Positions 1-64,000 of a stretch of 64,000 bases of DNA are shown here, piece by piece. Numbering within the stretch: position 1 is the stretch's first letter; every line of letters begins with the position of its first letter. The translations under genes were made by a program, and so were the position numbers. The stretch lies in the NCBI RefSeq assembly GCF_029643425.1, contig NZ_CP119106.1:2666001-2730000 (forward strand). The letters are read 5' to 3'. The notes below the pieces were generated by a model that was not told where the DNA came from, ran no database searches, and was given only the letters and a program-made list of their open reading frames with translations. The DNA is from Isoptericola sp. AK164 (GTDB taxonomy: Bacteria > Actinomycetota > Actinomycetes > Actinomycetales > Cellulomonadaceae).

Positions 1-1299
1 GTCTGGCTCACCCAGGGAACCCCGCTGGCCTGCCAGGTGCTGTCGCCGGAGCCCGTCGCTCCGTCGCGCGACGCGCGGGTCTCCGACGCAGCGGTCGCCG
101 GCACGCCCGTGCGGGTGCTGCCGCTCCCCGCGGACGTGACGCCGGCGCACCTCGGTGGAGGCCCACCTGGCACCCGCCGCACCCTGGGCACCGGCCCGCC
201 GGACGCCGCCGCAACCGACGAGGGGACCGCGGTGACGGTCGGGCTGGGCGGGGACGCCGCCGTCCCGGTCTCCCTCGACGTCGGCGAGGGCGCACTGGTC
301 GTCGGACCGCACGGCTCGGGCCGCACCACCACGCTGCGGACCGTCACCCGCGCCCTCGCCCGGCGCGGTCGGCTCGCCGCGGTCGTCTCCCGCGACCGGA
401 CCCTGCGCGAGGACGCCGGGACCGCGCCGACGGCGGGTCTCGCCTCCGCGGCGGTACGGGGGCTCGTCGAGTCCCTGTCGCCCGGGTCGGGCACCGTCGT
501 CGTCGACGACCTGGACGCCGTGGCGCAGACGTGCCCGGTGGAGGCCGAACGACTCGCCGCGCTCGAGCAGGAGGGGCTGCGCGTGGTGGCCTCGGCGACC
601 ACCCAGGGGGCGCTGATGGCCCACCGGGGGGTGCTCGCCGAGCTGCGCGGGCGGCGCACCGGGGTGGTGCTGGCGCCGGGCGAGCGGGGCGCGGACGAGG
701 TGCTCGGGACGCCGGTCGCCGACGTCGCGGACCCCGGTCCGCCGCGACCGGGGCGCGGCGCGCTGGTCCGGTCCGGGGAGGCGGTCTGCGTCCAGGTGGC
801 CCGGCCCGTCGCGGCCGGGACGGGCTCAGCCGAGCGTGTGCTCGACGACGCCGCGCGTCATGAGGCAGACCAGGACGCCGGCGGCCAGCGCGAGCACCAG
901 CACCCCGCCGAGCGTCACCACCAGGGACCCACTGGTCAGCAGCGCGATGGCGATCAGCCCCTGGAAGATCTGCCAGCCGGCGACGGGCGACCGGCCGCCC
1001 CGGCGGCCCTGCCACAGGGCGCGCGCGGACCAGCCCAGGAGCCAGGCGAGGGCGAGGAAGAAGGCGGCCGTGAAGAGGCTGACGCCGAGGCTCTCCGCCT
1101 GGCCCACGACGAGGTCGACGATCATCGCGCCGGCGAAGACCACCATCGCCACGACCTCGAGCCCGACGCCCGCCACGACGGCGAGCAGAGCCCGGGGCAT
1201 CCCGGCCGGGGACGGGGTGGCGTCGGCCGGGCCCGAGGGGGCGTCAGAGGTGGGCATCGTCGTGATGATACGGCTGACCTGCCCCGTTGTGCAGTGTGA
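1..1299 (+). CDS. FtsK/SpoIIIE-like ATPase, C-terminal part (5' truncated, natural stop apparently missing)
   Basis: The reading frame is open from the first base, so the gene begins upstream of the window. About 85-95 residues in, there is a P-loop-like GPHGSGRTT whose usual Lys is Arg, followed by a Walker-B-like VVVDDLD near residue 165. This matches the degenerate last ATPase module of FtsK/SpoIIIE or EccC-type multi-domain ATPases, which move DNA or type VII secretion substrates. Family-like sequence ends near base 830 (VCVQVA then a short tail). From there to the TGA at 1297 the frame is rich in His, Asp, Glu and Arg and runs antisense to a convincing convergent membrane-protein gene, so about 155 C-terminal residues are probably not native. 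A TGA in another frame at 861-863 would fit an indel. Exact family is uncertain. Confidence 0.6.
   Translation, partial: VWLTQGTPLACQVLSPEPVAPSRDARVSDAAVAGTPVRVLPLPADVTPAHLGGGPPGTRRTLGTGPPDAAATDEGTAVTVGLGGDAAVPVSLDVGEGALVVGPHGSGRTTTLRTVTRALARRGRLAAVVSRDRTLREDAGTAPTAGLASAAVRGLVESLSPGSGTVVVDDLDAVAQTCPVEAERLAALEQEGLRVVASATTQGALMAHRGVLAELRGRRTGVVLAPGERGADEVLGTPVADVADPGPPRPGRGALVRSGEAVCVQVARPVAAGTGSAERVLDDAARHEADQDAGGQREHQHPAERHHQGPTGQQRDGDQPLEDLPAGDGRPAAPAALPQGARGPAQEPGEGEEEGGREEADAEALRLAHDEVDDHRAGEDHHRHDLEPDARHDGEQSPGHPGRGRGGVGRARGGVRGGHRRDDTADLPRCAV
826..1257 (-). CDS. Four-helix integral membrane protein, unknown function
   Basis: The 143-residue product has a short Pro/Ser/Ala-rich N-terminus and about four hydrophobic segments (near residues 25-50, 57-76, 93-112 and 115-135), separated by a basic loop GRRGGRS around 87. 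It is therefore predicted to sit in the cytoplasmic membrane. No catalytic motif is visible and I do not recognise the family. The ATG at 1257 is the only good start. It is convergent with the FtsK-like frame, and its coding signal (hydrophobic, low charge) is much better than the opposite strand here. Confidence 0.7.
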   Translation of the reverse strand: MPTSDAPSGPADATPSPAGMPRALLAVVAGVGLEVVAMVVFAGAMIVDLVVGQAESLGVSLFTAAFFLALAWLLGWSARALWQGRRGGRSPVAGWQIFQGLIAIALLTSGSLVVTLGGVLVLALAAGVLVCLMTRGVVEHTLG

Positions 1300-1302
1300 T
1301 GA

Positions 1303-1315
1303 AACCCTCAGGGTT
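1303..1315. promoter_or_regulatory. Inverted repeat between the membrane-protein gene and whiB1
   Basis: AACCCT-C-AGGGTT is a perfect 6-bp inverted repeat with a 1-bp centre in the divergent region. It could be an operator for either gene. The binding protein is unknown. Confidence 0.35.
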
Positions 1316-1344
1316 CACGCGGCAGAAATCTCGGTGTAACCCCT

Positions 1345-1360
1345 TGTGCGGCGCTTCACG
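1345..1360. promoter_or_regulatory. CRP/FNR-type (Cmr/GlxR-like) binding site upstream of whiB1
   Basis: TGTGC-N6-TCACG matches the actinobacterial CRP consensus TGTGA-N6-TCACA at 8 of 10 core positions. It lies about 120 bp upstream of whiB1. In M. tuberculosis the CRP protein Rv3676 controls whiB1, which supports the assignment. Binding itself is inferred. Confidence 0.5.
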
Positions 1361-1480
1361 AGGTGTGAGTCTTGATGGCAGATTCCGAACCCCCCTGGAC
1401 GATACCGGACCCGGACGGGCAGCCGTCGGCATGCGCCGGGTCGAGCGCCCGAGGCCGGGGACGAGCACTGAGGAGATGAC

Positions 1481-1729
1481 ATGGACTGGCGGCACCAGGC
1501 GGCCTGCCTCGACGAGGACCCCGAACTCTTCTTCCCGATCGGCAACACCGGCCCCGCGCTCATGCAGATCGAGGAGGCCAAGGCGGTCTGCCGTCGCTGC
1601 GACGTCGTCGACACCTGCCTCAAGTGGGCCATGGAGTCCGGTCAGGACGCCGGCGTCTGGGGCGGGATGAGCGAGGACGAGCGTCGCGCGCTCAAGCGTC
1701 GCACCGCTCGCGCGCGCCGCGCCGGCTGA
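1481..1729 (+). CDS. whiB1: WhiB1-type iron-sulfur transcriptional regulator
   Basis: The 82-residue product has the four cluster-binding cysteines C9, C37, C40 and C46 in the CX2CX5C arrangement, then the GVWGG turn at 58-62 and a basic tail RRTARARR that binds DNA. WhiB proteins carry a [4Fe-4S] cluster that senses NO or redox state and act with the primary sigma factor. The length (about 84 in mycobacterial WhiB1) and the convergent neighbour pdtaS match the Rv3219/Rv3220c arrangement, which is why I assign WhiB1 over other paralogues. The start has a good GAGGAG ribosome site 8-9 bases upstream. Confidence 0.93.
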   Translation: MDWRHQAACLDEDPELFFPIGNTGPALMQIEEAKAVCRRCDVVDTCLKWAMESGQDAGVWGGMSEDERRALKRRTARARRAG

Positions 1730-1750
1730 CCCCTCGCGACACGTCGCGCC

Positions 1751-1782
1751 ACGCCCCCCTCGCTCCCGAGCGAGGGGGGCGT
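1751..1782. terminator. Bidirectional terminator between whiB1 and pdtaS
   Basis: A 14-bp perfect GC-rich stem (1751-1764 with 1769-1782) closes a CCCG loop between two convergent stop codons. There is no U-tract, as is usual in high-GC actinobacteria. Confidence 0.8.
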
Positions 1783-1805
1783 TCGCGTGCGGCGACGACC
1801 GCCGG

Positions 1806-3281
1806 TCAGCGGTGGGAGTCCTCGCGCAGCTCCACCGCGAGCACGACCTCCGTGCCGCCGCCCTCGCGGGGGCGCCAGTCGATCGTGCCACGCAGCTCGT
1901 TCGTCACGAGCGTCTTGACGATCTGCGAGCCGAGCCCGCTGCGCGACGCCCGCCCGAGCTGCTCGATCCCCTCCCGCATGCCGACGCCGTCGTCCGCCAC
2001 GACCACGCGGAGCCCCGCGGCCTCGCGCTGCACGTCGATCCACACGGTCCCGGACTCACGGTCGGGGAACGCGTGCTCGACGGCGTTCGTCACCAGCTCG
2101 GTGAGCACCAGCGCCAGCGGCGTGGCATCCGGCGCGGGGATCATCCCGAAGGACCCCTGCTGCTCCGTGCGCACCGAGGTGTGGGTCGAGGCCACGTCCG
2201 CGGCGAGGCGCAGCGCGCGCTTGAGCATGTCGTCGAGCCCGACCTGCTCGTCCAGCGTCTGCGACAGCGACTCGTGCACCAGCGAGATCGTGGCGACGCG
2301 CCGCATCGCCTCCTCCAGCGCGGCCCGCGCCTCCGGGACGTCCATGCGGCGGGCCTGCAGCCGCAGCAGGGCGGCCACCGTGGCCAGGTTGTTCTTCACG
2401 CGGTGGTGGATCTCGCGGATCGTGGCGTCCTTGGTCATGAGCTCGCGCTCGCGTCGGCGCAGCTCGGAGACGTCGCGGCACAGCAGGACGGCGCCGATGC
2501 GCTGACCGTGGTCGGTCAGCGGCAGGGCGCGCAACGACAGCGCCACGCGGCCGGCCTCGATGTCGGTGCGCCAGGGCGCGCGACCCATGACGACCAGCGG
2601 CATGGACTCGTCGACGGTGTTCTGCTGCTCGACGATCCCGGCGGTGACCTCGACGAGCGACTGGCCGACCAGCGGGCCGATGACGCCGAGCCGGTGGAAG
2701 CACGACAGCGCGTTGGGGCTGGCGTAGAGCACCTCGCCCTCGGAGTTCAGCCGGATGAGACCGTCCCCGACGCGCGGCGCGCCCCGCCGCGGCCCCGTCG
2801 CGGCGTTGGGCGACGGGTACTCCCCGCGCCCGATCATCGCGAGCAGGTCGTCGGCCGACTCGACGTAGTTGAGCTCGAGGCGGCTGGGCGTCCGCCCGGA
2901 CCCGAGGTTGGTCTGCCGGGCGACGACGGCGATCGCGCGGCCCTCGTGGACGACGGGCACGGCCTCCTCCCGGACGGCGTACGCGCCGAACCACCGGGGC
3001 TCGCGGGACCGCTGGGCGCGCGCCTCGGCCATCGCCGCGGTGAGCTGCGGCGTCTGCCCGTCGGGCGCGAAGGACCCCACGACGTCGTCGTAGTGCACGG
3101 TGGCACCGGTGCTGGGCCGGCACTGCGCCACGGCGACGAAGCGGCCGTCGCGGGTCGGCAGCCAGAGCACGAGGTCGGCGAAGGCGAGGTCGGAGACGAT
3201 CTGCCAGTCGCCGACGAGGAGGTGGAGCCACTCGCCGTCCCCCTCGTGCAGGTCGGCGTGCTCGGCGATCAGGTCACTCAT
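1806..3281 (-). CDS. pdtaS: Two-component sensor histidine kinase PdtaS
   Basis: The 491-residue cytosolic kinase has an N-terminal GAF-like domain (about 8-140), a PAS domain (about 165-275), a HisKA_2 dimerisation/phosphoacceptor helix with EIHHRVKNN (phospho-His near residue 292) and a C-terminal HATPase (about 370-485, with ELVTNAVEHAF and DDGVGM). In mycobacteria PdtaS phosphorylates the RNA-binding antiterminator PdtaR. No pdtaR is in the window. The start is the ATG at 3281 (MSDLIAEHADL), the known N-terminus. The frame continues upstream but only antisense to the next gene. There is no transmembrane segment, which fits a soluble sensor. Confidence 0.92.
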   Translation of the reverse strand: MSDLIAEHADLHEGDGEWLHLLVGDWQIVSDLAFADLVLWLPTRDGRFVAVAQCRPSTGATVHYDDVVGSFAPDGQTPQLTAAMAEARAQRSREPRWFGAYAVREEAVPVVHEGRAIAVVARQTNLGSGRTPSRLELNYVESADDLLAMIGRGEYPSPNAATGPRRGAPRVGDGLIRLNSEGEVLYASPNALSCFHRLGVIGPLVGQSLVEVTAGIVEQQNTVDESMPLVVMGRAPWRTDIEAGRVALSLRALPLTDHGQRIGAVLLCRDVSELRRRERELMTKDATIREIHHRVKNNLATVAALLRLQARRMDVPEARAALEEAMRRVATISLVHESLSQTLDEQVGLDDMLKRALRLAADVASTHTSVRTEQQGSFGMIPAPDATPLALVLTELVTNAVEHAFPDRESGTVWIDVQREAAGLRVVVADDGVGMREGIEQLGRASRSGLGSQIVKTLVTNELRGTIDWRPREGGGTEVVLAVELREDSHR

Positions 3282-3338
3282 GGCGGACACGCCCACCAGC
3301 CTACGGGCCCGCACGGCGCTCGACGGCGCCGGTAGGGT

Positions 3339-3845
3339 GTGGACGTGCACCTGACGGTGGAGCTGACCTACCCGGCGGACACGGCTTCCGTGGCCGCCAT
3401 GCTCAGCGACCCGGAGTTCCTGCGCTGGCGGGCCCGCGACCCGGGTGCGGCCGCCGCGACCGTGGTGGACCAGTCCGGCTCGCCGCACGCGGGGTTCACC
3501 GTGGCCCTGCGCCGGACGCTGCCCACCGACGTCATCCCCGTCCACCTGCGGCACGTGGTGGGCGACCAGCTGGAGATCCGTCAGGCGGAGGCGTGGGAAC
3601 CCCCGACCGAGGGGCGCTACACGGGCACCGTGGTCGTCGAGATCACCGGCGCCCCGGTCCGTCTCACCGGCACCCTGCTCCTGGCCCCGACGGACGACGG
3701 CGGAACCCGGCAGGTCGTCGACGGCGTCGTGCACGCCTCGGTCCCCCTGTTCGCCGCGGCCGTCGAGGACGCCGCGGCCGCAGCCGTCCGCCGTGCCCTG
3801 GAGGCGGAGGCGCAGGCCGGCCGTGACTGGCTGGCCCGGTCCTGA
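3339..3845 (+). CDS. DUF2505 family protein
   Basis: The 168-residue soluble protein begins with a beta-strand-rich START-like pattern (VHLTVELTYPADTASVAAMLSDPEFL) and ends in a long amphipathic helix, which fits the actinobacterial DUF2505 family. These proteins have a lipid-binding-like fold and unknown function. The start is GTG at 3339, or GTG at 3345 two codons in; neither has a strong ribosome site. It is divergent from pdtaS across 57 bp, so the two probably share a promoter region. Confidence 0.75.
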   Translation: MDVHLTVELTYPADTASVAAMLSDPEFLRWRARDPGAAAATVVDQSGSPHAGFTVALRRTLPTDVIPVHLRHVVGDQLEIRQAEAWEPPTEGRYTGTVVVEITGAPVRLTGTLLLAPTDDGGTRQVVDGVVHASVPLFAAAVEDAAAAAVRRALEAEAQAGRDWLARS

Positions 3846-3916
3846 CGGCCCCGCAGCCCCTCCCGAGACCCCTCCGCGCTTGCGGACCCGGAAGACAGCG
3901 CATCACGGTTTAATAA

Positions 3917-3930
3917 CGGGAGCGCTCCCA
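3917..3930. promoter_or_regulatory. CebR operator 1
   Basis: CGGGAGCGCTCCCA matches the CebR/CelR consensus TGGGAGCGCTCCCA at 13 of 14 positions. It directly follows an AT-rich TTTAAT (3909-3914) that may be a -10 element, so repressor binding would cover a promoter. Confidence 0.85.
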
Positions 3931-3997
3931 CACCCCTGCTGACCTGCGACGACATCCGCAGGCAACATCACCGTCCGACAACTATCCCCAGGACGGC

Positions 3998-4027
3998 TTG
4001 ACGCGGGCCCGTCCGCAGCGGAAACAT
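3998..4027 (+). promoter_or_regulatory. Possible cebE promoter
   Basis: TTGACG (3998-4003) and AAACAT (4022-4027) are separated by 18 bp, with operators 2 and 3 just downstream. The -35 is good and the -10 weak, so this is tentative. Confidence 0.4.
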
Positions 4028-4039
4028 CGTGCTCGGTCG

Positions 4040-4053
4040 TGGAAGCGCTACCA
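4040..4053. promoter_or_regulatory. CebR operator 2
   Basis: TGGAAGCGCTACCA matches 12 of 14 positions of the CebR consensus and keeps the full dyad. It lies 24 bp upstream of operator 3. Confidence 0.8.
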
Positions 4054-4063
4054 TCCAACGATG

Positions 4064-4077
4064 TGGTTGCGCTCCCA
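4064..4077. promoter_or_regulatory. CebR operator 3
   Basis: TGGTTGCGCTCCCA matches 12 of 14 positions of the CebR consensus, with one perfect half-site. It sits 38 bp before the cebE start codon, in a position to block transcription. Confidence 0.78.
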
Positions 4078-4115
4078 CAGCGCCGACACTGATCGAACCA
4101 GACAAGGGAGTCACC

Positions 4116-5462
4116 GTGCTCAGCAGCACCCGCCCGCGCCGGACTCGCCGCCTCGCCGCGGCCACCGCCGGCATCGCGTCCCTCGGCCTTCTCCTCGCCG
4201 CCTGCTCCGGCGACGCCGAGGAGCCCGCCGGTGAGGAGACCGCCGCCGAAGAGGACGGTGGCGCGTCGACCGACGAGGAGATCACCCTCACGGTCGCCAC
4301 CTTCAACAACTTCGGGTACACCGACGAGCTGCTCGCGCAGTACGAGGAGGAGCACCCGAACGTCACCGTCGAGCACACGACGGCAGCGCAGGCCGAGGAC
4401 GCCCGCACCAACCTGTCCACCAAGCTCGCCGCCGGCGGCGAGGGCCTGGCCGACATCGAGGCCGTCGAGGTCGACTGGCTGTCCGAGTTCATGCAGTACC
4501 CGGACCTGTTCGCCGAGATGCCCGCCGTCGACGGCCGCTGGGTCGACTGGAAGGTCGAGCAGGCCACCACACCGGACGGCAAGCTCATCGGCTACGGCAC
4601 CGACATCGGCCCCGAGGCGATCTGCTACCGCTCCGACCTGCTCGAGGCCGCCGGCCTGCCGTCGGAGCGCGAGGAGGTCGCCGAGTGGATCGGCGGCGAC
4701 AGCGCCACCTGGGAGAGCTACTTCGACGCCGGCAAGGAGTACGTCGACGCCAGCGGCAACGCCTGGTTCGACGGGGCGGTCGCCACCTACCAGGGCATGA
4801 TCAACCAGGTCGAGGCCGCCTACGAGGACCCGGAGACCGGGGAGCCGAAGGACCTCGCCTCCAACACCGAGGTCAAGGACCTCTACGACCAGGTCATCAC
4901 GGCCGCGGTCGACGACAACCTCTCGGCCGGTCTGGAGCAGTGGGGCGACGACTGGTCGGCCGGCTTCCAGAACGACGCCTTCGCCACGATGCTCTGCCCG
5001 TCCTGGATGACCGGGCCGATCGAGCAGAACGCCGGTGGCGTCGAGGGCTGGGACATCGCCGACGTCTTCCCGGGTGGCGGCGGCAACTGGGGCGGTTCCT
5101 TCCTGACCGTCCCGGCCTCCGGCGACAACGTCGAGGCCGCCCAGGAGCTCGCCGACTGGCTGACCTCCCCCGAGGTCCAGACGCAGGCCTTCGTCGAGGC
5201 CGGCACCTTCCCGTCGCAGATCGAGGCCCAGGAGTCCGACGAGGTGCAGTCCTTCGTCAACGACTTCATGAGCGAGGCACCCGCCGGTGCGATCTTCTCC
5301 TCGCGGGCGCAGGCCATCGACGGCGCCGTCTACAAGGGGCCGCACTACTTCTCCATCCACCAGGAGGTCCAGAACGGCATCAACCGTGTCGACCTCAACG
5401 GTGAGGACCCCGAGGAGTCCTGGGAGACCTCGGTCTCCTCGGTGAACGAGCTGGGTCTCTGA
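4116..5462 (+). CDS. cebE: Cellobiose ABC transporter substrate-binding lipoprotein CebE
   Basis: The 448-residue extracytoplasmic solute-binding protein (family 1) has a twin-Arg-rich signal peptide and a lipobox ending LLLAAC, with lipidated Cys30 followed by an acidic linker. It should capture cellobiose or cello-oligosaccharides outside the membrane and pass them to CebF/CebG. The GTG start at 4116 is preceded by AAGGGAG at 4104-4110; the earlier in-frame GTG falls inside the operator region. It is the first gene of cebEFG-bglC and lies directly under three CebR operators. The ATPase is not encoded here, and actinobacterial Ceb systems usually share MsiK encoded elsewhere. Substrate is inferred from operators and neighbours. 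Confidence 0.88.
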   Translation: MLSSTRPRRTRRLAAATAGIASLGLLLAACSGDAEEPAGEETAAEEDGGASTDEEITLTVATFNNFGYTDELLAQYEEEHPNVTVEHTTAAQAEDARTNLSTKLAAGGEGLADIEAVEVDWLSEFMQYPDLFAEMPAVDGRWVDWKVEQATTPDGKLIGYGTDIGPEAICYRSDLLEAAGLPSEREEVAEWIGGDSATWESYFDAGKEYVDASGNAWFDGAVATYQGMINQVEAAYEDPETGEPKDLASNTEVKDLYDQVITAAVDDNLSAGLEQWGDDWSAGFQNDAFATMLCPSWMTGPIEQNAGGVEGWDIADVFPGGGGNWGGSFLTVPASGDNVEAAQELADWLTSPEVQTQAFVEAGTFPSQIEAQESDEVQSFVNDFMSEAPAGAIFSSRAQAIDGAVYKGPHYFSIHQEVQNGINRVDLNGEDPEESWETSVSSVNELGL

Positions 5463-5515
5463 CACCACCCGCGCAAGGGTGAGCGGTCACCGCACCCCAC
5501 CCTTCGATCACCACC

Positions 5516-5555
5516 GTGTCGGGCCGGTCGCCGTCCCCGGCGACCGGCCCGACAC
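5516..5555 (+). other. Long hairpin in the cebE-cebF spacer
   Basis: An 18-bp perfect GC-rich stem (5516-5533 with 5538-5555) closes a TCCC loop inside the 133-bp gap between the binding-protein gene and the first permease gene. It could act as partial terminator or 3' stabiliser, giving more CebE than permease, as intercistronic hairpins do in other sugar ABC operons. No U-tract follows. Confidence 0.7.
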
Positions 5556-5595
5556 GCGCCCGCAGCACGTACCGGAGACGTACAGGAAGCAGCTC

Positions 5596-6780
5596 ATGGC
5601 CCTCTTGTCCCCCACCAAGCCCGCGCAGCCGCGCGACGGCTCCGACGACCGTCCGCCGCGACGGCTCGGCTTCTCCCAACGACTCGGACGCCTGGACGTC
5701 AAGGTCTCGCCGTACCTGTACATCTCCCCGTTCTTCCTGCTCTTCGCCGTCGTCGGCCTGTTCCCTCTCGCCTACACCGCCGTGGTGTCGGTGTACGAGT
5801 GGAACCTGCTCGGCGGGCAGGGCGAGTTCGTCGGCATGCAGAACTACGTCGACGTCCTGCAGCAGCCGACCTTCTGGAAGTCGGTCGGGAACACCTTCTC
5901 GATCTTCCTGTTCTCCTCGGTCCCGCAGGTGATCATGGCGATCACGATCGCCGCCCTGCTGGACCAGAACCTGCGCGCGGCCACATTCTGGCGCATGGGC
6001 GTGCTGGTGCCGTTCATCGTGGCCCCGGTCGCCATCTCGATGATCTTCGGCCGCCTCTTCGCCGACCAGTACGGCTTCATCAACGAGCTGCTCGGCCTCG
6101 TCGGGATCGACCCGATCGCCTGGCACGGCGACCGGATCGCCAGCCACGTCGCGATCGCCACGATGGTCAACTACCGGTGGACCGGCTACAACACCCTGAT
6201 CTTCCTGGCGGCCATGCAGGCCGTCCCGCGCGACCTCTACGAGGCGGCCGTCATCGACGGCGCCGGCCGGGTCCGACAGTTCTTCTCGGTCACCGTCCCG
6301 CAGATCCGCGCGACCGTCATCTTCGTGGTCATCACCTCCACCGTCGGCGGCATGCAGATCTTCGACGAGGTCCGCATGTACGACGCCGGCGGCCTCGGCG
6401 GCCCGAACCGCGACTGGATGACCACGGTCGTCTACCTCTACGACGTCGCGTGGGGCAACCAGAAGAACTTCGGCCGCGCCGCCGCGGTCGCCTGGCTGCT
6501 GTTCCTCATCATCGTCGCCGTCGGCATGGTCAACTTCCTCATGACCCAGCGGATCGCCACCGCCGGGCCGAAGGGCGCCAAGATCAGCCGCCGGCACACC
6601 AAGCGGCTGATGGCCGAGGCCCGCGCCGCCGCGGCCCGGGGCGAGACCCCGACGACGTCGGCCCCGCCGGGCGGCACCCCCGGCCCCCAGCCCGGGTCGC
6701 CGCCACCACCCCCGGTGGACCCGCCCCCGCAGCCGTCCGCCGACTCGCCCACCACGAACTCCGGGGAGGACGTCCGATGA
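5596..6780 (+). CDS. cebF: Cellobiose ABC transporter permease CebF
   Basis: The 394-residue inner-membrane permease (MalF-type) has about six hydrophobic segments and the EAA loop YEAAVIDGAG near residues 215-225, which docks on the ATPase. The ATG at 5596 has AGGAAG seven bases upstream; a GTG start at 5479 would read through the long hairpin and is rejected. After the last helix (about residue 316) there is a basic stretch and then an unusual Pro/Gly/Thr-rich tail of about 50 residues (roughly 345-394) absent from typical CebF proteins. Its stop overlaps the cebG start (ATGA), so the two permeases are translationally coupled. Confidence 0.9.
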   Translation: MALLSPTKPAQPRDGSDDRPPRRLGFSQRLGRLDVKVSPYLYISPFFLLFAVVGLFPLAYTAVVSVYEWNLLGGQGEFVGMQNYVDVLQQPTFWKSVGNTFSIFLFSSVPQVIMAITIAALLDQNLRAATFWRMGVLVPFIVAPVAISMIFGRLFADQYGFINELLGLVGIDPIAWHGDRIASHVAIATMVNYRWTGYNTLIFLAAMQAVPRDLYEAAVIDGAGRVRQFFSVTVPQIRATVIFVVITSTVGGMQIFDEVRMYDAGGLGGPNRDWMTTVVYLYDVAWGNQKNFGRAAAVAWLLFLIIVAVGMVNFLMTQRIATAGPKGAKISRRHTKRLMAEARAAAARGETPTTSAPPGGTPGPQPGSPPPPPVDPPPQPSADSPTTNSGEDVR

Positions 6781-7697
6781 GCTCCGTCGCCGTCACCGCA
6801 CAGACCGCCGGGGCGGGCGCCGCGCGAGCCGCCGCCAAGCGTCGCCAGCGCAAGGTGCCGCTCGGCGGGTCGGCCCGCCGTGCCGGACGCCTGACCTACT
6901 TCCTGCTCGGCGCCGTCCTGCTGATCTCGATCTTCCCGCTGTACTACACGCTCCTGCTCGGGTCCTCCGACCCGGTCGCGATCGCGCAGAACCCGATCCC
7001 GCAGTGGCTGCCCGACTCCAGCCTCTTCTCGCAGTTCGCCACGGTCATCACCGACTCGAACATCAACTTCTGGAAGGCGCTGTGGAACTCCACGCTGATC
7101 GGCGTCTTCTCGTCGCTGTCGGTGGTGTTCTTCTCGACGCTCGCCGGGTACTCCTTCGCCAAGCTGAACTTCCGGGGACGGGGCCCGCTGCTCGTCTTCG
7201 TCATCGCCACGATGGCGGTGCCGGTCCAGCTCGGCATCATCCCGCTGTACATCCTCATGAGCGAGATCGGCTGGTACGGCCAGGTCCAGGCGGTCATCGT
7301 GCCCGGTCTGGTCACCGCGTTCGGCGTGTTCTGGATGACCCAGTACCTCTCGGAGGCGCTGCCGTACGAGCTCATCGAGGCCGCCCGCGTCGACGGGGCG
7401 TCGATGTTCCGGACCTTCTGGTCGGTCGCGATGCCGGCGGCGCTGCCCGCGGCGGCGATGCTCGGGCTCTTCCAGTTCGTGCAGCAGTGGACCAACTACT
7501 TCTGGCCGTCGATCATCCTCACCTCGGACAACCCGACGCTGCCGCTGGTGGTGCAGTCGCTGCGCGACAACTATTTCGTCGACTACTCGCTGGTGATGGG
7601 TGGCGTGTTCCTCGTGACGCTGCCGCTGCTGATCATGTTCTTCTTCGTCGGCCGCCAGCTCGTCGCCGGGATCATGGCGGGTGCGGTGAAGGGCTGA
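6777..7697 (+). CDS. cebG: Cellobiose ABC transporter permease CebG
   Basis: The 306-residue MalG-type permease has a basic N-terminus, about six membrane helices and the EAA loop EAARVDGAS near residues 201-209. It pairs with CebF to form the translocation channel. The start overlaps the cebF stop by four bases, showing coupled translation. A short hairpin separates it from bglC. Confidence 0.92.
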   Translation: MSSVAVTAQTAGAGAARAAAKRRQRKVPLGGSARRAGRLTYFLLGAVLLISIFPLYYTLLLGSSDPVAIAQNPIPQWLPDSSLFSQFATVITDSNINFWKALWNSTLIGVFSSLSVVFFSTLAGYSFAKLNFRGRGPLLVFVIATMAVPVQLGIIPLYILMSEIGWYGQVQAVIVPGLVTAFGVFWMTQYLSEALPYELIEAARVDGASMFRTFWSVAMPAALPAAAMLGLFQFVQQWTNYFWPSIILTSDNPTLPLVVQSLRDNYFVDYSLVMGGVFLVTLPLLIMFFFVGRQLVAGIMAGAVKG

Positions 7698-7720
7698 CGC
7701 GCGACCGACCGATCCTCCGC

Positions 7721-7748
7721 GGGGCCCGGACCGTCGCGTCCGGGCCCC
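7721..7748 (+). terminator. Intercistronic hairpin between cebG and bglC
   Basis: An 11-bp stem (7721-7731 with 7738-7748) with a 6-nt loop lies in the 78-bp gap. It may attenuate read-through into bglC or protect the upstream mRNA. Confidence 0.6.
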
Positions 7749-7775
7749 TCCACCTCACAGGGAAGAACTGCTGAC

Positions 7776-9347
<1,572 letters not shown>

Positions 9348-9367
9348 GCGGAAGGTAATCTCCGACC

Positions 9368-10378
9368 GTGGTCACGAAGCACATCGCACCGACGCTCGAC
9401 GACGTCGCGCGCACCGCCGGCGTCTCGCGCTCGACCGCATCGCGGGCGATCAACGGCGGCGACCGGGTCTCGCCCGAGGCGCAGCAAGCCGTGGACTCCG
9501 CCATCGTGCGCCTCGGGTACGCACCCAACCGGGCGGCCCGGTCGCTCGTGACCCGACGGACGGACTCCATCGCCCTGGTGGTCCCGGAGCCGGACGCGAG
9601 GATCCTCACCGACCCGTTCCTCGCCGGCGTCGTGCGCGGCGTCAGCGAGGGGCTGGGGGGCACGGACCTGCAGCTCGTCCTGCTGCTGGCCCGCCAGGGC
9701 GAGCGCCCCGGGCACCTCGCCCGGTACCTGACCAGCGGGCACGTGGACGGCGTCATCGTCGCCTCGCACCACAAGGACGACAACCTCGAGCCCGAGCTGC
9801 GGTCCGGCTCGCTGCCCGCGATCTTCGTCGGGCGCCCGTTCGACGCCGCCGGCCTGCACTACGTGGACGTCGACAACCGGGCCGGCGCCCGGGTCGCCAC
9901 GCAGCGGCTCATCGACCGAGGGTGCCGGTCGATCGCGACCCTGACCGGGCCGCGGGACATGACCGCCACCCTCGACCGTTTCGACGGGTGGCGGCAGACG
10001 CTGACCCGGGCGGACCTGCCCACGGACGCCGTCGCCGACGGCGACTTCACGGTCGAGGGCGGGGCCGCCGCGATGGAGCAGATCCTGGCCGAGCACCCCG
10101 ACGTCGACGGCGTCTTCGCCGCGTCGGACCTCATGGCCACCGGCGCGCTGCAGGTGCTGCAGGCGCACGGCAAGCGGGTGCCCGAGGACGTCGCCGTGGT
10201 CGGTTTCGACGCTCTCGGTGCGGAGCGGACCACACCGCGGCTGACCACCGTGCTGCAGCCCGTGGTGGAGATGGTCGCGGCGGCGACGTCGTCCCTGCTC
10301 GACATGCTGGCCGGCGAGGACGTCCACCCCGAGCCGCGCATCTTCATCCCGCGTCTGGTCGAGGGTGACTCGGCCTGA
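9368..10378 (+). CDS. cebR: LacI-family repressor CebR
   Basis: The 336-residue regulator has an N-terminal LacI helix-turn-helix (TLDDVARTAGVSRSTASRAI, residues about 9-28) and a periplasmic-binding-protein-like effector domain. CebR proteins bind TGGGAGCGCTCCCA and release it when cellobiose binds. Three such sites precede cebE, so this gene closes the circuit. The GTG start at 9368 lies 20 bp after the bglC stop with GGAAGG upstream. The stop codon forms part of the first 78-bp repeat. Confidence 0.9.
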   Translation: MVTKHIAPTLDDVARTAGVSRSTASRAINGGDRVSPEAQQAVDSAIVRLGYAPNRAARSLVTRRTDSIALVVPEPDARILTDPFLAGVVRGVSEGLGGTDLQLVLLLARQGERPGHLARYLTSGHVDGVIVASHHKDDNLEPELRSGSLPAIFVGRPFDAAGLHYVDVDNRAGARVATQRLIDRGCRSIATLTGPRDMTATLDRFDGWRQTLTRADLPTDAVADGDFTVEGGAAAMEQILAEHPDVDGVFAASDLMATGALQVLQAHGKRVPEDVAVVGFDALGAERTTPRLTTVLQPVVEMVAAATSSLLDMLAGEDVHPEPRIFIPRLVEGDSA

Positions 10379-10451
10379 GGCGGAGGTGCAGCGCAGGGTG
10401 AGGGCCGCAGCGCAGCAAGGCACTCGCCCGCAGCGGAACCGCAGCCTCAGG
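10374..10451. repeat. 78-bp intergenic repeat, copy 1
   Basis: First of three near-identical 78-bp units between the convergent cebR and acyltransferase genes. Each unit is bounded by CCTGAGG and its complement CCTCAGG, so the ends pair. This copy contains the cebR stop codon. Confidence 0.9.
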
Positions 10452-10468
10452 CCGACGGGCTGCACCCG

Positions 10469-10546
10469 CCTGAGGCGGAGGTGCAGCGCAGGGTGAGGGC
10501 CGCAGCGCAGCAAGGCACTCGCCCGCAGCACAACCGCAGCCTCAGG
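10469..10546. repeat. 78-bp intergenic repeat, copy 2
   Basis: This unit is almost identical to copy 1, with GCACAACCGC replacing GCGGAACCGC near the 3' end. A 17-bp spacer separates it from copy 1. Confidence 0.9.
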
Positions 10547-10559
10547 CCGGAGGACTCTG

Positions 10560-10637
10560 CCTGAGGCGGAGGTGCAGCGCAGGGTGAGGGCCGCAGCGCA
10601 GCAAGGCACTCGCCCTCAGCACAACCGCAGCCTCAGG
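10560..10637. repeat. 78-bp intergenic repeat, copy 3
   Basis: Third unit, after a 13-bp spacer; it runs into the stop codon of the convergent acyltransferase. It shares the GCACAACCGC variant with copy 2 and has CCTCAGC in place of CCGCAGC, so copies 2 and 3 are closest. Confidence 0.9.
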
Positions 10638-11652
10638 CCGCCGGGCTCCGCCTGACGACCCAGTCGTCGATCGTCCGCCACTGGTCGAACAACCAGGTCC
10701 GACGCGCGTCCTGGGCGGTCGGCACGGCTCCGGCCGGGTGCAGCCAGGCACGCATGGTGATGGTCTTGTCCATGGGCAGCTCGCGCCACACGTCCCGGAC
10801 GGTCACGAGCCGCTCGAGCCCGGTGTGCGCGACCACCAGGACCGCGGCGTCGGGAGATCCCTCCATCGCGGCGTCGAAGCCGCCCACGTGCGGTGCCATC
10901 ACCTCGGTCATCTCCTCGGCCTGGCGCGCCAAGGTCTCGTGCCCGGCCCGGCGCAGCGCCTCGATGCGCTCCGCGCGGCGACGCGGCGTGATGTTCCCGC
11001 CCTCGGGGAAGAGCACGAGGGCGTCGTCGACGGTCAGCCCGGCGGCGATCCGGTGCACCGTCTCGCGCGCACCCGGCCGACCCGCAGGACGCCGTGACGC
11101 CGGCGTCACGAAGGCCGAGGGCAGCCGGTTCAGCAGCACGTCGATCGCCGGGTCCCACTGCATCGTGTCCTTGAGCACGATCGCCGGCGCACGCCCCGAC
11201 AACCCCAGCAACCGGTCGACGATGATGAACGAGTCGCCCGGCCCCGCGTGCCGGCTCAGCACCACCACCGGCGCGTCCGGCAGCGTCCCCGGCGACGGCA
11301 GGTCGAGCTGGATCCGCAGTCGCAGGGTCCAGCGCACCTGCCAGAAGAACAGCGCCAGCATCCCGCGGGCCAGCCGCACGTGCGCACGGCGGTACCACGG
11401 CCGGTCGGTGAACAGACCGCACCCCGCGGCGAGCCAGAGGCCGAACATCGCGAGCAGCGCCGTCGCGTCCCACACGACGTAGAACGCCGCCATCCAGAGC
11501 AACCGCAGCGCGCGCAGCCCGCCGGGGACGACCCAGGTCAGCACGCCGCCGACGACGATCGCGAACATCAGCGTGGTCGGGACCATGAGGACGGCGAGCG
11601 CGACGACCAGCGGGGCGAGGACGACCCGGCGGACCCACCGCGGTGGCAGCAC
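10633..11652 (-). CDS. PlsC-like 1-acyl-glycerol-3-phosphate acyltransferase
   Basis: The 339-residue membrane-associated enzyme has two N-terminal hydrophobic segments (about 10-40 and 50-80), the acyltransferase box HAGPGD (H135-D140, HX4D) and FPEGG at 215-219. Family members transfer an acyl chain to lysophosphatidic acid. The specific acceptor here is not established. The GTG start lies one base after the stop of the upstream patatin gene, so the two are translationally coupled and probably cooperate in phospholipid turnover. Confidence 0.82.
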   Translation of the reverse strand: MLPPRWVRRVVLAPLVVALAVLMVPTTLMFAIVVGGVLTWVVPGGLRALRLLWMAAFYVVWDATALLAMFGLWLAAGCGLFTDRPWYRRAHVRLARGMLALFFWQVRWTLRLRIQLDLPSPGTLPDAPVVVLSRHAGPGDSFIIVDRLLGLSGRAPAIVLKDTMQWDPAIDVLLNRLPSAFVTPASRRPAGRPGARETVHRIAAGLTVDDALVLFPEGGNITPRRRAERIEALRRAGHETLARQAEEMTEVMAPHVGGFDAAMEGSPDAAVLVVAHTGLERLVTVRDVWRELPMDKTITMRAWLHPAGAVPTAQDARRTWLFDQWRTIDDWVVRRSPAA

Positions 11653-11653
11653 G

Positions 11654-12475
11654 TCACGCCTCGCCGGCGAGGTAGGTCCGGGTCCGGTCGTAGGACCGCT
11701 CGATCCGGTGCCGGGTGACGTCCAGCCGCTTGTAGGCCCGGACCTTCTCGTCGCCGGGCAGCGATCCGCCCGAGGGCAGCACGTGCACGGTGACGTCCGC
11801 GGGCACGTCGGCGAGCTCGCGGTGGAACCGGTGCCGCCGGGAGATCTCGAAGGCGACCTTCGCCACGTCGGAGGGGCTGCGCGGGGCGGTCAGCGGTTCC
11901 TCGATCCGTCCCACCTGCAGCACGTAGACGGTGGTGGCTCCGCGACGGACCGCCTCCCCCAGGGGGATGGAGTTCACCAGGCCACCGTCGACGAAGTGCT
12001 CGCCGTCCACGACCGTGGGCGGCATCGCCCCCGGCACGGACGCCGAGGCCAGCACGGCCTCGACGAGCGGACCGGTGTCGAACCAGTGCTCCGACGCCCG
12101 TTCGATGCTGGCGGCGGCCACGACGAGCGGCACCTCGAGGTCCGCGAAGGTGCGGTGCTCCCCCACGGCCTCCTCGATGAGCGCGCGCAGCTTCGCCGGG
12201 TCGTACACGTGGACCCGCGAGCGGGCCAGGTGACGGACCTGCCGGTACCAGGGCTCGGCGTAGACGGCCGCCGCCGTCGGTGACGCCCAGGCCTCCAGCA
12301 GCCGGTCGACGACGGAGAGGGTCGGGTCGGCGGCGACCGCCGCGCCGTTGATGGCCCCGACGGACGTCCCGACGATCAGGTCCGGGTGGACGTCCGCCTC
12401 GAAGAGGGCCTGCAGCATCCCGACCTGCACCGCACCCCGGACACCACCGCCACCCAGCACGAACGCAGTCGTCAC
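11654..12475 (-). CDS. Patatin-like phospholipase
   Basis: The 273-residue serine lipase has the oxyanion-hole loop GGGGVRG (8-14), the nucleophile motif GTSVG with Ser38 and the catalytic DGG at 163-165, which form the patatin Ser-Asp dyad. It resembles bacterial RssA-like proteins and should deacylate lipids at the membrane face. The start is GTG at 12475. It lies 51 bp after putA on the same strand and one base before the acyltransferase. Confidence 0.88.
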   Translation of the reverse strand: MTTAFVLGGGGVRGAVQVGMLQALFEADVHPDLIVGTSVGAINGAAVAADPTLSVVDRLLEAWASPTAAAVYAEPWYRQVRHLARSRVHVYDPAKLRALIEEAVGEHRTFADLEVPLVVAAASIERASEHWFDTGPLVEAVLASASVPGAMPPTVVDGEHFVDGGLVNSIPLGEAVRRGATTVYVLQVGRIEEPLTAPRSPSDVAKVAFEISRRHRFHRELADVPADVTVHVLPSGGSLPGDEKVRAYKRLDVTRHRIERSYDRTRTYLAGEA

Positions 12476-12526
12476 GCTGCCATGCTGCCACGGGTGCCGG
12501 CGCGGTGCGGCTCGTCCGCCGCCGTC

Positions 12527-15500
12527 TCAGGCGCGCAGGTGCCCGTACCGGTGCTTCGTCCGGCTGACGGCCTGCTCGCGCAGGAACGGCAGCAGCTCCC
12601 GGCGCCCCGCCGCCACCACGGGCTGGTCGAGCACGGTCGTCTCGCCGACGCGCTCGACCGCGGCGGCACGCAGGCCGGGTGCCTGACCGATCACACGGAT
12701 CCGCCCGGTGATCCGGCCCTCGGTGACGGCGTCGGCGAAGTCCTCGTGCGACATCGGGGCCTCGTGCGGCACGCCCCAGCCGGCGTCGGACTCGGGCACG
12801 ACGACGGTGCGGACCCCGGCCCGACGGGCACCGGCCAGCACGCGGCGCACCTCGACGGGCAGGGCGCCGTCACCGACGCGGACCGTGACCTCGGGCACGG
12901 GGCGGTAGCGGAAGCTGTTCTCCTCGACGGCCAGGCCGGTCGGGTCGTGCACGACGCCGAACTCGGTGTCCCACGCGACGGCGTCGGAGTCCTCGGCCCA
13001 CGCGAGCCAGCCCTCGGGGTCGGCGGTGCGCGACGGCACGTCGGCGCCGTCGCTCCAGCGGCCGAGCTGGGCCACGTAGTTCGGTCCGCCCGCCTTGGCG
13101 CCGGGACCGACGACCGAGCCCTTCCAACCGCCGAACGACTGCCGCTGCACGATGGCACCGGTGATGTGCCGGTTGACGTAGGCGTTGCCGACCTCGACGC
13201 GGTCGAGCCACGTCGCGATCTCGTCGGCGTCGAGGGAGTGGATCCCGCCGGTCAGGCCGTAGGAGACGGCGTTCTGCAGCTCGATCGCCTCCTCCAGCGT
13301 GGCGGCGCGCAGGATGCCGAGCACCGGGCCGAAGACCTCGGTGAGGTGGAAGAACGACCCGGGTGCCACGCCGTCGCGCAGCCCGGGCGACCACAGCCGG
13401 TCCGGGTCGATCCCCGCGGCGTCCGCCACGTCGTCCAGGCGCCGGGGCTCCACGAGCCAGCTCTCCCCCGGCTCCAGCGAGGTCAGCGCCCGGTGCAGCT
13501 TGCCGGTGGCCGGTTCGGTCAGCGGACCCATGACCGTCGACAGCGACGTGGCGGGGCCGACGGCGAGGGAGCGGACGGCGTCGACGAGCTGGCGGCGGAA
13601 CCGCTCGCCCGTCACGGTGGTCTCGTCGCCGACCGAGCCGACGAGGATCACCAGCGACGACGCCGAGCACTTCTGCCCGGCGTGACCGAAGGCGCTGCGC
13701 ACCACGTCGGCCACCGCGAGGTCGAGGTCGGCCGATGGCGTGACGACCAGGGCGTTCTTGCCCGAGGTCTCGGCGAGGACGGGACGCTCCGGGTTCCACC
13801 GGGAGAACATCTGGGCGGTCTCCAGCGCGCCGGTCAGCACCACGCGGGACACGGCCGGATGAGTGACCAGGTGCTTGCCGGCCTCGCCGTCGGGCACGCG
13901 CAGCAGCTGCACGGCGTCGCGGGCGACGTCGACGGGCAGCCCGATCTCCGGGGCGACCGCCTCGAGGGCGGCCTGCACGGCCTCGACCGCGAGCTCGTAG
14001 CAGCGGGGTGTGGGCGGTGCCGGCTTGGCGAGCACGGTCGAGCCGGCCGCGAGCGCCGCGAGCACGCCGCCGATCGGGATGGCCACCGGGAAGTTCCACG
14101 GCGGGGTGACGAGGGTGACGCCCTCGGGGGCGAAGTCGGCGCCGTCGACGGTGTCGAGCGCCTCGGCGGCCGCCGCGTAGTAGGCGGCGAAGTCGATGGC
14201 CTCGGTGACCTCGGGGTCGGTCTCGGCGACGGTCTTGCCGGGCTCGTGCACGGCGGCGGCGACGAGGTCGCCGCGGCGCAGCTCGAGCTGCCGGGCGGCC
14301 TCGCGCAGGACCCGGGCGCGACCGGCGGCCGGGACGGCGGCCCACTGCTCGCGGACCTCGACGGCACGGGCGACGACGGCGTCGATCTGCCCGGTGTCGG
14401 TGGTCTCGGGGGTCCGCACGGGCACGAACCCGCTGTCGGGCCCGACGAGGCGGGCGGCCCACTCGCGGTGCGCGGCGACGGCCGGGTCGGTGTCCGTGGC
14501 GTTGTGGAACCCGGTCGGCGACCCGGGCCGGGCGGCGTCGTGCGCGGTCGCCGCCGGGCGGGGCGCAGGGACGTCGAACCGCGAGACGCGTCGCGGGACG
14601 ACGGCGTCCGGGTCGTCGCGCAGGCCGTCGGCGACGGAGGCACGGAACGCGACCTCCTGGCGCTCCATCGGGGTGCCGCGCACACCGGGCTCGGCCGACG
14701 GCGGGGCGAAGGCGGCGTGCACGAAGTTCTGCTCGGCGGAGTTCTCCTCGAGGCGGCGCACGAGGTAGGAGATGGCGACGTCGAAGTCCTCGTCGCGCAC
14801 GGCAGGCGTGTAGAGGACGACCTCGCCGTGCTGGTCGGGTGCGCCGCGGGAGACCTCGGCGCGTACCAGCCGGGCCTCGATCGGTGCCATGCCCTGCAGC
14901 ATCTCGATGTCGAGCCCGGCGCTGACGTCGCGCGCCCGGCCGAGCAGGATCGCGAGCGCCACGTCGAACAGGTTGTGCGAGGCCACACCGAGGCGGACGG
15001 CGGCGGTGCGCGCGGGGGTCAGGTGACGGTCGAGGATGCGCACGTAGTTGGCGTCGACCTCGGCCTTGGTGCCGTAGGGGGCGGGTGCCCAGTCGTGCAG
15101 CTCGGCCTCGACGTGCTCCATGGCGAGGTTGGCACCCTTGACCAGGCGCACCTTGACCGGCGCACCGCCGTCGGCCACCCGCTGCTGCGCCCAGGCGGTG
15201 AGCTCGTCGAGGGCACCGAGCGCGTCGGGGAGGTAGGCCTGCAGCACGATGCCCGCGGACAGGTCGCGCAGCTCGGGGTGCTCGAGGACGTCGCGGAAGA
15301 CGGCGGTGGTCAGCGCGAGGTCCTTGTACTCCTCCATGTCGAGGTTGACGAACACGCCGTGGTCGCGCGCGGCGCGGTACAGCGGCAGGAGGTGCTCGAC
15401 CACGCGGTCGCGGGAACCCTCCAGGTCCCAGGTGACCAGCTGGGCGGCCACGGAGGAGACCTTGACCGAGACGTAGTCCACGTCGGGGCGCTCCACCAGC

Positions 15501-16072
15501 GCGATGGTGCGCTCGAGCCGCGCGGCCGCCTCCTCGTCGCCGAGGACGGCCTCGCCCAGCAGGTTCACGTTGAGGGTGTAGCCCTCGGCGCGGGTGCGGG
15601 CGAGGTGCTTGCCCAGGCCGCGCCCGGCGTCGGCGACGAGGTGGCCGACGAGCTGACGCAGCCGCACCCGGGCGGCCGGCACGACGACGGAGGGCAGCAC
15701 GGGCGCCACGGCGGCGCCGACGCGGAACAGGGTCCGGTCGACGGGCGAGAGGAACGAGGCGGCGCCGGCGTCGCGGCCGAGGCCGGCGAGCGCCTTGGCG
15801 GCGACGTGGACGTCCTGGGGCCGGGCGACGTCGTCGACGAAGCCGACGGCGAGGTCGAGGCCGGCCGGGTCGGCGACCAGCGCGCCGAGCCGCTCGGCGG
15901 TGGCGCGGGTGCGACGGTCGGAGCGGGTGGCGACGCCGTCGGACCGCCCGGCCGCCTCGATCCAGGAGTGGGCGAGGGCGACGGCGTCCTCGACCAGGTC
16001 CGCGGGGCTCACGGTCGCGTCGCGGCGGGTCCCGGGGTCGCCGGTGCCGCGGTCGGTGGCATGGGTGCTCAT
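12527..16072 (-). CDS. putA: Bifunctional proline dehydrogenase / delta-1-pyrroline-5-carboxylate dehydrogenase
   Basis: The 1181-residue protein joins an FAD-dependent proline dehydrogenase barrel (about residues 90-500, with VKVRLVKGANLAME and YGTKAEVDANY) to an aldehyde dehydrogenase (about 580-1060) whose nucleophile is Cys802 in GQKCSASS. It oxidises proline to glutamate, channelling P5C between sites. There is no N-terminal ribbon-helix-helix domain, so it is bifunctional, not a trifunctional autoregulator. Many actinobacteria encode these as two proteins. The start is the ATG at 16072 (MSTHATDRG); the longer frame upstream reads into the promoter. It is divergent from glutamate dehydrogenase, which takes the product further. 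Confidence 0.9.
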   Translation of the reverse strand: MSTHATDRGTGDPGTRRDATVSPADLVEDAVALAHSWIEAAGRSDGVATRSDRRTRATAERLGALVADPAGLDLAVGFVDDVARPQDVHVAAKALAGLGRDAGAASFLSPVDRTLFRVGAAVAPVLPSVVVPAARVRLRQLVGHLVADAGRGLGKHLARTRAEGYTLNVNLLGEAVLGDEEAAARLERTIALVERPDVDYVSVKVSSVAAQLVTWDLEGSRDRVVEHLLPLYRAARDHGVFVNLDMEEYKDLALTTAVFRDVLEHPELRDLSAGIVLQAYLPDALGALDELTAWAQQRVADGGAPVKVRLVKGANLAMEHVEAELHDWAPAPYGTKAEVDANYVRILDRHLTPARTAAVRLGVASHNLFDVALAILLGRARDVSAGLDIEMLQGMAPIEARLVRAEVSRGAPDQHGEVVLYTPAVRDEDFDVAISYLVRRLEENSAEQNFVHAAFAPPSAEPGVRGTPMERQEVAFRASVADGLRDDPDAVVPRRVSRFDVPAPRPAATAHDAARPGSPTGFHNATDTDPAVAAHREWAARLVGPDSGFVPVRTPETTDTGQIDAVVARAVEVREQWAAVPAAGRARVLREAARQLELRRGDLVAAAVHEPGKTVAETDPEVTEAIDFAAYYAAAAEALDTVDGADFAPEGVTLVTPPWNFPVAIPIGGVLAALAAGSTVLAKPAPPTPRCYELAVEAVQAALEAVAPEIGLPVDVARDAVQLLRVPDGEAGKHLVTHPAVSRVVLTGALETAQMFSRWNPERPVLAETSGKNALVVTPSADLDLAVADVVRSAFGHAGQKCSASSLVILVGSVGDETTVTGERFRRQLVDAVRSLAVGPATSLSTVMGPLTEPATGKLHRALTSLEPGESWLVEPRRLDDVADAAGIDPDRLWSPGLRDGVAPGSFFHLTEVFGPVLGILRAATLEEAIELQNAVSYGLTGGIHSLDADEIATWLDRVEVGNAYVNRHITGAIVQRQSFGGWKGSVVGPGAKAGGPNYVAQLGRWSDGADVPSRTADPEGWLAWAEDSDAVAWDTEFGVVHDPTGLAVEENSFRYRPVPEVTVRVGDGALPVEVRRVLAGARRAGVRTVVVPESDAGWGVPHEAPMSHEDFADAVTEGRITGRIRVIGQAPGLRAAAVERVGETTVLDQPVVAAGRRELLPFLREQAVSRTKHRYGHLRA

Positions 16073-16283
16073 GTCTCCAGGGTGCGCCCGACGGCGGGGT
16101 CCCGTCTTGTACAGAACCGGGCGTGCGGGACGCCGTTTGCGACAACTCGACAGGACCCGCGGCACGGTCGGGACCGCCCGGCGACCGCGGGGTACGGTAC
16201 CGGGACGGCCCCGACCGGGCCGGTGACCACCGCAAGGGCACCGACCGGAGCCCCGCCGACGATGCCTCCGAGGAGGAACCCCT

Positions 16284-17561
16284 GTGACGACGATGTCGAC
16301 CCGCCCGGCCCCGGCGGGCGAGGCCTCGGCCCTGGAGACGGCGCAGTCCCAGCTCGCGACCGCCGTCGCGCACCTGGGCTACGACGACGGCCTGCACCAG
16401 ATGCTGGCCACGCCGCGCCGCGAGATCCAGGTCGCGGTCCCGCTGCACCGCGACGACGGGTCCCGGGTGCTCTTCCAGGGCTATCGGGTCCAGCACAACG
16501 TCTCGCGGGGTCCCGGCAAGGGCGGGCTGCGGTTCCACCCCAGCGTGCACGTCGACGAGGTGCGGGCGCTGGCGATGTGGATGACCTGGAAGTGCGGCAT
16601 CGTCGACCTGCCGTTCGGGGGCGCGAAGGGCGGCGTCGGCATCGACCCCGCCGACTACACCCCGGGCGAGCTGGAGCGGGTGACGCGTCGGTACACCTCC
16701 GAGATCATGCCGCTGATCGGCCCGGACACCGACATCATGGCGCCCGACATGGGCACCGACGACCGCACGATGGCGTGGGTCATGGACACCTACTCGGTCA
16801 ACCGCGGCTACACGATCCCGGCGGTGGTCACGGGCAAGCCGCTCGCCGTGGGCGGGTCGCTGGGCCGCGGCACGGCCACGAGCGCCGGGATCGTGCACGT
16901 CACCGCCGCCGCGCTCAAGGAGGCGGACGCGCAGATGAGCGACGTGTCCGTCGCGATCCAGGGCTTCGGCAAGGTCGGTGGCAACGCCGCGACGATCTTC
17001 GCCGAGCGCGGGGCGCGGGTGGTCGCCGTCAGCGACCAGTACGGCGGGATCCGGGCGGACGACGGACTCGACCTGGACCGGCTGGCCGACCACGTCGCCG
17101 AGACGGGCAGCGTGGCCGGGTTCGCCGACGCCGACCCGATCTCGAACGCCGAGCTGATCGCCCTGGACGTGGACGTGCTGGTGCCCGCCGCCGTCGAGGG
17201 CGTGCTCACCGCCGAGTCGTCGCGCACGGTGCGGGCACGGTGGGTGGTCGAGGGCGCGAACGGGCCGACCACCACGGCGGGCGACGCCGTGCTGGCCGAG
17301 CGCGGGGTCACGGTGGTGCCCGACGTGCTGGCCAACGCCGGCGGCGTCGTCGTCTCCTACTTCGAGTGGGTGCAGGCGAACCAGACGTACTGGTGGTCGG
17401 CGCAGGAGATCGCCGAGAAGCTCGCGCGGCGCATGGCCTCGGCCTACGCGGACGTCTCCGCGCTGGCCCGGCGCGACGGCGTCTCGCTCCGGGACGCCGC
17501 GACGATCATCGGCGTCCGGCGGACGGCCGAGGCGCACGAGATCCGCGGGCTCTACCCCTGA
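16284..17561 (+). CDS. gdhA: Glutamate dehydrogenase (catabolic NAD type)
   Basis: The 425-residue hexameric-type enzyme has the N-terminal substrate domain with GPGKGGLRF (Lys79), WKCGIVDLPFGGAKGG (Lys103, Lys115) and a Rossmann domain starting IQGFGKVGG near residue 233. It deaminates glutamate to 2-oxoglutarate. Length and motifs fit the GudB/RocG-like class. The GTG start follows a perfect AGGAGG at 16271-16276. Divergent pairing with putA (211-bp gap) makes a proline-to-2-oxoglutarate route. Coenzyme is inferred from family and context. Confidence 0.88.
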   Translation: MTTMSTRPAPAGEASALETAQSQLATAVAHLGYDDGLHQMLATPRREIQVAVPLHRDDGSRVLFQGYRVQHNVSRGPGKGGLRFHPSVHVDEVRALAMWMTWKCGIVDLPFGGAKGGVGIDPADYTPGELERVTRRYTSEIMPLIGPDTDIMAPDMGTDDRTMAWVMDTYSVNRGYTIPAVVTGKPLAVGGSLGRGTATSAGIVHVTAAALKEADAQMSDVSVAIQGFGKVGGNAATIFAERGARVVAVSDQYGGIRADDGLDLDRLADHVAETGSVAGFADADPISNAELIALDVDVLVPAAVEGVLTAESSRTVRARWVVEGANGPTTTAGDAVLAERGVTVVPDVLANAGGVVVSYFEWVQANQTYWWSAQEIAEKLARRMASAYADVSALARRDGVSLRDAATIIGVRRTAEAHEIRGLYP

Positions 17562-18361
17562 CCTCGCCGGACCCGGACCCGACGACGGCGCTCGCCACCC
17601 GGCTGCGGCGGGCGGGGTGCGTGTTCGCCGAGGACGAGGCCACGGCGCTGCTGCGGGCCGCCCCGGCCGGCTCGGCGCGTCTGGAGGAGCTCGTCGCCCG
17701 CCGCACCGCCGGTGAGCCGCTCGAGCACGTGCTCGGCCGGGTCGAGCTGGCCGGGCGGTCCTGGGCGGTGGGTCCCGGGGTGTTCGTGCCGCGCCGTCGC
17801 AGCGAGGCGCTGGTGCGCCTCGCGCTGGACCGCGTCGCGCCGCGGCCCGACGCGACCGTCGTCGACCTGTGCTGCGGCTGCGGCGTCGTCGGCGGGGCGG
17901 TGCTGGCGGGCCGGTCGGCGGCCGGGACGTCGGCGACGCTGCACGCCGTGGACGTCGACCCGGTGGCGGCCGCGTACGCGCGCCGCAACCTGGAGCCGCT
18001 GGGCGGGGTCGCCCTGGTCGGCGACCTGTTCGCCCCGCTCCCCCACGACCTGCACGGCCGGGTCGACCTGCTGCTGTGCCACGCGCCCTACGTCCCGACG
18101 GACGCGGTCGCCACGATGCCGCCGGAGGCCCGCGAGCACGAGCCGCGACGCGCGCTCGACGGCGGCGACGACGGCCTCGACGTGCTGCGCCGGGTGCTCG
18201 CGGACGCTCCGGCGTGGCTGGCTCCGGACGGTGCGCTGCTGTTCGAGATCGCCGAGCACCAGTGGGCCGGGGCGCGCCGTGCGGTCGAGCAGGCCGGCCT
18301 CGCCGCCCGGAGGGTCCGGGACGAGGCCCTCGACGCGACGGTCGTGGTGACGAGCCGCTAG
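17558..18361 (+). CDS. PrmC/HemK-like protein N5-glutamine methyltransferase
   Basis: This is a class I SAM methyltransferase with the cofactor motif VVDLCCGCGVVGG near residues 104-116, the acidic VDVDPVA after strand 2, and HAPYVP where PrmC proteins have NPPY. Family members methylate the Gln of GGQ in release factors; the altered NPPY makes that substrate uncertain. No ATG or GTG precedes the conserved N-terminus: the best start is CTG at 17558, overlapping the GDH stop as CTGA (267 residues), otherwise GTG at 17621, which would trim a conserved segment. Its stop overlaps the convergent tspO stop by four bases. Confidence 0.75.
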   Translation: MTSPDPDPTTALATRLRRAGCVFAEDEATALLRAAPAGSARLEELVARRTAGEPLEHVLGRVELAGRSWAVGPGVFVPRRRSEALVRLALDRVAPRPDATVVDLCCGCGVVGGAVLAGRSAAGTSATLHAVDVDPVAAAYARRNLEPLGGVALVGDLFAPLPHDLHGRVDLLLCHAPYVPTDAVATMPPEAREHEPRRALDGGDDGLDVLRRVLADAPAWLAPDGALLFEIAEHQWAGARRAVEQAGLAARRVRDEALDATVVVTSR

Positions 18362-19185
18362 GACCGGGTCCGGCGCCGCAGCAGGCTGATCACGACCGGG
18401 CCGACGGCGGCCACGGCGGCGGCGACCCCGGCGGCGACCGCCACGACGGAGTCCGTCAGCGGGCCCTCGGTGCGGCCGACCGCGATCCAGGCGAGACCCC
18501 AGCCCATGGCCAGACCGACCGGGACCACGACGGCGGGGCGGGCGGCGCCGTACCTCGCCATGGCCAGGGCGAGCACGGCGGCGACGGCGGCCAGGACCGC
18601 GCCCCACCCGCTGGCACCCAGGCCCAGCTCGCCGACGTCGGCGGCGGTGAGGGCGGCGGTGGTGTTGGCGAGCGTCGCCACGGACACCCAGCCCAGGTAG
18701 AGGCCGACCGTGACGTCGGTGACGACGGCGTCGAGCACGCGCGGTGCGGGGGTGCGGACCAGGCGGACGAGCACGAGGGACAGCACCGCGACGAGGACGG
18801 CGATCACAGCGACGCTGGCCCACAGCCAGCCGGCCTGCACGACGCCGATCCACGCGGCGTTGAGGAGCATCGAGGCGAGGATCCACCAGGACACGGACCG
18901 CAGCCGGGCGTCGGCCCCGCGCCCGGGCAGCGCCTGGACGACAGCGAAGAGGACGAGCCCGGTGTAGATGACCGACCAGATGGAGAACGCCGGGTTGTCG
19001 GGGGCCACCACGGTCGCCTCGGCGGACAGGGCGCCGCCGGCGGCATCCTGGATCGGCTGGCCTCCGAACGCCCCGGAGCCGACGGCGGCACCGAGGATCG
19101 CCAGGAGGGCGCCGACGGCGACCACGACCTGCCGGACGCGGTCGCGGGCGGTGGCCTGCTGGGGTGTCGTGTCGTAGGTCGTCAT
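18358..19185 (-). CDS. tspO: TspO/MBR family membrane protein
   Basis: The 275-residue protein has many hydrophobic segments and the family's PDNPAFSIWSVIYTGL segment followed by WWILASMLLNAAW. It is longer than the classical five-helix TspO (about 160), with extra C-terminal helices as in actinobacterial tryptophan-rich sensory proteins. TspO binds porphyrins and responds to stress. It lies directly downstream of hemH and hemQ on the same strand, which supports a tetrapyrrole role. Confidence 0.82.
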   Translation of the reverse strand: MTTYDTTPQQATARDRVRQVVVAVGALLAILGAAVGSGAFGGQPIQDAAGGALSAEATVVAPDNPAFSIWSVIYTGLVLFAVVQALPGRGADARLRSVSWWILASMLLNAAWIGVVQAGWLWASVAVIAVLVAVLSLVLVRLVRTPAPRVLDAVVTDVTVGLYLGWVSVATLANTTAALTAADVGELGLGASGWGAVLAAVAAVLALAMARYGAARPAVVVPVGLAMGWGLAWIAVGRTEGPLTDSVVAVAAGVAAAVAAVGPVVISLLRRRTRS

Positions 19186-19203
19186 GCCCCCAGCATGCCA
19201 AAC

Positions 19204-19217
19204 CTCAGCATGCTGAG
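19204..19217. promoter_or_regulatory. Perfect 14-bp palindrome upstream of tspO
   Basis: CTCAGCATGCTGAG lies in the 69-bp gap between hemQ and tspO, 19 bp before the tspO start. The word GCATGCTG recurs closer to the start codon. A tspO operator is possible; the regulator is unknown. Confidence 0.45.
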
Positions 19218-19254
19218 CATCTTGAGCGGGCCGAGCGTCGCGCCCGGCGCGCGG

Positions 19255-20022
19255 TCACGCCGAGCGCGGCAGGCGCTCCACCCACTCGGCCAGCTCCACG
19301 CGCGGGCCGGTGAAGAACGGCACCTCCTCGCGCACGTGGAGCCGCGCCTCGGTCGCCCGCAGGTCCCGCATCAGGTCGACGATGCGGTCGAGCGCGTCCG
19401 CCTCGAACGGCAGCAGCCACTCGTAGTCGCTCAGCGCGAACGTGCTCATCGTGTTGGCCCGCACGTCCTTGTACCCGGCGGCCGCGATGCCGTGGTCGCG
19501 CAGCATGGTGCGGCGCTCGTCGTCGGGCAGCAGGTACCACTCGTAGGACCGCACGAACGGGTACACGCACAGGTAGTCGCGCGGCGCCTCGCCGGCGAGG
19601 AAGGCCGGCACGTGCCCCTTGTTGAACTCCGCCGCCCGGTGCAGGGCCACGACCGACCACACCGGGGTCAGGACCCGGCCGAGCCGCGAGGCCCGCAGCC
19701 GCTGGTAGGCGCCCTGCACCGCCTCCACCGAGGGGCCGTGCACCCAGACCATGAGGTCGGCGTCGGCGCGCAGACCGGCGACGTCGTACACGCCGCGCAC
19801 CACCACGTCACCGTCGGGGCGGGCCGGGTCGCGGTCCGCGTCGGCAGCGCCGTCCCACAGGGCGTCCGCGGCCTCGGCGGCGAGCGCCGACCGCGCGTCG
19901 GCGTCGGCGGGGACCTCGCCGGACAGCGAGAACACCGAGATCATCGCGTAGCGGATCGAGGAGTTGATCGCGGCGGTGTCGACGGCCTCGCCCGTGTCGG
20001 CGTGGATGTGCTGGTCGCTCAC
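19255..20022 (-). CDS. hemQ: Coproheme decarboxylase HemQ (chlorite-dismutase fold)
   Basis: The 255-residue cytosolic protein has the chlorite-dismutase-like fold signature and motif [13 protein letters not shown], with the candidate proximal His in [17 protein letters not shown]. HemQ converts iron-coproporphyrin III to heme b using peroxide, the last step of the coproporphyrin-dependent pathway of Gram-positives. The GTG start at 20022 ([14 protein letters not shown]) lies 28 bp after hemH, so the two form an operon for consecutive steps. A longer in-frame extension overlaps hemH and is rejected. Confidence 0.92.
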
Positions 20023-20050
20023 AGGTGTTCCTCCAGGGTCCTTCGGTCGC

Positions 20051-21199
20051 TCAGCGGGTGACGTCGCGGGAGCACAGCGCCGGGACGCCGCTCGGCTCGC
20101 CGTCTCGACGCAGGCAGCAGTCGACCTCGCACACGGACCGGAACGGGGGCAGGGTCCCGACGGTCGCCTGGTCGACGTCCTCGCCGCGGGCGATGGCCGC
20201 CCGCTCCAGCAGCAGGTCCACCAGCCCGGCCACGAAGGCGGGCCGGGTGCCCACGGTCCCGGCACGCACCGCCGTCATCCCGAGCTCGGTCGCGGTCTCC
20301 ATGGCCTCGGTGTCGAGGTCGTAGGCGACCTCCATGTGGTCGGAGATGAAGCCGATCGGCGCCATGACGACGTTCCGCAGCCCCTCGCCGGCCCGCTCCG
20401 TGAGCAGGTCGTTGACGTCGGGCTCCAGCCAGGGCTGGGTCGGCGGGCCGGAGCGCGAGCAGTACGACAGCTCCCACGGCACCTCGTGCCCGCGCGCCTC
20501 GGCGACCCGCTCGGCGATGACCGCCGCGACGTCGAGGTGCTGGGCGGAGTAGGTGGCCTGCGAGATGCGCGAGGCGGCCTCCATCGTGTCGGGGATGGAG
20601 TGCGTGACGAACACCAGCGTCGCGTCCGCGGGCGACCCGCCCTTCTCCTCCAGCGCGGCGTAGCCGTCGAGCACCGCCTCGACGTTGGCCTGGACGAACC
20701 CCGGGTGGTTGAAGTACGAACGCACCTTGTCGAACTGGACGCCCGTCGAGCCGTGCTCGTCGAGCTGGCCGCGCTCCTGCAGCGTCACGGCCAGGTCCTC
20801 GCGGTACTGGCGGCAGCCGGAGTAGCTGGAGTAGGCGGAGGTCACGAGCGCGACGGCGCGCTCGGCCCCCAGGTTCTCGAGCTCGGTGACGGCGTCGTCG
20901 GTGTACGGCTCCCAGTTGCGGTTGCCCCACACGACCGGCAGCTCGATGCCGCGCTGGGCGAGCTCGGCCTCGATCGCGGCCTTGAGGGCGAGGTTCTGGC
21001 CGTTGATCGGGCTCTTGCCGCCGAACGCGTAGTAGTGCTCGCCGACCTCCTCGAGGCGGGAGTCGGGGATGCCCTTGCCGGCGGTCACGTTGCGGAGGAA
21101 CGGGACCACATCCTCCGGCTTGTTCGGACCGCCGAAGGAGAAGAGCAGCAGCGCGTCGTACGGGGTGACGTCAGAGGTCGGCCGGTGGGTCGTCGACAT
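20051..21199 (-). CDS. hemH: Coproporphyrin III ferrochelatase HemH/CpfC
   Basis: The 382-residue enzyme inserts ferrous iron into coproporphyrin III. It shows the ferrochelatase N-terminus [11 protein letters not shown], the metal-site His200 in VTHSIP and Glu290 in SDHMEV. Four C-terminal cysteines (357, 361, 362, 376) match the [2Fe-2S] cluster ligands of actinobacterial ferrochelatases. The start is the ATG at 21199 ([10 protein letters not shown]); the frame continues far upstream only as antisense of the next gene. It is followed by hemQ and tspO. Confidence 0.93.
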
Positions 21200-21358
21200 G
21201 GACCCATCATCCACCGACCACCGGTGTGCGGGCACCGGATCGGGCCCGGGGACCGCGTGAGATGGAACCGACACGGCGTCACCTTCGACGCCGCGCCGAA
21301 GTGCGGTGGCGCGGGTACTCTCGACGGACCCGGTCCGGACCGCGAGCGAGGAGGCCCT

Positions 21359-23311
21359 GTGACGAGCACGCGCACCGCTCCCGCACCGGGCCGGACGGCG
21401 CGGCCCCGGCCGCCCGCCGAGGTCGGCCAGGTGCGCACGACGGCGCAGGCCGAGGAGCTCGCCGCCCGCCTGCAGCACCCCGACCGCGCCTGGCCCGTCG
21501 TGGTCGTCTCCACCCCGCGCGACCGCGGCCGTCCGTACGTCGACCCGGACCGCGTGCTGGACGACGTGCGCGGCCTGGCCGAGGTCGTCGTGATCCACAC
21601 CGGCGACCCGTCGTGGGCCTTCTCCCACGGGATGCCGGACGCCACCCAGGTCTACGGCGGCGCTTCGCGGGTCTACCCCGTCGGCGTCGGGTGGGTGCAC
21701 GACGTCGCCCGGTCGCCGCTGTGGATCGCCTACGACGACGCCGAGGGCACGCGGGTGCACGACCGGCTCGTGCAGGACGCCCTGGCCGCCGCCACCCGCG
21801 CGGGGCTGGTCGGCCTGGACCTGCTGCCCCCGACGCCGGCCACGACGACGGGCACGGTGCTGGGCCTGGTGGGCACCCGGGCGCTGGTGCAGACCGCCGA
21901 CGGCACGACGGCGCAGGTCGCCCAGGAGCTGACGCTGCCGATCGTGCCGATCGACCGCCTCCTGGCCCCGGGGATGCGCGTCCGCGGCGTGCTGGACGTC
22001 GACACGCGCCGCCTGGACGTCCGGGACATGCTGCCCGACGCCCTCGAGCAGACGTCCCGGGTGCTGTCGGGCTACCCGGCAGGGGCGGTCGTGCCGGCCC
22101 AGGTGCACCGCGTGGACGCCGACGAGGTCACGGTCGCCCTCGCCCCGGCGGTCACCGTGCGCGTGCGGCGCGAGCACGCGAGCCGGGGCGACGACGACCT
22201 GCGCGACCTGTTCACCGTGGGCGAGGTGGTCGCGGCCCGGATGCAGGCCGCCCGCCCGGTCCCGGGCCCCGAGGGCGGCCACCGGCACCCGTCCCTGCGG
22301 CTCGACGACGTGGACGACGCCGGCGGCGTGCGGCCCGCGATCAGCCTGCTCGACGGCGGCCCGCCCTGGCTCCCGGCCCCCGCCGTCGTCCCCGACGACG
22401 AGCTCTCGGCCGACTCGGCGCCGTCGGGCCCGGCACCCACCCCGGCCCTGCTCGACCGGCACCATCCGTCGTCCGCCCCCACGCCCGCCCCGCAGCGGCC
22501 GGCACCGGCGCAGAGGACGAGGCCGGGCCCCAAGCCGGGCCCCGGACCGCGCCGGGCGGTGCCGCCCCCGGGGCGAGCCCCGGCCCCGGCGCCCGAGGCG
22601 TCGGACCCGCCGGACGCCGCGCCGGACCCGTCGCCGGACCGCAAGACGCTGGTCAACCAGCTCGAGCTGTCCGTCCACGAGCAGCGTGCCCGGGCGGACC
22701 TCGCCGAACGGGAGTCGATCGAGCTGCGCGCCTCCGTCAAGGCCCTGGAGGTGGAGGTGGCCGGGCTGCGCGACCTGGCCCGCGAGCAGCGCGACCACCT
22801 GGACCGGCTCTACCGGGACGTCGAGCGGTACAAGGCCAGGATCCGGTCGGCGCGCAAGCAGCGTGGCGCCGACCCGGCCCCGGCACCGACCTCCGACCGG
22901 CTGTTCGCGGACCCGGTCGACCAGCTCCGCCACGACGTCTACTGCACGTGGGCCCAGGTGGTCGGCGCCACCGAGAAGACCGACTACCCACTGCCCGACT
23001 TCGCGGTGGGCCCGCAGTTCTGCGACTCGCTGGCCACGACCGGCCGCGGCCTCGAGGAGAGGGTGCACCGCGCGATCGTCATGGTGCTCACCGGCCGGGC
23101 CCAGGACATCGCCGGCTACGAGCTGCACCGCCTGCGCCAGGGCGACGGCGGCGGCGACCCGTACCGGGTGCGCGAGTCGGACGGCGCCCAGGCCATGCGC
23201 CTGTCGCTGCAGGTCAGCGCGCCGCAGGCGCGACGGCTGCACTACTGGGTGCTGCCCGGGGGCGGCGTCGAGCTGTCCCGCGTCGTGCTGCACGACGACG
23301 TCGAGCCGTGA
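21359..23311 (+). CDS. Multidomain protein of unknown function with coiled coil and possible RelE-like C-terminus
   Basis: I do not recognise this 650-residue soluble protein. Visible parts: an alpha/beta N-terminal region (about 30-145, VVVVSTPRDRGRPYVDPD and WAFSHGMPDATQVYGGASRV); two beta-rich stretches resembling S1/OB folds (about 160-330); a Pro/Ala-rich linker (about 340-427); a charged coiled coil (about 428-503); and a compact C-terminal domain (about 514-650) whose last part, HRLRQGDGGGDPYRVRES to ARRLHYWVLPGGGVELSRVV, recalls ParE/RelE-fold proteins. No antitoxin-like partner is present. The GTG at 21359 follows GAGGAG. It is divergent from hemH. Confidence 0.7.
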   Translation: MTSTRTAPAPGRTARPRPPAEVGQVRTTAQAEELAARLQHPDRAWPVVVVSTPRDRGRPYVDPDRVLDDVRGLAEVVVIHTGDPSWAFSHGMPDATQVYGGASRVYPVGVGWVHDVARSPLWIAYDDAEGTRVHDRLVQDALAAATRAGLVGLDLLPPTPATTTGTVLGLVGTRALVQTADGTTAQVAQELTLPIVPIDRLLAPGMRVRGVLDVDTRRLDVRDMLPDALEQTSRVLSGYPAGAVVPAQVHRVDADEVTVALAPAVTVRVRREHASRGDDDLRDLFTVGEVVAARMQAARPVPGPEGGHRHPSLRLDDVDDAGGVRPAISLLDGGPPWLPAPAVVPDDELSADSAPSGPAPTPALLDRHHPSSAPTPAPQRPAPAQRTRPGPKPGPGPRRAVPPPGRAPAPAPEASDPPDAAPDPSPDRKTLVNQLELSVHEQRARADLAERESIELRASVKALEVEVAGLRDLAREQRDHLDRLYRDVERYKARIRSARKQRGADPAPAPTSDRLFADPVDQLRHDVYCTWAQVVGATEKTDYPLPDFAVGPQFCDSLATTGRGLEERVHRAIVMVLTGRAQDIAGYELHRLRQGDGGGDPYRVRESDGAQAMRLSLQVSAPQARRLHYWVLPGGGVELSRVVLHDDVEP

Positions 23312-23344
23312 CCCGGCCGTTCACCGAGAGCGAACGCGGCAGAC

Positions 23345-23371
23345 CTGGCACTCGTGGACCGAGAGTGCTAA
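23345..23371. promoter_or_regulatory. CIRCE element (HrcA operator) upstream of hsp20
   Basis: CTGGCACTC-N9-GAGTGCTAA matches the CIRCE consensus TTAGCACTC-N9-GAGTGCTAA, with a perfect right arm and 7 of 9 in the left. It lies 94 bp before the hsp20 start, so HrcA repression relieved by heat is expected. Confidence 0.88.
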
Positions 23372-23464
23372 TTCTGGGTGTGTAGCCAGGTGACGCCGGA
23401 CGGACCGGCGCACCCGTCGCGGGCCGAGGCCGCGGGCGCGGCCTCGTCGAGGAGGTGATGCGCG

Positions 23465-23890
23465 ATGGCTACGTACTGGGACCCGTTCCAGGAGATGGAC
23501 CGACTCTTCGGTTCGATCCCCCTCACCACGCGGAACGCCTCGGCGATGCCGATGGACCTGTTCCGCGAGGACGACCACTTCGTCCTGGCCGCCGACCTGC
23601 CCGGGATCGACCCCGGGAGCATCGACGTCTCGGTCGAGGATCGCACCCTGACCGTCCGGGCCGAGCGGACCGCACGCTCCGCCGAGGGTCAGTGGCTGCT
23701 GCGCGAGCGCCCGGCGGGCACCGTCGCACGGCAGATCACCCTCGGGCGCGGGCTGGCGCTCGACCACATCACGGCGGCCTACGCCGACGGCGTGCTCACG
23801 CTGACGATCCCCGTGGCCGAGGAGGCCAAGCCGCGCCGGATCGAGGTGGAGCACAGCTCGCACCCCCACACGATCGAGGCCGGCGGCTGA
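23465..23890 (+). CDS. Small heat-shock protein, Hsp20/alpha-crystallin family
   Basis: The 141-residue chaperone has a short N-terminal arm (WDPFQEMDRLFGS), an alpha-crystallin domain (about 30-120, FVLAADLPGIDPGSIDVSVED to YADGVLTLTIPV) and a short C-terminal tail. These ATP-independent holdases bind unfolding proteins. The ATG follows GAGGAGGTG at a good distance. The CIRCE site indicates HrcA control; many actinobacterial hsp20 genes are under HspR/HAIR instead. Confidence 0.92.
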   Translation: MATYWDPFQEMDRLFGSIPLTTRNASAMPMDLFREDDHFVLAADLPGIDPGSIDVSVEDRTLTVRAERTARSAEGQWLLRERPAGTVARQITLGRGLALDHITAAYADGVLTLTIPVAEEAKPRRIEVEHSSHPHTIEAGG

Positions 23891-23904
23891 TCCCCCGTCC
23901 GCGA

Positions 23905-23956
23905 GCACGGCACGGCCGGTGCCGGGGAGCATGCCCCGGCACCGGCCGTGCCGTGC
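23905..23956. terminator. Bidirectional terminator between hsp20 and glycerate kinase
   Basis: A 23-bp perfect stem (23905-23927 with 23934-23956) with loop AGCATG fills the 81-bp convergent gap. It should stop transcription from both sides. Confidence 0.85.
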
Positions 23957-23971
23957 GGCGCCGCCGCGGCG

Positions 23972-25165
23972 TCAGCCCCGCCGGCGCCCCGCGAACAGCA
24001 GGTTCGTCGCCGACGCCGCGACCTCCGCCAGACGCGTCGCCGTCCGGGGGATCAGCTCGTCGAGGCCGATCGGTCCCGGGGCGATCGAGAAGGCCGCGGT
24101 GATGCCGGCCGCACGGGTCTGCTCCACCGGCAGCAGCACCTGCCCGGCCACGACGACCACGGGCGGCCGGGCCGGGGACGCGGCGGCCAGGCGCGCCACG
24201 CCGTCGGCCACCTTGCCGCGCACGGACTGGGAGTCGAACGAGCCCTCGCCGGTGAGGACGAGGGCGGCGTCCGCGAGCACGGCGGGCAGCCCGACCGCCT
24301 CGGCCACGAGCAGCGCCCCCGGCTCCAGCTCGGCGCCGAGGACGGCGGCGAGACCGGCGGGCACTCCCCCGGCGGCCCCGGCGCCGGGCAGCTCGTGCAC
24401 GCGGACGCTGGTCTCGCGCTCGAGCAGGTTGGCCCACCGGGTCAGCGCCTCGTCGAGGAACGCGACCTCTCCCGGACCGGCGCCCTTCTGCGGGGAGAAG
24501 ACCGCCGCCGCACCGAGCTCGCCGAGCAAGGGGTTGGTGACGTCCACGGCCAGGCGCCAGCGCACCTCGCGCGCTCGGGGGTGCAACCCGGACAGGTCGA
24601 CGGAGGTGACGCGGGCCAAGCCCTCGCCGCCGTCGGGGACCACCTGGCCGTCGGCGTCGAGCATCCGGGCGCCGAGCCCGGAGAGGATGCCCGCACCGCC
24701 GTCCGTCGAGGCCGATCCGCCGAGGCAGACGAGCACCTCGCTCACCCCGGCGTCCAGGACGGCCGCGGCGACGTCACCGGTCCCGCGCGTGCCCGCGTGC
24801 AGGGGCTGCAACGGCTCGTCGCTCACGCCCGGCAGGCCGCTGGCCTCCGCCAGCTCGACGACCCCGACGCCGCCGTCGGGCGACACGGTCCAGCGGGCGG
24901 TGGTCGGACGGCCGATGGCGTCGACGGTCTCGACGGTGTGCACGGCCGACTGCCAGGACGCGACGAGGGCGTCCAGCGTGCCCTCCCCGCCGTCGGCCAT
25001 CGCCAGCGACGTGACGCGGGCGTCCGGTGCGGCCGCCAGGACGCCCTCCCGCAGGGCGGCGGCGACCTCGGTGGCGTCCAGGCTGCCCTTGAACGAGTCG
25101 GGGACGAGGACGACGTGCGGCGGCTCGGCGGTCGGGGGCGGGGCGGCGGTCGGCGTCGATGTCAC
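23972..25165 (-). CDS. Glycerate kinase (GarK/GlxK family)
   Basis: The 397-residue enzyme phosphorylates D-glycerate. Signature elements are VLVPDSFKGSLDATEVAAAL near residues 19-38, MADGGEGT (about 56-63), GGSASTDGGAGIL (about 149-161) and LTGEGSFDSQ (about 309-318). The product, 2- or 3-phosphoglycerate by subgroup, enters lower glycolysis. It starts at GTG 25165, 22 bp after the marR gene on the same strand, so it may be in one transcript with uppS and marR. Confidence 0.9.
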   Translation of the reverse strand: MTSTPTAAPPPTAEPPHVVLVPDSFKGSLDATEVAAALREGVLAAAPDARVTSLAMADGGEGTLDALVASWQSAVHTVETVDAIGRPTTARWTVSPDGGVGVVELAEASGLPGVSDEPLQPLHAGTRGTGDVAAAVLDAGVSEVLVCLGGSASTDGGAGILSGLGARMLDADGQVVPDGGEGLARVTSVDLSGLHPRAREVRWRLAVDVTNPLLGELGAAAVFSPQKGAGPGEVAFLDEALTRWANLLERETSVRVHELPGAGAAGGVPAGLAAVLGAELEPGALLVAEAVGLPAVLADAALVLTGEGSFDSQSVRGKVADGVARLAAASPARPPVVVVAGQVLLPVEQTRAAGITAAFSIAPGPIGLDELIPRTATRLAEVAASATNLLFAGRRRG

Positions 25166-25187
25166 GCGCCGAGGATATCGGCCCCGG

Positions 25188-25670
25188 TCAATCGTGCGGG
25201 GTCCAGTCCGGGATCCCGGCCTGGGCCGCGCGCAGCTTGGTCAGCAGGCGCACGAGCTCGGCCTGCTCGTCGTCGTCGAGAGCACGGCCCACGTACTGGC
25301 CCATCGCGCGCACGTGCCGGCGTCCGACCTGTCGCTGCAGCCGGCTCCCGGCGTCGGTCAGCCCCACCAGCGTGCCGCGGGCGTCGTCCGGTGCCGGCGC
25401 CCGGGTCACCAGACCCCGGCCCTCCAGCCGCTCGACCATCCGCGACAGCGACGACTGGGCCAGCAGCACGTTCTCGTTGAGGTCGCGCAGGCGCATCCTG
25501 CCGTCTTCCGCGCGGGACAGCGTGAACAGCACGTCGTACTCACGGATGGACAGCTCGACCCAGACGTCGTCGGCCTGGAACCGGCGCATCAGCGTGACCT
25601 GGGCGCGGAACAACGCCTCCCAGGTCGTCGCGGCGCGTCGCGCCGACCCGGGAACCGGCTGCGTGGTCAT
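25188..25670 (-). CDS. MarR-family transcriptional regulator
   Basis: The 160-residue winged-helix protein has helical dimerisation ends and the DNA-binding core LRDLNENVLLAQSSLSRMVERLEGRGLV with the wing APAPDDARGTLVGLTDAG. MarR proteins usually repress efflux or stress genes and respond to small phenolic ligands; the target here is unknown. The ATG at 25670 is used; a longer frame overlaps uppS and is rejected. Confidence 0.88.
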   Translation of the reverse strand: MTTQPVPGSARRAATTWEALFRAQVTLMRRFQADDVWVELSIREYDVLFTLSRAEDGRMRLRDLNENVLLAQSSLSRMVERLEGRGLVTRAPAPDDARGTLVGLTDAGSRLQRQVGRRHVRAMGQYVGRALDDDEQAELVRLLTKLRAAQAGIPDWTPHD

Positions 25671-25713
25671 CGTGTCCGCCTTCCTGTCCCGGCACCGGCG
25701 CCGGGGTCTCTCG

Positions 25714-26487
25714 TCACCGACCCAGTCTGCGCTCACGACGCGAGAAGTCGCGCAGCGCACGCAGGAAATCCACCCGGCGGAAGTCGGGCCAGTACGCCTC
25801 GCAGAACGACAGCTCGCTGTGCGCGCTCTGCCACATGAGGAACCCACCCACCCGCAGCTCGCCGGAGGTGCGGATCACCAGCTCGGGATCGGGCTGGCCC
25901 TTGGTGTACAGGTGGGCGGCGATGTCCTCGACGTCGAGCCGCTCCGCCAGCTCGGTCAGCGTGGTGCCGCGCGCCTCCTCGGCGCGCAGGTAGGACCGCA
26001 CGGCGTCGGCGATCTCGTGCCGTCCCCCGTACCCGACGGCGACGTTGACGTGCAGCCCCTCGACGTCGGCGGTGGCGGCCGCGGCCTCGCGCAGCGTGCC
26101 CACGAGACGCTCGGGGAGCAGGTCCAGCCGGCCCACGATCCGCAGGCGCCACCGCCCCGACTCGGCCAGGTCGCGCACGGCGTCGGAGATGATGTCGAGC
26201 AGGTCGGCCAGCTCGTCGTCGGAGCGGGCGAGGTTGTCCGTGGACAGCATCCACAGGGTGACGACCTCGATGCCGAGCTCCTCGGCCCAGCCCAGGAACT
26301 CGGTGATCTTGTCCGCGCCGCGACGGTGCCCGGTGGCGGCGGTCTCGCCGAACGACTTGGCCCAGCGGCGGTTGCCGTCGAGGATGACCCCGACGTGCCG
26401 AGGCATCTGCGCGGACGGCAGCGACGCCGCGAGCCGACGCTCGTACAGGCTGTACAGCGGATGGGGCAGGCGCACGCAGGTCCTCAC
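25714..26487 (-). CDS. Short-chain (Z)-isoprenyl diphosphate synthase (UppS family)
   Basis: The 257-residue cis-prenyltransferase has HVGVILDGNRRWAK with the catalytic Asp37, SFGETAATGHRRGADKI, the central TLWMLSTDNLARSDDEL and DPELVIRTSGELRVGGFLMW, which are the UppS diphosphate and Mg sites. Its position next to hemolysin III matches M. tuberculosis Rv1086, a short-chain Z-farnesyl diphosphate synthase; chain length cannot be read from sequence alone. The GTG start at 26487 is used. It is divergent from hemolysin III across 194 bp. Confidence 0.88.
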   Translation of the reverse strand: MRTCVRLPHPLYSLYERRLAASLPSAQMPRHVGVILDGNRRWAKSFGETAATGHRRGADKITEFLGWAEELGIEVVTLWMLSTDNLARSDDELADLLDIISDAVRDLAESGRWRLRIVGRLDLLPERLVGTLREAAAATADVEGLHVNVAVGYGGRHEIADAVRSYLRAEEARGTTLTELAERLDVEDIAAHLYTKGQPDPELVIRTSGELRVGGFLMWQSAHSELSFCEAYWPDFRRVDFLRALRDFSRRERRLGR

Positions 26488-26627
26488 GGGTGCTCGGGCG
26501 GACGAATCGGGTCAACGGTACCGCCGCCCGACGTCGACGAACGCCCCGGACCGGCCCCGACGGGCAGGGGGCGCGGAGTTGTCGCACGATCTTCACAGAC
26601 TCCCGGCCGGATCCTGGCGCCAGTACC

Positions 26628-26641
26628 TTACGCTGGCGTAA
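26628..26641. promoter_or_regulatory. Palindromic operator A upstream of hemolysin III
   Basis: TTACGC-TG-GCGTAA is a perfect dyad abutting operator B in the uppS/hlyIII divergent region, 41 bp before the hlyIII start. Confidence 0.6.
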
Positions 26642-26659
26642 CCTACGGAACCGTAGGTT
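26640..26659. promoter_or_regulatory. Palindromic operator B upstream of hemolysin III
   Basis: AACCTACGG-AA-CCGTAGGTT has 9-bp perfect arms, typical in length of TetR-family operators. It overlaps operator A by two bases and ends 22 bp before the hlyIII start. No TetR gene is nearby, so the regulator is encoded elsewhere. Confidence 0.7.
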
Positions 26660-26681
26660 GTCGGCTCAGCAAGGAGGACAC

Positions 26682-27479
26682 GTGACCGGAACCGCGCCGC
26701 ACGAACGGCGGCACGTCGCCGTCCCCGACGCTGCCGACGTCGGCTCGGCGGCCAAGGACGCCGCCCGCGACGCCGCCCACGGCGCGCGCGAGACCGTCTC
26801 CGGCGTCGTGCAGACCGTCGCGGTGGGCGCCACCGCGCAGGCCCGACGACTCAAGCCGAAGCTGCGCGGGTGGATCCACGCCGTGACCACGCCGCTCGCC
26901 CTGGCCGCCAGCATCGTGCTCGTCGTCCTGGCCGAACCCGTGGCCGGCAAGGTCGCGGCCGCGATCTTCGGCCTCAGCGCCCTGATGCTGTTCGGCACCA
27001 GCGCCGTGTACCACCGCGGCACCTGGTCGCCGCGGGTCGAGGCCGTGCTGCGCCGGATGGACCACGCCAACATCTTCCTCATCATCGCCGGCACCTACAC
27101 CCCGCTGGCCGTCGCGCTCTTGGACCAGCGGTCGGCGACGATCCTGCTCACCATCGTGTGGAGCGGCGCCGTCGCCGGCCTCCTCGCGCGCGTGCTGTGG
27201 ATGAACGCGCCGCGCTGGCTGTACGTGCCGGTCTACGTCGCCCTCGGATGGGTCGCGGTGGCCTATCTCGGCCAGTTCGGCGCCACGGGCGGACCCGCCG
27301 TCGTCTGGCTCGTCGCCGGCGGCGGCCTGGCCTACACCCTCGGCGCGGTCGTCTACGGCACCAAGTACCCCGACCCCTCGCCGCGCTGGTTCGGCTTCCA
27401 CGAGATCTTCCACGTGCTGACGGTGATCGGGTTCGCCTGCCACACCGTGGCGATCTACCTGGCCTCGCTCGCCGTCTGA
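26682..27479 (+). CDS. Hemolysin III family (PAQR-like) membrane protein
   Basis: The 265-residue protein has a charged N-terminal extension of about 65 residues, then seven hydrophobic segments with the PAQR/hemolysin III landmarks SAVYHRGTWS, MDHANIFLIIAGTYTP and FHEIFHVLTVIGFACH, whose Ser, His and Asp residues bind zinc in the family. The function in bacteria is probably membrane lipid hydrolysis or homeostasis, not toxin activity. The GTG at 26682 follows AAGGAGG. It is next to the Z-prenyl synthase as in M. tuberculosis Rv1085c-Rv1086. Confidence 0.87.
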   Translation: MTGTAPHERRHVAVPDAADVGSAAKDAARDAAHGARETVSGVVQTVAVGATAQARRLKPKLRGWIHAVTTPLALAASIVLVVLAEPVAGKVAAAIFGLSALMLFGTSAVYHRGTWSPRVEAVLRRMDHANIFLIIAGTYTPLAVALLDQRSATILLTIVWSGAVAGLLARVLWMNAPRWLYVPVYVALGWVAVAYLGQFGATGGPAVVWLVAGGGLAYTLGAVVYGTKYPDPSPRWFGFHEIFHVLTVIGFACHTVAIYLASLAV

Positions 27480-27528
27480 TCCCGGGTGGCGGCCACGTCG
27501 GGACGCCCGGGCGGCCGTGCTGGACGGT

Positions 27529-27618
27529 GGGGAGACGGGCCCTCGGCGGGGTCGTCGATCGCGAAGTGCAGGTCGCGCAGCGACCGTGAACGCGACCCTG
27601 CCGAGGGCCCGTCTCCCC
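27529..27618. repeat. Intergenic element with conserved core and long self-complementary arms, copy 1
   Basis: The arms 27529-27554 and 27593-27618 form a 26-bp stem with one G-T pair. The 38-nt loop contains a small hairpin GGTCGC-GCA-GCGACC. The core (about 27548-27600) is shared with the element at 45184-45285, but the outer arms are unrelated in sequence. It lies between the convergent hlyIII and nitrilase genes. Confidence 0.85.
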
Positions 27619-27641
27619 GCGGTGCGTCCGCGACCGAGCGC

Positions 27642-28463
27642 TCAGGCCTCGCGGGGGACGACGGTGTAGCGCCGGTTCACCAGGGAGGGGTTGGCCTCAC
27701 GGGCCTTCGTCAGCTCCTCGGCGTCGAGGTCGACCGTGCGGTACTGCGGCTTGTCGTCCATCTCGAGGCCGACGACGCCGTCCGGCCCCACGAGCGTGGA
27801 GCGGCCCGTGACGCCCTTGCCCGCCATGCCGACGCCGATGGTCACGACCGTGTTCTCGATCGCGCGGGCGGTGAGCAGGGTGCGCCAGTGCTCGGCCTTC
27901 AGCGGGCCGGCCACCCAGGCGGCGGGCACCACGAGCACGTCCGCCCCGGCGTCGACCACGCGCCGCGCCGACTCCGGGAACCGCAGGTCGTAGCAGGTGA
28001 TGACGCCGAACGTCAGGTCGCCGACGCGGATCGTGAGGGGCTCGGCGTCCACGGGCCCTGCCTGCAGCCGGTCCGACTCCCGGGTGCCGAAGGCGTCGTA
28101 CAGGTGCACCTTGCGGTAGACGCCGACCAGCTCGCCGGCACCGTCGACCGCCACGACGGCGTTGACGCCCTTGCGGGGCCCGCCGTCGGGCCCGGGCTCG
28201 TCCCCGGGCAGCGTGACCCCGGCGATCACGGCGACGCCGGTGGCCGCCGCCTGCTCGCGCAGCAGGCTCACGAACGGGCCGTCGAGGTCCTCGGCGTGCT
28301 CGATCCCCACGCCCGAGCGGTGGTAGCCGGAGGCGTACTCCGGCAGGACCAGCAGGTCCGCCGAGAGCTTCGCGGCCTGGGCGAACGCGTCGACGACGAG
28401 ATACCGGTTGGCCTCGTGGTCGTCGGCGATCGTGACCTGGGCGACCGTGACGCGCGCCGTCAT
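27642..28463 (-). CDS. Carbon-nitrogen (nitrilase-superfamily) hydrolase
   Basis: The 273-residue amidase has the catalytic triad in family context: Glu in LLVLPEYASG, Lys in YRKVHLYDAFG and Cys in VITCYDLRFPE. This pattern is closest to the Nit1/omega-amidase branch that hydrolyses deaminated glutathione or 2-oxo acid amides; the substrate is inferred. The start overlaps the stop of the small membrane-protein gene by four bases (ATGA), tying it to the mca operon. Confidence 0.88.
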   Translation of the reverse strand: MTARVTVAQVTIADDHEANRYLVVDAFAQAAKLSADLLVLPEYASGYHRSGVGIEHAEDLDGPFVSLLREQAAATGVAVIAGVTLPGDEPGPDGGPRKGVNAVVAVDGAGELVGVYRKVHLYDAFGTRESDRLQAGPVDAEPLTIRVGDLTFGVITCYDLRFPESARRVVDAGADVLVVPAAWVAGPLKAEHWRTLLTARAIENTVVTIGVGMAGKGVTGRSTLVGPDGVVGLEMDDKPQYRTVDLDAEELTKAREANPSLVNRRYTVVPREA

Positions 28464-28861
28464 CGCGGCTCCCGACCGTCGTCGGGAGACCCGGCGTCCG
28501 GCGTGCCGACGTCCTGCTGCCCCTCCTCGGCGGGCCCGTCGGCCGCCGGGCCGGGAGCGACGTCGGGCGAGGTCGGCGTGGCCTCGGAGGGCCCGCCGTC
28601 GCCGGTCGCGTCGCGCCGGACGCCGATGCTGCGCCGCTCCGGGATCTCGATGCCGTGCTCGCGCGCGTAGTTGTCGGCCTTGCGCAGGTGGCGGCTGAGC
28701 GACAGGAACAGCAGGACGGCGGCGACGGCGATCGCGAAGGTCGCGAGGAAGCCCTCCAGACCCGGGGTGACCTCCCAGTCCTCCAGCACCCGCGCCGTCG
28801 GGCTGGGCGACGGGGCCGGTACGACGTCCGCCGCGACCCGCGCGAGCAGCGCCGTCGGCAT
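28460..28861 (-). CDS. Small single-pass membrane protein of the mca operon
   Basis: The 133-residue protein has one hydrophobic helix (about 38-60), then HLRKADNYAREHGIE and a disordered acidic C-terminus. I cannot name a family, but position downstream of mca matches M. tuberculosis Rv1083. The ATG shares a base with the mca stop (TGATG) and its own stop overlaps the nitrilase start, so all three are translationally coupled. Confidence 0.78.
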   Translation of the reverse strand: MPTALLARVAADVVPAPSPSPTARVLEDWEVTPGLEGFLATFAIAVAAVLLFLSLSRHLRKADNYAREHGIEIPERRSIGVRRDATGDGGPSEATPTSPDVAPGPAADGPAEEGQQDVGTPDAGSPDDGREPR

Positions 28862-29757
28862 CAGGACCCCGTCCGCACGCCGGCGAAGAGGTCGTCCTCC
28901 GGCGTGCTGACCGGCACGCGGGAGTCCGCGAGCTCGAACTCCTCGGTGGACCACACGTCCGCCTCGATGTCGCGGGGGACGGCGAAGAAGAACCCGTCGG
29001 GGTCGATCTGCGAGGCGTGCGCGGTCAGCGCGGCGTCGCGACGGGCGAAGTACGGGGCCACCTCGATGTGCGTGGTCACCTCCCGCTCCGGGATCTCGCG
29101 CGCGGCCCGGGACTCGATCCAGTCGCCGAACGGCGACTCCAGCCCGGCGCCCTCCATCGCCTCGTGCACGGCGCGCAGCCGGTCCAGGGAGAAGCCGTGG
29201 TTGTAGTAGAGCTTCGAGGGCGTCCAGGCGTCCGCGCCGCCGTCGACGACGTACCGGCTCGCGTCACCGGCCGCGTGGTATGCCTCGAACGCCACCTCGT
29301 GGCACTTGATGTGGTCCGGGTGGGGATAGCCGCCCGTGGGGTCGTAGGTCGTCATGACGTGCGGGCGGAACTCGCGGACGAGCTCCACCAGCGGCGCCGA
29401 GGCCTCCTCCAGCGGCACGAGGGCGAAGCAGCCCTCCGGGAGCGGCGGCTTCGGGTCGCCCTCGGGCAGGCCGGAGTCGACGAACCCCAGCCAGTGCTGA
29501 CGCACGCCCAGCGCCTCGGCGGCGGCCGCCATCTCCAGGCGTCGCACGGCCAGTCGGCCCTCGACCGTCTCGAACTCGTGCCCCGCCGGCACCTCGAACG
29601 ACGGGTTGAGCACGTCGCCGCGCTCGCCGCCGGTGCACGTGACGATCAGCACCTCCACGCCCTCGGCGGCGTAGCGGGCCGTGGTGGCGGCCCCCTTGCT
29701 CGACTCGTCGTCGGGGTGTGCGTGCACGGCCATCAGGCGCAGTGGCTCGCCGGTCAA
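28861..29757 (-). CDS. mca: Mycothiol S-conjugate amidase Mca
   Basis: The 298-residue zinc hydrolase of the MshB/LmbE superfamily has AHPDDES (13-19) and YPHPDH (145-149) for metal binding. It cleaves mycothiol-toxin conjugates to release a mercapturic acid, which is exported. Neighbours in the order of M. tuberculosis Rv1080c-Rv1083 (greA, DUF4307, mca, small membrane protein) favour Mca over the biosynthetic MshB. Presence implies a mycothiol-based thiol system in this organism. Confidence 0.9.
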
Positions 29758-29810
29758 GAGTCCTCCCAGGGTGGTGCGGGACGTCCGCAGTCGTCAGGGA
29801 CAATGGTGTC

Positions 29811-30248
29811 ATGAGCCAGACGCAGCATCCCGCCGCCCCCGCCGACCGGTACGGCACCGCCGGACCCGCCGGCGGCTCGGCCCGCCGGGGCGGGCCGTTG
29901 GGACGGGGCGCGAAGGCGGCGATCGCGGCGGCACTGACGGCGGCGGTCGCCGGCACGGCCTGGTTCGCGACGCTGCGGCAGGCCGACGACCCGGTCGCCC
30001 ACGACATGGTGTCGTTCGACGTGCTCGGCCCCGAGGAGATCGAGGTCACGTTCCAGGTGCACATGCCGGTCGGGACGACGGCGACGTGCACGATCGAGGC
30101 GCTGGCGCCCAGTTATGCCCAGGTCGGCACGCTGGACGTCCCGGTCGGCCCGGCGCAGACCCGGACCAGCGCCTACGAGGTCACGGTCGGCACCTCCCAG
30201 GAGGCGACGTCGGCCGTCGTCGCCGGGTGCACCGCGACCGCGCCGTGA
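29811..30248 (+). CDS. DUF4307 family membrane protein
   Basis: The 145-residue protein has a Pro/Gly-rich cytosolic start, one membrane helix (about 35-53) and an extracytoplasmic beta-rich domain with two cysteines that could form a disulfide. It matches the DUF4307 family, whose M. tuberculosis member Rv1081c also lies between mca and greA. Function is unknown. It is divergent from mca across 53 bp. Confidence 0.82.
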   Translation: MSQTQHPAAPADRYGTAGPAGGSARRGGPLGRGAKAAIAAALTAAVAGTAWFATLRQADDPVAHDMVSFDVLGPEEIEVTFQVHMPVGTTATCTIEALAPSYAQVGTLDVPVGPAQTRTSAYEVTVGTSQEATSAVVAGCTATAP

Positions 30249-30296
30249 CGCCCCTGACGCCCCCGGGGGGACTGCCGCGCGGACGCCGGCGTCCGG

Positions 30297-30302
30297 TATC
30301 CT
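30297..30302 (+). promoter_or_regulatory. Possible greA -10 element
   Basis: TATCCT is a typical actinobacterial -10 hexamer, 111 bp upstream of the greA start. No convincing -35 precedes it. Confidence 0.35.
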
Positions 30303-30413
30303 GACCTATTCACACGTAGTCCAGCACGAGCCGACGCGCGTGCCGACGCCCGTCGGCCGGACGAACGCGCGGCGCGCGCCGGGCACCGACGAGCACCAGA
30401 AAGGAGAGTCCAC

Positions 30414-30896
30414 GTGACCGAGAGCAACGTCACCTGGCTCACCCAGGAAGCTCACGACCGGTTGACGGCGGAGCTGGAACACCTCTCCGGACCTGCCCGG
30501 ACCGCTATCGCCGAGCGTATCGCCGCCGCCCGTGACGAGGGCGACCTCAAGGAGAACGGCGGGTACCACGCCGCGCGCGAGGAGCAGGCGAAGAACGAGG
30601 CCCGGATCCGCGAGCTCACCGAGAAGCTGCGGCACGTCGCCGTCGGCCGGCCCGCCGACGACGGCACCGTCGAGGCCGGCATGGTCGTGACCGCGGAGGT
30701 CGCCGGGGACGAGATGACGTTCCTGCTCGGCTCCCGCGAGATCGCCGGCACCACCGACCTGGACGTGTACTCCCCCACCTCGCCCCTCGGCGCCGCGATC
30801 GACGGCAAGAAGGTCGGTGACGAGGTGAGCTACACCGCCCCCAACGGGCGGGACATCCCGGTCAAGGTCACGTCCGCCAAGCCGTTCTCCGGCTGA
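30414..30896 (+). CDS. greA: Transcription elongation factor GreA
   Basis: The 160-residue protein has the N-terminal coiled coil with the acidic tip DEGDLKENGGYHAAREEQ (about 42-59) that enters the RNA polymerase secondary channel, and the C-terminal FKBP-like domain ending in IPVKVTSAKPF. It rescues backtracked polymerase by stimulating transcript cleavage. The GTG start follows AAAGGAGAG. Confidence 0.95.
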   Translation: MTESNVTWLTQEAHDRLTAELEHLSGPARTAIAERIAAARDEGDLKENGGYHAAREEQAKNEARIRELTEKLRHVAVGRPADDGTVEAGMVVTAEVAGDEMTFLLGSREIAGTTDLDVYSPTSPLGAAIDGKKVGDEVSYTAPNGRDIPVKVTSAKPFSG

Positions 30897-30913
30897 GGCG
30901 CCCGCGAACGGCG

Positions 30914-30947
30914 GGTGGCGACGGCGCCGCAGGGCCCCGTCGCCACC
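30914..30947 (+). terminator. greA terminator
   Basis: An 11-bp perfect stem (30914-30924 with 30937-30947) and a 12-nt loop lie 18 bp after the greA stop. Confidence 0.75.
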
Positions 30948-31095
30948 GCCCGCGGAACCTCTCACCGTATCCACACATGTCCGCCCGGCGCAGCCCGGAC
31001 CAGCGCAGTCGCGCGCTGACCTCCGGTTCGACCGCCGTGGTCCCGACGGACGGGCGTGAGATTTTGCCGGTGATGTGTCTATGGTTGAGTACGGT

Positions 31096-31635
31096 ATGAC
31101 GATCCCAGAGACAGGTCCGAACGCCCCCACGACCGCCGACTCGGTGTCAGGGGCGCCCGATGCAACCCTCACGATCCGTCGACCGGATGTCTCCGACGGC
31201 GCCGCCATGTGGCGCGTCGCCCGCGACTCCGGCTCGCTCGATCTCAACTCCTCGTACGCCTATCTGCTGCTGGCCGACCACTTCGCCGACACGTGCCGGA
31301 TCGCCCTCATGGGCGGCGACGTCGTCGGTTTCGTGACCGGCTACCGGCTGCCGGCGGACCCGACCCGCTACTTCCTGTGGCAGGTCGCCGTCGACGAGCG
31401 CGCCCGGGGCCACCGCCTCGCCGGCCGACTCATCGACGCCGTGATCGACGACCAGCCGGAGGTGAGCTCCCTGGTGACCACCGTGACCGAGGACAACACG
31501 TCCTCCCGCCGCGTCTTCCAGCGGTGGGCCGAGCAGCGCGGAGCGACCCTCGACGAGGTCACCGGGTTCGAGGCGCACCACTTCCCGGACGGCCACGAGG
31601 CCGAGCCCCTGCTGGTGATCGACGGCATCCGCTAA
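31096..31635 (+). CDS. ectA: L-2,4-diaminobutyrate N-acetyltransferase EctA
   Basis: The 179-residue GNAT enzyme acetylates diaminobutyrate, the second step of ectoine synthesis. Family landmarks are LDLNSSYAYLLLADHFADTC, the acetyl-CoA loop VDERARGHRLAGRL and TTVTEDNTSSRRVF. The ATG at 31096 is chosen; GTG at 31075 and ATG at 31081 are in frame, and none has a ribosome site. A TATGGT at 31080-31085 would place transcription near 31093, so a leaderless mRNA is plausible. It is first in ectABC. Confidence 0.92.
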   Translation: MTIPETGPNAPTTADSVSGAPDATLTIRRPDVSDGAAMWRVARDSGSLDLNSSYAYLLLADHFADTCRIALMGGDVVGFVTGYRLPADPTRYFLWQVAVDERARGHRLAGRLIDAVIDDQPEVSSLVTTVTEDNTSSRRVFQRWAEQRGATLDEVTGFEAHHFPDGHEAEPLLVIDGIR

Positions 31636-31736
31636 GACGCAAGACCTCGGACTGCGCCGGTTCGGCGCGCAGGTGACGACGCAGTCCTTCCCTTTCTTTC
31701 TCCGCACCGGCGCGCACCATCGAAGGAGTGTCCTCC

Positions 31737-33038
31737 GTGACAACCCTGTCCGCACCGACCCCCGACGCGTCCTCCCACGACGACCCCACGGGTTTCTCTG
31801 CCCTCGAGTCCGAGGTCCGCAGCTACTCCCGTGCCTGGCCTGTGGTGTTCGACCGCGCGACCGGCGCGACGGTCTTTGCCGAAGACGGCACGGCCTACCT
31901 GGACTTCTTCGCGGGCGCCGGCTCGCTGAACTACGGGCACAACAACCCCGTGCTGAAGAAGGTCCTGATCGACTACCTCGCCGACGACCGCATGGTCCAC
32001 TCGCTGGACATGTTCACGACCGCACGTCGCGAGTTCCTCGAGACCTTCCGCTCGCACATCCTCGAGCCGCGCGGCCTGGACCACAAGGTCATCTTCCCCG
32101 GCCCGGGTGGCGCCAACTCCGTCGAGGCGGCCCTGAAGCTGGCCCGCAAGGTGACCGGCCGCGAGTCCATCATCAACTTCACCAACGCGTTCCACGGCAT
32201 GACGCTGGGCGCGCTGTCGGTGACGGGCAACTCCATGAAGCGCGGCGGCGCGGGCATCCCGCTGGTCCACGCGACGCCGATGCCCTACGACGACTACCTC
32301 GCCGGTGCCGAGGACGACTTCGCCTACCTGGAGCGTCTGCTCCAGGACGCGGGCAGCGGTCTGAACGAGCCGGCGGCGATCATCGTCGAGTCGGTGCAGG
32401 GCGAGGGCGGCATCAACGCGGCCCGCGCCGAGTGGCTGCGCGCGCTGTCCGACCTGTGCAAGCGCCACGAGATCCTGCTCATCCTGGACGACATCCAGAT
32501 GGGCTGCGGCCGCACCGGCGGGTTCTTCTCCTTCGAGGAGGCCGGGATCTACCCGGACATGATCTGCCTGTCGAAGTCGATCTCCGGCTACGGCCTGCCG
32601 CTGGCCATCACGCTGGTGCGCCCCGAGCTCGACATCTTCGAGCCCGGCGAGCACAACGGCACGTTCCGCGGCTTCGCCCCGGCCTTCGCCACGGCGTCCG
32701 AGGCCATCCGCACCTACTGGTCGGACGACACCCTCGAGAAGGAGACCCTGGCCAAGGGCGCCATCATCGAGGGCTTCTTCAACGAGATCGTGGCGCGCTA
32801 CCCGAAGCTCGACCTGGTCAGCAAGGGTCGCGGCCTGGCCCGCGGCCTGCAGTTCCCCGACGGCGAGACGGCCGACAAGGTGACCACCGGCGCGTTCGAG
32901 CGTCACATGCTCGTGGAGACCTCCGGTCCCGAGGACGAGGTCGTCAAGCTGCTGCCGCCGCTGACCATCACCGAGGACGAGCTGCGTCAGGGTCTGGCGA
33001 TCCTGGACGAGGCCATCACGGCCGCTCTGGGTTCCTGA
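31737..33038 (+). CDS. ectB: Diaminobutyrate-2-oxoglutarate aminotransferase EctB
   Basis: The 433-residue class III PLP aminotransferase makes L-2,4-diaminobutyrate from aspartate semialdehyde with glutamate as amino donor. PLP-site features are GPGGANSVEAALK, the ILDDIQMGCGRTG loop and Lys280 in CLSKSISGYG. The start is GTG at 31737, with AAGGAG eight bases upstream; the GTG at 31728 overlaps that ribosome site. It lies 101 bp after ectA and 53 bp before ectC. Confidence 0.95.
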   Translation: MTTLSAPTPDASSHDDPTGFSALESEVRSYSRAWPVVFDRATGATVFAEDGTAYLDFFAGAGSLNYGHNNPVLKKVLIDYLADDRMVHSLDMFTTARREFLETFRSHILEPRGLDHKVIFPGPGGANSVEAALKLARKVTGRESIINFTNAFHGMTLGALSVTGNSMKRGGAGIPLVHATPMPYDDYLAGAEDDFAYLERLLQDAGSGLNEPAAIIVESVQGEGGINAARAEWLRALSDLCKRHEILLILDDIQMGCGRTGGFFSFEEAGIYPDMICLSKSISGYGLPLAITLVRPELDIFEPGEHNGTFRGFAPAFATASEAIRTYWSDDTLEKETLAKGAIIEGFFNEIVARYPKLDLVSKGRGLARGLQFPDGETADKVTTGAFERHMLVETSGPEDEVVKLLPPLTITEDELRQGLAILDEAITAALGS

Positions 33039-33091
33039 GCCGCTCGACGGCACGCTGACCCGACCACCGACCCATACTTCGAGGAGGCTCC

Positions 33092-33502
33092 ATGCTCGTT
33101 CGCACGCTCGACGAGATCACCGACACCGACGCCGACATCAAGACCGAGAACTGGCGTTCCAAGCGCATCATCCTGGCCAAGGAGGGTGTCGGGTTCTCCG
33201 TCCACGAGACCACGCTGTACGCGGGGACCGACAACTACTTCTGGTACGCGAACCACTACGAGGCCGTGTTCATCACCTCGGGCGAGGGGGAGATCGAGGA
33301 CCTCGCCACGGGTGAGGTGCACGAGCTCAAGCCGGGCACGCTGTACCTGCTCAACGACCACGACAAGCACAAGGTGCGGCCGAAGACCGACATCACGTGC
33401 GTGTGCGTGTTCAACCCGCCGGTCACCGGCCGCGAGGTCCACGACGAGAACGGCGTGTACCCGCTGATCACCGAGCCGGAGTCCCAGCCCGCCGCCGGCT
33501 GA
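33092..33502 (+). CDS. ectC: L-ectoine synthase EctC
   Basis: The 136-residue cupin cyclises N-gamma-acetyl-diaminobutyrate to ectoine. It has MLVRTLDEI, the metal/substrate-site segment [20 protein letters not shown] and [21 protein letters not shown] site precedes the ATG. Ectoine is an osmoprotectant, so the operon is probably salt-induced. No ectD follows: the next 210 bases hold repeats and a palindrome. Confidence 0.95.
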
Positions 33503-33575
33503 GACGGAGGTGCAGCCGGGTGTGAGGGCCGAGGAACGAGGCACTCGCACCCGGCGGAACCGCAGGCTCCGCCGG
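33498..33575. repeat. Diverged relative of the 78-bp intergenic repeat
   Basis: It shares GAGGTGCAG, GTGAGGGCCG, GGCACTCGC and GCGGAACCGCAG in the same order and spacing with the copies at 10374-10637, but its internal stem GCCGGGTGTGAG/CTCGCACCCGGC is rebuilt. Like copy 1 it starts in the stop codon of the upstream gene, here ectC. A fragment (CGGCTGAGACGGAACCGG) recurs at 33586-33603. Confidence 0.8.
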
Positions 33576-33620
33576 CCGACAGCACCGGCTGAGACGGAAC
33601 CGGCCGAGCCCCGCTCCGCA

Positions 33621-33695
33621 CGACGAGATCGACCCTCGTGGTTCGAGATCGACTCATGGTGAGTCGATCTCGAACCACGAGGGTCGATCTCGTCG
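33621..33695. repeat. 36-bp perfect palindrome between ectC and ilvA
   Basis: The arms 33621-33656 and 33660-33695 are exact complements around a TGG centre. Within each arm GAGATCGAC recurs, so the arm has internal repeats. It is likely a bidirectional terminator, and the stem is far longer than termination needs. Confidence 0.9.
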
Positions 33696-33712
33696 CGGGG
33701 TGCCCGACGCCG

Positions 33713-34933
33713 TCAGGTGACCTGGTAGCCGTCCCGCCGCAGCCGGTCCAGCACCGCCGCGCAGTGCTCGGGACCGGTGGTCTCGAGCTGCAGGGTCACC
33801 AGCACCTCGGAGACCTCCAGCGTGGTGTCGGTGCGCCGGTGGTCGACGCGCACGATGTTCCCCTCGGCGGCGGCCACCGTGTCCAGCAGCGAGGCCAGCG
33901 CCCCCGGCTCGTCCGACAGCCGCACCGAGATCTGCAGGTAGCGGCCGGCCGCCACGAGACCGTGCTGGACCACGCGCTGCAGCAGCAGCGGGTCGATGTT
34001 CCCGCCGGAGAGCACCGGCACCACGGTGCCGGTGAAGGCGCCCGGGGACGCGGACACCGCCGCGACGGCGGCCGCGGCGGCCGGCTCGACGACGAGCTTG
34101 CCGCGCTCGGCCACGAGCAGGAGCGCCCGCGACATCTCCGCCTCGGTGACCGTCCGGACCTCGACCCCCAGGCGGTGCAGCACCTCGAAGGGCACGTCGC
34201 CCGGCATGCCGACGGCGATGCCGTCGGCCATCGTCGACTCCAGGTCGCCGGCGATCGGACGCCCGGCCGCCAGGGAGGCCGGGTAGGCCGCCGCCGAGGC
34301 GGCCTGCACGCCGACGACCTTCACGTGGGGCGCGACCTCGGCCAGCACCGTGGCGATCCCGGCCACGAGGCCGCCACCGCCGAGCGGCACGACGACGGTG
34401 CCGACGTCGGGCACCTGCTCCAGGATCTCCAGGGCCACGGTGCCCTGGCCGGCCACGACGTCGGGGTGGTCGAACGGGTGGATGAGCACCTTGCCGGTGC
34501 GGGCGGCCTCCGCGCGGGCGGCGGACAGCGCCTCGTCGACGCTGTTGCCGAGCTGGCGCACCTCGGCGCCGTAGCCGCGGGTCGCCTCGAGCTTGGGGAC
34601 GGACGCGCCGACGGGCATGTAGACGACGGCCGGGATGCCCAGCTTCTCGGCCGCGAGCGCGACGCCCTGGGCGTGGTTGCCGGCCGAGGCCGCCACCACG
34701 CCGGCACGCTGCTCCTCGGGTGTGAGCCGGCTGAGTCGGGTGTAGGCGCCGCGGATCTTGAACGATCCGGCGCGTTGCAGGTTCTCGCACTTGAGGACGA
34801 CGTCGGCGCCGGCGAGCTGGGTCAGCGCCCGGAAGGGGTGCACCGGGGTACGGGTCACCACCCCGTCGAGCAGCTCGGCGGCTGCCTCGACGTCGGCGAG
34901 GGTCACTCGGTCCAGGGGTGTCGGTGAGTTCAC
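33713..34933 (-). CDS. ilvA: Threonine ammonia-lyase (IlvA-type) with ACT domain
   Basis: The 406-residue PLP enzyme deaminates threonine to 2-oxobutyrate. Lys59 in AGSFKIRGAY binds PLP, SAGNHAQG is the substrate loop and GGGGLVAGIA holds the phosphate. The C-terminal ACT domain (about 325-400, ISVRLSDEPGALASLL) indicates allosteric control. About 400 residues with one ACT domain fits both catabolic and short biosynthetic forms, so isoleucine supply is an inference. The start is GTG at 34933, 46 bp after the AI-2E-type gene. Confidence 0.88.
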   Translation of the reverse strand: MNSPTPLDRVTLADVEAAAELLDGVVTRTPVHPFRALTQLAGADVVLKCENLQRAGSFKIRGAYTRLSRLTPEEQRAGVVAASAGNHAQGVALAAEKLGIPAVVYMPVGASVPKLEATRGYGAEVRQLGNSVDEALSAARAEAARTGKVLIHPFDHPDVVAGQGTVALEILEQVPDVGTVVVPLGGGGLVAGIATVLAEVAPHVKVVGVQAASAAAYPASLAAGRPIAGDLESTMADGIAVGMPGDVPFEVLHRLGVEVRTVTEAEMSRALLLVAERGKLVVEPAAAAAVAAVSASPGAFTGTVVPVLSGGNIDPLLLQRVVQHGLVAAGRYLQISVRLSDEPGALASLLDTVAAAEGNIVRVDHRRTDTTLEVSEVLVTLQLETTGPEHCAAVLDRLRRDGYQVT

Positions 34934-34979
34934 GTGCCCCAGTATGCGACGCGGAGGCCCGGGTCCACGATGTCCTCCG

Positions 34980-36230
34980 TCACGTCGACGGGCCGCGGCG
35001 ACCCGTGGCGCCGGAACCGCTACCGGGGTCGACGGGGCCGTCCTGCGGCGCGTCGTCCTCGCGGCCTCCGCGGTTCGACCACAGCAGCGTCCCGGGCAGG
35101 TCGGCGAAGGCCTGCTTGCGCAGCAGCGGGACGTGGTCGGCGGTGCCGAGCTCGGGGAACTTGTCGTGGCCGTGCAGGTACTGCACGACCGTGTTGAGCA
35201 CGGCGGCGAGCGGCACCGCGAACAGCGCACCGATGAGCCCGGCCGCGAGGCTGCCGGCGGCGACGACGAGCACGACCGCGACCGGGTGCAGGGAGACCGC
35301 GTGACCCATGAGCAGGGGCTGCAGGATGTGGCTCTCGAGCTGCTGCACGAGCAGCACGATGCCCAGCATGATCAGCGCGGCCACCCAGCCCTGGGCCACG
35401 AGCACGACGGCGGTGGCGATCGCCCCGGTGACGATGGCTCCGAGGATGGGCACGAACGAGCCCACGAAGACCAGGATGCCGATCGGCAGCGCGAGGGACG
35501 GCACGAAGAACGCCGCGCCGATCCCGATGCCGACGCCGTCGACCAGGGCGACGAGGATCTGGGTGCGCACGTAGGAGGAGAGAGTGACCATGCCGCGGCG
35601 TCCGGCCTGGTGCACCTTCTCGCGCGCGGGCAGCGGGAGCAGGTTGACCACCCAGGTCCAGATGTTCCGGCCGTCCTGGAGGAAGAAGATCGTGCAGAAG
35701 ATCGCGATGATGATGCCCACCAGGACGTGGCCCACGGTGCTCGCGGCGCCGAGCGCCCCGGTGATGAGGTTCGAGCTCTGGCTGGCCACCAGGTCCTGCA
35801 GCTGGTTCGTGTAGTTCGAGAGCTGCTGGGCGTCGAGGCCGAGCGGGCCCTCCGACAACCAGTCGACGAACTCCTGGAACCCCTGGACCGCCTGGTCCCA
35901 CAGGTCCTGGAACCCGGCGACGATCTGGGAGCCGGCCAGCGTGACCAGGCCCGCGACGAAGACGATCAGGGCGACCAGCGACAGCGCCGTCGCCGCACCA
36001 CGCGGTACACCGGCGTTCTCGAGCATCCGCCGCATCGGCCGGAGCAGGATCGTCACGAGCAGGGCCACGGCGACCGGCACGGCGATCGTCTTCAGCTGGC
36101 CGAGCAACCAGACGACCCCGGCGACCCCCGCGGCGATCAGCAGCAGCCTCCAGGACCACGCGGCCGCGGCACGCACGCTGGCGGGGACGGCGTCGCCGTC
36201 TCGGCTCTCGGGTCCTGCCGGGCTGGTCAC
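34980..36230 (-). CDS. AI-2E family transporter (TqsA/YdiK-like)
   Basis: The 416-residue membrane protein has about eight hydrophobic segments with the family pattern of two N-terminal helices, a long amphipathic loop (about 100-150) and a C-terminal core including GSFVPILGAIVTG and QQLESHILQPLLMG. Members export autoinducer-2 or, in other cases, Na+ in exchange for H+. Substrate cannot be read here; nearby osmoprotection and NhaP genes make an ion role conceivable. The start is GTG at 36230. Confidence 0.85.
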   Translation of the reverse strand: MTSPAGPESRDGDAVPASVRAAAAWSWRLLLIAAGVAGVVWLLGQLKTIAVPVAVALLVTILLRPMRRMLENAGVPRGAATALSLVALIVFVAGLVTLAGSQIVAGFQDLWDQAVQGFQEFVDWLSEGPLGLDAQQLSNYTNQLQDLVASQSSNLITGALGAASTVGHVLVGIIIAIFCTIFFLQDGRNIWTWVVNLLPLPAREKVHQAGRRGMVTLSSYVRTQILVALVDGVGIGIGAAFFVPSLALPIGILVFVGSFVPILGAIVTGAIATAVVLVAQGWVAALIMLGIVLLVQQLESHILQPLLMGHAVSLHPVAVVLVVAAGSLAAGLIGALFAVPLAAVLNTVVQYLHGHDKFPELGTADHVPLLRKQAFADLPGTLLWSNRGGREDDAPQDGPVDPGSGSGATGRRGPST

Positions 36231-36287
36231 GGCCCCACCCTAGGCCGGTCATGACCGGAATGCCCGACGATCGCGCGCGGGGAACGG

Positions 36288-36899
36288 TCAGTCGTCCGGG
36301 AGCACGCTGCGCCGTTGCGGGTGGGGCGTCTCGCCCCGTTCGAGCATCGCCACGAAGCGTGCGGCGTGGCGTGCCCGGGTCTCCTCGCGCCGCGCCGTGG
36401 ACAGGCGGTGCAGGATGGTCGATCGGTTCTGCGCGCTCAGCCGCTCCCACGCCACGGCGGCCCGCGGGCTGGCGGCCAGCGCGTCGGCCAGCACGGCGGG
36501 GACCTCGATCGTGACGGCTCCCCCGTAGGCGGCGTCCCACCGGCCGTCCTGGTGCGCGCGGTCGATCTCGGCCTGCCCGCGGGGGCGCATGCGGCCCTCG
36601 GCGACGAGCCGGTCGGCGATCTCGCGGTTGCGCACTGACCAGGCGCTGCGCCGTCGGCGCGGGCAGTAGCGCTGCAGGGAGGTGTCCTCGTCGCGACGGC
36701 GGCTCTGGGCGTCGATCCAGCCGCTGCACAGGGCCTCCTCGAGCGCCAGGTCGCGGGTCAGGCCGGTGGGCCCCGGCCGGCCCTTGCGGGCGAGCACGAC
36801 CCAGACGCCGTCGGTCGCCGTGTCCTCGTGGTCGTCCAACCAGGCGCGCCACGCGGACGCGTCCGGCAGGATCAAGGGGTCGGTGGGCTCCGTCGCCAT
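36288..36899 (-). CDS. YdeI/OmpD-associated family protein
   Basis: The 203-residue soluble protein has SAWRAWLDDHEDTATDGVWV, the conserved CSGWIDAQSRRRDED segment and the C-terminal helical repeat RWDAAYGGA. It matches the YdeI/OmdA family, annotated for bacteriocin protection; the molecular function is unknown. The ATG at 36899 is used; the longer frame is antisense of the NhaP gene. Divergent from nhaP. Confidence 0.83.
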   Translation of the reverse strand: MATEPTDPLILPDASAWRAWLDDHEDTATDGVWVVLARKGRPGPTGLTRDLALEEALCSGWIDAQSRRRDEDTSLQRYCPRRRRSAWSVRNREIADRLVAEGRMRPRGQAEIDRAHQDGRWDAAYGGAVTIEVPAVLADALAASPRAAVAWERLSAQNRSTILHRLSTARREETRARHAARFVAMLERGETPHPQRRSVLPDD

Positions 36900-37010
36900 G
36901 GTCAGCAGGCTATCGGGGCGCCCGGCGTACCGGGCGTCCGGCGGGTGCGCCGAGGGCCCGTCACGGGCAGACTTGCCTCGTCCCTCACCGCCGTCCCCGG
37001 GAGACGTCAC

Positions 37011-38600
37011 ATGTCGTCGGTCGCCCTGTGGGGAGTCATCGTCGCCGGGGTGGTGGTGCTGACCCCGCTCGCGGACCGCGTCCGCGTCCCGCTGCCGGTG
37101 CTGCTGACGCTGTTCGGCATCGCACTGCCGCTGTTCCCGGCCGTGCCCGCCCTGCGCCTCTCCCCCGAGATCATCCTGCCGGTGGTGCTGCCACCGCTGC
37201 TGTTCGCCGCCACGCAGCGCTCGACGGTGCGGGAGTTCCGCAGCCAGTCGCGGCCCATCCTGCTGACCGCCGTCGGGCTGACCATCGCCTCGGCGGGACT
37301 GGTCGCCGTCGTCGCGCACGCCGCGGGCGCACCATGGGCGGTCGCCTGGGTGCTCGGGGCGATCGTGGCCCCGCCCGACCCGGTGGCGGCGACGGCCGTG
37401 GCCCGCCGGCTGCGGCTGCCCGGCCGGGTCGTCACCGTGCTCGAGGGCGAGGGGATGTTCAACGACGCCACCGCGCTGGTGATCTACCACGTGGCCGTCG
37501 CGGCGGTGGTGGCCGGGTCGGTCACGGCCGGGGAGGTCGGGCTCGACCTGCTGCTCGCCGTCGTCGTCGGGGTGGCCGTGGGCCTGGCCGCGGGCTGGCT
37601 GGGCCACGTGGTGCTCGGGCGGCTGCACGTGCCCGCCGCGGAGACCACCGTGACGATCGCCCTGCCGTTCGCCGCCTACCTGCTGGCCGAGGAGTGGCTC
37701 GGCTCCGGCGTGCTGGCGGTGCTCACCCTCGGCCTCGTGCTGCGGTCGGTGTCCCACGCGTCGGTGACGTCCGGCGGCTGGCTGCTCGGCCGGGCGGTGT
37801 GGGAGTACGCGGACTACCTGATCACCGGGGTCGTGTTCGTGCTCATCGGCTTCGAGCTGACGTCGGTGCTGGACGGCAGCCCGGTGGAGCGGACCGCGCT
37901 CCCCCTGGCGCTCGCCGTCGTCGCGGTGCTCGTGGTGCTCCGGTTCGTCTGGATGTTCCCGGCGCTGTGGTGGCTGGAACGCGGGATGGCCTCGCGCGCC
38001 CGCAAGCAGGGTGCTCCGCCCGAGGTGGCGGGCATCGGGGCGTTCACCCGGCGGGAGACGACCGTCGTCTCGTGGGCCGGGATGCGCGGCGTCGTCTCCG
38101 TCGCCTCGGCGCTCGCCCTGCCGCACGTGGTCGCCTCCGGGGACGACTTCCCGCTGCGCGACACCGTCGTGTTCGTCGGACTGATGGTGGTCCTGGCGAC
38201 CCTGGTGCTGCAGGGGCTGACGCTCGCACCGGTGGTGCGGTGGCTGGGCGTCGGGCGGGCCGGCGACGGGACCGCCGAGATCGCCCGGCTGCGCGAGGAG
38301 GCGACGGTGGCGGCGCTGGAGGCCGTGCGCGTCCGGACGGACGTTCCGGACCCGGTGCGCGAGGCCGTCGCCCAGCAGTACGAGGGGTACCTGACCGCCC
38401 AGCGGGCGTTGTCCCGGGCCCGCGCCCAGGGGGACGGCGACGACCGCTACGACGAGCAGGTCGACGCACTGCTGCGCGACGCCGTCGAGATCGAGCGGGA
38501 CGTGTGCGTCCGGGCGCGCAACGAGGGGCTCGTCAGTCCCGAGGTCGCCGACGAGGTGCTCGCCGACGTCGAGGCCCGCGCGGTACGCGACCTCGACTGA
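37011..38600 (+). CDS. NhaP-type Na+/H+ antiporter (CPA1)
   Basis: The 529-residue membrane protein has about 12 helices, the CPA1 signature APPDPVAATAVARRL, LEGEGMFNDATALV with the ND ion-site pair, and FTRRETTVVSWAGMRGVVSVA. A cytosolic helical tail of about 100 residues follows and may be regulatory. It exchanges cytoplasmic Na+ or K+ for protons. The ATG at 37011 starts directly at the first helix. It lies near ectABC and may serve the same salt response. Confidence 0.9.
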   Translation: MSSVALWGVIVAGVVVLTPLADRVRVPLPVLLTLFGIALPLFPAVPALRLSPEIILPVVLPPLLFAATQRSTVREFRSQSRPILLTAVGLTIASAGLVAVVAHAAGAPWAVAWVLGAIVAPPDPVAATAVARRLRLPGRVVTVLEGEGMFNDATALVIYHVAVAAVVAGSVTAGEVGLDLLLAVVVGVAVGLAAGWLGHVVLGRLHVPAAETTVTIALPFAAYLLAEEWLGSGVLAVLTLGLVLRSVSHASVTSGGWLLGRAVWEYADYLITGVVFVLIGFELTSVLDGSPVERTALPLALAVVAVLVVLRFVWMFPALWWLERGMASRARKQGAPPEVAGIGAFTRRETTVVSWAGMRGVVSVASALALPHVVASGDDFPLRDTVVFVGLMVVLATLVLQGLTLAPVVRWLGVGRAGDGTAEIARLREEATVAALEAVRVRTDVPDPVREAVAQQYEGYLTAQRALSRARAQGDGDDRYDEQVDALLRDAVEIERDVCVRARNEGLVSPEVADEVLADVEARAVRDLD

Positions 38601-38690
38601 CCCGGGCGCTCGGTCCGGCCGAGGAACACCACCGGCCCGCGCCGCGTTGGCACCCTCGGACGGAGAGACCCGTCCCAGTCAGGAGGAACG

Positions 38691-39362
38691 ATGATCTTCG
38701 AGAACCTGTTCGGCGGCGGCAAGACGACGATGGTCGCGCCGGAGGACGCCCTGCCGGGCCGGGAGGGGCCGGTGCTGCCCGCTCCCCGTCCGCACACCGT
38801 GCTCGGCACCTCGATCGTCGGCCCCTGGGAGCCCGGCACCCGCGTGCTGTACCTCGCCATGGGCTGCTTCTGGGGCGCCGAGGAGATCTACTGGCAGGTC
38901 CCCGGGGTCGTGAGCACCGCCGTCGGCTACATGGGTGGCACGACGCCGAACCCCACCTACGAGGAGGTCTGCACCGCGCGGACCGGGCACACCGAGACCG
39001 CGATGGTCGCCTACGACCCGGAGCAGGTGTCCGAGGAGGAGCTGCTGCGGATCTTCTGGGAGCGCCACGACCCGACCCAGGGCTTCCGCCAGGGCAACGA
39101 CGTCGGCACCCAGTACCGCTCCGGCATCTACTGGACGACGCCGGAGCAGGCCGAGGCCGCGCGGTCCACGGCCGAGCGCTACGGCGAGGTGCTGGCCGCG
39201 AAGGGCTACGACCCGATCACCACCGAGCTTCGCCCGGCCGCCGAGGCAGGCCCGTTCTTCTACGCCGAGGACTACCACCAGCAGTACCTGTCCGACGCGA
39301 AGAACCCGCACGGCTACCGCTGCCACGCCACGACCGGCGTGCCGTTCCCCGCGGCCGCCTGA
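38691..39362 (+). CDS. msrA: Peptide-methionine (S)-S-oxide reductase MsrA
   Basis: The 223-residue enzyme has catalytic Cys59 in GCFWGAEE and the family segments [20 protein letters not shown]-like (here with ARTGHTE), [18 protein letters not shown] and the C-terminal region with resolving-Cys candidate YRCHATTG. It reduces S-methionine sulfoxide in proteins. An AGGAGG site precedes the ATG. Co-oriented with nhaP, 90 bp apart. Confidence 0.94.
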
Positions 39363-39398
39363 GCGACCCTGGCAGGCCGCCCGAGCGACCGCGCCGGG

Positions 39399-39448
39399 AC
39401 GACGACGGCCCGTCCCTCGACCGTTCGGCGAGGGGCGGGCCGCGTCGT
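39399..39448. terminator. Bidirectional terminator between msrA and the reductase gene
   Basis: The stem 39399-39419 with 39429-39448 has 20 base pairs including one G-T, with a bulged A at 39405 and a 9-nt loop. It fills the convergent gap. Confidence 0.75.
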
Positions 39449-39456
39449 GCCAGGTG

Positions 39457-40101
39457 TCAGCTCGCGACGGTGAACCGCCGACGGCGGTGCGTCGGGTTCT
39501 CCAGCTCGTCGACCAGCGCGGTCGCGAAGTCGGCGCCCGAGATGAACGAGCTGCCCTCGTCGTCGGCCAGGAGCACGTCACCGCCGGTGCGGTACGTGCC
39601 GGTCTTCTCGCCGGGGGCGTAGGAGCCGAAGACGGCCGGCGGGCTGAGGTAGAACCAGTCGAGGCCCTCGGGGGCGTCCTGCAGGTCGGCGAGGATGTCG
39701 GTGAACTCCAGCGCCTCGGCCTTGAACGCGTCCGGGAAGTCGGGGCCGTCGACGACGCGCGGGCCGTCCTCGCTGACCTTCAGGGACCCGGCGCCGCCGA
39801 CGACGGCGAGGCGCACCCCGTGCGCCGCGGCGCGGTCCGCGAGCCGGGCGTAGGCGGGGCGGACCTGGCCGGCCATGTCGCCGCGCGGGGAGACGGTCGC
39901 GACGACGACGTCGGCCCCCTGCGCGGCGCTGTCCACGGTCGCCTCGTCCAGGACGGAGCCGGTGGTGTACCGCACGCCGTCGACGGGCTCGGTGGGCTCG
40001 GACCGGCTCAGCGAGGTGACCTCGTGACCGCGCTGGGCGGCCTCGCGGACGATGTGCTCCCCGGCGTAGCCGGTGCCCCCGATGACGGTGATGCGTGCCA
40101 T
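39457..40101 (-). CDS. NAD(P)-binding oxidoreductase, atypical SDR (NmrA/YwnB-like)
   Basis: The 214-residue Rossmann protein starts with VIGGTGYAGEHIVREAAQRG and contains VVGGAGSL and YLSPPAVF, typical of atypical short-chain dehydrogenases of the YwnB/NmrA group. The substrate is unknown. The ATG at 40101 lies directly at the glycine-rich motif; longer starts run through the operator region. It is divergent from an HxlR regulator, a common pairing in which the regulator controls the reductase. Confidence 0.85.
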   Translation of the reverse strand: MARITVIGGTGYAGEHIVREAAQRGHEVTSLSRSEPTEPVDGVRYTTGSVLDEATVDSAAQGADVVVATVSPRGDMAGQVRPAYARLADRAAAHGVRLAVVGGAGSLKVSEDGPRVVDGPDFPDAFKAEALEFTDILADLQDAPEGLDWFYLSPPAVFGSYAPGEKTGTYRTGGDVLLADDEGSSFISGADFATALVDELENPTHRRRRFTVAS

Positions 40102-40128
40102 GACTCTCTCGCTCTCTGCTGGCATGTC

Positions 40129-40145
40129 ACTCTCTAACGGAGAGT
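40129..40145. promoter_or_regulatory. Inverted repeat 1 in the reductase/HxlR divergent promoter
   Basis: ACTCTC-N5-GAGAGT has perfect 6-bp arms. It is likely an HxlR-type operator half of a paired site with 40148-40162. Confidence 0.55.
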
Positions 40146-40147
40146 AG

Positions 40148-40162
40148 GTTTCCATCGGAAAC
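40148..40162. promoter_or_regulatory. Inverted repeat 2 in the reductase/HxlR divergent promoter
   Basis: GTTTCC-ATC-GGAAAC has perfect 6-bp arms and is one of the few AT-rich spots here, so it may overlap promoter elements of both genes. Confidence 0.55.
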
Positions 40163-40201
40163 TCTAGGACGTAGGATCGTGGTTCGCAAGGAGGATGCAC
40201 C

Positions 40202-40579
40202 GTGACCGAGATCCCGTTCGACCCGTACCTCAAGGCCTGCCCGAGCCGCACGGTCCTCGACCGTGTCGCCGACCGGTGGACCGTCCTCGTCGTCGGCGCG
40301 CTGGCCGACGGCCCGCAGCGCTTCTCCGCGTTGGCGCAGCGCGTCGACGGCGTCTCGCAGAAGATGCTCACCCAGACGCTGCGCGGCCTCGAGCGGGACG
40401 GCCTCGTGCAGCGCACCGTGCACGCCGAGGTCCCGCCGCGCGTCGAGTACGCGCTCACCGCCGCCGGTCACGACGTGCTCGGCCCCCTGCAGGCCCTCGA
40501 ACGCTGGACCCTGGACCACTCCGCCGACGTGCTCGCCGCCCGCGAGGCCTACGACGCCGTCCACCCGGTGACCGCCTGA
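40202..40579 (+). CDS. HxlR-family transcriptional regulator
   Basis: The 125-residue winged-helix protein has the family start [22 protein letters not shown] with Cys14 in the redox-sensing position of many HxlR/HypR proteins, the recognition helix region [20 protein letters not shown] and the wing [10 protein letters not shown]. It probably controls the divergent reductase gene and itself. The GTG follows AAGGAGG. Confidence 0.9.
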
Positions 40580-40617
40580 GCCCTGCGCATGTCGGTCCCG
40601 GCTGCGACGATCGACCT

Positions 40618-42195
40618 GTGCTGCTCACCGAGCTGGTCCGGACGCACGCCGCGGTCGCCGCGACGCGGTCCCGCCTGAGCAAGCGCGAGCTGCTGGCCGA
40701 GGCGCTGCGAGAGGCCGCTCCGCCGTCGGCGCGCCCGCCCGAGGGCGACGACGGCGACGAGATCGAGATCGTCGCCGCCTTCCTGTCCGGTCGCCCCCGG
40801 CAGCGCCGCACCGGCCTCGGGTGGCGCACGCTGTCCGACCTGCCGCCTGCGGCGGACGCCGCCACGCTGACCCCGGTCGCGGTCGACGCCGCCCTGTCCG
40901 CGATGCAGGCGCTCGAGGGCACGGGCTCCCACACGGCGCGCACGCAGGCCTTCACCGAGCTGTTCTCCCGGGCCACGGCCGACGAACAACGGTTCCTGGC
41001 CGGCCTGCTGCGCGGCGAGCTGCGTCAGGGCGCCCTGGACTCGCTCCTGCTCGACGCCATCGCCGCGGCGGCCGACGTCCCGACGAAGGCCGTGCGCCGC
41101 GCGGCCATGTTCAGCGCGCTGTCCGGCCCGATCGCGCGGGCCGCGTTGACCGGCGGGACGCCGGCGCTGGAGGCCTTCACCCTGCGTGTCGGCCGCCCGG
41201 TGCGCCCCATGCTGGCCTCGTCCGCACCCGACGTCGACGCCGCCGTCGAACGGTTCGCCGACACGTCCGTCGCGGCAGACGTGAAGCTCGACGGCATCCG
41301 TGTCCAGGTGCACGTGGCCGGTGACGACGTCGCCGTGTTCACCCGGTCGCTCGACGACATCACCGACCGCCTCCCCGAGGTCGTGGCGCTGGCCCGCTCC
41401 CTGGAGGTGGACGCCGCCGTGCTCGACGGCGAGGCCCTCGCCCTCGACGACGCCGGACGGCCGCGGCCGTTCCAGGAGACGGCGTCGCGCACCGGCACCC
41501 ACGAGGCGGACCCGGGTACGAGCCTGCCGCTGACCGTGAAGTTCTTCGACCTGCTGCACCTCGACGGCACCGACCTGATCGACGCGCCGGCCCGCGAGCG
41601 CCTGGCCGCGCTCGACCGGGCGGCGCCGCCGGACGCCGTCGTCCCTCGGCTCGTCGACGCCGACGCCGCGGCGCTGCAGGAGTTCTTCGACGAGGTCGTG
41701 GGCGCCGGCCACGAGGGGCTGGTCGTGAAGGACCTCGAGGCCCCGTACGCCGCCGGCAAGCGCGGGGCCGCCTGGGTCAAGGTCAAGCCGCGGCACACCC
41801 TCGACCTGGTGGTGCTCGCCGTCGAGCAGGGGTCCGGGCGGCGGCGCGGGTGGCTGTCGAACATCCACCTCGGCGCGCGAGACCCCGCCGGCGACGGGTT
41901 CGTCATGCTCGGCAAGACCTTCAAGGGCATGACCGACGAGATGCTCGCCTGGCAGACGCAGCGGTTCACCGAGCTCGCCGAGGGCCCGACCGACGGCTAC
42001 GTGGTGAAGGTGCGCCCGGAGCAGGTCGTCGAGATCGCGTTCGACGGCGTGCAGCGCTCCACCCGCTACCCCGGCGGCGTCGCCCTGCGCTTCGCCCGCG
42101 TGCTGCGCTACCGCGACGACAAGACCGCCGCCGAGGCCGACACGATCGACGCGGTGCGCGGGCTGCTGGCCCGCTCGGAGACATCGCAGGGCTGA
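40618..42195 (+). CDS. ATP-dependent DNA ligase
   Basis: The 525-residue ligase has an N-terminal helical domain (about 1-190), the adenylation domain with nucleophile Lys223 in DVKLDGIRVQ, LDGEAL, FDLLHLDG, GLVVKD and WVKVKP, and an OB-fold with LSNIHLGARD and FKGMTDEML. This is the LigB architecture of actinobacteria, separate from essential LigA, and may serve repair. The GTG at 40618 (MLLTELVRTHAAVAATRSRL) matches the family N-terminus; no strong ribosome site is seen. Confidence 0.9.
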   Translation: MLLTELVRTHAAVAATRSRLSKRELLAEALREAAPPSARPPEGDDGDEIEIVAAFLSGRPRQRRTGLGWRTLSDLPPAADAATLTPVAVDAALSAMQALEGTGSHTARTQAFTELFSRATADEQRFLAGLLRGELRQGALDSLLLDAIAAAADVPTKAVRRAAMFSALSGPIARAALTGGTPALEAFTLRVGRPVRPMLASSAPDVDAAVERFADTSVAADVKLDGIRVQVHVAGDDVAVFTRSLDDITDRLPEVVALARSLEVDAAVLDGEALALDDAGRPRPFQETASRTGTHEADPGTSLPLTVKFFDLLHLDGTDLIDAPARERLAALDRAAPPDAVVPRLVDADAAALQEFFDEVVGAGHEGLVVKDLEAPYAAGKRGAAWVKVKPRHTLDLVVLAVEQGSGRRRGWLSNIHLGARDPAGDGFVMLGKTFKGMTDEMLAWQTQRFTELAEGPTDGYVVKVRPEQVVEIAFDGVQRSTRYPGGVALRFARVLRYRDDKTAAEADTIDAVRGLLARSETSQG

Positions 42196-42198
42196 GGC

Positions 42199-43089
42199 TC
42201 AGCGCCGCTTGCCGCGCCCCTTGCCGCCTCCTGGTCGGCCGCGGCGGGCGCCCGGGGACACGCCGCGGCGGGCGCCCGCCGCTCCCCCGCGTCCGCCCGC
42301 GGTCCCGGCCTTCTTCGCGGCAGCGCCGAACGCCTTCTTGGCGCCCGCCGCCTTGGTGGAGGCCCTCGCCGACTCCCCCGCCCGTCCGCGGGAGCTGTTC
42401 GCGGTCCGGCCGCGCACGATCCCGACCATCTCCTCGACGAGCTCACCCGTCTCCGCGGTCAGCCCGTCGCGGAGCCAGACCAGCCCGACCGGCGCCTCGG
42501 GGCCGTCGTCGAGCACGCGGTGGACGACGTCCTTGCGCCGGTGCAGCCGCGCCAGGGACATCGGGACGACCACGACGCCGCTGCCCGTGGCGGCCCAGGC
42601 GATCGCCTCCGCCGTCGTGGCCGGGGCCGGGATCACCAGGGTCCCGGTGCCGTCGTCGTACGCCTCGGGGGACCTTCCGGGCCGGGGTCGGTCACCGGTG
42701 AAGAGCACGTCGTCGGCCGGCACCCACAGGACGTCCTCGGCCAGGTCGGCAGTCGTGACGTGCTCGGACTCCTCGGTCGCCGCCAGCAGGTGGTCGCGCG
42801 AGACCACGACCATCGGCAGCTCGGCATAGAGCTCGATCGCGTGGAACACGTCCTTGTCGACGGGCAGCCGTCCGATCGCCGCGTCGACGTCCCCGGCACG
42901 CACCGCGCCGACGACCTCGGCCGCCTCGACCGGCACGAGATCCAGCGGCACCCGGGGCAGACGCTGCTCCCACGTGCGGGCCCACTTGCCGGGCGTCGCG
43001 CCCGGGACGAACCCCAGGCGGAACCGGGGGGCTTCGTCCGCGGGCAGATCGCCGTCGTCGGGCCCCACGGGCCGGGTGTCCTCGCTCAC
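42199..43089 (-). CDS. LysR-type substrate-binding-domain protein lacking HTH, with basic C-terminal tail
   Basis: The 296-residue protein contains only the effector-binding domain of LysR regulators (about 20-225, FRLGFVPGATPGKWARTWEQ to VGLVWLRDG) and no helix-turn-helix. The last 65-70 residues are Lys/Arg/Ala/Gly-rich like a histone H1 tail (KKAFGAAAKKAG, RRGRPGGGKGRGKRR), which could bind DNA or RNA without sequence preference. It is divergent from a DUF5997 gene across 52 bp, a pairing seen in other actinobacteria as I recall. Function unknown. Confidence 0.8.
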   Translation of the reverse strand: MSEDTRPVGPDDGDLPADEAPRFRLGFVPGATPGKWARTWEQRLPRVPLDLVPVEAAEVVGAVRAGDVDAAIGRLPVDKDVFHAIELYAELPMVVVSRDHLLAATEESEHVTTADLAEDVLWVPADDVLFTGDRPRPGRSPEAYDDGTGTLVIPAPATTAEAIAWAATGSGVVVVPMSLARLHRRKDVVHRVLDDGPEAPVGLVWLRDGLTAETGELVEEMVGIVRGRTANSSRGRAGESARASTKAAGAKKAFGAAAKKAGTAGGRGGAAGARRGVSPGARRGRPGGGKGRGKRR

Positions 43090-43141
43090 GTGGCCAGGTT
43101 ACGGTGCGGCGCCACCCTGCCCGCGCGTCTAGGCTGGGTGC

Positions 43142-43525
43142 ATGGCCGGAACACCCTTCTCCCAGCAGGTCCTCAAGCCGACGAACGCCGCGAAGCGGCT
43201 CGGTGTCTACCTGCCCGCCACGCCGGCGGAGTTCCAGGAGAAAGGCATCAGCCGCGCCGAGCTGGAGCAGCTCGAGCAGAACCCGCCGGAGTGGCTCGAC
43301 GAGCTGCGCCGCAACGGTCCGCACCCGCGTCCGGTCGTGGCCGGCCGGCTCGGCATCTCGATCGGCGGGCTGGCGCGCGGCGGCATCACCGAGCCGCTGA
43401 CCACGGAGCAGATCGACGAGCTGCGCGAGGACCCCCCGGCGTGGCTGGTCCGCGAGCGCGAGACGGCCGCCGCGGTGCGCGCCGAGGAGGAGCGGATCGC
43501 GGCCGAGCGGAAGGCCGAGGACTGA
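43142..43525 (+). CDS. DUF5997 family protein
   Basis: The 127-residue soluble protein has KPTNAAKRLGVYLPATPAEF and two similar halves with EQNPPEWLDELRRNGPHPR and REDPPAWLVRERE, then a charged helical tail. It matches DUF5997, unknown function. Divergent from the HTH-less LysR-domain gene, with which it may act. Confidence 0.78.
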   Translation: MAGTPFSQQVLKPTNAAKRLGVYLPATPAEFQEKGISRAELEQLEQNPPEWLDELRRNGPHPRPVVAGRLGISIGGLARGGITEPLTTEQIDELREDPPAWLVRERETAAAVRAEEERIAAERKAED

Positions 43526-43593
43526 TCAGCGCGGCAGATCCTCGTCGGATCGGCGCTTCGGACTGCCGCACCGACGACGGACTGCCGACGTGA

Positions 43594-43917
43594 TCACTCG
43601 CCGGAGGCGACCCTGTCGGTGTGCCCGAGGGCCATGTCCGGCGCGACGGCGTCCCGTACGGCCTTCTTGAGCGGCGGGATCTCGGGGAACCCGCCCTCGG
43701 CCTTGCGGTCCCACAGCAGCACCGGCTCCTCGCCGGGCGACCGCACCAGCTCCACGCGGAACACCCCGCCCGTCCCCGGCACGAGCGCGACCTCGCCGAG
43801 CCGCGTGCGGAACGTCTGCAACAGCTCCTGGGCGACCCACGCCGCCCGCATCAGCCAGCGGCACTGGGTGCAGTAGGTGATGGACACACGGGCCTCGGAC
43901 GACGTGGCTTCGGTCAT
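43594..43917 (-). CDS. SelT/SelW/SelH-family (Rdx) thioredoxin-like protein
   Basis: The 107-residue protein has the CXXC motif in ITYCTQCRWLMRAAWVAQELL and the following GEVALVPGTGGVF and KAEGGFPEI strands, typical of cysteine homologues of selenoprotein W. It probably takes part in thiol redox reactions, where mycothiol may be the partner; this is inference. The start is the ATG at 43917, 22 bp from the divergent methyltransferase start. Confidence 0.85.
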   Translation of the reverse strand: MTEATSSEARVSITYCTQCRWLMRAAWVAQELLQTFRTRLGEVALVPGTGGVFRVELVRSPGEEPVLLWDRKAEGGFPEIPPLKKAVRDAVAPDMALGHTDRVASGE

Positions 43918-43939
43918 GCGCCCAGACTACGGTCGTGCC

Positions 43940-45160
43940 GTGACACCCCCTGCCGCCCTGCCGCCCACCGTGACCGCCGTGCTCGACCGGCTCGTGCCCT
44001 GGCCCGACGACGGCACCCGCGCCGACGGTCCGGTCGCCGTCGACGCCACCGACCGGCTGCTGCTGGCCGAGGCCGCCGATCGCCTCGCCGCGACGGGTCC
44101 GGGCGACGTCGTCGTCCTCGGCGACCGTTTCGGGGCGCTCACGCTCGGCGCGCTCGCCCTCGGCGCGCCGGACGTGCGCACCCACACCGACGCCCTCGGC
44201 GCCGAGCTCGCGCTGCGCCACCACCTCGACGAGGACCCCGACGACCTGCGACGGCGCGCGACGATCGTCGACGCGCTCGAGCCGGCACTGCTCGACGGCG
44301 CCCGGCTGGTGCTGCTGCAGCTGCCCAAGTCGCTGGCCGAGCTCACCGAGATCGCCGAGGCCGTCGCCCGGCACGCGGCCGACGACGTCACGCTCCTGGC
44401 CGGTGGCCGCATCAAGCACATGACCCGTGCCATGAACGACGTGCTCGCCGACCGCTTCACCGCGGTCCGCGCCACGCTGGCGCGCAGCAAGTCCCGGGCC
44501 CTGGTGGCGTCCGGTCCCCGCCCCGAGATCCGCGACGCCGCGCCCCTGTACCCGGTCCGCGAGCTCCTGACCGACCCGGAGCTGCTGGCGGCGGCGACCC
44601 CGACCGACGGCGGCGCTCCCCCGCCCCGTCTCGACGTCGTCGCGCACGGCGGAGCGTTCGCCGGAGCGGCCCTCGACCACGGCACCCGGTTCCTGCTGAG
44701 CACCGCCGGTCGCTGGCCCGCCGCCGAGCGGGTGCACGACGCCGTCGACCTCGGGTGCGGCACCGGGCTGCTGTCCGTGGTGCTGGCCCGCCGCTACCCG
44801 CTGGCGAGCGTGGTGGCCACCGACCGCTCGGCGGCGGCGGTGGCGTCCACCCGGGCGACGCTGGCGGCGAACGGCGTCTCCGCCGTCGTGCAGCGCGACG
44901 ACGCCGGGGCCGGCCTGGCCGACGAGAGCGCCGACGTCGTGCTGCTCAACCCGCCCTTCCACGACCGTGCCGCCGTCAGCACGGACGCCGCGCACCGCAT
45001 GTTCGCCGCGGCCGGGCGGATCCTGCGTCCCGGCGGGGAGCTGTGGTGCGTGTACAACACGCGGCTGCGCTACCGCGGGTCGCTCGCCCGTGCCGTCGGA
45101 CCCACGGACCACGTCGCCCAGGACCCCCGCTTCACGGTCACCCGCTCTCGCAAGGGGTAG
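43940..45160 (+). CDS. RsmC/RlmG-like class I SAM methyltransferase
   Basis: The 406-residue protein has a degenerate N-terminal methyltransferase-like domain (about 40-190) and a catalytic C-terminal domain with VDLGCGTGLLSVVLARRYP (about 273-291), VATDRS and the NPPF motif in LLNPPFHDRA. This doubled layout is that of the rRNA guanine-N2 methyltransferases RsmC and RlmG; the target G cannot be assigned. The GTG at 43940 is chosen because an earlier ATG overlaps the divergent SelW-like gene. Confidence 0.83.
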   Translation: MTPPAALPPTVTAVLDRLVPWPDDGTRADGPVAVDATDRLLLAEAADRLAATGPGDVVVLGDRFGALTLGALALGAPDVRTHTDALGAELALRHHLDEDPDDLRRRATIVDALEPALLDGARLVLLQLPKSLAELTEIAEAVARHAADDVTLLAGGRIKHMTRAMNDVLADRFTAVRATLARSKSRALVASGPRPEIRDAAPLYPVRELLTDPELLAAATPTDGGAPPPRLDVVAHGGAFAGAALDHGTRFLLSTAGRWPAAERVHDAVDLGCGTGLLSVVLARRYPLASVVATDRSAAAVASTRATLAANGVSAVVQRDDAGAGLADESADVVLLNPPFHDRAAVSTDAAHRMFAAAGRILRPGGELWCVYNTRLRYRGSLARAVGPTDHVAQDPRFTVTRSRKG

Positions 45161-45183
45161 TGCTCCCCCGGACGCTGAATGCG

Positions 45184-45285
45184 GCGGACGCGCGGAGGGC
45201 TGCACGGCGGGGTCGTCACCCCCGGAGTGGAGGTCGCGCAGCGACCGTGAACGCGACCCTGCGGTGCAGCCCTCCCCGCGTCCGC
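45184..45285. repeat. Intergenic element with conserved core and long self-complementary arms, copy 2
   Basis: The arms 45184-45215 and 45254-45285 pair over 32 positions with two mismatches and one G-T. The core (about 45209-45261) contains the same GGTCGC-GCA-GCGACC hairpin and a 31-nt stretch (45231-45261) identical to 27570-27600, while the outer arms differ completely. It again lies between convergent genes, here a methyltransferase and an FKBP. Confidence 0.85.
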
Positions 45286-45290
45286 GATGC

Positions 45291-45692
45291 TCACTTCACG
45301 TCGACGACGTCCACGACGAACACCAGGGTCGCCCCGCCGGGGATACCGGCCTGCGGCACGCCGCGCTGGCCGTAGCCGTGCTCGGACGGGATGGACAGCA
45401 GCACGCGGTCGCCGACGTTGCGGCCGACGAGCCCCTTGTCCCAGCCGCCGATGACGGCGCCGACGCCGATCGGGAAGTCGATGGTCTGGCCGCGGTCCCA
45501 GGAGTTGTCGAACATCTGGCCGCCCCAGGTCTGGCCGTAGTAGTTGACGACGATGGTGCGGCCGGCGTCCACGATGGGGCCGGAGCCCTCCTCGAGCACC
45601 TGGACCTGCAGGCCCGACGGGGCGTCGCCCTCGGGGAAGGTGATCTCGGGCTTGTCGCCGAAGGAGCCGGTGGCGGTGGGCAGCGTGGTCAT
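45291..45692 (-). CDS. FKBP-type peptidyl-prolyl cis-trans isomerase
   Basis: The 133-residue cytosolic protein has one FKBP domain: VNYYGQTWGGQMFDNSWDRG, FPIGVGAVIGGWDKGLVGRNVGDRV, IPSEHGYG and LVFVVDVVDV. It catalyses proline isomerisation in protein folding. No signal peptide is present. Confidence 0.93.
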   Translation of the reverse strand: MTTLPTATGSFGDKPEITFPEGDAPSGLQVQVLEEGSGPIVDAGRTIVVNYYGQTWGGQMFDNSWDRGQTIDFPIGVGAVIGGWDKGLVGRNVGDRVLLSIPSEHGYGQRGVPQAGIPGGATLVFVVDVVDVK

Positions 45693-45758
45693 GGTGGTAC
45701 CTCACGGTCGGGGACGGGGGGCCGACGGCGGTGCGCCGGTCGGCGATACCTCGTCAGC

Positions 45759-47114
45759 CTACGACGACCCGCCCAGGGCCGCGGCCTTGGCCTCCAGCAC
45801 CCCGCGCTCGCGGTCGTTGCCGCACAGCCGCGCCGCGAGCTCCAGCTCGGTGCGGGCCTCGTCCCGGCGTCCGAGGCGGGACAGCAGCTCGCCCCGGACG
45901 CTGGGCAGCAGGTAGGTCCCGGTGAGCACCTCGCGGGCGGCGAGGTCGTCGACGATCTCCAGCGCGGCGGCCGGACCGGACGCCATCGACACCGCGACGG
46001 CCCGGTTCAGCTCCACGACGGGCGACGGTGCGACGCGGCCGAGCGCCTCGTACAGCACGACGATCTGCTCCCAGTCGGTGTCGTCGACCGACCGCGCGAC
46101 GTCGTGCTGCTCGGCGATCGCGGCCTGCAGACCGTACGGCCCCAACCCGCGTCCGACGGCGGTGGCCCGCGCCAGCGCGGCGCGTCCACGCCGGATCGCC
46201 CCGACGTCCCAGCGGCGGCGGTCCTGGTCGGCGAGCAGCACGGGCTCTCCGTCCGGGCCGGTGCGGGCCGGGAACCGGGCCGCGGTCAGCTCCAGCAGCG
46301 CGAGCAGACCGGCGACCTCGGGCTCTCCGGGCACGAGCCGGTCCAGCACCCGGGCCAGCCGGACGGCCTCCCGGGCGAGGTCGGCGCGGATCCAGTCCGT
46401 GCCGCCCGACGCCGTCGACCCCTCGGTGAAGATCAGGTACACCACGGTGAGCACGGACCCCAGCCGCTCGGGCCGGTCGGCAGCGGGCGGCACCTCGAAC
46501 GGGACCCGGGCCGCGGCGAGCGTCTTCTTGGCCCGGGTGATGCGCGCCTGGACCGTCGTGCGCGGGAGCAGGAAGGCCCGCGCGATCTCGTCGCTGGTCA
46601 GCCCACCGACCACCCGCAGCGTGAGCGCCACCCGCGCCTCCGTGGACAGCACCGGGTGGCAGGCGGTGAAGATCAGGGCGAGCCGGTCGTCCTCGATCCG
46701 GTCCGGGTCCCACAGCAGGTCAGGTTCAACGGTGTCCGACGGCGGCGCCCCGGCGTGCGCCTCGCCCTCGCCGAGGTCGTGGCCCAGGGCGGCGTACCGC
46801 TCGTCGCGTCCCGCACGACGCCGGAACGCGTCGATGGCCCGCCGCCGCGCGGTGGTGAGCAACCAGGCGGTCGGGTCGCGGGGCTGCCCGTCGCGCGGCC
46901 AGGCCACGAGGGCCTCGGCCAGCGCCTCCTGGGCGACGTCCTCGGCCAGGGCGACGTCCCCGGTGTACCGGGCGAGCGCACCGACGATCCGCGCGGCGTC
47001 GATGCGCCAGGTGGCCTCCACGGCGCGGCGGGCGGCATCAGGGCCGTCCGTGCCCCGGGCGCCGCCGCCCGCGGTCGGGGTGCCGCCGTCGGGCACCCCG
47101 GCCGGGCCGGTCAC
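45759..47114 (-). CDS. ECF42-group RNA polymerase sigma factor
   Basis: The 451-residue protein has sigma2 (about 30-100, LARYTGDVALAEDVAQEALA and AWLLTTARRRAIDAFRR), sigma4 (about 140-200, LTSDEIARAFLLPRTTVQARITRAKK) and a long C-terminal extension of about 240 residues with TPR-like helices ending YLLPSVRGELLSRLGRRDEARTELE. This is the ECF42 layout, in which the extension is needed for activity and the partner is a DGPF protein. The GTG at 47114 overlaps the DGPF stop (GTGA). An ECF42-like promoter precedes the pair. Confidence 0.9.
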   Translation of the reverse strand: MTGPAGVPDGGTPTAGGGARGTDGPDAARRAVEATWRIDAARIVGALARYTGDVALAEDVAQEALAEALVAWPRDGQPRDPTAWLLTTARRRAIDAFRRRAGRDERYAALGHDLGEGEAHAGAPPSDTVEPDLLWDPDRIEDDRLALIFTACHPVLSTEARVALTLRVVGGLTSDEIARAFLLPRTTVQARITRAKKTLAAARVPFEVPPAADRPERLGSVLTVVYLIFTEGSTASGGTDWIRADLAREAVRLARVLDRLVPGEPEVAGLLALLELTAARFPARTGPDGEPVLLADQDRRRWDVGAIRRGRAALARATAVGRGLGPYGLQAAIAEQHDVARSVDDTDWEQIVVLYEALGRVAPSPVVELNRAVAVSMASGPAAALEIVDDLAAREVLTGTYLLPSVRGELLSRLGRRDEARTELELAARLCGNDRERGVLEAKAAALGGSS

Positions 47115-47533
47115 TCCGTCCCGAGCTGCTTGCGCCACTCCTTCTCCTTCTGGATCCACTCGTCGTCGGCCGGGAAGTCCTCCTCGCCGTGCACGCGACG
47201 GACCTCGAGCTTGGTGCCCGGACCGCTGAGCGGCGCTCGCTTGGCCCACTCGATCGCCTCCGCCCGGGAGGCGACGTCGAGGATCCAGAAGCCGTTGAAC
47301 AGCTCCTTCGTCTCCCCGTACGGCCCGTCCGTCACGACCGGGGTGTCGGAGGAGAAGTCGACGACGGCGCCCTCCGAGGCGTCCGCGAGGCCCTCGCCGG
47401 CGGTCAGGACCCCCGCGTCCATCATCGACTCGTTGTAGCGGCCCATGGCGGCGATCACCTCGGAGAAGTCCGTCTCCTCGTACTGCGCCTGGCCCTCGTC
47501 GGTACCCCGCATGATCAGCATGTACTTGGTCAT
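47111..47533 (-). CDS. YCII-related DGPF-domain protein, partner of ECF42
   Basis: The 140-residue protein has the YCII-like ferredoxin fold with MTKYMLIMRGTDEG and DGPYGETKELFNGFWILDV, the DGPF signature in DGPY form. Such proteins are co-encoded with ECF42 sigma factors; their biochemical role is unknown. The ATG at 47533 is chosen. Its stop overlaps the sigma-factor start by four bases. Confidence 0.88.
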   Translation of the reverse strand: MTKYMLIMRGTDEGQAQYEETDFSEVIAAMGRYNESMMDAGVLTAGEGLADASEGAVVDFSSDTPVVTDGPYGETKELFNGFWILDVASRAEAIEWAKRAPLSGPGTKLEVRRVHGEEDFPADDEWIQKEKEWRKQLGTE

Positions 47534-47566
47534 GTCCCTCATCTCCTGTGATGTCCGGGCCTCCGT

Positions 47567-47581
47567 GTGAGACCTTCTCAC
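47567..47581. promoter_or_regulatory. Inverted repeat in the DGPF-ECF42 leader
   Basis: GTGAGA-CCT-TCTCAC (plus-strand reading) has perfect 6-bp arms and lies between the predicted ECF42 promoter and the DGPF start. It could be a second operator. Confidence 0.5.
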
Positions 47582-47588
47582 CCTCAGG

Positions 47589-47614
47589 TCGAACGGGACA
47601 GCCGGGGATCGACA
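47589..47614 (-). promoter_or_regulatory. ECF42-type autoregulatory promoter
   Basis: On the minus strand, TGTCGA (47614-47609) is followed after 17 bp by CGA (47591-47589). ECF42 factors recognise TGTCGA at -35 and CGA or CGT at -10. The site sits 56 bp upstream of the DGPF-ECF42 operon, as expected for autoregulation. Confidence 0.7.
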
Positions 47615-47717
47615 CGAGCCGCGAGATCGGCACGCCGGATCTGCCAGATGTGATGCCGTCGCAGGTCGTGGCGCCGCACGGACGCGGACGGCCCCCGGGT
47701 GACGGGGCGCGGACCAG

Positions 47718-47732
47718 GTGACGCCACGTCAC
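47718..47732. promoter_or_regulatory. Inverted repeat upstream of the GH15 gene
   Basis: GTGACG-CCA-CGTCAC has perfect 6-bp arms, 74 bp before the GH15 start. A candidate operator; regulator unknown. Confidence 0.45.
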
Positions 47733-47805
47733 AACTGTGTGAATCTTCTCGCCCCACCGTGGCGGGAAGTGGCGCGCGGACCCGCCCGCAACGCACTCTG
47801 GGTCC

Positions 47806-49722
47806 ATGACGCTCGATGCACAGGCACCACCGCGCACGGACGGACGCAGCACGTTCCCCGCGATCGCGGAGTACGCGTTCCTGTCCGACTGCGAGACGAA
47901 CGCCCTCGTCGCCCCGAGCGGCGCGATCGAGTGGATGTGCGTCCCACGTCCGGACTCCCCGAGCGTCTTCTCCTCGCTCCTGGACCGCGGAGCGGGCCAC
48001 TTCCGCATCGGCCCCCACGGGGTCCGCGTTCCCGTCGCACGGCGGTACATCCCCGGCACCCTCATCCTCGAGACCACCTGGCAGACCTCGACCGGATGGC
48101 TCGTGGTCCGCGACGCGATGGTCATGGGGCCCTGGCACAACCTGGACGAGCGGTCGCAGACGCACCGGCGCACGCCGACGGACCACGACGCCGAGCACGT
48201 CCTGCTGCGCACCGTGAAGTGCGTCTCCGGGAAGGTCGACCTCGAGGTCGTGTGCTCGCCGATGTCCGACTACGCCCGGTACGAGCCCGACTGGGAGTAC
48301 CTCGACGAGGGGTACTCGTCGGTGATCGCCCGCACCGGGGACGCCAACCCCGACCTGCGGCTCAGCTCCTCGCTGCGCTTCGGTCTCGAGGGCCGGCGCG
48401 CCCAGGCCCGCACCCGCATGGAGGAGGGCGACACCCACTTCGTCGCCATGGCCTGGTCCCCGCTGCCGACTCCCGGTTCCTTCGCCGAGGCCGCCGAGAA
48501 GATGTGGCGCACCGAGCAGTTCTGGCGCGACTGGATCACGCAAGGCTTCTTCCCCGACCACCCGTGGCGCATCTACCTGCAGCGGTCCGCCCTGACCCTC
48601 AAGGGCCTGACGTACGCCCCGTCCGGCGCGCTGCTCGCCGCGGCGACGACGTCGCTGCCGGAGACGCCCGGCGGGGAGCGCAACTGGGACTACCGGTACG
48701 CCTGGATCCGCGACTCCACGTTCGCGCTGTGGGGCTTGTACACCCTCGGGCTGGACCGCGAGGCGAACGACTTCTTCGCGTTCATCCAGGACGCCTGCCA
48801 GGACAACAAGCAGCTGCAGATCATGTACGGCGTCGACGGCGAGGAGGAGCTGCACGAGTCCGAGCTGAGCCACCTCACGGGCTACGAGGGTGCCCAGCCG
48901 GTCCGCGTCGGCAACGCCGCCTACAACCAGAGCCAGCACGACGTCTGGGGCGCGGTCCTCGACTCGGTCTACCTGCACACCCGCAACCGGGAGCAGCTTC
49001 CCGAGGCGCTGTGGCCTGTCCTGAAGCGTCAGGTCGAGGAGGCCGCCAAGCACTGGCACCTGCCCGACCGCGGGATCTGGGAGGTGCGCGGCGACCCGCA
49101 GCACTTCACCTCGTCCAAGCTCATGTGCTGGGTGGCGCTCGACCGGGGCGCCCGGCTGGCGCGGCTGTACGACGAGCCGGACTTCGCCGAGCAGTGGCAG
49201 AAGCTCGCCGACGAGATCCACGCCGACATCTGCTCCAAGGGCGTCGACGAGCGCGGGGTGTTCACCCAGCGGTACGGCGACGACTCCCTGGACGCCTCGC
49301 TGCTGCTGGTACCGCTGCTGCGGTTCCTGCCGCCGGACGACGAGCGGGTGCGGGCCACGGTGCTCGCCATCGCCGAGGAGCTCACCGAGGACGGTCTGGT
49401 GCTGCGCTACCGCACCGAGGAGACCGACGACGGGCTGGCCGGCGAGGAGGGCACGTTCACGATCTGCTCGTTCTGGCTCGTCTCGGCGCTGTGCGAGATC
49501 GGAGAGGTAGAGCGGGCCCGGACGCTGTGCGAGCGGCTGCTGTCCTTCGGGTCGTCGCTGAACCTGTACGCCGAGGAGATCGACCCGCGCACCGGGCGGC
49601 ACCTGGGCAACTTCCCGCAGGCTTTCACGCACCTGGCGCTCATCAACGCCGTCATGCACGTGATCCGCGCCGAGGACGACCCGGGCGACCACCGGGCGTT
49701 CCGTACCCCGAGCCGCGCCTGA
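47806..49722 (+). CDS. GH15 family glycoside hydrolase (probable trehalase)
   Basis: The 638-residue protein has the N-terminal beta-sandwich with FLSDCETNALVAPSGAIEWMC and the (alpha/alpha)6 catalytic barrel containing NWDYRYAWIRDS and YGVDGEEELHESEL, the hallmarks of GH15. No signal peptide, so it is cytosolic. Mycobacterial homologues such as Rv2402 hydrolyse trehalose; glucoamylase-like activity is the alternative. Divergent from the ECF42 operon. Confidence 0.87.
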   Translation: MTLDAQAPPRTDGRSTFPAIAEYAFLSDCETNALVAPSGAIEWMCVPRPDSPSVFSSLLDRGAGHFRIGPHGVRVPVARRYIPGTLILETTWQTSTGWLVVRDAMVMGPWHNLDERSQTHRRTPTDHDAEHVLLRTVKCVSGKVDLEVVCSPMSDYARYEPDWEYLDEGYSSVIARTGDANPDLRLSSSLRFGLEGRRAQARTRMEEGDTHFVAMAWSPLPTPGSFAEAAEKMWRTEQFWRDWITQGFFPDHPWRIYLQRSALTLKGLTYAPSGALLAAATTSLPETPGGERNWDYRYAWIRDSTFALWGLYTLGLDREANDFFAFIQDACQDNKQLQIMYGVDGEEELHESELSHLTGYEGAQPVRVGNAAYNQSQHDVWGAVLDSVYLHTRNREQLPEALWPVLKRQVEEAAKHWHLPDRGIWEVRGDPQHFTSSKLMCWVALDRGARLARLYDEPDFAEQWQKLADEIHADICSKGVDERGVFTQRYGDDSLDASLLLVPLLRFLPPDDERVRATVLAIAEELTEDGLVLRYRTEETDDGLAGEEGTFTICSFWLVSALCEIGEVERARTLCERLLSFGSSLNLYAEEIDPRTGRHLGNFPQAFTHLALINAVMHVIRAEDDPGDHRAFRTPSRA

Positions 49723-49741
49723 GCCCCGCCGTCGTCCCCTC

Positions 49742-49940
49742 CGAGGTAGGCAACCCCCTGCCGAGGTAGGCGAGTTTCCGGCGAGGTAGGCAACCTGCCC
49801 GCGAGGTAGGCAACGTCCAGTCGGAGTTCTCGCCTACCTGAGCGAAGACTTGCCTACCTCGCCGAGGACTTGCCTACGTCGGCCGAAGGTTGCCTACCTG
49901 GGCGGAGAGCTGCCTACCTGGACGGAAGATTGCCGACCTC
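49742..49940. repeat. 20-bp-periodic array of GAGGTAGGC units in two orientations
   Basis: Four direct units have GAGGTAGGC at 49743, 49763, 49783 and 49803, exactly 20 bp apart. After a short centre, six inverted units carry the complementary GCCTACCT word at 49832, 49852, 49872, 49892, 49912 and 49932, again exactly 20 bp apart, with single changes in the third and sixth. The 10-12-bp stretches between cores vary. The whole block could fold as an imperfect giant hairpin. Two more inverted units occur at 50011 and 50031. The period is not a multiple of three and no protein is evident. Confidence 0.9.
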
Positions 49941-49963
49941 GCGGGAGACGACGGAGACGACGA

Positions 49964-49995
49964 CGGCCGGGCACCTCGCGAGAGGTGCCCGGCCG
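49964..49995. terminator. Hairpin with GCGA tetraloop before the Bax-inhibitor-1 gene end
   Basis: A 14-bp perfect stem (49964-49977 with 49982-49995) lies in the same convergent gap, between the periodic array and the two outlying repeat units. Confidence 0.78.
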
Positions 49996-50051
49996 CCGCC
50001 GGTGTGCTGTTCTACCTCGCGAGGAGGTTGCCTACCTCGCGGATACGGGGG

Positions 50052-50885
50052 TCAGTCGCCGCGCATGATCGCCAGCAGGCGCAGCAGCTCGAGGTAGAGC
50101 CAGATCAGGGTGACGATGAGGCCGAAGGCCGCCGACCAGGCGAACTTGGCCGGCACGCCGCCCTCGACGCCGCGCTTGATGAAGTCGAAGTCCATGATCA
50201 GCGACATCGCCGCCAGAACCACGGCGAACAGGCCGATGACGATGCCCAGCGTGCCGCCGCGCATGCCCCATCCGTCGAGCACGCCGGTCCAGACCAGGAC
50301 GACGTTGACCAGCGAGAACAGCAGGTAGCCGACCATGCCGATCAGCAGGAAGCGCGTGAACTTCGGGGTGACGCGGACCTTGCCGGAGCTGTACAGCCCC
50401 AGCGCCGCGGCGAACACGCACAGGGTCAGCAGGACGGCCTGCCCCACGATGCCGTCGTAGGCCGACTCGTAGAAGGCGGAGATCCCACCCAGGAACAGAC
50501 CCTGCGCCACCGTGTACAGCGTGATGAGCACCGGGCTGGGGTTCTTCTTGAAGGCGTTGACCAGGCCCAGCACGAGGCCGACGATCATGCCGCCGATCCA
50601 CAGGTAGGGCATCGTGTCGGTCAGCTGCCAGCTCACCGCGCCGACGACGACGAGCAGCGCGAGCAGCCCGCCGGTCTTCATGATGACGTCGGTGTAGGTG
50701 AGGCGCTTGGTGTCGACCGGGGTGGCCGACGGCGCCTCGTACATGTTCTGCAGCGAGGCGGCGTCGGCGGCCTGGGCCCCGTACGCGCCGTACTGCGCGG
50801 GACGCGCCGACGTCGCGGTGCCGCCGCGCGCGGTGCGGCGCGGCTCGCCGAAGACGTCGCTGTTCGAGAAGACGGGGTTGCTCAT
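50052..50885 (-). CDS. Bax inhibitor-1/YccA family membrane protein
   Basis: The 277-residue protein has a 75-residue Ala-rich soluble N-terminus and seven hydrophobic helices with the family's AFYESAYDGIVGQAVLLTLC and GLIVTLIWLYLELLRLL near the end. BI-1 proteins form pH-sensitive calcium-leak channels in some bacteria; the YccA branch modulates FtsH. Which applies here is unknown. A 5' AGGAGGAGTG site supports the ATG at 50885. Confidence 0.88.
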   Translation of the reverse strand: MSNPVFSNSDVFGEPRRTARGGTATSARPAQYGAYGAQAADAASLQNMYEAPSATPVDTKRLTYTDVIMKTGGLLALLVVVGAVSWQLTDTMPYLWIGGMIVGLVLGLVNAFKKNPSPVLITLYTVAQGLFLGGISAFYESAYDGIVGQAVLLTLCVFAAALGLYSSGKVRVTPKFTRFLLIGMVGYLLFSLVNVVLVWTGVLDGWGMRGGTLGIVIGLFAVVLAAMSLIMDFDFIKRGVEGGVPAKFAWSAAFGLIVTLIWLYLELLRLLAIMRGD

Positions 50886-51021
50886 GCACTCCTCCTGGTC
50901 GCGGCTGCCGGGTGCCCGACGACGGGTTGTCGCGGGCAGGGCCGGGTCGCTGGCCGTCGCGGTTCATCCTATGCAACGCACGGCCGGTCCGACACGTTCC
51001 CGCCGATCTGCCGAGGATCGC

Positions 51022-51081
51022 GTCGGCACTCCGTGGCCGGTTCGGCAGTGCGGACTGCCGAACCGGCCACGGAGTGCCGAC
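51022..51081. terminator. 28-bp perfect hairpin downstream of the RND gene
   Basis: The arms 51022-51049 and 51054-51081 are exact complements with a GCGG loop. It lies 10 bp after the stop of the RND exporter and upstream of the BI-1 gene, both on the minus strand, so it probably ends the RND transcript. Confidence 0.85.
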
Positions 51082-51090
51082 CCGACCGCC

Positions 51091-54000
51091 TCAGCCGGCA
51101 GCGGCGGCGGTCGCCTCGCGGTCCCTGCGCTCGACGGCCTTGCGCTCCCGCTTCTCCGCCCGGCGCCGACGACGCGCGGCCCGGCGGTCCTTGCGGCCCT
51201 CGACCAGCACGTAGAGCACCGGCACGATGAGCAACGTCAGGAGCGTCGAGGAGATGAGCCCGCCGATCACCACCAGGGCCAGCGGCTGGGAGATGAACGC
51301 GCCGCCCCCGGTGAGCCCGAACGCCATCGGGGTCAGCGCGAAGATCGTCGCCAGGGCCGTCATGACGATGGGTCGCAGACGCTTGCGAGCACCCTCGCGC
51401 ACCGCGTCGTCGAGGTCGCGGCCCCGGCGCCGGTACTGGTTGATGAGGTCGATGAGCACGATGGCGTTGGACACCACGATGCCGACCAGCATCAGCACAC
51501 CGATGAGCGCCGCGACACCGAGCGGGGTGTCGGTGACCAGCAGCGCGACGAGCGCACCCGTCGCGGACAGCGGCACGGAGACCAGCAGGATCAGCGGCTG
51601 GATCAGCGACTTGAAAGTCGCGACCATGATCAGGTAGACGAGCGCGATCGCGGCCAGGAGCGCCAGACCGAGGTCCGCGAAGGCCTCCTCCTGGTCGGCC
51701 GCGACACCGCCGATGGAGACGGAGGCACCGGCCGGCAGCTCCAGCCCGTCGATGGTGGTGGTCACCTCGGCGCTCAGCGTGCCGAGGTCCTGGGCGCCGG
51801 GGGTCACGGCGACCGTCGCGGACCGCTGCCCCGCGGCGCGGCTGATCGAGGCCGGCGTCTCGACCTCCTCGACCGACGCGACGTCCGTGAGCGGCACCGC
51901 GCCCGCGGCGGTCGGGATCTCGATCTCCTCGACGGCACCGACGGTGTCCGGAGCCTCTCCGGTAACCACCAGGGTCTCCAGCGGCCCGTCGCCCAGGTCC
52001 ACCTCCCCGACGGTCTGCTCGGGATTCATCGCCCCGGACACGATGCCGGCGACCTGCGTCTCGGTGAGCCCGGCGTCGGCCGCGGCCTCCCGGTCGACGT
52101 CCACCTGCAGGACCGTCTGGGCGGTCGAGAGGTCGTTGGTGACCTCGGCGACGCCGTCCAGCTCGGCCACGGCGTCCTGGACGGTCTCGGCGGCCTCGGT
52201 GAGGTCGTCGAGCTCGGTCGCCTGGACCACCAGGTCGATGGTGCTGGACCCGAAACCGGAGTCCCCGGTGGAGACGCTGACCTCGGTGGTCGGCCCCTGG
52301 CCGGCGAGGTCCTCGACGGCGGCACGGACGTCGTCCTGCGCGGCGACGCCGTCGGCGTCCTCGTCGAGCGTCACGGAGAAGCTCGCGGTGGGCGCGGCCC
52401 CGCCCCCGAAGAACGCGGCCTCGGGCGAGTCCCCGGATCCGACCGACGTCTGCACCGTCTCGACGCCGTCGACGTCGGCGATGGCCTGCTCCATCGCGCG
52501 GGCGGCGTCGTCCTGCGCCTGCAGCGAGGTGGTGTTCTCGAAGGTCTGGGTCACCGTGACGGTGTCCTGGCCCGAGTCGCCGATGAAGTTGGTCTCCAGG
52601 CGCGGCACGAGCGCCAGAGTGCCGGCGAGGATGCCGACGGCGACGAGCAGGGAGACCCAGGGGTGCCGCAGGGACGCGGCGAGGCTGGGCACGTACGCGC
52701 GCTGCCAGAGACCGCGACGCTCCTGGGCCTCGGCAGCCTCGCGGATCGCCCGGCCGCCGTCGGTGGCCTCCTCGGCGCCCTTCGGCGGCTTGACGAACCA
52801 GTAGGCCAGCACCGGCACGATGGTGAGCGCCACCAGCAGGGAGGCGAGCATCGCGATGGCGACGGTGAACGCGAACGGCCGGAACAGCTCGCCCGTCATG
52901 CCGGACACGAGGCCCAGCGGCAGGAACACGGCGACGGTGCAGATGGTCGAGGCGGCGATGGCCCCGGCGACCTCGCCCGTGGCGGTGAGGATCGCGTCCT
53001 TCTTGTCCTCGCCGTAGGACAGGTGTCTCTTGATGTTCTCGATGACGACGATGGCGTCGTCGACCACGCGGCCGATGGAGATCGTCAGGGCGGCCAGCGT
53101 GAGGATGTTCAGGGTGTACCCGGTCACGTCCATGACCAGGAACGCGGTGGCCAGCGACAGCGGGATGGACACCGCCGAGACGAGCGTGGCGCGCAGCGAG
53201 AGCAGGAAGACCAGGATGACGAGGATCGCGAAGACCAGGCCGAGGCCGCCCTCGGTGGCGAGCCCCTCGATGGACTCCTCGATGAAGGGGGCCTGGTCGA
53301 ACACGACGGCGGTGGTGATGCCGGCCTCGTCGAGCTCGGCGGCGTTGTCGTCGATGACCTCCTGCACGGCGTGCGAGACGTCGACGGTGTTGCCCTGCGG
53401 GGTCTTGATGATGCCGATGCCCAGCGACGGCTCGCCGTCGAGGCGGGAGAAGGACGTGGCCTCGGACTCCGCGACCGAGACGTCCGCGACGTCGCCGAGC
53501 AGGACGGGCTCCGGCGGAGCGGGGGGCGCGTTGGCGTCCGGGAGCTGCTCGGGGTCGGTCCCCGTCCCGCCCTCGGCGGGCGCCCCGGCGGCGCTGTCGG
53601 TGCCCGACGGCGGCACGGTGCCCTCGGCTCCCGGTGCGGCGGCCGCGGCGTCGTCCGTGACGCCCGACGTGCCGCCGTCGGCCCCGGCGGTGCTGGTCAC
53701 GCTCGGCACGAGGGGGATCTCCTCGATCTCCTCGAGGCTGCCGATCCGGGTCCCGGCCTGCAGGGAGTACGTGTCGCCGTCCTCGGTGACGGTGCCGGCC
53801 GGGACGACGACGCCGTAGTCGGCGAGCACGTCGGTCACCTGGGCGACGTCGAGGCCCTGCTCGGCGAGGTCGGCCGGGTCGACCTCGATGAGCACCTGGT
53901 CGTCGACGGCCCCGCTGACAGTCACGGACCGCACGTCGTCGACGTCCTCGAGGTCCGGCACGAGGACGGCCTCGATCTCGTCGGCCAGCCCGGCGAGGTC

Positions 54001-54444
54001 GGCGCCCGCACCGGACGCGGCGAGCTGGATGACCGGCAGGTCGTCGAGGGACCCGGTGATGACCTGCGGGTCGACGTCCTCGGGGAGGGAGGACTGGATC
54101 TGCGTCATGACGGTGGTGAGCCGCTGCGTAGCGGAGTCCATGTCGGTCCCGTAGGCGAACTCGACCGTGGTGGTCGAGATCCCGGTCGACGCGCTCGAGC
54201 TGACGGACTCGATGCCGTCGACGCCCTGCACCGCCGCCTCGATCTGCTCGGTGACGTTCTCCTCGACCACCTCCGGCGAGGCGCCGGGGTACGTCGCCAG
54301 GACCACGCCGGCCGGGAACTGGAGCGACGGGATCAGCTCCTGCTTCAGCGAGGTCAGGCTCAGGGTGCCGAAGACGAAGATCGCGACCGTGGCCAGGGCG
54401 ACCACGGCTCGGTTCGCCAGGGACAGGCGGGCAAGACGGAACAC
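51091..54444 (-). CDS. HAE1-type RND efflux transporter
   Basis: The 1117-residue proton-driven exporter has the RND layout: a first helix at the N-terminus, a large external loop, five helices with the proton-relay region, and the same pattern repeated. Landmarks include ISIGRVVDDAIVVIENIKRHL and GVAALIGVLMLVGIVVSNAIVLID. It carries a low-complexity Ala/Gly/Pro/Ser insertion at about residues 250-314 of the first external loop. No membrane-fusion or outer-membrane partner is nearby, as expected in a Gram-positive. Substrate unknown. Start GTG at 54444. Confidence 0.9.
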   Translation of the reverse strand: MFRLARLSLANRAVVALATVAIFVFGTLSLTSLKQELIPSLQFPAGVVLATYPGASPEVVEENVTEQIEAAVQGVDGIESVSSSASTGISTTTVEFAYGTDMDSATQRLTTVMTQIQSSLPEDVDPQVITGSLDDLPVIQLAASGAGADLAGLADEIEAVLVPDLEDVDDVRSVTVSGAVDDQVLIEVDPADLAEQGLDVAQVTDVLADYGVVVPAGTVTEDGDTYSLQAGTRIGSLEEIEEIPLVPSVTSTAGADGGTSGVTDDAAAAAPGAEGTVPPSGTDSAAGAPAEGGTGTDPEQLPDANAPPAPPEPVLLGDVADVSVAESEATSFSRLDGEPSLGIGIIKTPQGNTVDVSHAVQEVIDDNAAELDEAGITTAVVFDQAPFIEESIEGLATEGGLGLVFAILVILVFLLSLRATLVSAVSIPLSLATAFLVMDVTGYTLNILTLAALTISIGRVVDDAIVVIENIKRHLSYGEDKKDAILTATGEVAGAIAASTICTVAVFLPLGLVSGMTGELFRPFAFTVAIAMLASLLVALTIVPVLAYWFVKPPKGAEEATDGGRAIREAAEAQERRGLWQRAYVPSLAASLRHPWVSLLVAVGILAGTLALVPRLETNFIGDSGQDTVTVTQTFENTTSLQAQDDAARAMEQAIADVDGVETVQTSVGSGDSPEAAFFGGGAAPTASFSVTLDEDADGVAAQDDVRAAVEDLAGQGPTTEVSVSTGDSGFGSSTIDLVVQATELDDLTEAAETVQDAVAELDGVAEVTNDLSTAQTVLQVDVDREAAADAGLTETQVAGIVSGAMNPEQTVGEVDLGDGPLETLVVTGEAPDTVGAVEEIEIPTAAGAVPLTDVASVEEVETPASISRAAGQRSATVAVTPGAQDLGTLSAEVTTTIDGLELPAGASVSIGGVAADQEEAFADLGLALLAAIALVYLIMVATFKSLIQPLILLVSVPLSATGALVALLVTDTPLGVAALIGVLMLVGIVVSNAIVLIDLINQYRRRGRDLDDAVREGARKRLRPIVMTALATIFALTPMAFGLTGGGAFISQPLALVVIGGLISSTLLTLLIVPVLYVLVEGRKDRRAARRRRRAEKRERKAVERRDREATAAAAG

Positions 54445-54568
54445 GGAAACTCCAGCGCGAGGACGGGTCGACGACTCATCGTACGGCTGCCCAACGGTTC
54501 CTCAGCATGCGAAGTTCCCGTGAGGGCGACGTGATCGGGTGAAGAAGGCCATCCTCTGGACGACCTGT

Positions 54569-54584
54569 TCGAACGTATGTACGA
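54569..54584. promoter_or_regulatory. LexA-box-like palindrome
   Basis: TCGAAC-GTAT-GTACGA differs at one base from a perfect SOS-box dyad TCGAAC-N4-GTTCGA. It lies between the divergent RND and small-protein genes, 125 bp from the RND start. Could be chance. Confidence 0.35.
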
Positions 54585-54619
54585 TGAAAGCCTGCCGGGC
54601 AGCAACTTCCAAAACTCTC

Positions 54620-54649
54620 TTGGCAAAGAGATCTTTGCAACGCTATGTT
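54620..54649 (+). promoter_or_regulatory. Promoter with embedded operator for the small-protein/ArsR operon
   Basis: TTGGCA (54620-54625) and TATGTT (54644-54649) are 18 bp apart, a credible sigma-70-like promoter. The spacer contains the dyad GCAAAGA-GA-TCTTTGC (54623-54638), placed where a repressor would block polymerase. The ArsR-like protein downstream is the obvious candidate. Confidence 0.65.
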
Positions 54650-54687
54650 GGAAACGTCAGCGGACATCCTCGCCCCTTGGAGTCGTC

Positions 54688-54921
54688 ATGTTGCTCGCCG
54701 CCCCCACCTACCACCGCCGCACCCTCGCCGACCGCGTCATGGACCACCTGGCCGACGCGCTGGTCCGGACCGGGGAGCACCTGCACGACGCCCTGGCCAC
54801 CCACGTCGCCCGGCGCGCCGCCGGAGCGCTCGCCCGCCGGGAGCGGGACCACCGCCGATACCTCGCCGCGGAGCAGGTCCGCGACAACGCCGCGCAGATC
54901 AACCCGTTGGGGCTGCGCTGA
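54688..54921 (+). CDS. Small hypothetical protein upstream of the ArsR-like regulator
   Basis: The 77-residue, Ala/Arg/His-rich helical protein (MLLAAPTYHRRTLADRVMDH) has no recognised domain. TTGGAG lies six bases before the ATG at 54688. It is the first gene after the promoter/operator and lies 25 bp before the regulator, so the two are probably co-transcribed. An upstream ATG at 54577 lies before the promoter and is rejected. Confidence 0.65.
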   Translation: MLLAAPTYHRRTLADRVMDHLADALVRTGEHLHDALATHVARRAAGALARRERDHRRYLAAEQVRDNAAQINPLGLR

Positions 54922-54946
54922 GGCGTCGGGACAGTACGGTCGAGAC

Positions 54947-55621
54947 ATGACCGACCCCTCCGCCGCGACCTCGAGCTCCACCCGGAAGCCCGCGCCCGTG
55001 GGCGCGGCACGGCTGCGGGGGCTGTCGCACCCGCTGCGGGTCACGATCCTCGACCTGCTCCAGGTGCACGGGTCGCTGACCGCCAGCCGGCTCGCCGAGC
55101 TCGTCGGCGAGTCCAGCGGGTCCACGAGCTACCACCTGCGCCAGCTCGCCAAGCACGACTTCGTCCGCGAGGTCGAGGGCAAGGGCACCGCGCGCGAACG
55201 CTGGTGGGAAGCGACGCCGGGGGGGTTCGTCCTCGCTCCGTCCGAGAACGACGTCGACGACGCCGGCACCCGCACGGCACTGTCCCTGGCGAGCGCCGAG
55301 TTCGAACGCGCCCGCCAGGCGAAGATCTGGCGACTGCTGGACGCGCTGCGGGACGGTCCGCAGGAGTCCCGCTACGCCGACTGGTCCGACTCGGTCAGGC
55401 TCGGAACGGCGAACACCGTCGCGACTCCCCAGCAGCTCCACGACCTCATCGAGACCGTGCAGTCGGTCATCGACACCGAGCTCCACAAGCTCAAGGCCCA
55501 GGAGCCCGGCCCGGACGCCCGACCCGTCCAGATCCACTTCAACGCCTTCCCGGTCGTCGACCCCGAGCCGGCGCCGACCGTCCAGGACGACGCCGGCACC
55601 GGGGGCGGTCCGGTCACCTAG
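54947..55621 (+). CDS. ArsR-like winged-helix transcriptional regulator
   Basis: The 224-residue protein has an N-terminal HTH (about 17-85: RLRGLSHPLRVTILDLLQVH, SRLAELVGESSGSTSYHLRQ and a wing with RERWWEATPGG) followed by a helical C-terminal domain. The ArsR metal-binding cysteines are absent, so it is not a metal sensor of the classical type. It probably controls its own operon through the GCAAAGA/TCTTTGC dyad. Its end overlaps the convergent EamA gene by eight bases. Confidence 0.87.
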   Translation: MTDPSAATSSSTRKPAPVGAARLRGLSHPLRVTILDLLQVHGSLTASRLAELVGESSGSTSYHLRQLAKHDFVREVEGKGTARERWWEATPGGFVLAPSENDVDDAGTRTALSLASAEFERARQAKIWRLLDALRDGPQESRYADWSDSVRLGTANTVATPQQLHDLIETVQSVIDTELHKLKAQEPGPDARPVQIHFNAFPVVDPEPAPTVQDDAGTGGGPVT

Positions 55622-56567
55622 TCGGAGCCGGACCCGTGGAAGCAGCGACCCCCAGCGTGCGCTCCGGCGACCTCTCCGTGCCCGGCACCGTCGTCGGGCC
55701 GCGCCGCGGCGGCCGGCTGCCCAGCAGCACGCCGACGACCACCAGCACGCCGCCGGCGAGCTCACCCGGGGTCGCCGTCTCCCCCAGCACGAGCCAGGCT
55801 GCCGTCATGCCGACGACCGGCACCAGCATCGAGAACGGTGCGACCACGCCCGCCGGGTGCCGCGCCATCAGCCACGTCCACAGCCCCGAGCCCACGACGG
55901 TGCCGAGCACCACCGTGTAGGCGAGCCCGACCACGGCGGCGACGGCGGCTGGGTCGTCGTAGGAGACCAGCGAGGTCCAGATGCGGTCCGGCCCCTCGAC
56001 GACCAGCGAGACCGCCAGCATGGGCAGGGGCGGGACGACCGACATCCACAGGGCCAGGTGCAGGGGGTTGCGCGGCCGGGCCTGCCGGTTGCACACGTTC
56101 CCGATCGCCCAGCCGAAGGCGCCGGCCAGGGTGAGCAGGAAGGGCAGCACGGCAGCGTGCTCGGCGCGCTGCCACCCGACGACGGCGAGTCCCGCCACGG
56201 CGACGAGGATGCCCACGAGCTGCCGCCCGCTGACCCGCTCGCGCAGGAACGTCGCGCCGAGCACCACGGTGAACGGACCGGAGGCCTGCAGGACGAGCGA
56301 GGCGAGCCCGGCCGGCATCCCGGCCGACATCCCCCAGTACAGGAACGTGAACTGCAGGACCCCGAACCCGAGCCCGTACCCGATCAGCCAGCGCACCGGC
56401 ACCCCGGGCCACGGCACGAGCAGGACGGTCGGCACCGCGAGCACGGCGAACCGCAGCGCCACGAGGAACATCGGCGGGTAGTGCTGCAGCGAGGCGTCGA
56501 TGGCCAGGAAGTTCAGACCCCACAGCAGCGCGACGACGGCGGCGAGGAGGCGGTGACGGGTCGGCAT
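55614..56567 (-). CDS. EamA/RhtA-family transporter
   Basis: The 317-residue protein has ten hydrophobic segments in two EamA repeats: LLWGLNFLAIDASLQHYPPMF begins the first, FGWAIGNVCNRQARPRNPL the second. Members export amino acids or metabolites. The ATG at 56567 is used. Divergent from a LysR regulator across 72 bp, so probably regulated by it. Confidence 0.9.
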   Translation of the reverse strand: MPTRHRLLAAVVALLWGLNFLAIDASLQHYPPMFLVALRFAVLAVPTVLLVPWPGVPVRWLIGYGLGFGVLQFTFLYWGMSAGMPAGLASLVLQASGPFTVVLGATFLRERVSGRQLVGILVAVAGLAVVGWQRAEHAAVLPFLLTLAGAFGWAIGNVCNRQARPRNPLHLALWMSVVPPLPMLAVSLVVEGPDRIWTSLVSYDDPAAVAAVVGLAYTVVLGTVVGSGLWTWLMARHPAGVVAPFSMLVPVVGMTAAWLVLGETATPGELAGGVLVVVGVLLGSRPPRRGPTTVPGTERSPERTLGVAASTGPAPTR

Positions 56568-56639
56568 GGCCCCATGCTCGACGGTGCCGACAGTGAAGCA
56601 CAAGCGACTTCTTCAGCACCTGTGTTTTAGGCTGCCTTC

Positions 56640-57554
56640 ATGGACGTCCGGCACCTCGACCTGCTGCGCGAGCTGGCGGACCGCGGCAGCATCTCCGCCG
56701 TCGCCGCGGCCACCCACCGCACTCCGTCGGCGGTGTCGCAGCAGCTGCGGACCGCGCAGCGCGAGCTCGGTACCGCCCTCGTCGAACCCCACGGGCGAGG
56801 GGTGCGGCTGACCGACGCCGGCCGGCTGCTCGCCGAGGGTGCGGTGGAGGTCGCCACCGCGCTGGCCGACGTCCAGGCACGCTGGGAGGCGTTCCGCGAC
56901 GTGCCCGCGGGCACCGTGTCCGTGGCCGCTCTGCCGAGCGCCGCCTCCTACCTCTTCCCCGCCCTGGAGCGGGACCTGGCCGGGAGCGGCGTCGAGCTCC
57001 GTCTGACCGACCTCGACCTGGCCGAGGCGCAGTACGGCGCGATGACCGCCGACCACGACGTCGTCGTCGCACACAGCATGACCAGCGTGCGGCCGCCCGG
57101 GACCGACGGTCTCGTCGTCGTCCCCGTCGTCGACGAACCCCTCGACGTCGCCATGGCCGCGCACCACCCGCTCGCCGCCCGGTCCACGGTGAGCCCGGCC
57201 GACGTCGTCGACGCGGCCTGGGTGGGCGTCCCCCGCGGGTTCCCGTTCGACACCGTGCTGCAGAACGTCGAGCAGGCCACCGGGGTCCGGCTCGACGTGC
57301 GCCAGCGCCTGCTCGACAACCGCCTCGTCGAGGCGCTCGTCGCGTCCAGCCTGCGACTGGCGGCCCTGCCCCGGTTCACCACGCCCGTCGGCGAGGGGCT
57401 CGTGCTCCGCCCGCTCACCGGGGTGCCGGCCGTGCGTCACCTCGCGGCGGTGATGCGCCCCGACCGCGCCCGGCGCCGGGCCGTCCGGCACGTGCTCGAC
57501 GCCCTGGTCGAGGCGGCCCGTTCGACGGCCCGCCGTCACGACGTCGTCGTCTGA
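56640..57554 (+). CDS. LysR-family transcriptional regulator
   Basis: The 304-residue protein has an N-terminal HTH (MDVRHLDLLRELADRGSISA, AAATHRTPSAVSQQLRTAQREL) and a periplasmic-binding-like effector domain (about 90-295). LysR regulators usually control the divergent gene, here the EamA exporter. TGAAG...CTTCA in the shared gap could be part of the binding site. Confidence 0.9.
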   Translation: MDVRHLDLLRELADRGSISAVAAATHRTPSAVSQQLRTAQRELGTALVEPHGRGVRLTDAGRLLAEGAVEVATALADVQARWEAFRDVPAGTVSVAALPSAASYLFPALERDLAGSGVELRLTDLDLAEAQYGAMTADHDVVVAHSMTSVRPPGTDGLVVVPVVDEPLDVAMAAHHPLAARSTVSPADVVDAAWVGVPRGFPFDTVLQNVEQATGVRLDVRQRLLDNRLVEALVASSLRLAALPRFTTPVGEGLVLRPLTGVPAVRHLAAVMRPDRARRRAVRHVLDALVEAARSTARRHDVVV

Positions 57555-57646
57555 GGCGCGGGACCGTCCTTGCGAGTCCCGACGATCGGCGATAGGCGTG
57601 GAGGAGAGGGGCAGAGATGCCCCCGGGTTGGTCTGGAGGGACGACC

Positions 57647-58027
57647 ATGGCCGTCGATCCGTCAGAGCTTGCGGCTTTCCTCTACCGACGGCTGGACGAC
57701 GACGCGGACGCAGCGTCGGAGGCGAACGCCGCGCGGTGGTCACCGGCCGGGAACGCCGTGGAGTTCCAGATCCGGTCCGCCCCTCTCCAGGACGGTGTCG
57801 CGCAGTCCCGCCTCGCCGCGCTGAACAGGGCCAACGTCTGGCACATCGTCAACTGGGCACCGCCGCGCGTGCTGGCTGAGGTCGAGGCGAAGCGCCGCAT
57901 CATCCGGGTCTGCCTCGACGAGCCGGCGGTCCCCGAGGACCTCGGGCTCCGGCGGACCCAGGTCCTGCGGCTGCTCAGCCTGCCCTACGCCGGACACCCG
58001 CACTACCGGCCCGAGTGGCACCCCTGA
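57647..58027 (+). CDS. DUF6221 family protein
   Basis: The 126-residue protein has the family's N-terminal FLYRRLDDDADAA, the central APPRVLAEVEAKRRII and the C-terminal LSLPYAGHPHYRPEWHP. The usual DPARVL context is altered and the protein is compact. DUF6221 occurs in Streptomyces and actinophages; function unknown. The ATG at 57647 follows GGAGGG; an earlier ATG at 57617 is less likely. Its stop is 17 bp from a tRNA-like gene. Confidence 0.78.
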   Translation: MAVDPSELAAFLYRRLDDDADAASEANAARWSPAGNAVEFQIRSAPLQDGVAQSRLAALNRANVWHIVNWAPPRVLAEVEAKRRIIRVCLDEPAVPEDLGLRRTQVLRLLSLPYAGHPHYRPEWHP

Positions 58028-58043
58028 GCCGCACGCGGCGTCG

Positions 58044-58117
58044 TGCCCCCGCCCGGGTTCGAACCGGGACTGGACCGGGTTTAAGCCGGCTGCCTCTGCC
58101 AGTTGGGCTACGGGGGC
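58044..58117 (-). tRNA. tRNA-like gene with UAA anticodon and short variable loop
   Basis: The 74-nt cloverleaf has a 7-bp acceptor stem GCCCCCG/CGGGGGC, a D arm, an anticodon stem GCCGG/CCGGT with loop CTTAAAC (anticodon TAA, reading UUA Leu codons), a 5-nt variable loop and a T arm CCCGG-TTCGAAC-CCGGG. The discriminator is A and CCA is not encoded. True tRNA-Leu is class II with a long variable arm, which is absent here, so aminoacylation by LeuRS is doubtful. It may be an unusual or phage-type tRNA. Confidence 0.8.
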
Positions 58118-58130
58118 GTTCCCGGACACG

Positions 58131-58222
58131 CGATCGGGCGGCCCCGATCGGCACCTCGGGCCCCGATCGGCAGCTCACGATACCGAACGGTGCGCGGTGT
58201 GCCGGTCGGGACCGCCCGATCG
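58131..58222. repeat. CGATCGG repeats forming a long-range hairpin before ndh end
   Basis: CGATCGGGCGG (58131-58141) pairs with CCGCCCGATCG (58212-58222). Inside, GGCCCCGATCGGCA occurs twice (58140-58153 and 58159-58172). It lies between the tRNA-like gene and the ndh stop and probably ends ndh transcription. Confidence 0.65.
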
Positions 58223-58237
58223 ACGTCGCGGGAAGCG

Positions 58238-59704
58238 TCAGCCGTGCGTGGCCTTCTCCGCGGAGGCCTCGGCCTTCTGCTCGACCTTGTCGCCCTGCGG
58301 CTTCGGCGGGACCGAGGCCTTGCGGAACTCGTCGCGCGGGTCGTGCAGCGAACCGAGCGAGACGATCTCGCGGCCCATGAGGAACTGGCCCATCCAGCCG
58401 ATGAGGATGCGGGACTTCCGGTTGCCGGTGGGCATCGCCATGACGTGGTAGCTGCGGTGGGCGAGCCACGCGAGGGGGCCCTTGAGCTTGAGGAAGCCGA
58501 ACAGCTCCGCCACGCCCTTGTACAGGCCGAGGGAGGCGACCACGCCGACGCTCTTGTGCTTGTACTCCACCAGCGGCTCGCCCTTGAGCGAGGCGATGAT
58601 GTTGTCGGCCAGCTGGGTGGCCTCGCGGATCGCGTGCTGCGCGTTCGGGGGGCAGAACGACCCGGGGTTGAGCAGGTCCGGCACCGCGGCGCAGTCACCG
58701 GCGGCCCAGGCGTCCGGGACGACCTCGCCCTCGGTGCCGTCGTCGGTCGTCGCGGCGACCTGCAGCGTCGGGAGCACGGTGACGCGGCCCATCCTGTCGC
58801 TGGGCAGGTCGGAGTCGTCCTTGATGACCGGGTTCGCCTTGACGCCGGCCGTCCACACGATCGTCTCGGTGTCGAACTCGACACCCGTCGACGTCACGAC
58901 GTGGCCGTCCTCGCAGGAGGACAGGAACGTGTTGAGGTGGAACTCGATGCCGCGCTTCTTCATCTCCTCGAGCGCCCACTCGCCCATGGGCTCGGAGACC
59001 TCCGGCAGGATCCGGCCGGCACCCTCGATCATGACGAACCGGAGGTCCGACTCCTCGATCGTCGGGTAGTTGCGGGTCGCGTAGCGCGCCATGTCCTCGA
59101 TCTCGGCGAGCGCCTCGATCCCGGCGAAGCCGCCGCCGACGAACGTGAAGGTCAGCATCCGCTTGCGCAGGTCGGCGTCCCACGTGGAGGAGGCGACGTC
59201 CATGCGGTTGAGCACGTGGTTGCGGACCGCGATGGCTTCCTCGACGTTCTTGAAGCCGATGGCGTTCTCGGCGAGCCCGGGGATGGGCAGCGTGCGCGAG
59301 ACCGAGCCCAGGCCGACGACCAGGTGGTCGTAGGAGACCTCGTAGTCCAGGCCCTCCTCCGGCGAGATCGTCACCTTCTTGTCGCCGTGGGCGATCTTCA
59401 CGACCTTGCCCTGGAGCACGTCGATGCCCTTGAGGGCGATGCGGTGCGGGGCGACCACGTCGCGGGCGTCGATCGAGCCGGCGCCGGCCTCCGGCAGGAA
59501 CGGCGCGTACGTCATGTAGGGACGCGGGTCGACGACGACGATCGCCGCCTCGCGCTTGCCGAGCTTCTTGCGCAGCCGGCGCGCCACGTACAGCCCGACG
59601 GAGCCACCGCCGAGCACGACGATGCGCGGCACCTTGCGGGGGCGTGCGGCGGGCGCGGGCGCATCCTGGGCAGGGTTGTCCGTCGACAGAACGTTCTGAG
59701 GCAT
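58238..59704 (-). CDS. ndh: Type II NADH dehydrogenase (NDH-2)
   Basis: The 488-residue flavoprotein has two dinucleotide folds: IVVLGGGSVGLYVARRL (about 28-44) for FAD and FTFVGGGFAGIEALAEIEDM (about 180-199) for NADH, with the C-terminal GDCAAVPD FAD motif. It passes electrons from NADH to quinone at the membrane face without proton pumping. A C-terminal Lys/Glu-rich tail is present. The ATG at 59704 is used; the upstream frame runs into ppx. Confidence 0.92.
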   Translation of the reverse strand: MPQNVLSTDNPAQDAPAPAARPRKVPRIVVLGGGSVGLYVARRLRKKLGKREAAIVVVDPRPYMTYAPFLPEAGAGSIDARDVVAPHRIALKGIDVLQGKVVKIAHGDKKVTISPEEGLDYEVSYDHLVVGLGSVSRTLPIPGLAENAIGFKNVEEAIAVRNHVLNRMDVASSTWDADLRKRMLTFTFVGGGFAGIEALAEIEDMARYATRNYPTIEESDLRFVMIEGAGRILPEVSEPMGEWALEEMKKRGIEFHLNTFLSSCEDGHVVTSTGVEFDTETIVWTAGVKANPVIKDDSDLPSDRMGRVTVLPTLQVAATTDDGTEGEVVPDAWAAGDCAAVPDLLNPGSFCPPNAQHAIREATQLADNIIASLKGEPLVEYKHKSVGVVASLGLYKGVAELFGFLKLKGPLAWLAHRSYHVMAMPTGNRKSRILIGWMGQFLMGREIVSLGSLHDPRDEFRKASVPPKPQGDKVEQKAEASAEKATHG

Positions 59705-59865
59705 GGCCGCCAGTCTACGACTGCCCGGCCGCGGATGTGTCGCGCGGTCACGAACTGTGCCCGCCGTCACCGCCGCGCAGCACCGCGAGCAGGCGTTCCG
59801 GGCGACATCGCTCCACATCCGCGGCAGAACGGACCTGCCGCGCGTCCCACGATGTGATCGATTCC

Positions 59866-60816
59866 TCAGGCGAGCGACAGCGCGATGCCGTCCAGGATGT
59901 CGCTCTCGCTGGTGACGACCTCGGTGAGCTCGCCGCCGGCGGCCGCCACCTCGTCGCGCACCCGCGCCACGATCTGCGACCAGATCAGCGCACCGGCGCC
60001 GATGACGTCGGCGCGTCCCGGGTGCATGAACCCAAGCGCCAGGCGCTCGTCGCGGGTCCGGCGCAGCAGGTCCTCGCAGGCGGACAGCACGCGCGGGACC
60101 TCGAGCACGGTACCGTTGATCGCTTCTCGCTGATAGCTCGGCAGCTCCAGGGCGTGCGCCGTCACCGAGGTGACGGACCCGGCGAGCCCCACCAGCGTGG
60201 CGGTGCGGGCCAGGGGCACGACGGCGGAGGCCGCGTCGAGCGCGGCGTCGACGTCCGCCCGGGCCGCGGCGATCTCGGTCGCGGTGGGCGGGTCGCCCGC
60301 CAGGTGGCGCTCGGTGAGGCGCACGGAGCCGACGTCCATCGACACGGCCGCGTCCGGCGTCGTCGTGCCCAGGACGAGCTCGGTCGAGCCGCCACCGAGG
60401 TCCACGACCAGGTACGGGCCGGGGTGCGTCGCGGCCTCGCCGCTGGTCGCCCCGCGGAAGGACAGCTCGGCCTCCTCGTCGCCGGTGACGACCTCGGGCT
60501 CCACGCCCAGGGCCGCCTGGACGCCCGCGGCGAACTCGTCGCGGTTGCGGGCGTCGCGGGTGGCCGACGTCGCCACGAACCGGGTGCGCGTCGCCCCCAG
60601 CTCCGCGGCGACCTTCGCGTACTCGCGCGACGCCGCCAGGGTGCGTTCCAGCGCCTCGGGCGCGAGCTCGCCGGTGCGGTCGACGCCCTGGCCCAGCCGC
60701 ACGATCTGCATGCGCCGGTCGAGCTCGCTCAGGGTGCCGTCGGCGGCCACGTCGGCCACGAGGAGGCGGATGGAGTTCGTGCCGCAGTCCACGGCGGCCA
60801 CACGGGTGCTGCTCAT
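59866..60816 (-). CDS. Ppx/GppA exopolyphosphatase family protein
   Basis: The 316-residue ASKHA-fold enzyme has the phosphate-1 loop AAVDCGTNSIRLLV, the catalytic region GDEEAELSF and VVDLGGGSTELV. It hydrolyses polyphosphate or pppGpp; the short form is typical of actinobacterial Ppx1. The ATG at 60816 is preferred; a GTG lies one codon upstream. It is last in eno-ftsB-DUF501-ppx. Confidence 0.9.
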   Translation of the reverse strand: MSSTRVAAVDCGTNSIRLLVADVAADGTLSELDRRMQIVRLGQGVDRTGELAPEALERTLAASREYAKVAAELGATRTRFVATSATRDARNRDEFAAGVQAALGVEPEVVTGDEEAELSFRGATSGEAATHPGPYLVVDLGGGSTELVLGTTTPDAAVSMDVGSVRLTERHLAGDPPTATEIAAARADVDAALDAASAVVPLARTATLVGLAGSVTSVTAHALELPSYQREAINGTVLEVPRVLSACEDLLRRTRDERLALGFMHPGRADVIGAGALIWSQIVARVRDEVAAAGGELTEVVTSESDILDGIALSLA

Positions 60817-60865
60817 CACGCAGGCACCCTCTCACCCCGGGCCGACATCTGCCCGCCCGGCACCG

Positions 60866-61408
60866 TCAGCACGAGCACCGGTCCGGACGCCACTGGTCGC
60901 GGACCATGGCCAGGGCCTCGTCACCCAGCGGGTTCACCCCGGGACCGGCGGCGAGGCTGTGCGCGAACAGCACGTGCAGGCACTTCACGCGGGTCGGCAT
61001 GCCCCCGGCCGAGATGCCCTCGATCTCCTCGACCCGGCCCAGCTCGGCCCGCCGCGCGAGGTAGTGCTCGTGCGCGGCGCGGTAGGCGGCGGCCAGCTCG
61101 GGGTCCTCGGCCAGGCGGTCGGTCATCTCCTTCATCACCCCGTCGGCCTCGAGGCGCGACGCGGCGGCCACCGCACCGGGGTGGGTCAGGTAGTACGTCG
61201 TGGGGAACGGTGTGCCGTCCGGCAACCGCGGAGCGGTGCGCGCCACCAGGGGGCGCCCGCACACGCAGCGCGCGGCGACGCCGACGACGCCGCGCGGGGT
61301 GCGGCCCAGCTGTTCGGCCATCACCTCGAGGTCGTGGGCGGTCGCGACCGTGGGGTCGTCGCCGGACGAGGTCGCGTCGGCGGACGGGATCGAGGGTTCG
61401 GAGCTCAC
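60866..61408 (-). CDS. DUF501 family protein
   Basis: The 180-residue protein has the cysteine pair in RCVCGRPLVARTAPRLPDGT, PFPTTYYLTHPG, and ends GDEALAMVRDQWRPDRCSC with further cysteines, as in DUF501. Function unknown; it sits between ftsB/divIC and ppx across actinobacteria. Start GTG at 61408, four bases after the divIC stop. Confidence 0.85.
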   Translation of the reverse strand: MSSEPSIPSADATSSGDDPTVATAHDLEVMAEQLGRTPRGVVGVAARCVCGRPLVARTAPRLPDGTPFPTTYYLTHPGAVAAASRLEADGVMKEMTDRLAEDPELAAAYRAAHEHYLARRAELGRVEEIEGISAGGMPTRVKCLHVLFAHSLAAGPGVNPLGDEALAMVRDQWRPDRCSC

Positions 61409-61412
61409 CGGA

Positions 61413-62087
61413 TCATTGTCCCCCGTCCGGCGCCGAGGTCTCGACGTCGTCCGGGTCACCTCCGGGATCGACGGTCGCGTGGTCCGTGGACTGCAGCGAC
61501 TCCCACATCGACTGGTACCAGGGCGCGCCGGTCGTGGCGGGCCCGACCTCTGGCGTCGGATCCTCGCCCGCCGCGGGCTCGCCGTCGGCCTCGATCTCGT
61601 CGGCGTCCACCACCCGCCAGGCGGTGTCGCCGGGCAGCACGTAGTTCAGCCGGCTGCGGGCCTGCTGGACGACGTAGGTGCGGTCGTCCCAGCGGGCCAG
61701 CTCGTTCTCCAGCCGGTCCCGGTCGGCCTGGTTCGCCGTCAGCTCGGCCTGCAGCCGGTCGATCTCCGCCTGCTGCTGCACCGCTCCACGCACCGTCGGC
61801 AGCAGCAGGACGAAGGCGAGCAGGACCACGACCGCCAGCACCATGAGCCGGACGGTGAGCACCTCGGGCAGGACGAGGCCGAGGCGGCTGCGACGGCGTT
61901 CCTCCCGCGCGGGGCCGGCCGGACGGCGGGTACCGCCTCCCGCGGCCGACGACGACGCCGACGACGCGGACGCGGCGGTCGGCCGGCCGCGCCCGCCCGT
62001 GCGCGACGTCGTCCGCGCGCCGGGGCGGTCGTTCGGGCGCGCGGGACCCTTGCGGGGTCGCGGCGTGGCGGGACGACGGGAGGACAC
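61413..62087 (-). CDS. Septum formation initiator FtsB/DivIC family protein
   Basis: The 224-residue bitopic protein has a long Arg/Ser/Pro-rich cytosolic N-terminus (about 1-75), one membrane helix (about 78-98) and an external coiled coil (VQQQAEIDRLQAELTANQAD) followed by YVLPGDTAWRVV. It forms the FtsL-FtsB-FtsQ-type divisome complex. The disordered extension is typical of actinobacteria. Start GTG at 62087 with GGGAGG-like context. Downstream of eno, as in related genomes. Confidence 0.87.
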   Translation of the reverse strand: MSSRRPATPRPRKGPARPNDRPGARTTSRTGGRGRPTAASASSASSSAAGGGTRRPAGPAREERRRSRLGLVLPEVLTVRLMVLAVVVLLAFVLLLPTVRGAVQQQAEIDRLQAELTANQADRDRLENELARWDDRTYVVQQARSRLNYVLPGDTAWRVVDADEIEADGEPAAGEDPTPEVGPATTGAPWYQSMWESLQSTDHATVDPGGDPDDVETSAPDGGQ

Positions 62088-62210
62088 GTCCCGATTGTGC
62101 CGAACCAACGGGCCCGGGCGGCTCAGCCCGGCCCGGCGCGCCCGGCCTCGGCCCGTCGTCGGCCCCGGCGGGAGACCGCCGTCGGCCCGTGGTCGCCCCG
62201 GGGGACGACG

Positions 62211-62249
62211 ACGGCCGGTCGCCCTCTCCGCGAGAGGACGACCGGCCGT
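62211..62249 (-). terminator. eno terminator
   Basis: An 11-bp stem (62211-62221 with 62239-62249), a 2x2 internal loop and a second 5-bp stem with CGC loop lie 35 bp after the eno stop, before ftsB/divIC. Confidence 0.75.
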
Positions 62250-62283
62250 GGACCCCGGCGCACCGGGGACGGGTGGGGCTGGC

Positions 62284-63759
<1,476 letters not shown>

Positions 63760-63773
63760 CTATCGTGGGGACG

Positions 63774-64000
63774 GTGGACGGCTTCTGGGACTTCGTCGGC
63801 TCCTACTGGTGGCTGGTGTTCCCGCTCAGCGGCATCGTCGGCGGCTGGGCCGGCGGCGTCCGCCGCTGGGACGAGCGACGACGCCGGGACAAGATCGAGA
63901 TGTACCGCCTCCGGTACGGCGCCGAGAAGACCGCTGCGGAGTCCGAGGAGGCCCTGACCGGCGAGATCGAGCGCACCCTGTCCGCGCACACCGAGACCGA
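63774..64000 (+). CDS. Membrane-anchored protein, N-terminal part (3' truncated)
   Basis: The 75 visible residues start with FVGSYWWLVFPLSGIVGGWA, one membrane helix, then a basic RRWDERRRRDK and a charged amphipathic helix; the frame is open at the window edge. I do not recognise the family. The start is GTG at 63774 (or GTG at 63765). A TATCGT at 63761-63766 resembles a -10 element, which would make the mRNA leaderless or nearly so. Divergent from eno. Confidence 0.65.
   Translation, partial: MDGFWDFVGSYWWLVFPLSGIVGGWAGGVRRWDERRRRDKIEMYRLRYGAEKTAAESEEALTGEIERTLSAHTET

Follow-up and report, generated by a model that had tools for sequence, protein, structure and literature searches.

A probable family of dispersed palindromic elements with a conserved tip and freely varying paired arms in Isoptericola and close relatives

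Two hairpins with a shared core between convergent genes

The window analysed here is a 64,000-nucleotide stretch of the Isoptericola sp. AK164 contig NZ_CP119106.1, and it contains two copies of a hairpin, copy 1 at positions 27529-27618 and copy 2 at 45184-45285, both present as first described. Copy 1 lies between the genes for an HlyIII family protein (26682..27479, + strand; PF03006, 4e-51) and a carbon-nitrogen hydrolase (27642..28463, - strand; PF00795, 2.1e-37), and copy 2 between those for a class I methyltransferase (43970..45160, + strand; PF05175, 6e-42) and an FKBP-type isomerase (45291..45692, - strand; PF00254, 2.9e-24). The convergent setting given for both sites in the preliminary description is thus confirmed. 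In copy 1, a 5' outer arm of variable sequence (27529..27545, +) pairs with the 3' outer arm (27602..27618, +), and the arms enclose the conserved core as modelled (27546..27601, +; G000:C1:2693546-2693601, 77.4 bits), in which a 9-bp basal stem (27546-27554 paired with 27593-27601, +) carries a folded tip with the covarying mini-hairpin GGTCGC-GCA-GCGACC (27571..27585, +). Copy 2 comprises a variable 5' outer arm (45184..45206, +), the conserved core (45207..45262, +; G000:C1:2711207-2711262, 76.3 bits) and a 3' outer arm (45263..45285, +) that pairs with the first. The mini-hairpin occurs in both sequences, as had been reported, and the two cores do share an identical run, which on reading comprises 32 consecutive bases and not the 31 first counted. 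By an ungapped scan, copy 1 has a stem of 26 bp with 1 mismatch and a loop of 38, and copy 2 a stem of 25 bp with 2 mismatches and a loop counted as 52; the outer arms are self-complementary at each site and differ in sequence between the sites, just as originally stated.

Extent of the family

The mini-hairpin alone is weakly distinctive, being found at 161 places compared with 117 for its backward control (15 bases, up to 2 mismatches). A 23-base core pattern with up to 3 mismatches is found at 21 places in the window's genome and at none when read backward; 19 of these places top a long hairpin and two (L077 and L078) do not. The same pattern matches 10 of 58 genomes, and its backward control finds nothing in 57 of them. 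A covariance model of the core, aligned from 41 of 43 sequences with two tandem partial copies omitted (L032:1477 and L049:1477; the first model alignment also excluded L031, L077 and L078), has 27 matches in the window's genome and 2-60 per genome across the 18 genomes of the genus (E <=0.01; 266 summed), the extremes being 60 in G010, 58 in G013 and 2 in G015. At the same threshold 66 of 121 family genomes have a match, many of them marginal, and 24 reach 1e-6, spread over 6 of 25 genera. A second model with stricter filters (E <=0.001) matched, among 297 genomes of the order, only the five that belong to the window's own genus. An exact-pattern scan of 84,980 species returned 65 stretches, all from Isoptericola, Krasilnikoviella, Promicromonospora or Myceligenerans. 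The family is therefore taxonomically narrow as far as searched. That the two sites are ordinary terminators with a core shared by chance could be argued from hairpins of 14-36 bp that stand without the core at several other gene ends in the window, but its probability is negligible, and it is refuted by the backward control, the core-model matches in 18 genomes and the narrow distribution among 84,980 species.

A phage or plasmid origin is unsupported, since the exact patterns were found in no viral contig and a distant blastn search of copy 1 against plasmids and phages gave short matches only (E 0.2-0.7 and 0.002-0.8), mostly in annotated genes. Membership of an Rfam family is rejected as well: at the gathering threshold the window matches tRNA only, and eight loci searched at E up to 10 matched only miRNA models, far below cut-off. 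Among the open-access papers listed by the literature searches, none describes the core-tip hairpin, and for 'skipping-rope' RNA no relevant title was among the matches listed. The earlier view that the design has no named family hence stands with regard to Rfam; its kind, however, is known from REP and RPE, which are palindromes at gene ends and in frame within genes.

Anatomy of the hairpin

The anatomy was described from 167 distinct copies, taken among the matches listed (for example 20 regions each from G010, with its 60 matches, and G013, with 58) and left from 170 after removal of 2 weak covariance hits (L144:6854 and L280:2122) and 1 duplicate. From end to end, a typical copy measures about 100 nt: an outer arm of variable sequence leads into the 9-bp basal stem, which bears a tip of about 38 nt, and the complementary arm follows. 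The outer arm extends at least 15 bp beyond the 9-bp modelled stem in 153 of the 167 copies; its length is 18-25 in 147 of these, with a mode of 21, and among the 153, pairing is 96% at position 19 and has fallen to 37% by position 23. In total the stem is about 30 bp long, with arms that are nearly free in sequence. The association of the core with paired arms has exceptions, since 14 of the 167 copies have arms shorter than 15 bp by an ungapped count (at least one of these, L284, being in fact a long stem interrupted by bulges), and one copy in gcvP (G066) keeps the core and has lost its stem pairing. The 5' arm is purine-rich and the 3' arm its complement, which makes arms alike in composition even where their sequences are unrelated. 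The 5' flank is A-rich (A 65% at the second base and 39% at the third; T 0-1%), and no T-run follows the 3' arm in the direction of the core (T 4-15% per position).

The highly conserved tip contains GAAG in 152 of 164 parsed copies (3 were unparsed) and variants of it otherwise, and changes in the mini-hairpin are compensated among copies. Two further pairs are standard in all 41 model sequences, namely pair 16-24 (C-G in 26, G-C in 15; both sides changed in 15) and pair 22-46 (U-A in 30, C-G in 11; both sides changed in 11). These two pairs cross, as in a pseudoknot-like contact, and the covariation score of the whole structure was reached by 0 of 500 shuffles. Covariation of the tip pairs indicates that one strand folds, be it DNA or RNA.

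Placement at gene ends

Of the 167 copies, 158 have outer arms of 10 bp or more, and these were assigned a gene context with a home-made gene caller. Convergent placement, the setting of both sites in the window, applies to 97 of them but not to the rest, of which 48 separate tandem genes and 13 fall within open frames; no copy separates divergent genes. Each of the 145 classified intergenic copies follows the 3' end of at least one gene, compared with 14 divergent pairs among the 57 neighbour pairs of the window (13 convergent, 30 tandem). This placement would be expected of a functional transcript-end module, that is, a bidirectional terminator or 3' stabiliser with a tip bound by an RNA-binding or termination factor specific to the family and with arms that drift under selection for pairing alone. 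The A-rich 5' flank would give a U-enriched tail on the transcript antisense to the core, and at tandem sites the core is antisense in 31 cases and sense in 17; both features make it plausible that copies at gene ends are used as terminators or 3' protectors. Covariation of the tip pairs and the compensated changes of the arms agree with such a module, and so does site 2, where 5 of 17 relatives have a core hairpin with compensated arms and, by eye, about 9 have a plain hairpin and 3 lack one.

On the other hand, the core is absent from site 1 in all 16 relatives that were resolved (G016 was unresolved): in G002, whose flanks are closest to those of the site, the two genes are 27 bp apart, and elsewhere the gap holds plain hairpins, GAGGTAG arrays or, in several cases, almost nothing. 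A module of this kind is likewise at odds with a core orientation at tandem sites that does not track the direction of the sole transcript and with the copies inside genes described below, and a T-run 3' of the arm is missing in the core direction, the weak U-enriched tail being that of the opposite direction. We consider the transcript-end module an unlikely account of the whole family, albeit one to be taken seriously. The objection foreseen in the first description, that the arms might simply be ordinary terminators that also occur without the core, is borne out in part, as core-less hairpins of up to 36 bp are found at other gene ends of the window and, by eye, at the same junction in relatives.

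Copies inside genes

In 13 copies, an open frame passes through the hairpin without stops, and their total stems are 24-34 bp long. Pfam was run on ten of them and supports copies in gcvP (L279, L335 and L306), in a gene for an abhydrolase/AMP-binding fusion (L162, L268 and L243), in hemD (L166), in a glycosyltransferase gene (L351), where the insert falls between the two domains, and in an HrpA-type helicase gene (L305), where the DUF3418 match spans the insert. The intragenic call for L345 (RNase_H_2) is doubtful, because its right flank is not coding-like. Codon bias gave no support for the intragenic calls of four Promicromonospora copies, L305, L308, L320 and L329; the flanks of the last three are orthologous to L305 or to each other, and L305 is the one of the four on which Pfam was run. 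Two further copies in gcvP or the fusion gene, L284 and L278, have interrupted arms. One in-frame translation of the core is PEVEGALAPVNAS.

A gcvP query matched 54 of 61 family genomes, of which 30 loci were kept. At the insert, the core model hits five of these at E <0.001 and a sixth weakly, in several genera, and it has no match in gcvP of the window's genome or of G009. The insert of G014 is a perfect stem of 32 bp. A terminator inside a gene would be expected to harm that gene; long stems such as that of about 30 bp inside gcvP therefore suit a terminator poorly, and the intragenic copies (in gcvP, hemD, the glycosyltransferase gene and other frames) weaken any reading of the family as terminators only.

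Joint change of the two arms

Arm evolution was followed in 38 single-copy orthologous pairs with flanks at least 84% identical (mean 87.2), which share loci and are not independent. Identity between orthologous arms is 64%, as against 42% when copies are drawn at random from different genomes, and reaches 93% for the orthologous core (29 equal-length pairs). Arm identity spans 4/16 to 16/16: at one extreme arms match no better than random copies, at the other they are unchanged. About 62% of the 608 arm pair-positions are unchanged, 203 changed from one Watson-Crick pair to another, 11 changed on both sides otherwise and 17 on one side. Restricted to the 22 least diverged pairs, those in which 11 or more of 16 positions agree, the count is 47 compensated changes and 11 others. 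The claim that pairing is kept and sequence is not is thereby upheld for the most part.

These counts could also arise if pairing were kept mainly by a mutational process, template switching in which one arm is copied onto the other, and the stem were under little selection; this reading overlaps with the one we prefer, and we hold it to be rather improbable. The excess of compensated over single changes, both in the 38 pairs and in the least diverged 22, speaks for it, and the element is inverted in place in 10 single-copy orthologous pairs, spacer inversion being, according to one account (PMC8604942), the second product of template switching. However, changes in the arms show no significant clustering (18 adjacent changed pairs, 15.0 expected, p 0.19) and so give no positive sign of multi-base switching; moreover, the common stem length and the covariation of the tip need selection, and the stem of the G066 gcvP copy has decayed.

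Wobble pairs bear on whether the element functions as an RNA strand or as DNA. A first count, biased by the way in which stems were extended, gave 57 G-T and 24 A-C (interior positions 38 and 19, p 0.016), and a recount without the extension bias gave 28 and 17 (p 0.14). That the unbiased count does not clearly favour G-T would fit a DNA-level site, a cruciform or lagging-strand hairpin bound by a chromosome-organising or repair protein, as would the occurrence of both core orientations and the location of some copies within arrays of 20-bp repeats. We give such a site little credence, given that the first, biased count leaned towards G-T, that no candidate protein was identified, and that 2-60 copies per genome and the absence of the core from site 1 in G002 are unsuited to an essential site.

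Paralogous arms show no sign of mutual descent in the window's genome, where none of 190 arm pairs reaches 14/18 identities, and there the arms of different copies are unrelated as first proposed. This does not extend to G008, in which five copies have identical 18-base arms. Similar arm pairs number 10 of 78 in G008, 12 of 378 in G013 and 19 of 465 in G010, more than in every one of 200 column shuffles (maxima 2, 10 and 17, respectively), which indicates that whole hairpins have been copied in these genomes. In the six loci of G008 and the one of G012 that were compared, alignment is confined to some 90-400 bp surrounding the hairpin, with GAGGTAG arrays forming part of the aligned stretch. 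Tandem partial duplications of the element are also present. At about 9080-9400 of L150 (G010), the 5' arm and core are tandemly tripled, with a 3' arm in the last copy only.

A spreading palindromic element as the preferred explanation

Taken together, we favour, with somewhat better than even confidence, the explanation that both sites are members of a single family of REP- and RPE-like palindromes, about 100 nt long and dispersed through the genomes of Isoptericola and close relatives, whose folded tip would be the part that is recognised. The family is probably a spreading element rather than an ordinary gene-end signal. Its spread is suggested by the variation in copy number (2-60), the identical whole hairpins and the intragenic copies; the two core orientations, the in-place inversions, the covariation of the tip and the maintained pairing fit as well. 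In the mechanism that we propose, the tip, folded as single-stranded DNA or RNA, would be recognised by a trans-acting machinery and for this reason be conserved, whereas the stem would be needed only as a paired shaft of about 30 bp. Whole hairpins would spread and persist where they are harmless or useful, and surviving copies could act as hairpins at transcript ends or, within proteins, supply peptide inserts to linkers. Selection on the shaft would keep the arms paired, possibly with assistance from template switching between them during replication, which would also flip the core in place. Weighing against this explanation, many copies are old, as 33 groups of loci share orthologous flanks and copies in gcvP occur in several genera, and the paralogous arms of the window's genome show no mutual descent.

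Neither a precise empty site nor a target duplication was found at the four presence/absence sites compared, where the whole intergenic stretch differed, so that the precise empty sites looked for in relatives did not materialise there. The family does not fit a MITE, in that no target-site duplication was seen at the same four sites and the terminal arms differ between copies of the window's genome. Mobilisation as a REP by a RAYT (Y1 transposase) is rejected for now, as Y1_Tnp matches none of the 18 genomes of the genus and 5 of 14 control genomes, and so is a retroelement origin (group II intron or retron-derived), as RVT_1 likewise matches 0/18 and 3/14, respectively.

Several known systems resemble the family in part. 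RPE are palindromes of about 150 bp, many of them in frame in unrelated genes and encoding a conserved peptide, according to one report (PMC10969869). The core hairpin is like RPE in its in-frame copies within unrelated genes, Pfam-supported in five gene types, and unlike them in that it occurs in a different phylum, its tip is conserved and its outer arms are nearly sequence-free at a fairly fixed length. To our knowledge, the mobiliser of RPE has not been identified. GTAG- and CGTC-tagged REP are dispersed and lie downstream of genes, mostly where neighbours converge or run in the same direction; their stems, 5-13 bp long, belong to the consensus, and an unpaired tag marks one end. Some are intragenic, for which linkers or loops have been suggested. 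These statements come from their description (Di Nocera 2013, PMC3733652), in whose text the words Actinobacteria, Streptomyces and Mycobacterium do not appear. The core hairpin is likewise a dispersed palindrome predominantly downstream of genes. In contrast to these REP, its stem of about 30 bp is free in sequence, the conserved part is the tip, GAAG lies within that tip and is not an end tag, and none of the 18 genomes of the genus has a match for the Y1 transposase of a RAYT. The family thus behaves like REP and RPE and departs from REP in stem, tag and RAYT.

Stems of intrinsic terminators also keep their pairing via double changes; in the study that describes this, 90.7% of the columns in the stem show no variation, and intermediates are most often GU (Safina 2017, PMC5381666). 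The core-hairpin stems share the double changes, but their arms turn over widely with few single changes, and 13 of 158 copies lie inside open frames. Hairpins shaped by template switching, with multibase compensatory changes, arm homogenisation and spacer inversion as described in two papers (PMC8794818 and PMC8604942), represent a mutation mechanism and not a family; the operation of that mechanism at the core hairpin is putative.

The palindromic repeats used for comparison owe their definition to the sequence of stem or ends. In this family it is the tip that is fixed, with a stem close to free, a pattern pointing to recognition by fold. With some hesitation, we speculate that the family represents a mobile palindrome of a new class, in which the tertiary fold of a single-stranded tip is what is recognised, the ends are almost sequence-free and the arms of a shaft of about 30 bp are rewritten jointly; such an element would reach gene ends and, in frame, enzymes with the help of neither a Y1 transposase nor a reverse transcriptase. 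With dozens of orthologous sites whose flanks differ by about 13%, two questions become directly testable, namely spread of the REP/RPE type without a visible transposase and joint change of arms by selection or template switching, and in-frame copies in enzymes such as GcvP are natural tests of peptide insertion.

Neighbouring repeats and other hairpins

At 49722-50052 of the window, an array of about 20-bp repeats of the GCGAGGTAG type flips midway to the reverse complement, CTACCTCGC. Such switching arrays are also found in L172, L180 and L181 at site 1, at 1880-2260 of L235 and at 1775-2245 of L238; such arrays occur at convergent junctions and, in G008, around core hairpins, and in L179 and L263 the repeats are in a single orientation only. 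At 2050-2285 of L131 (G010), an array of 20-bp repeats of the CGCTGACTCGCG type lies between two inverted core hairpins about 445 bp apart. Among the core-less hairpins of the window, one of 36 bp with a loop of 3 is located at a convergent junction (33502-33713), and one of 32 bp with 1 mismatch and a loop of 4 between tandem genes (50885-51091). In the gcvP linker of genera g3 and g11, L386, L388 and L390 have other in-frame palindromes with a GAGGAACGAGC motif, perhaps a second family, and the spacer of L386 resembles a GTAG variant of the core.
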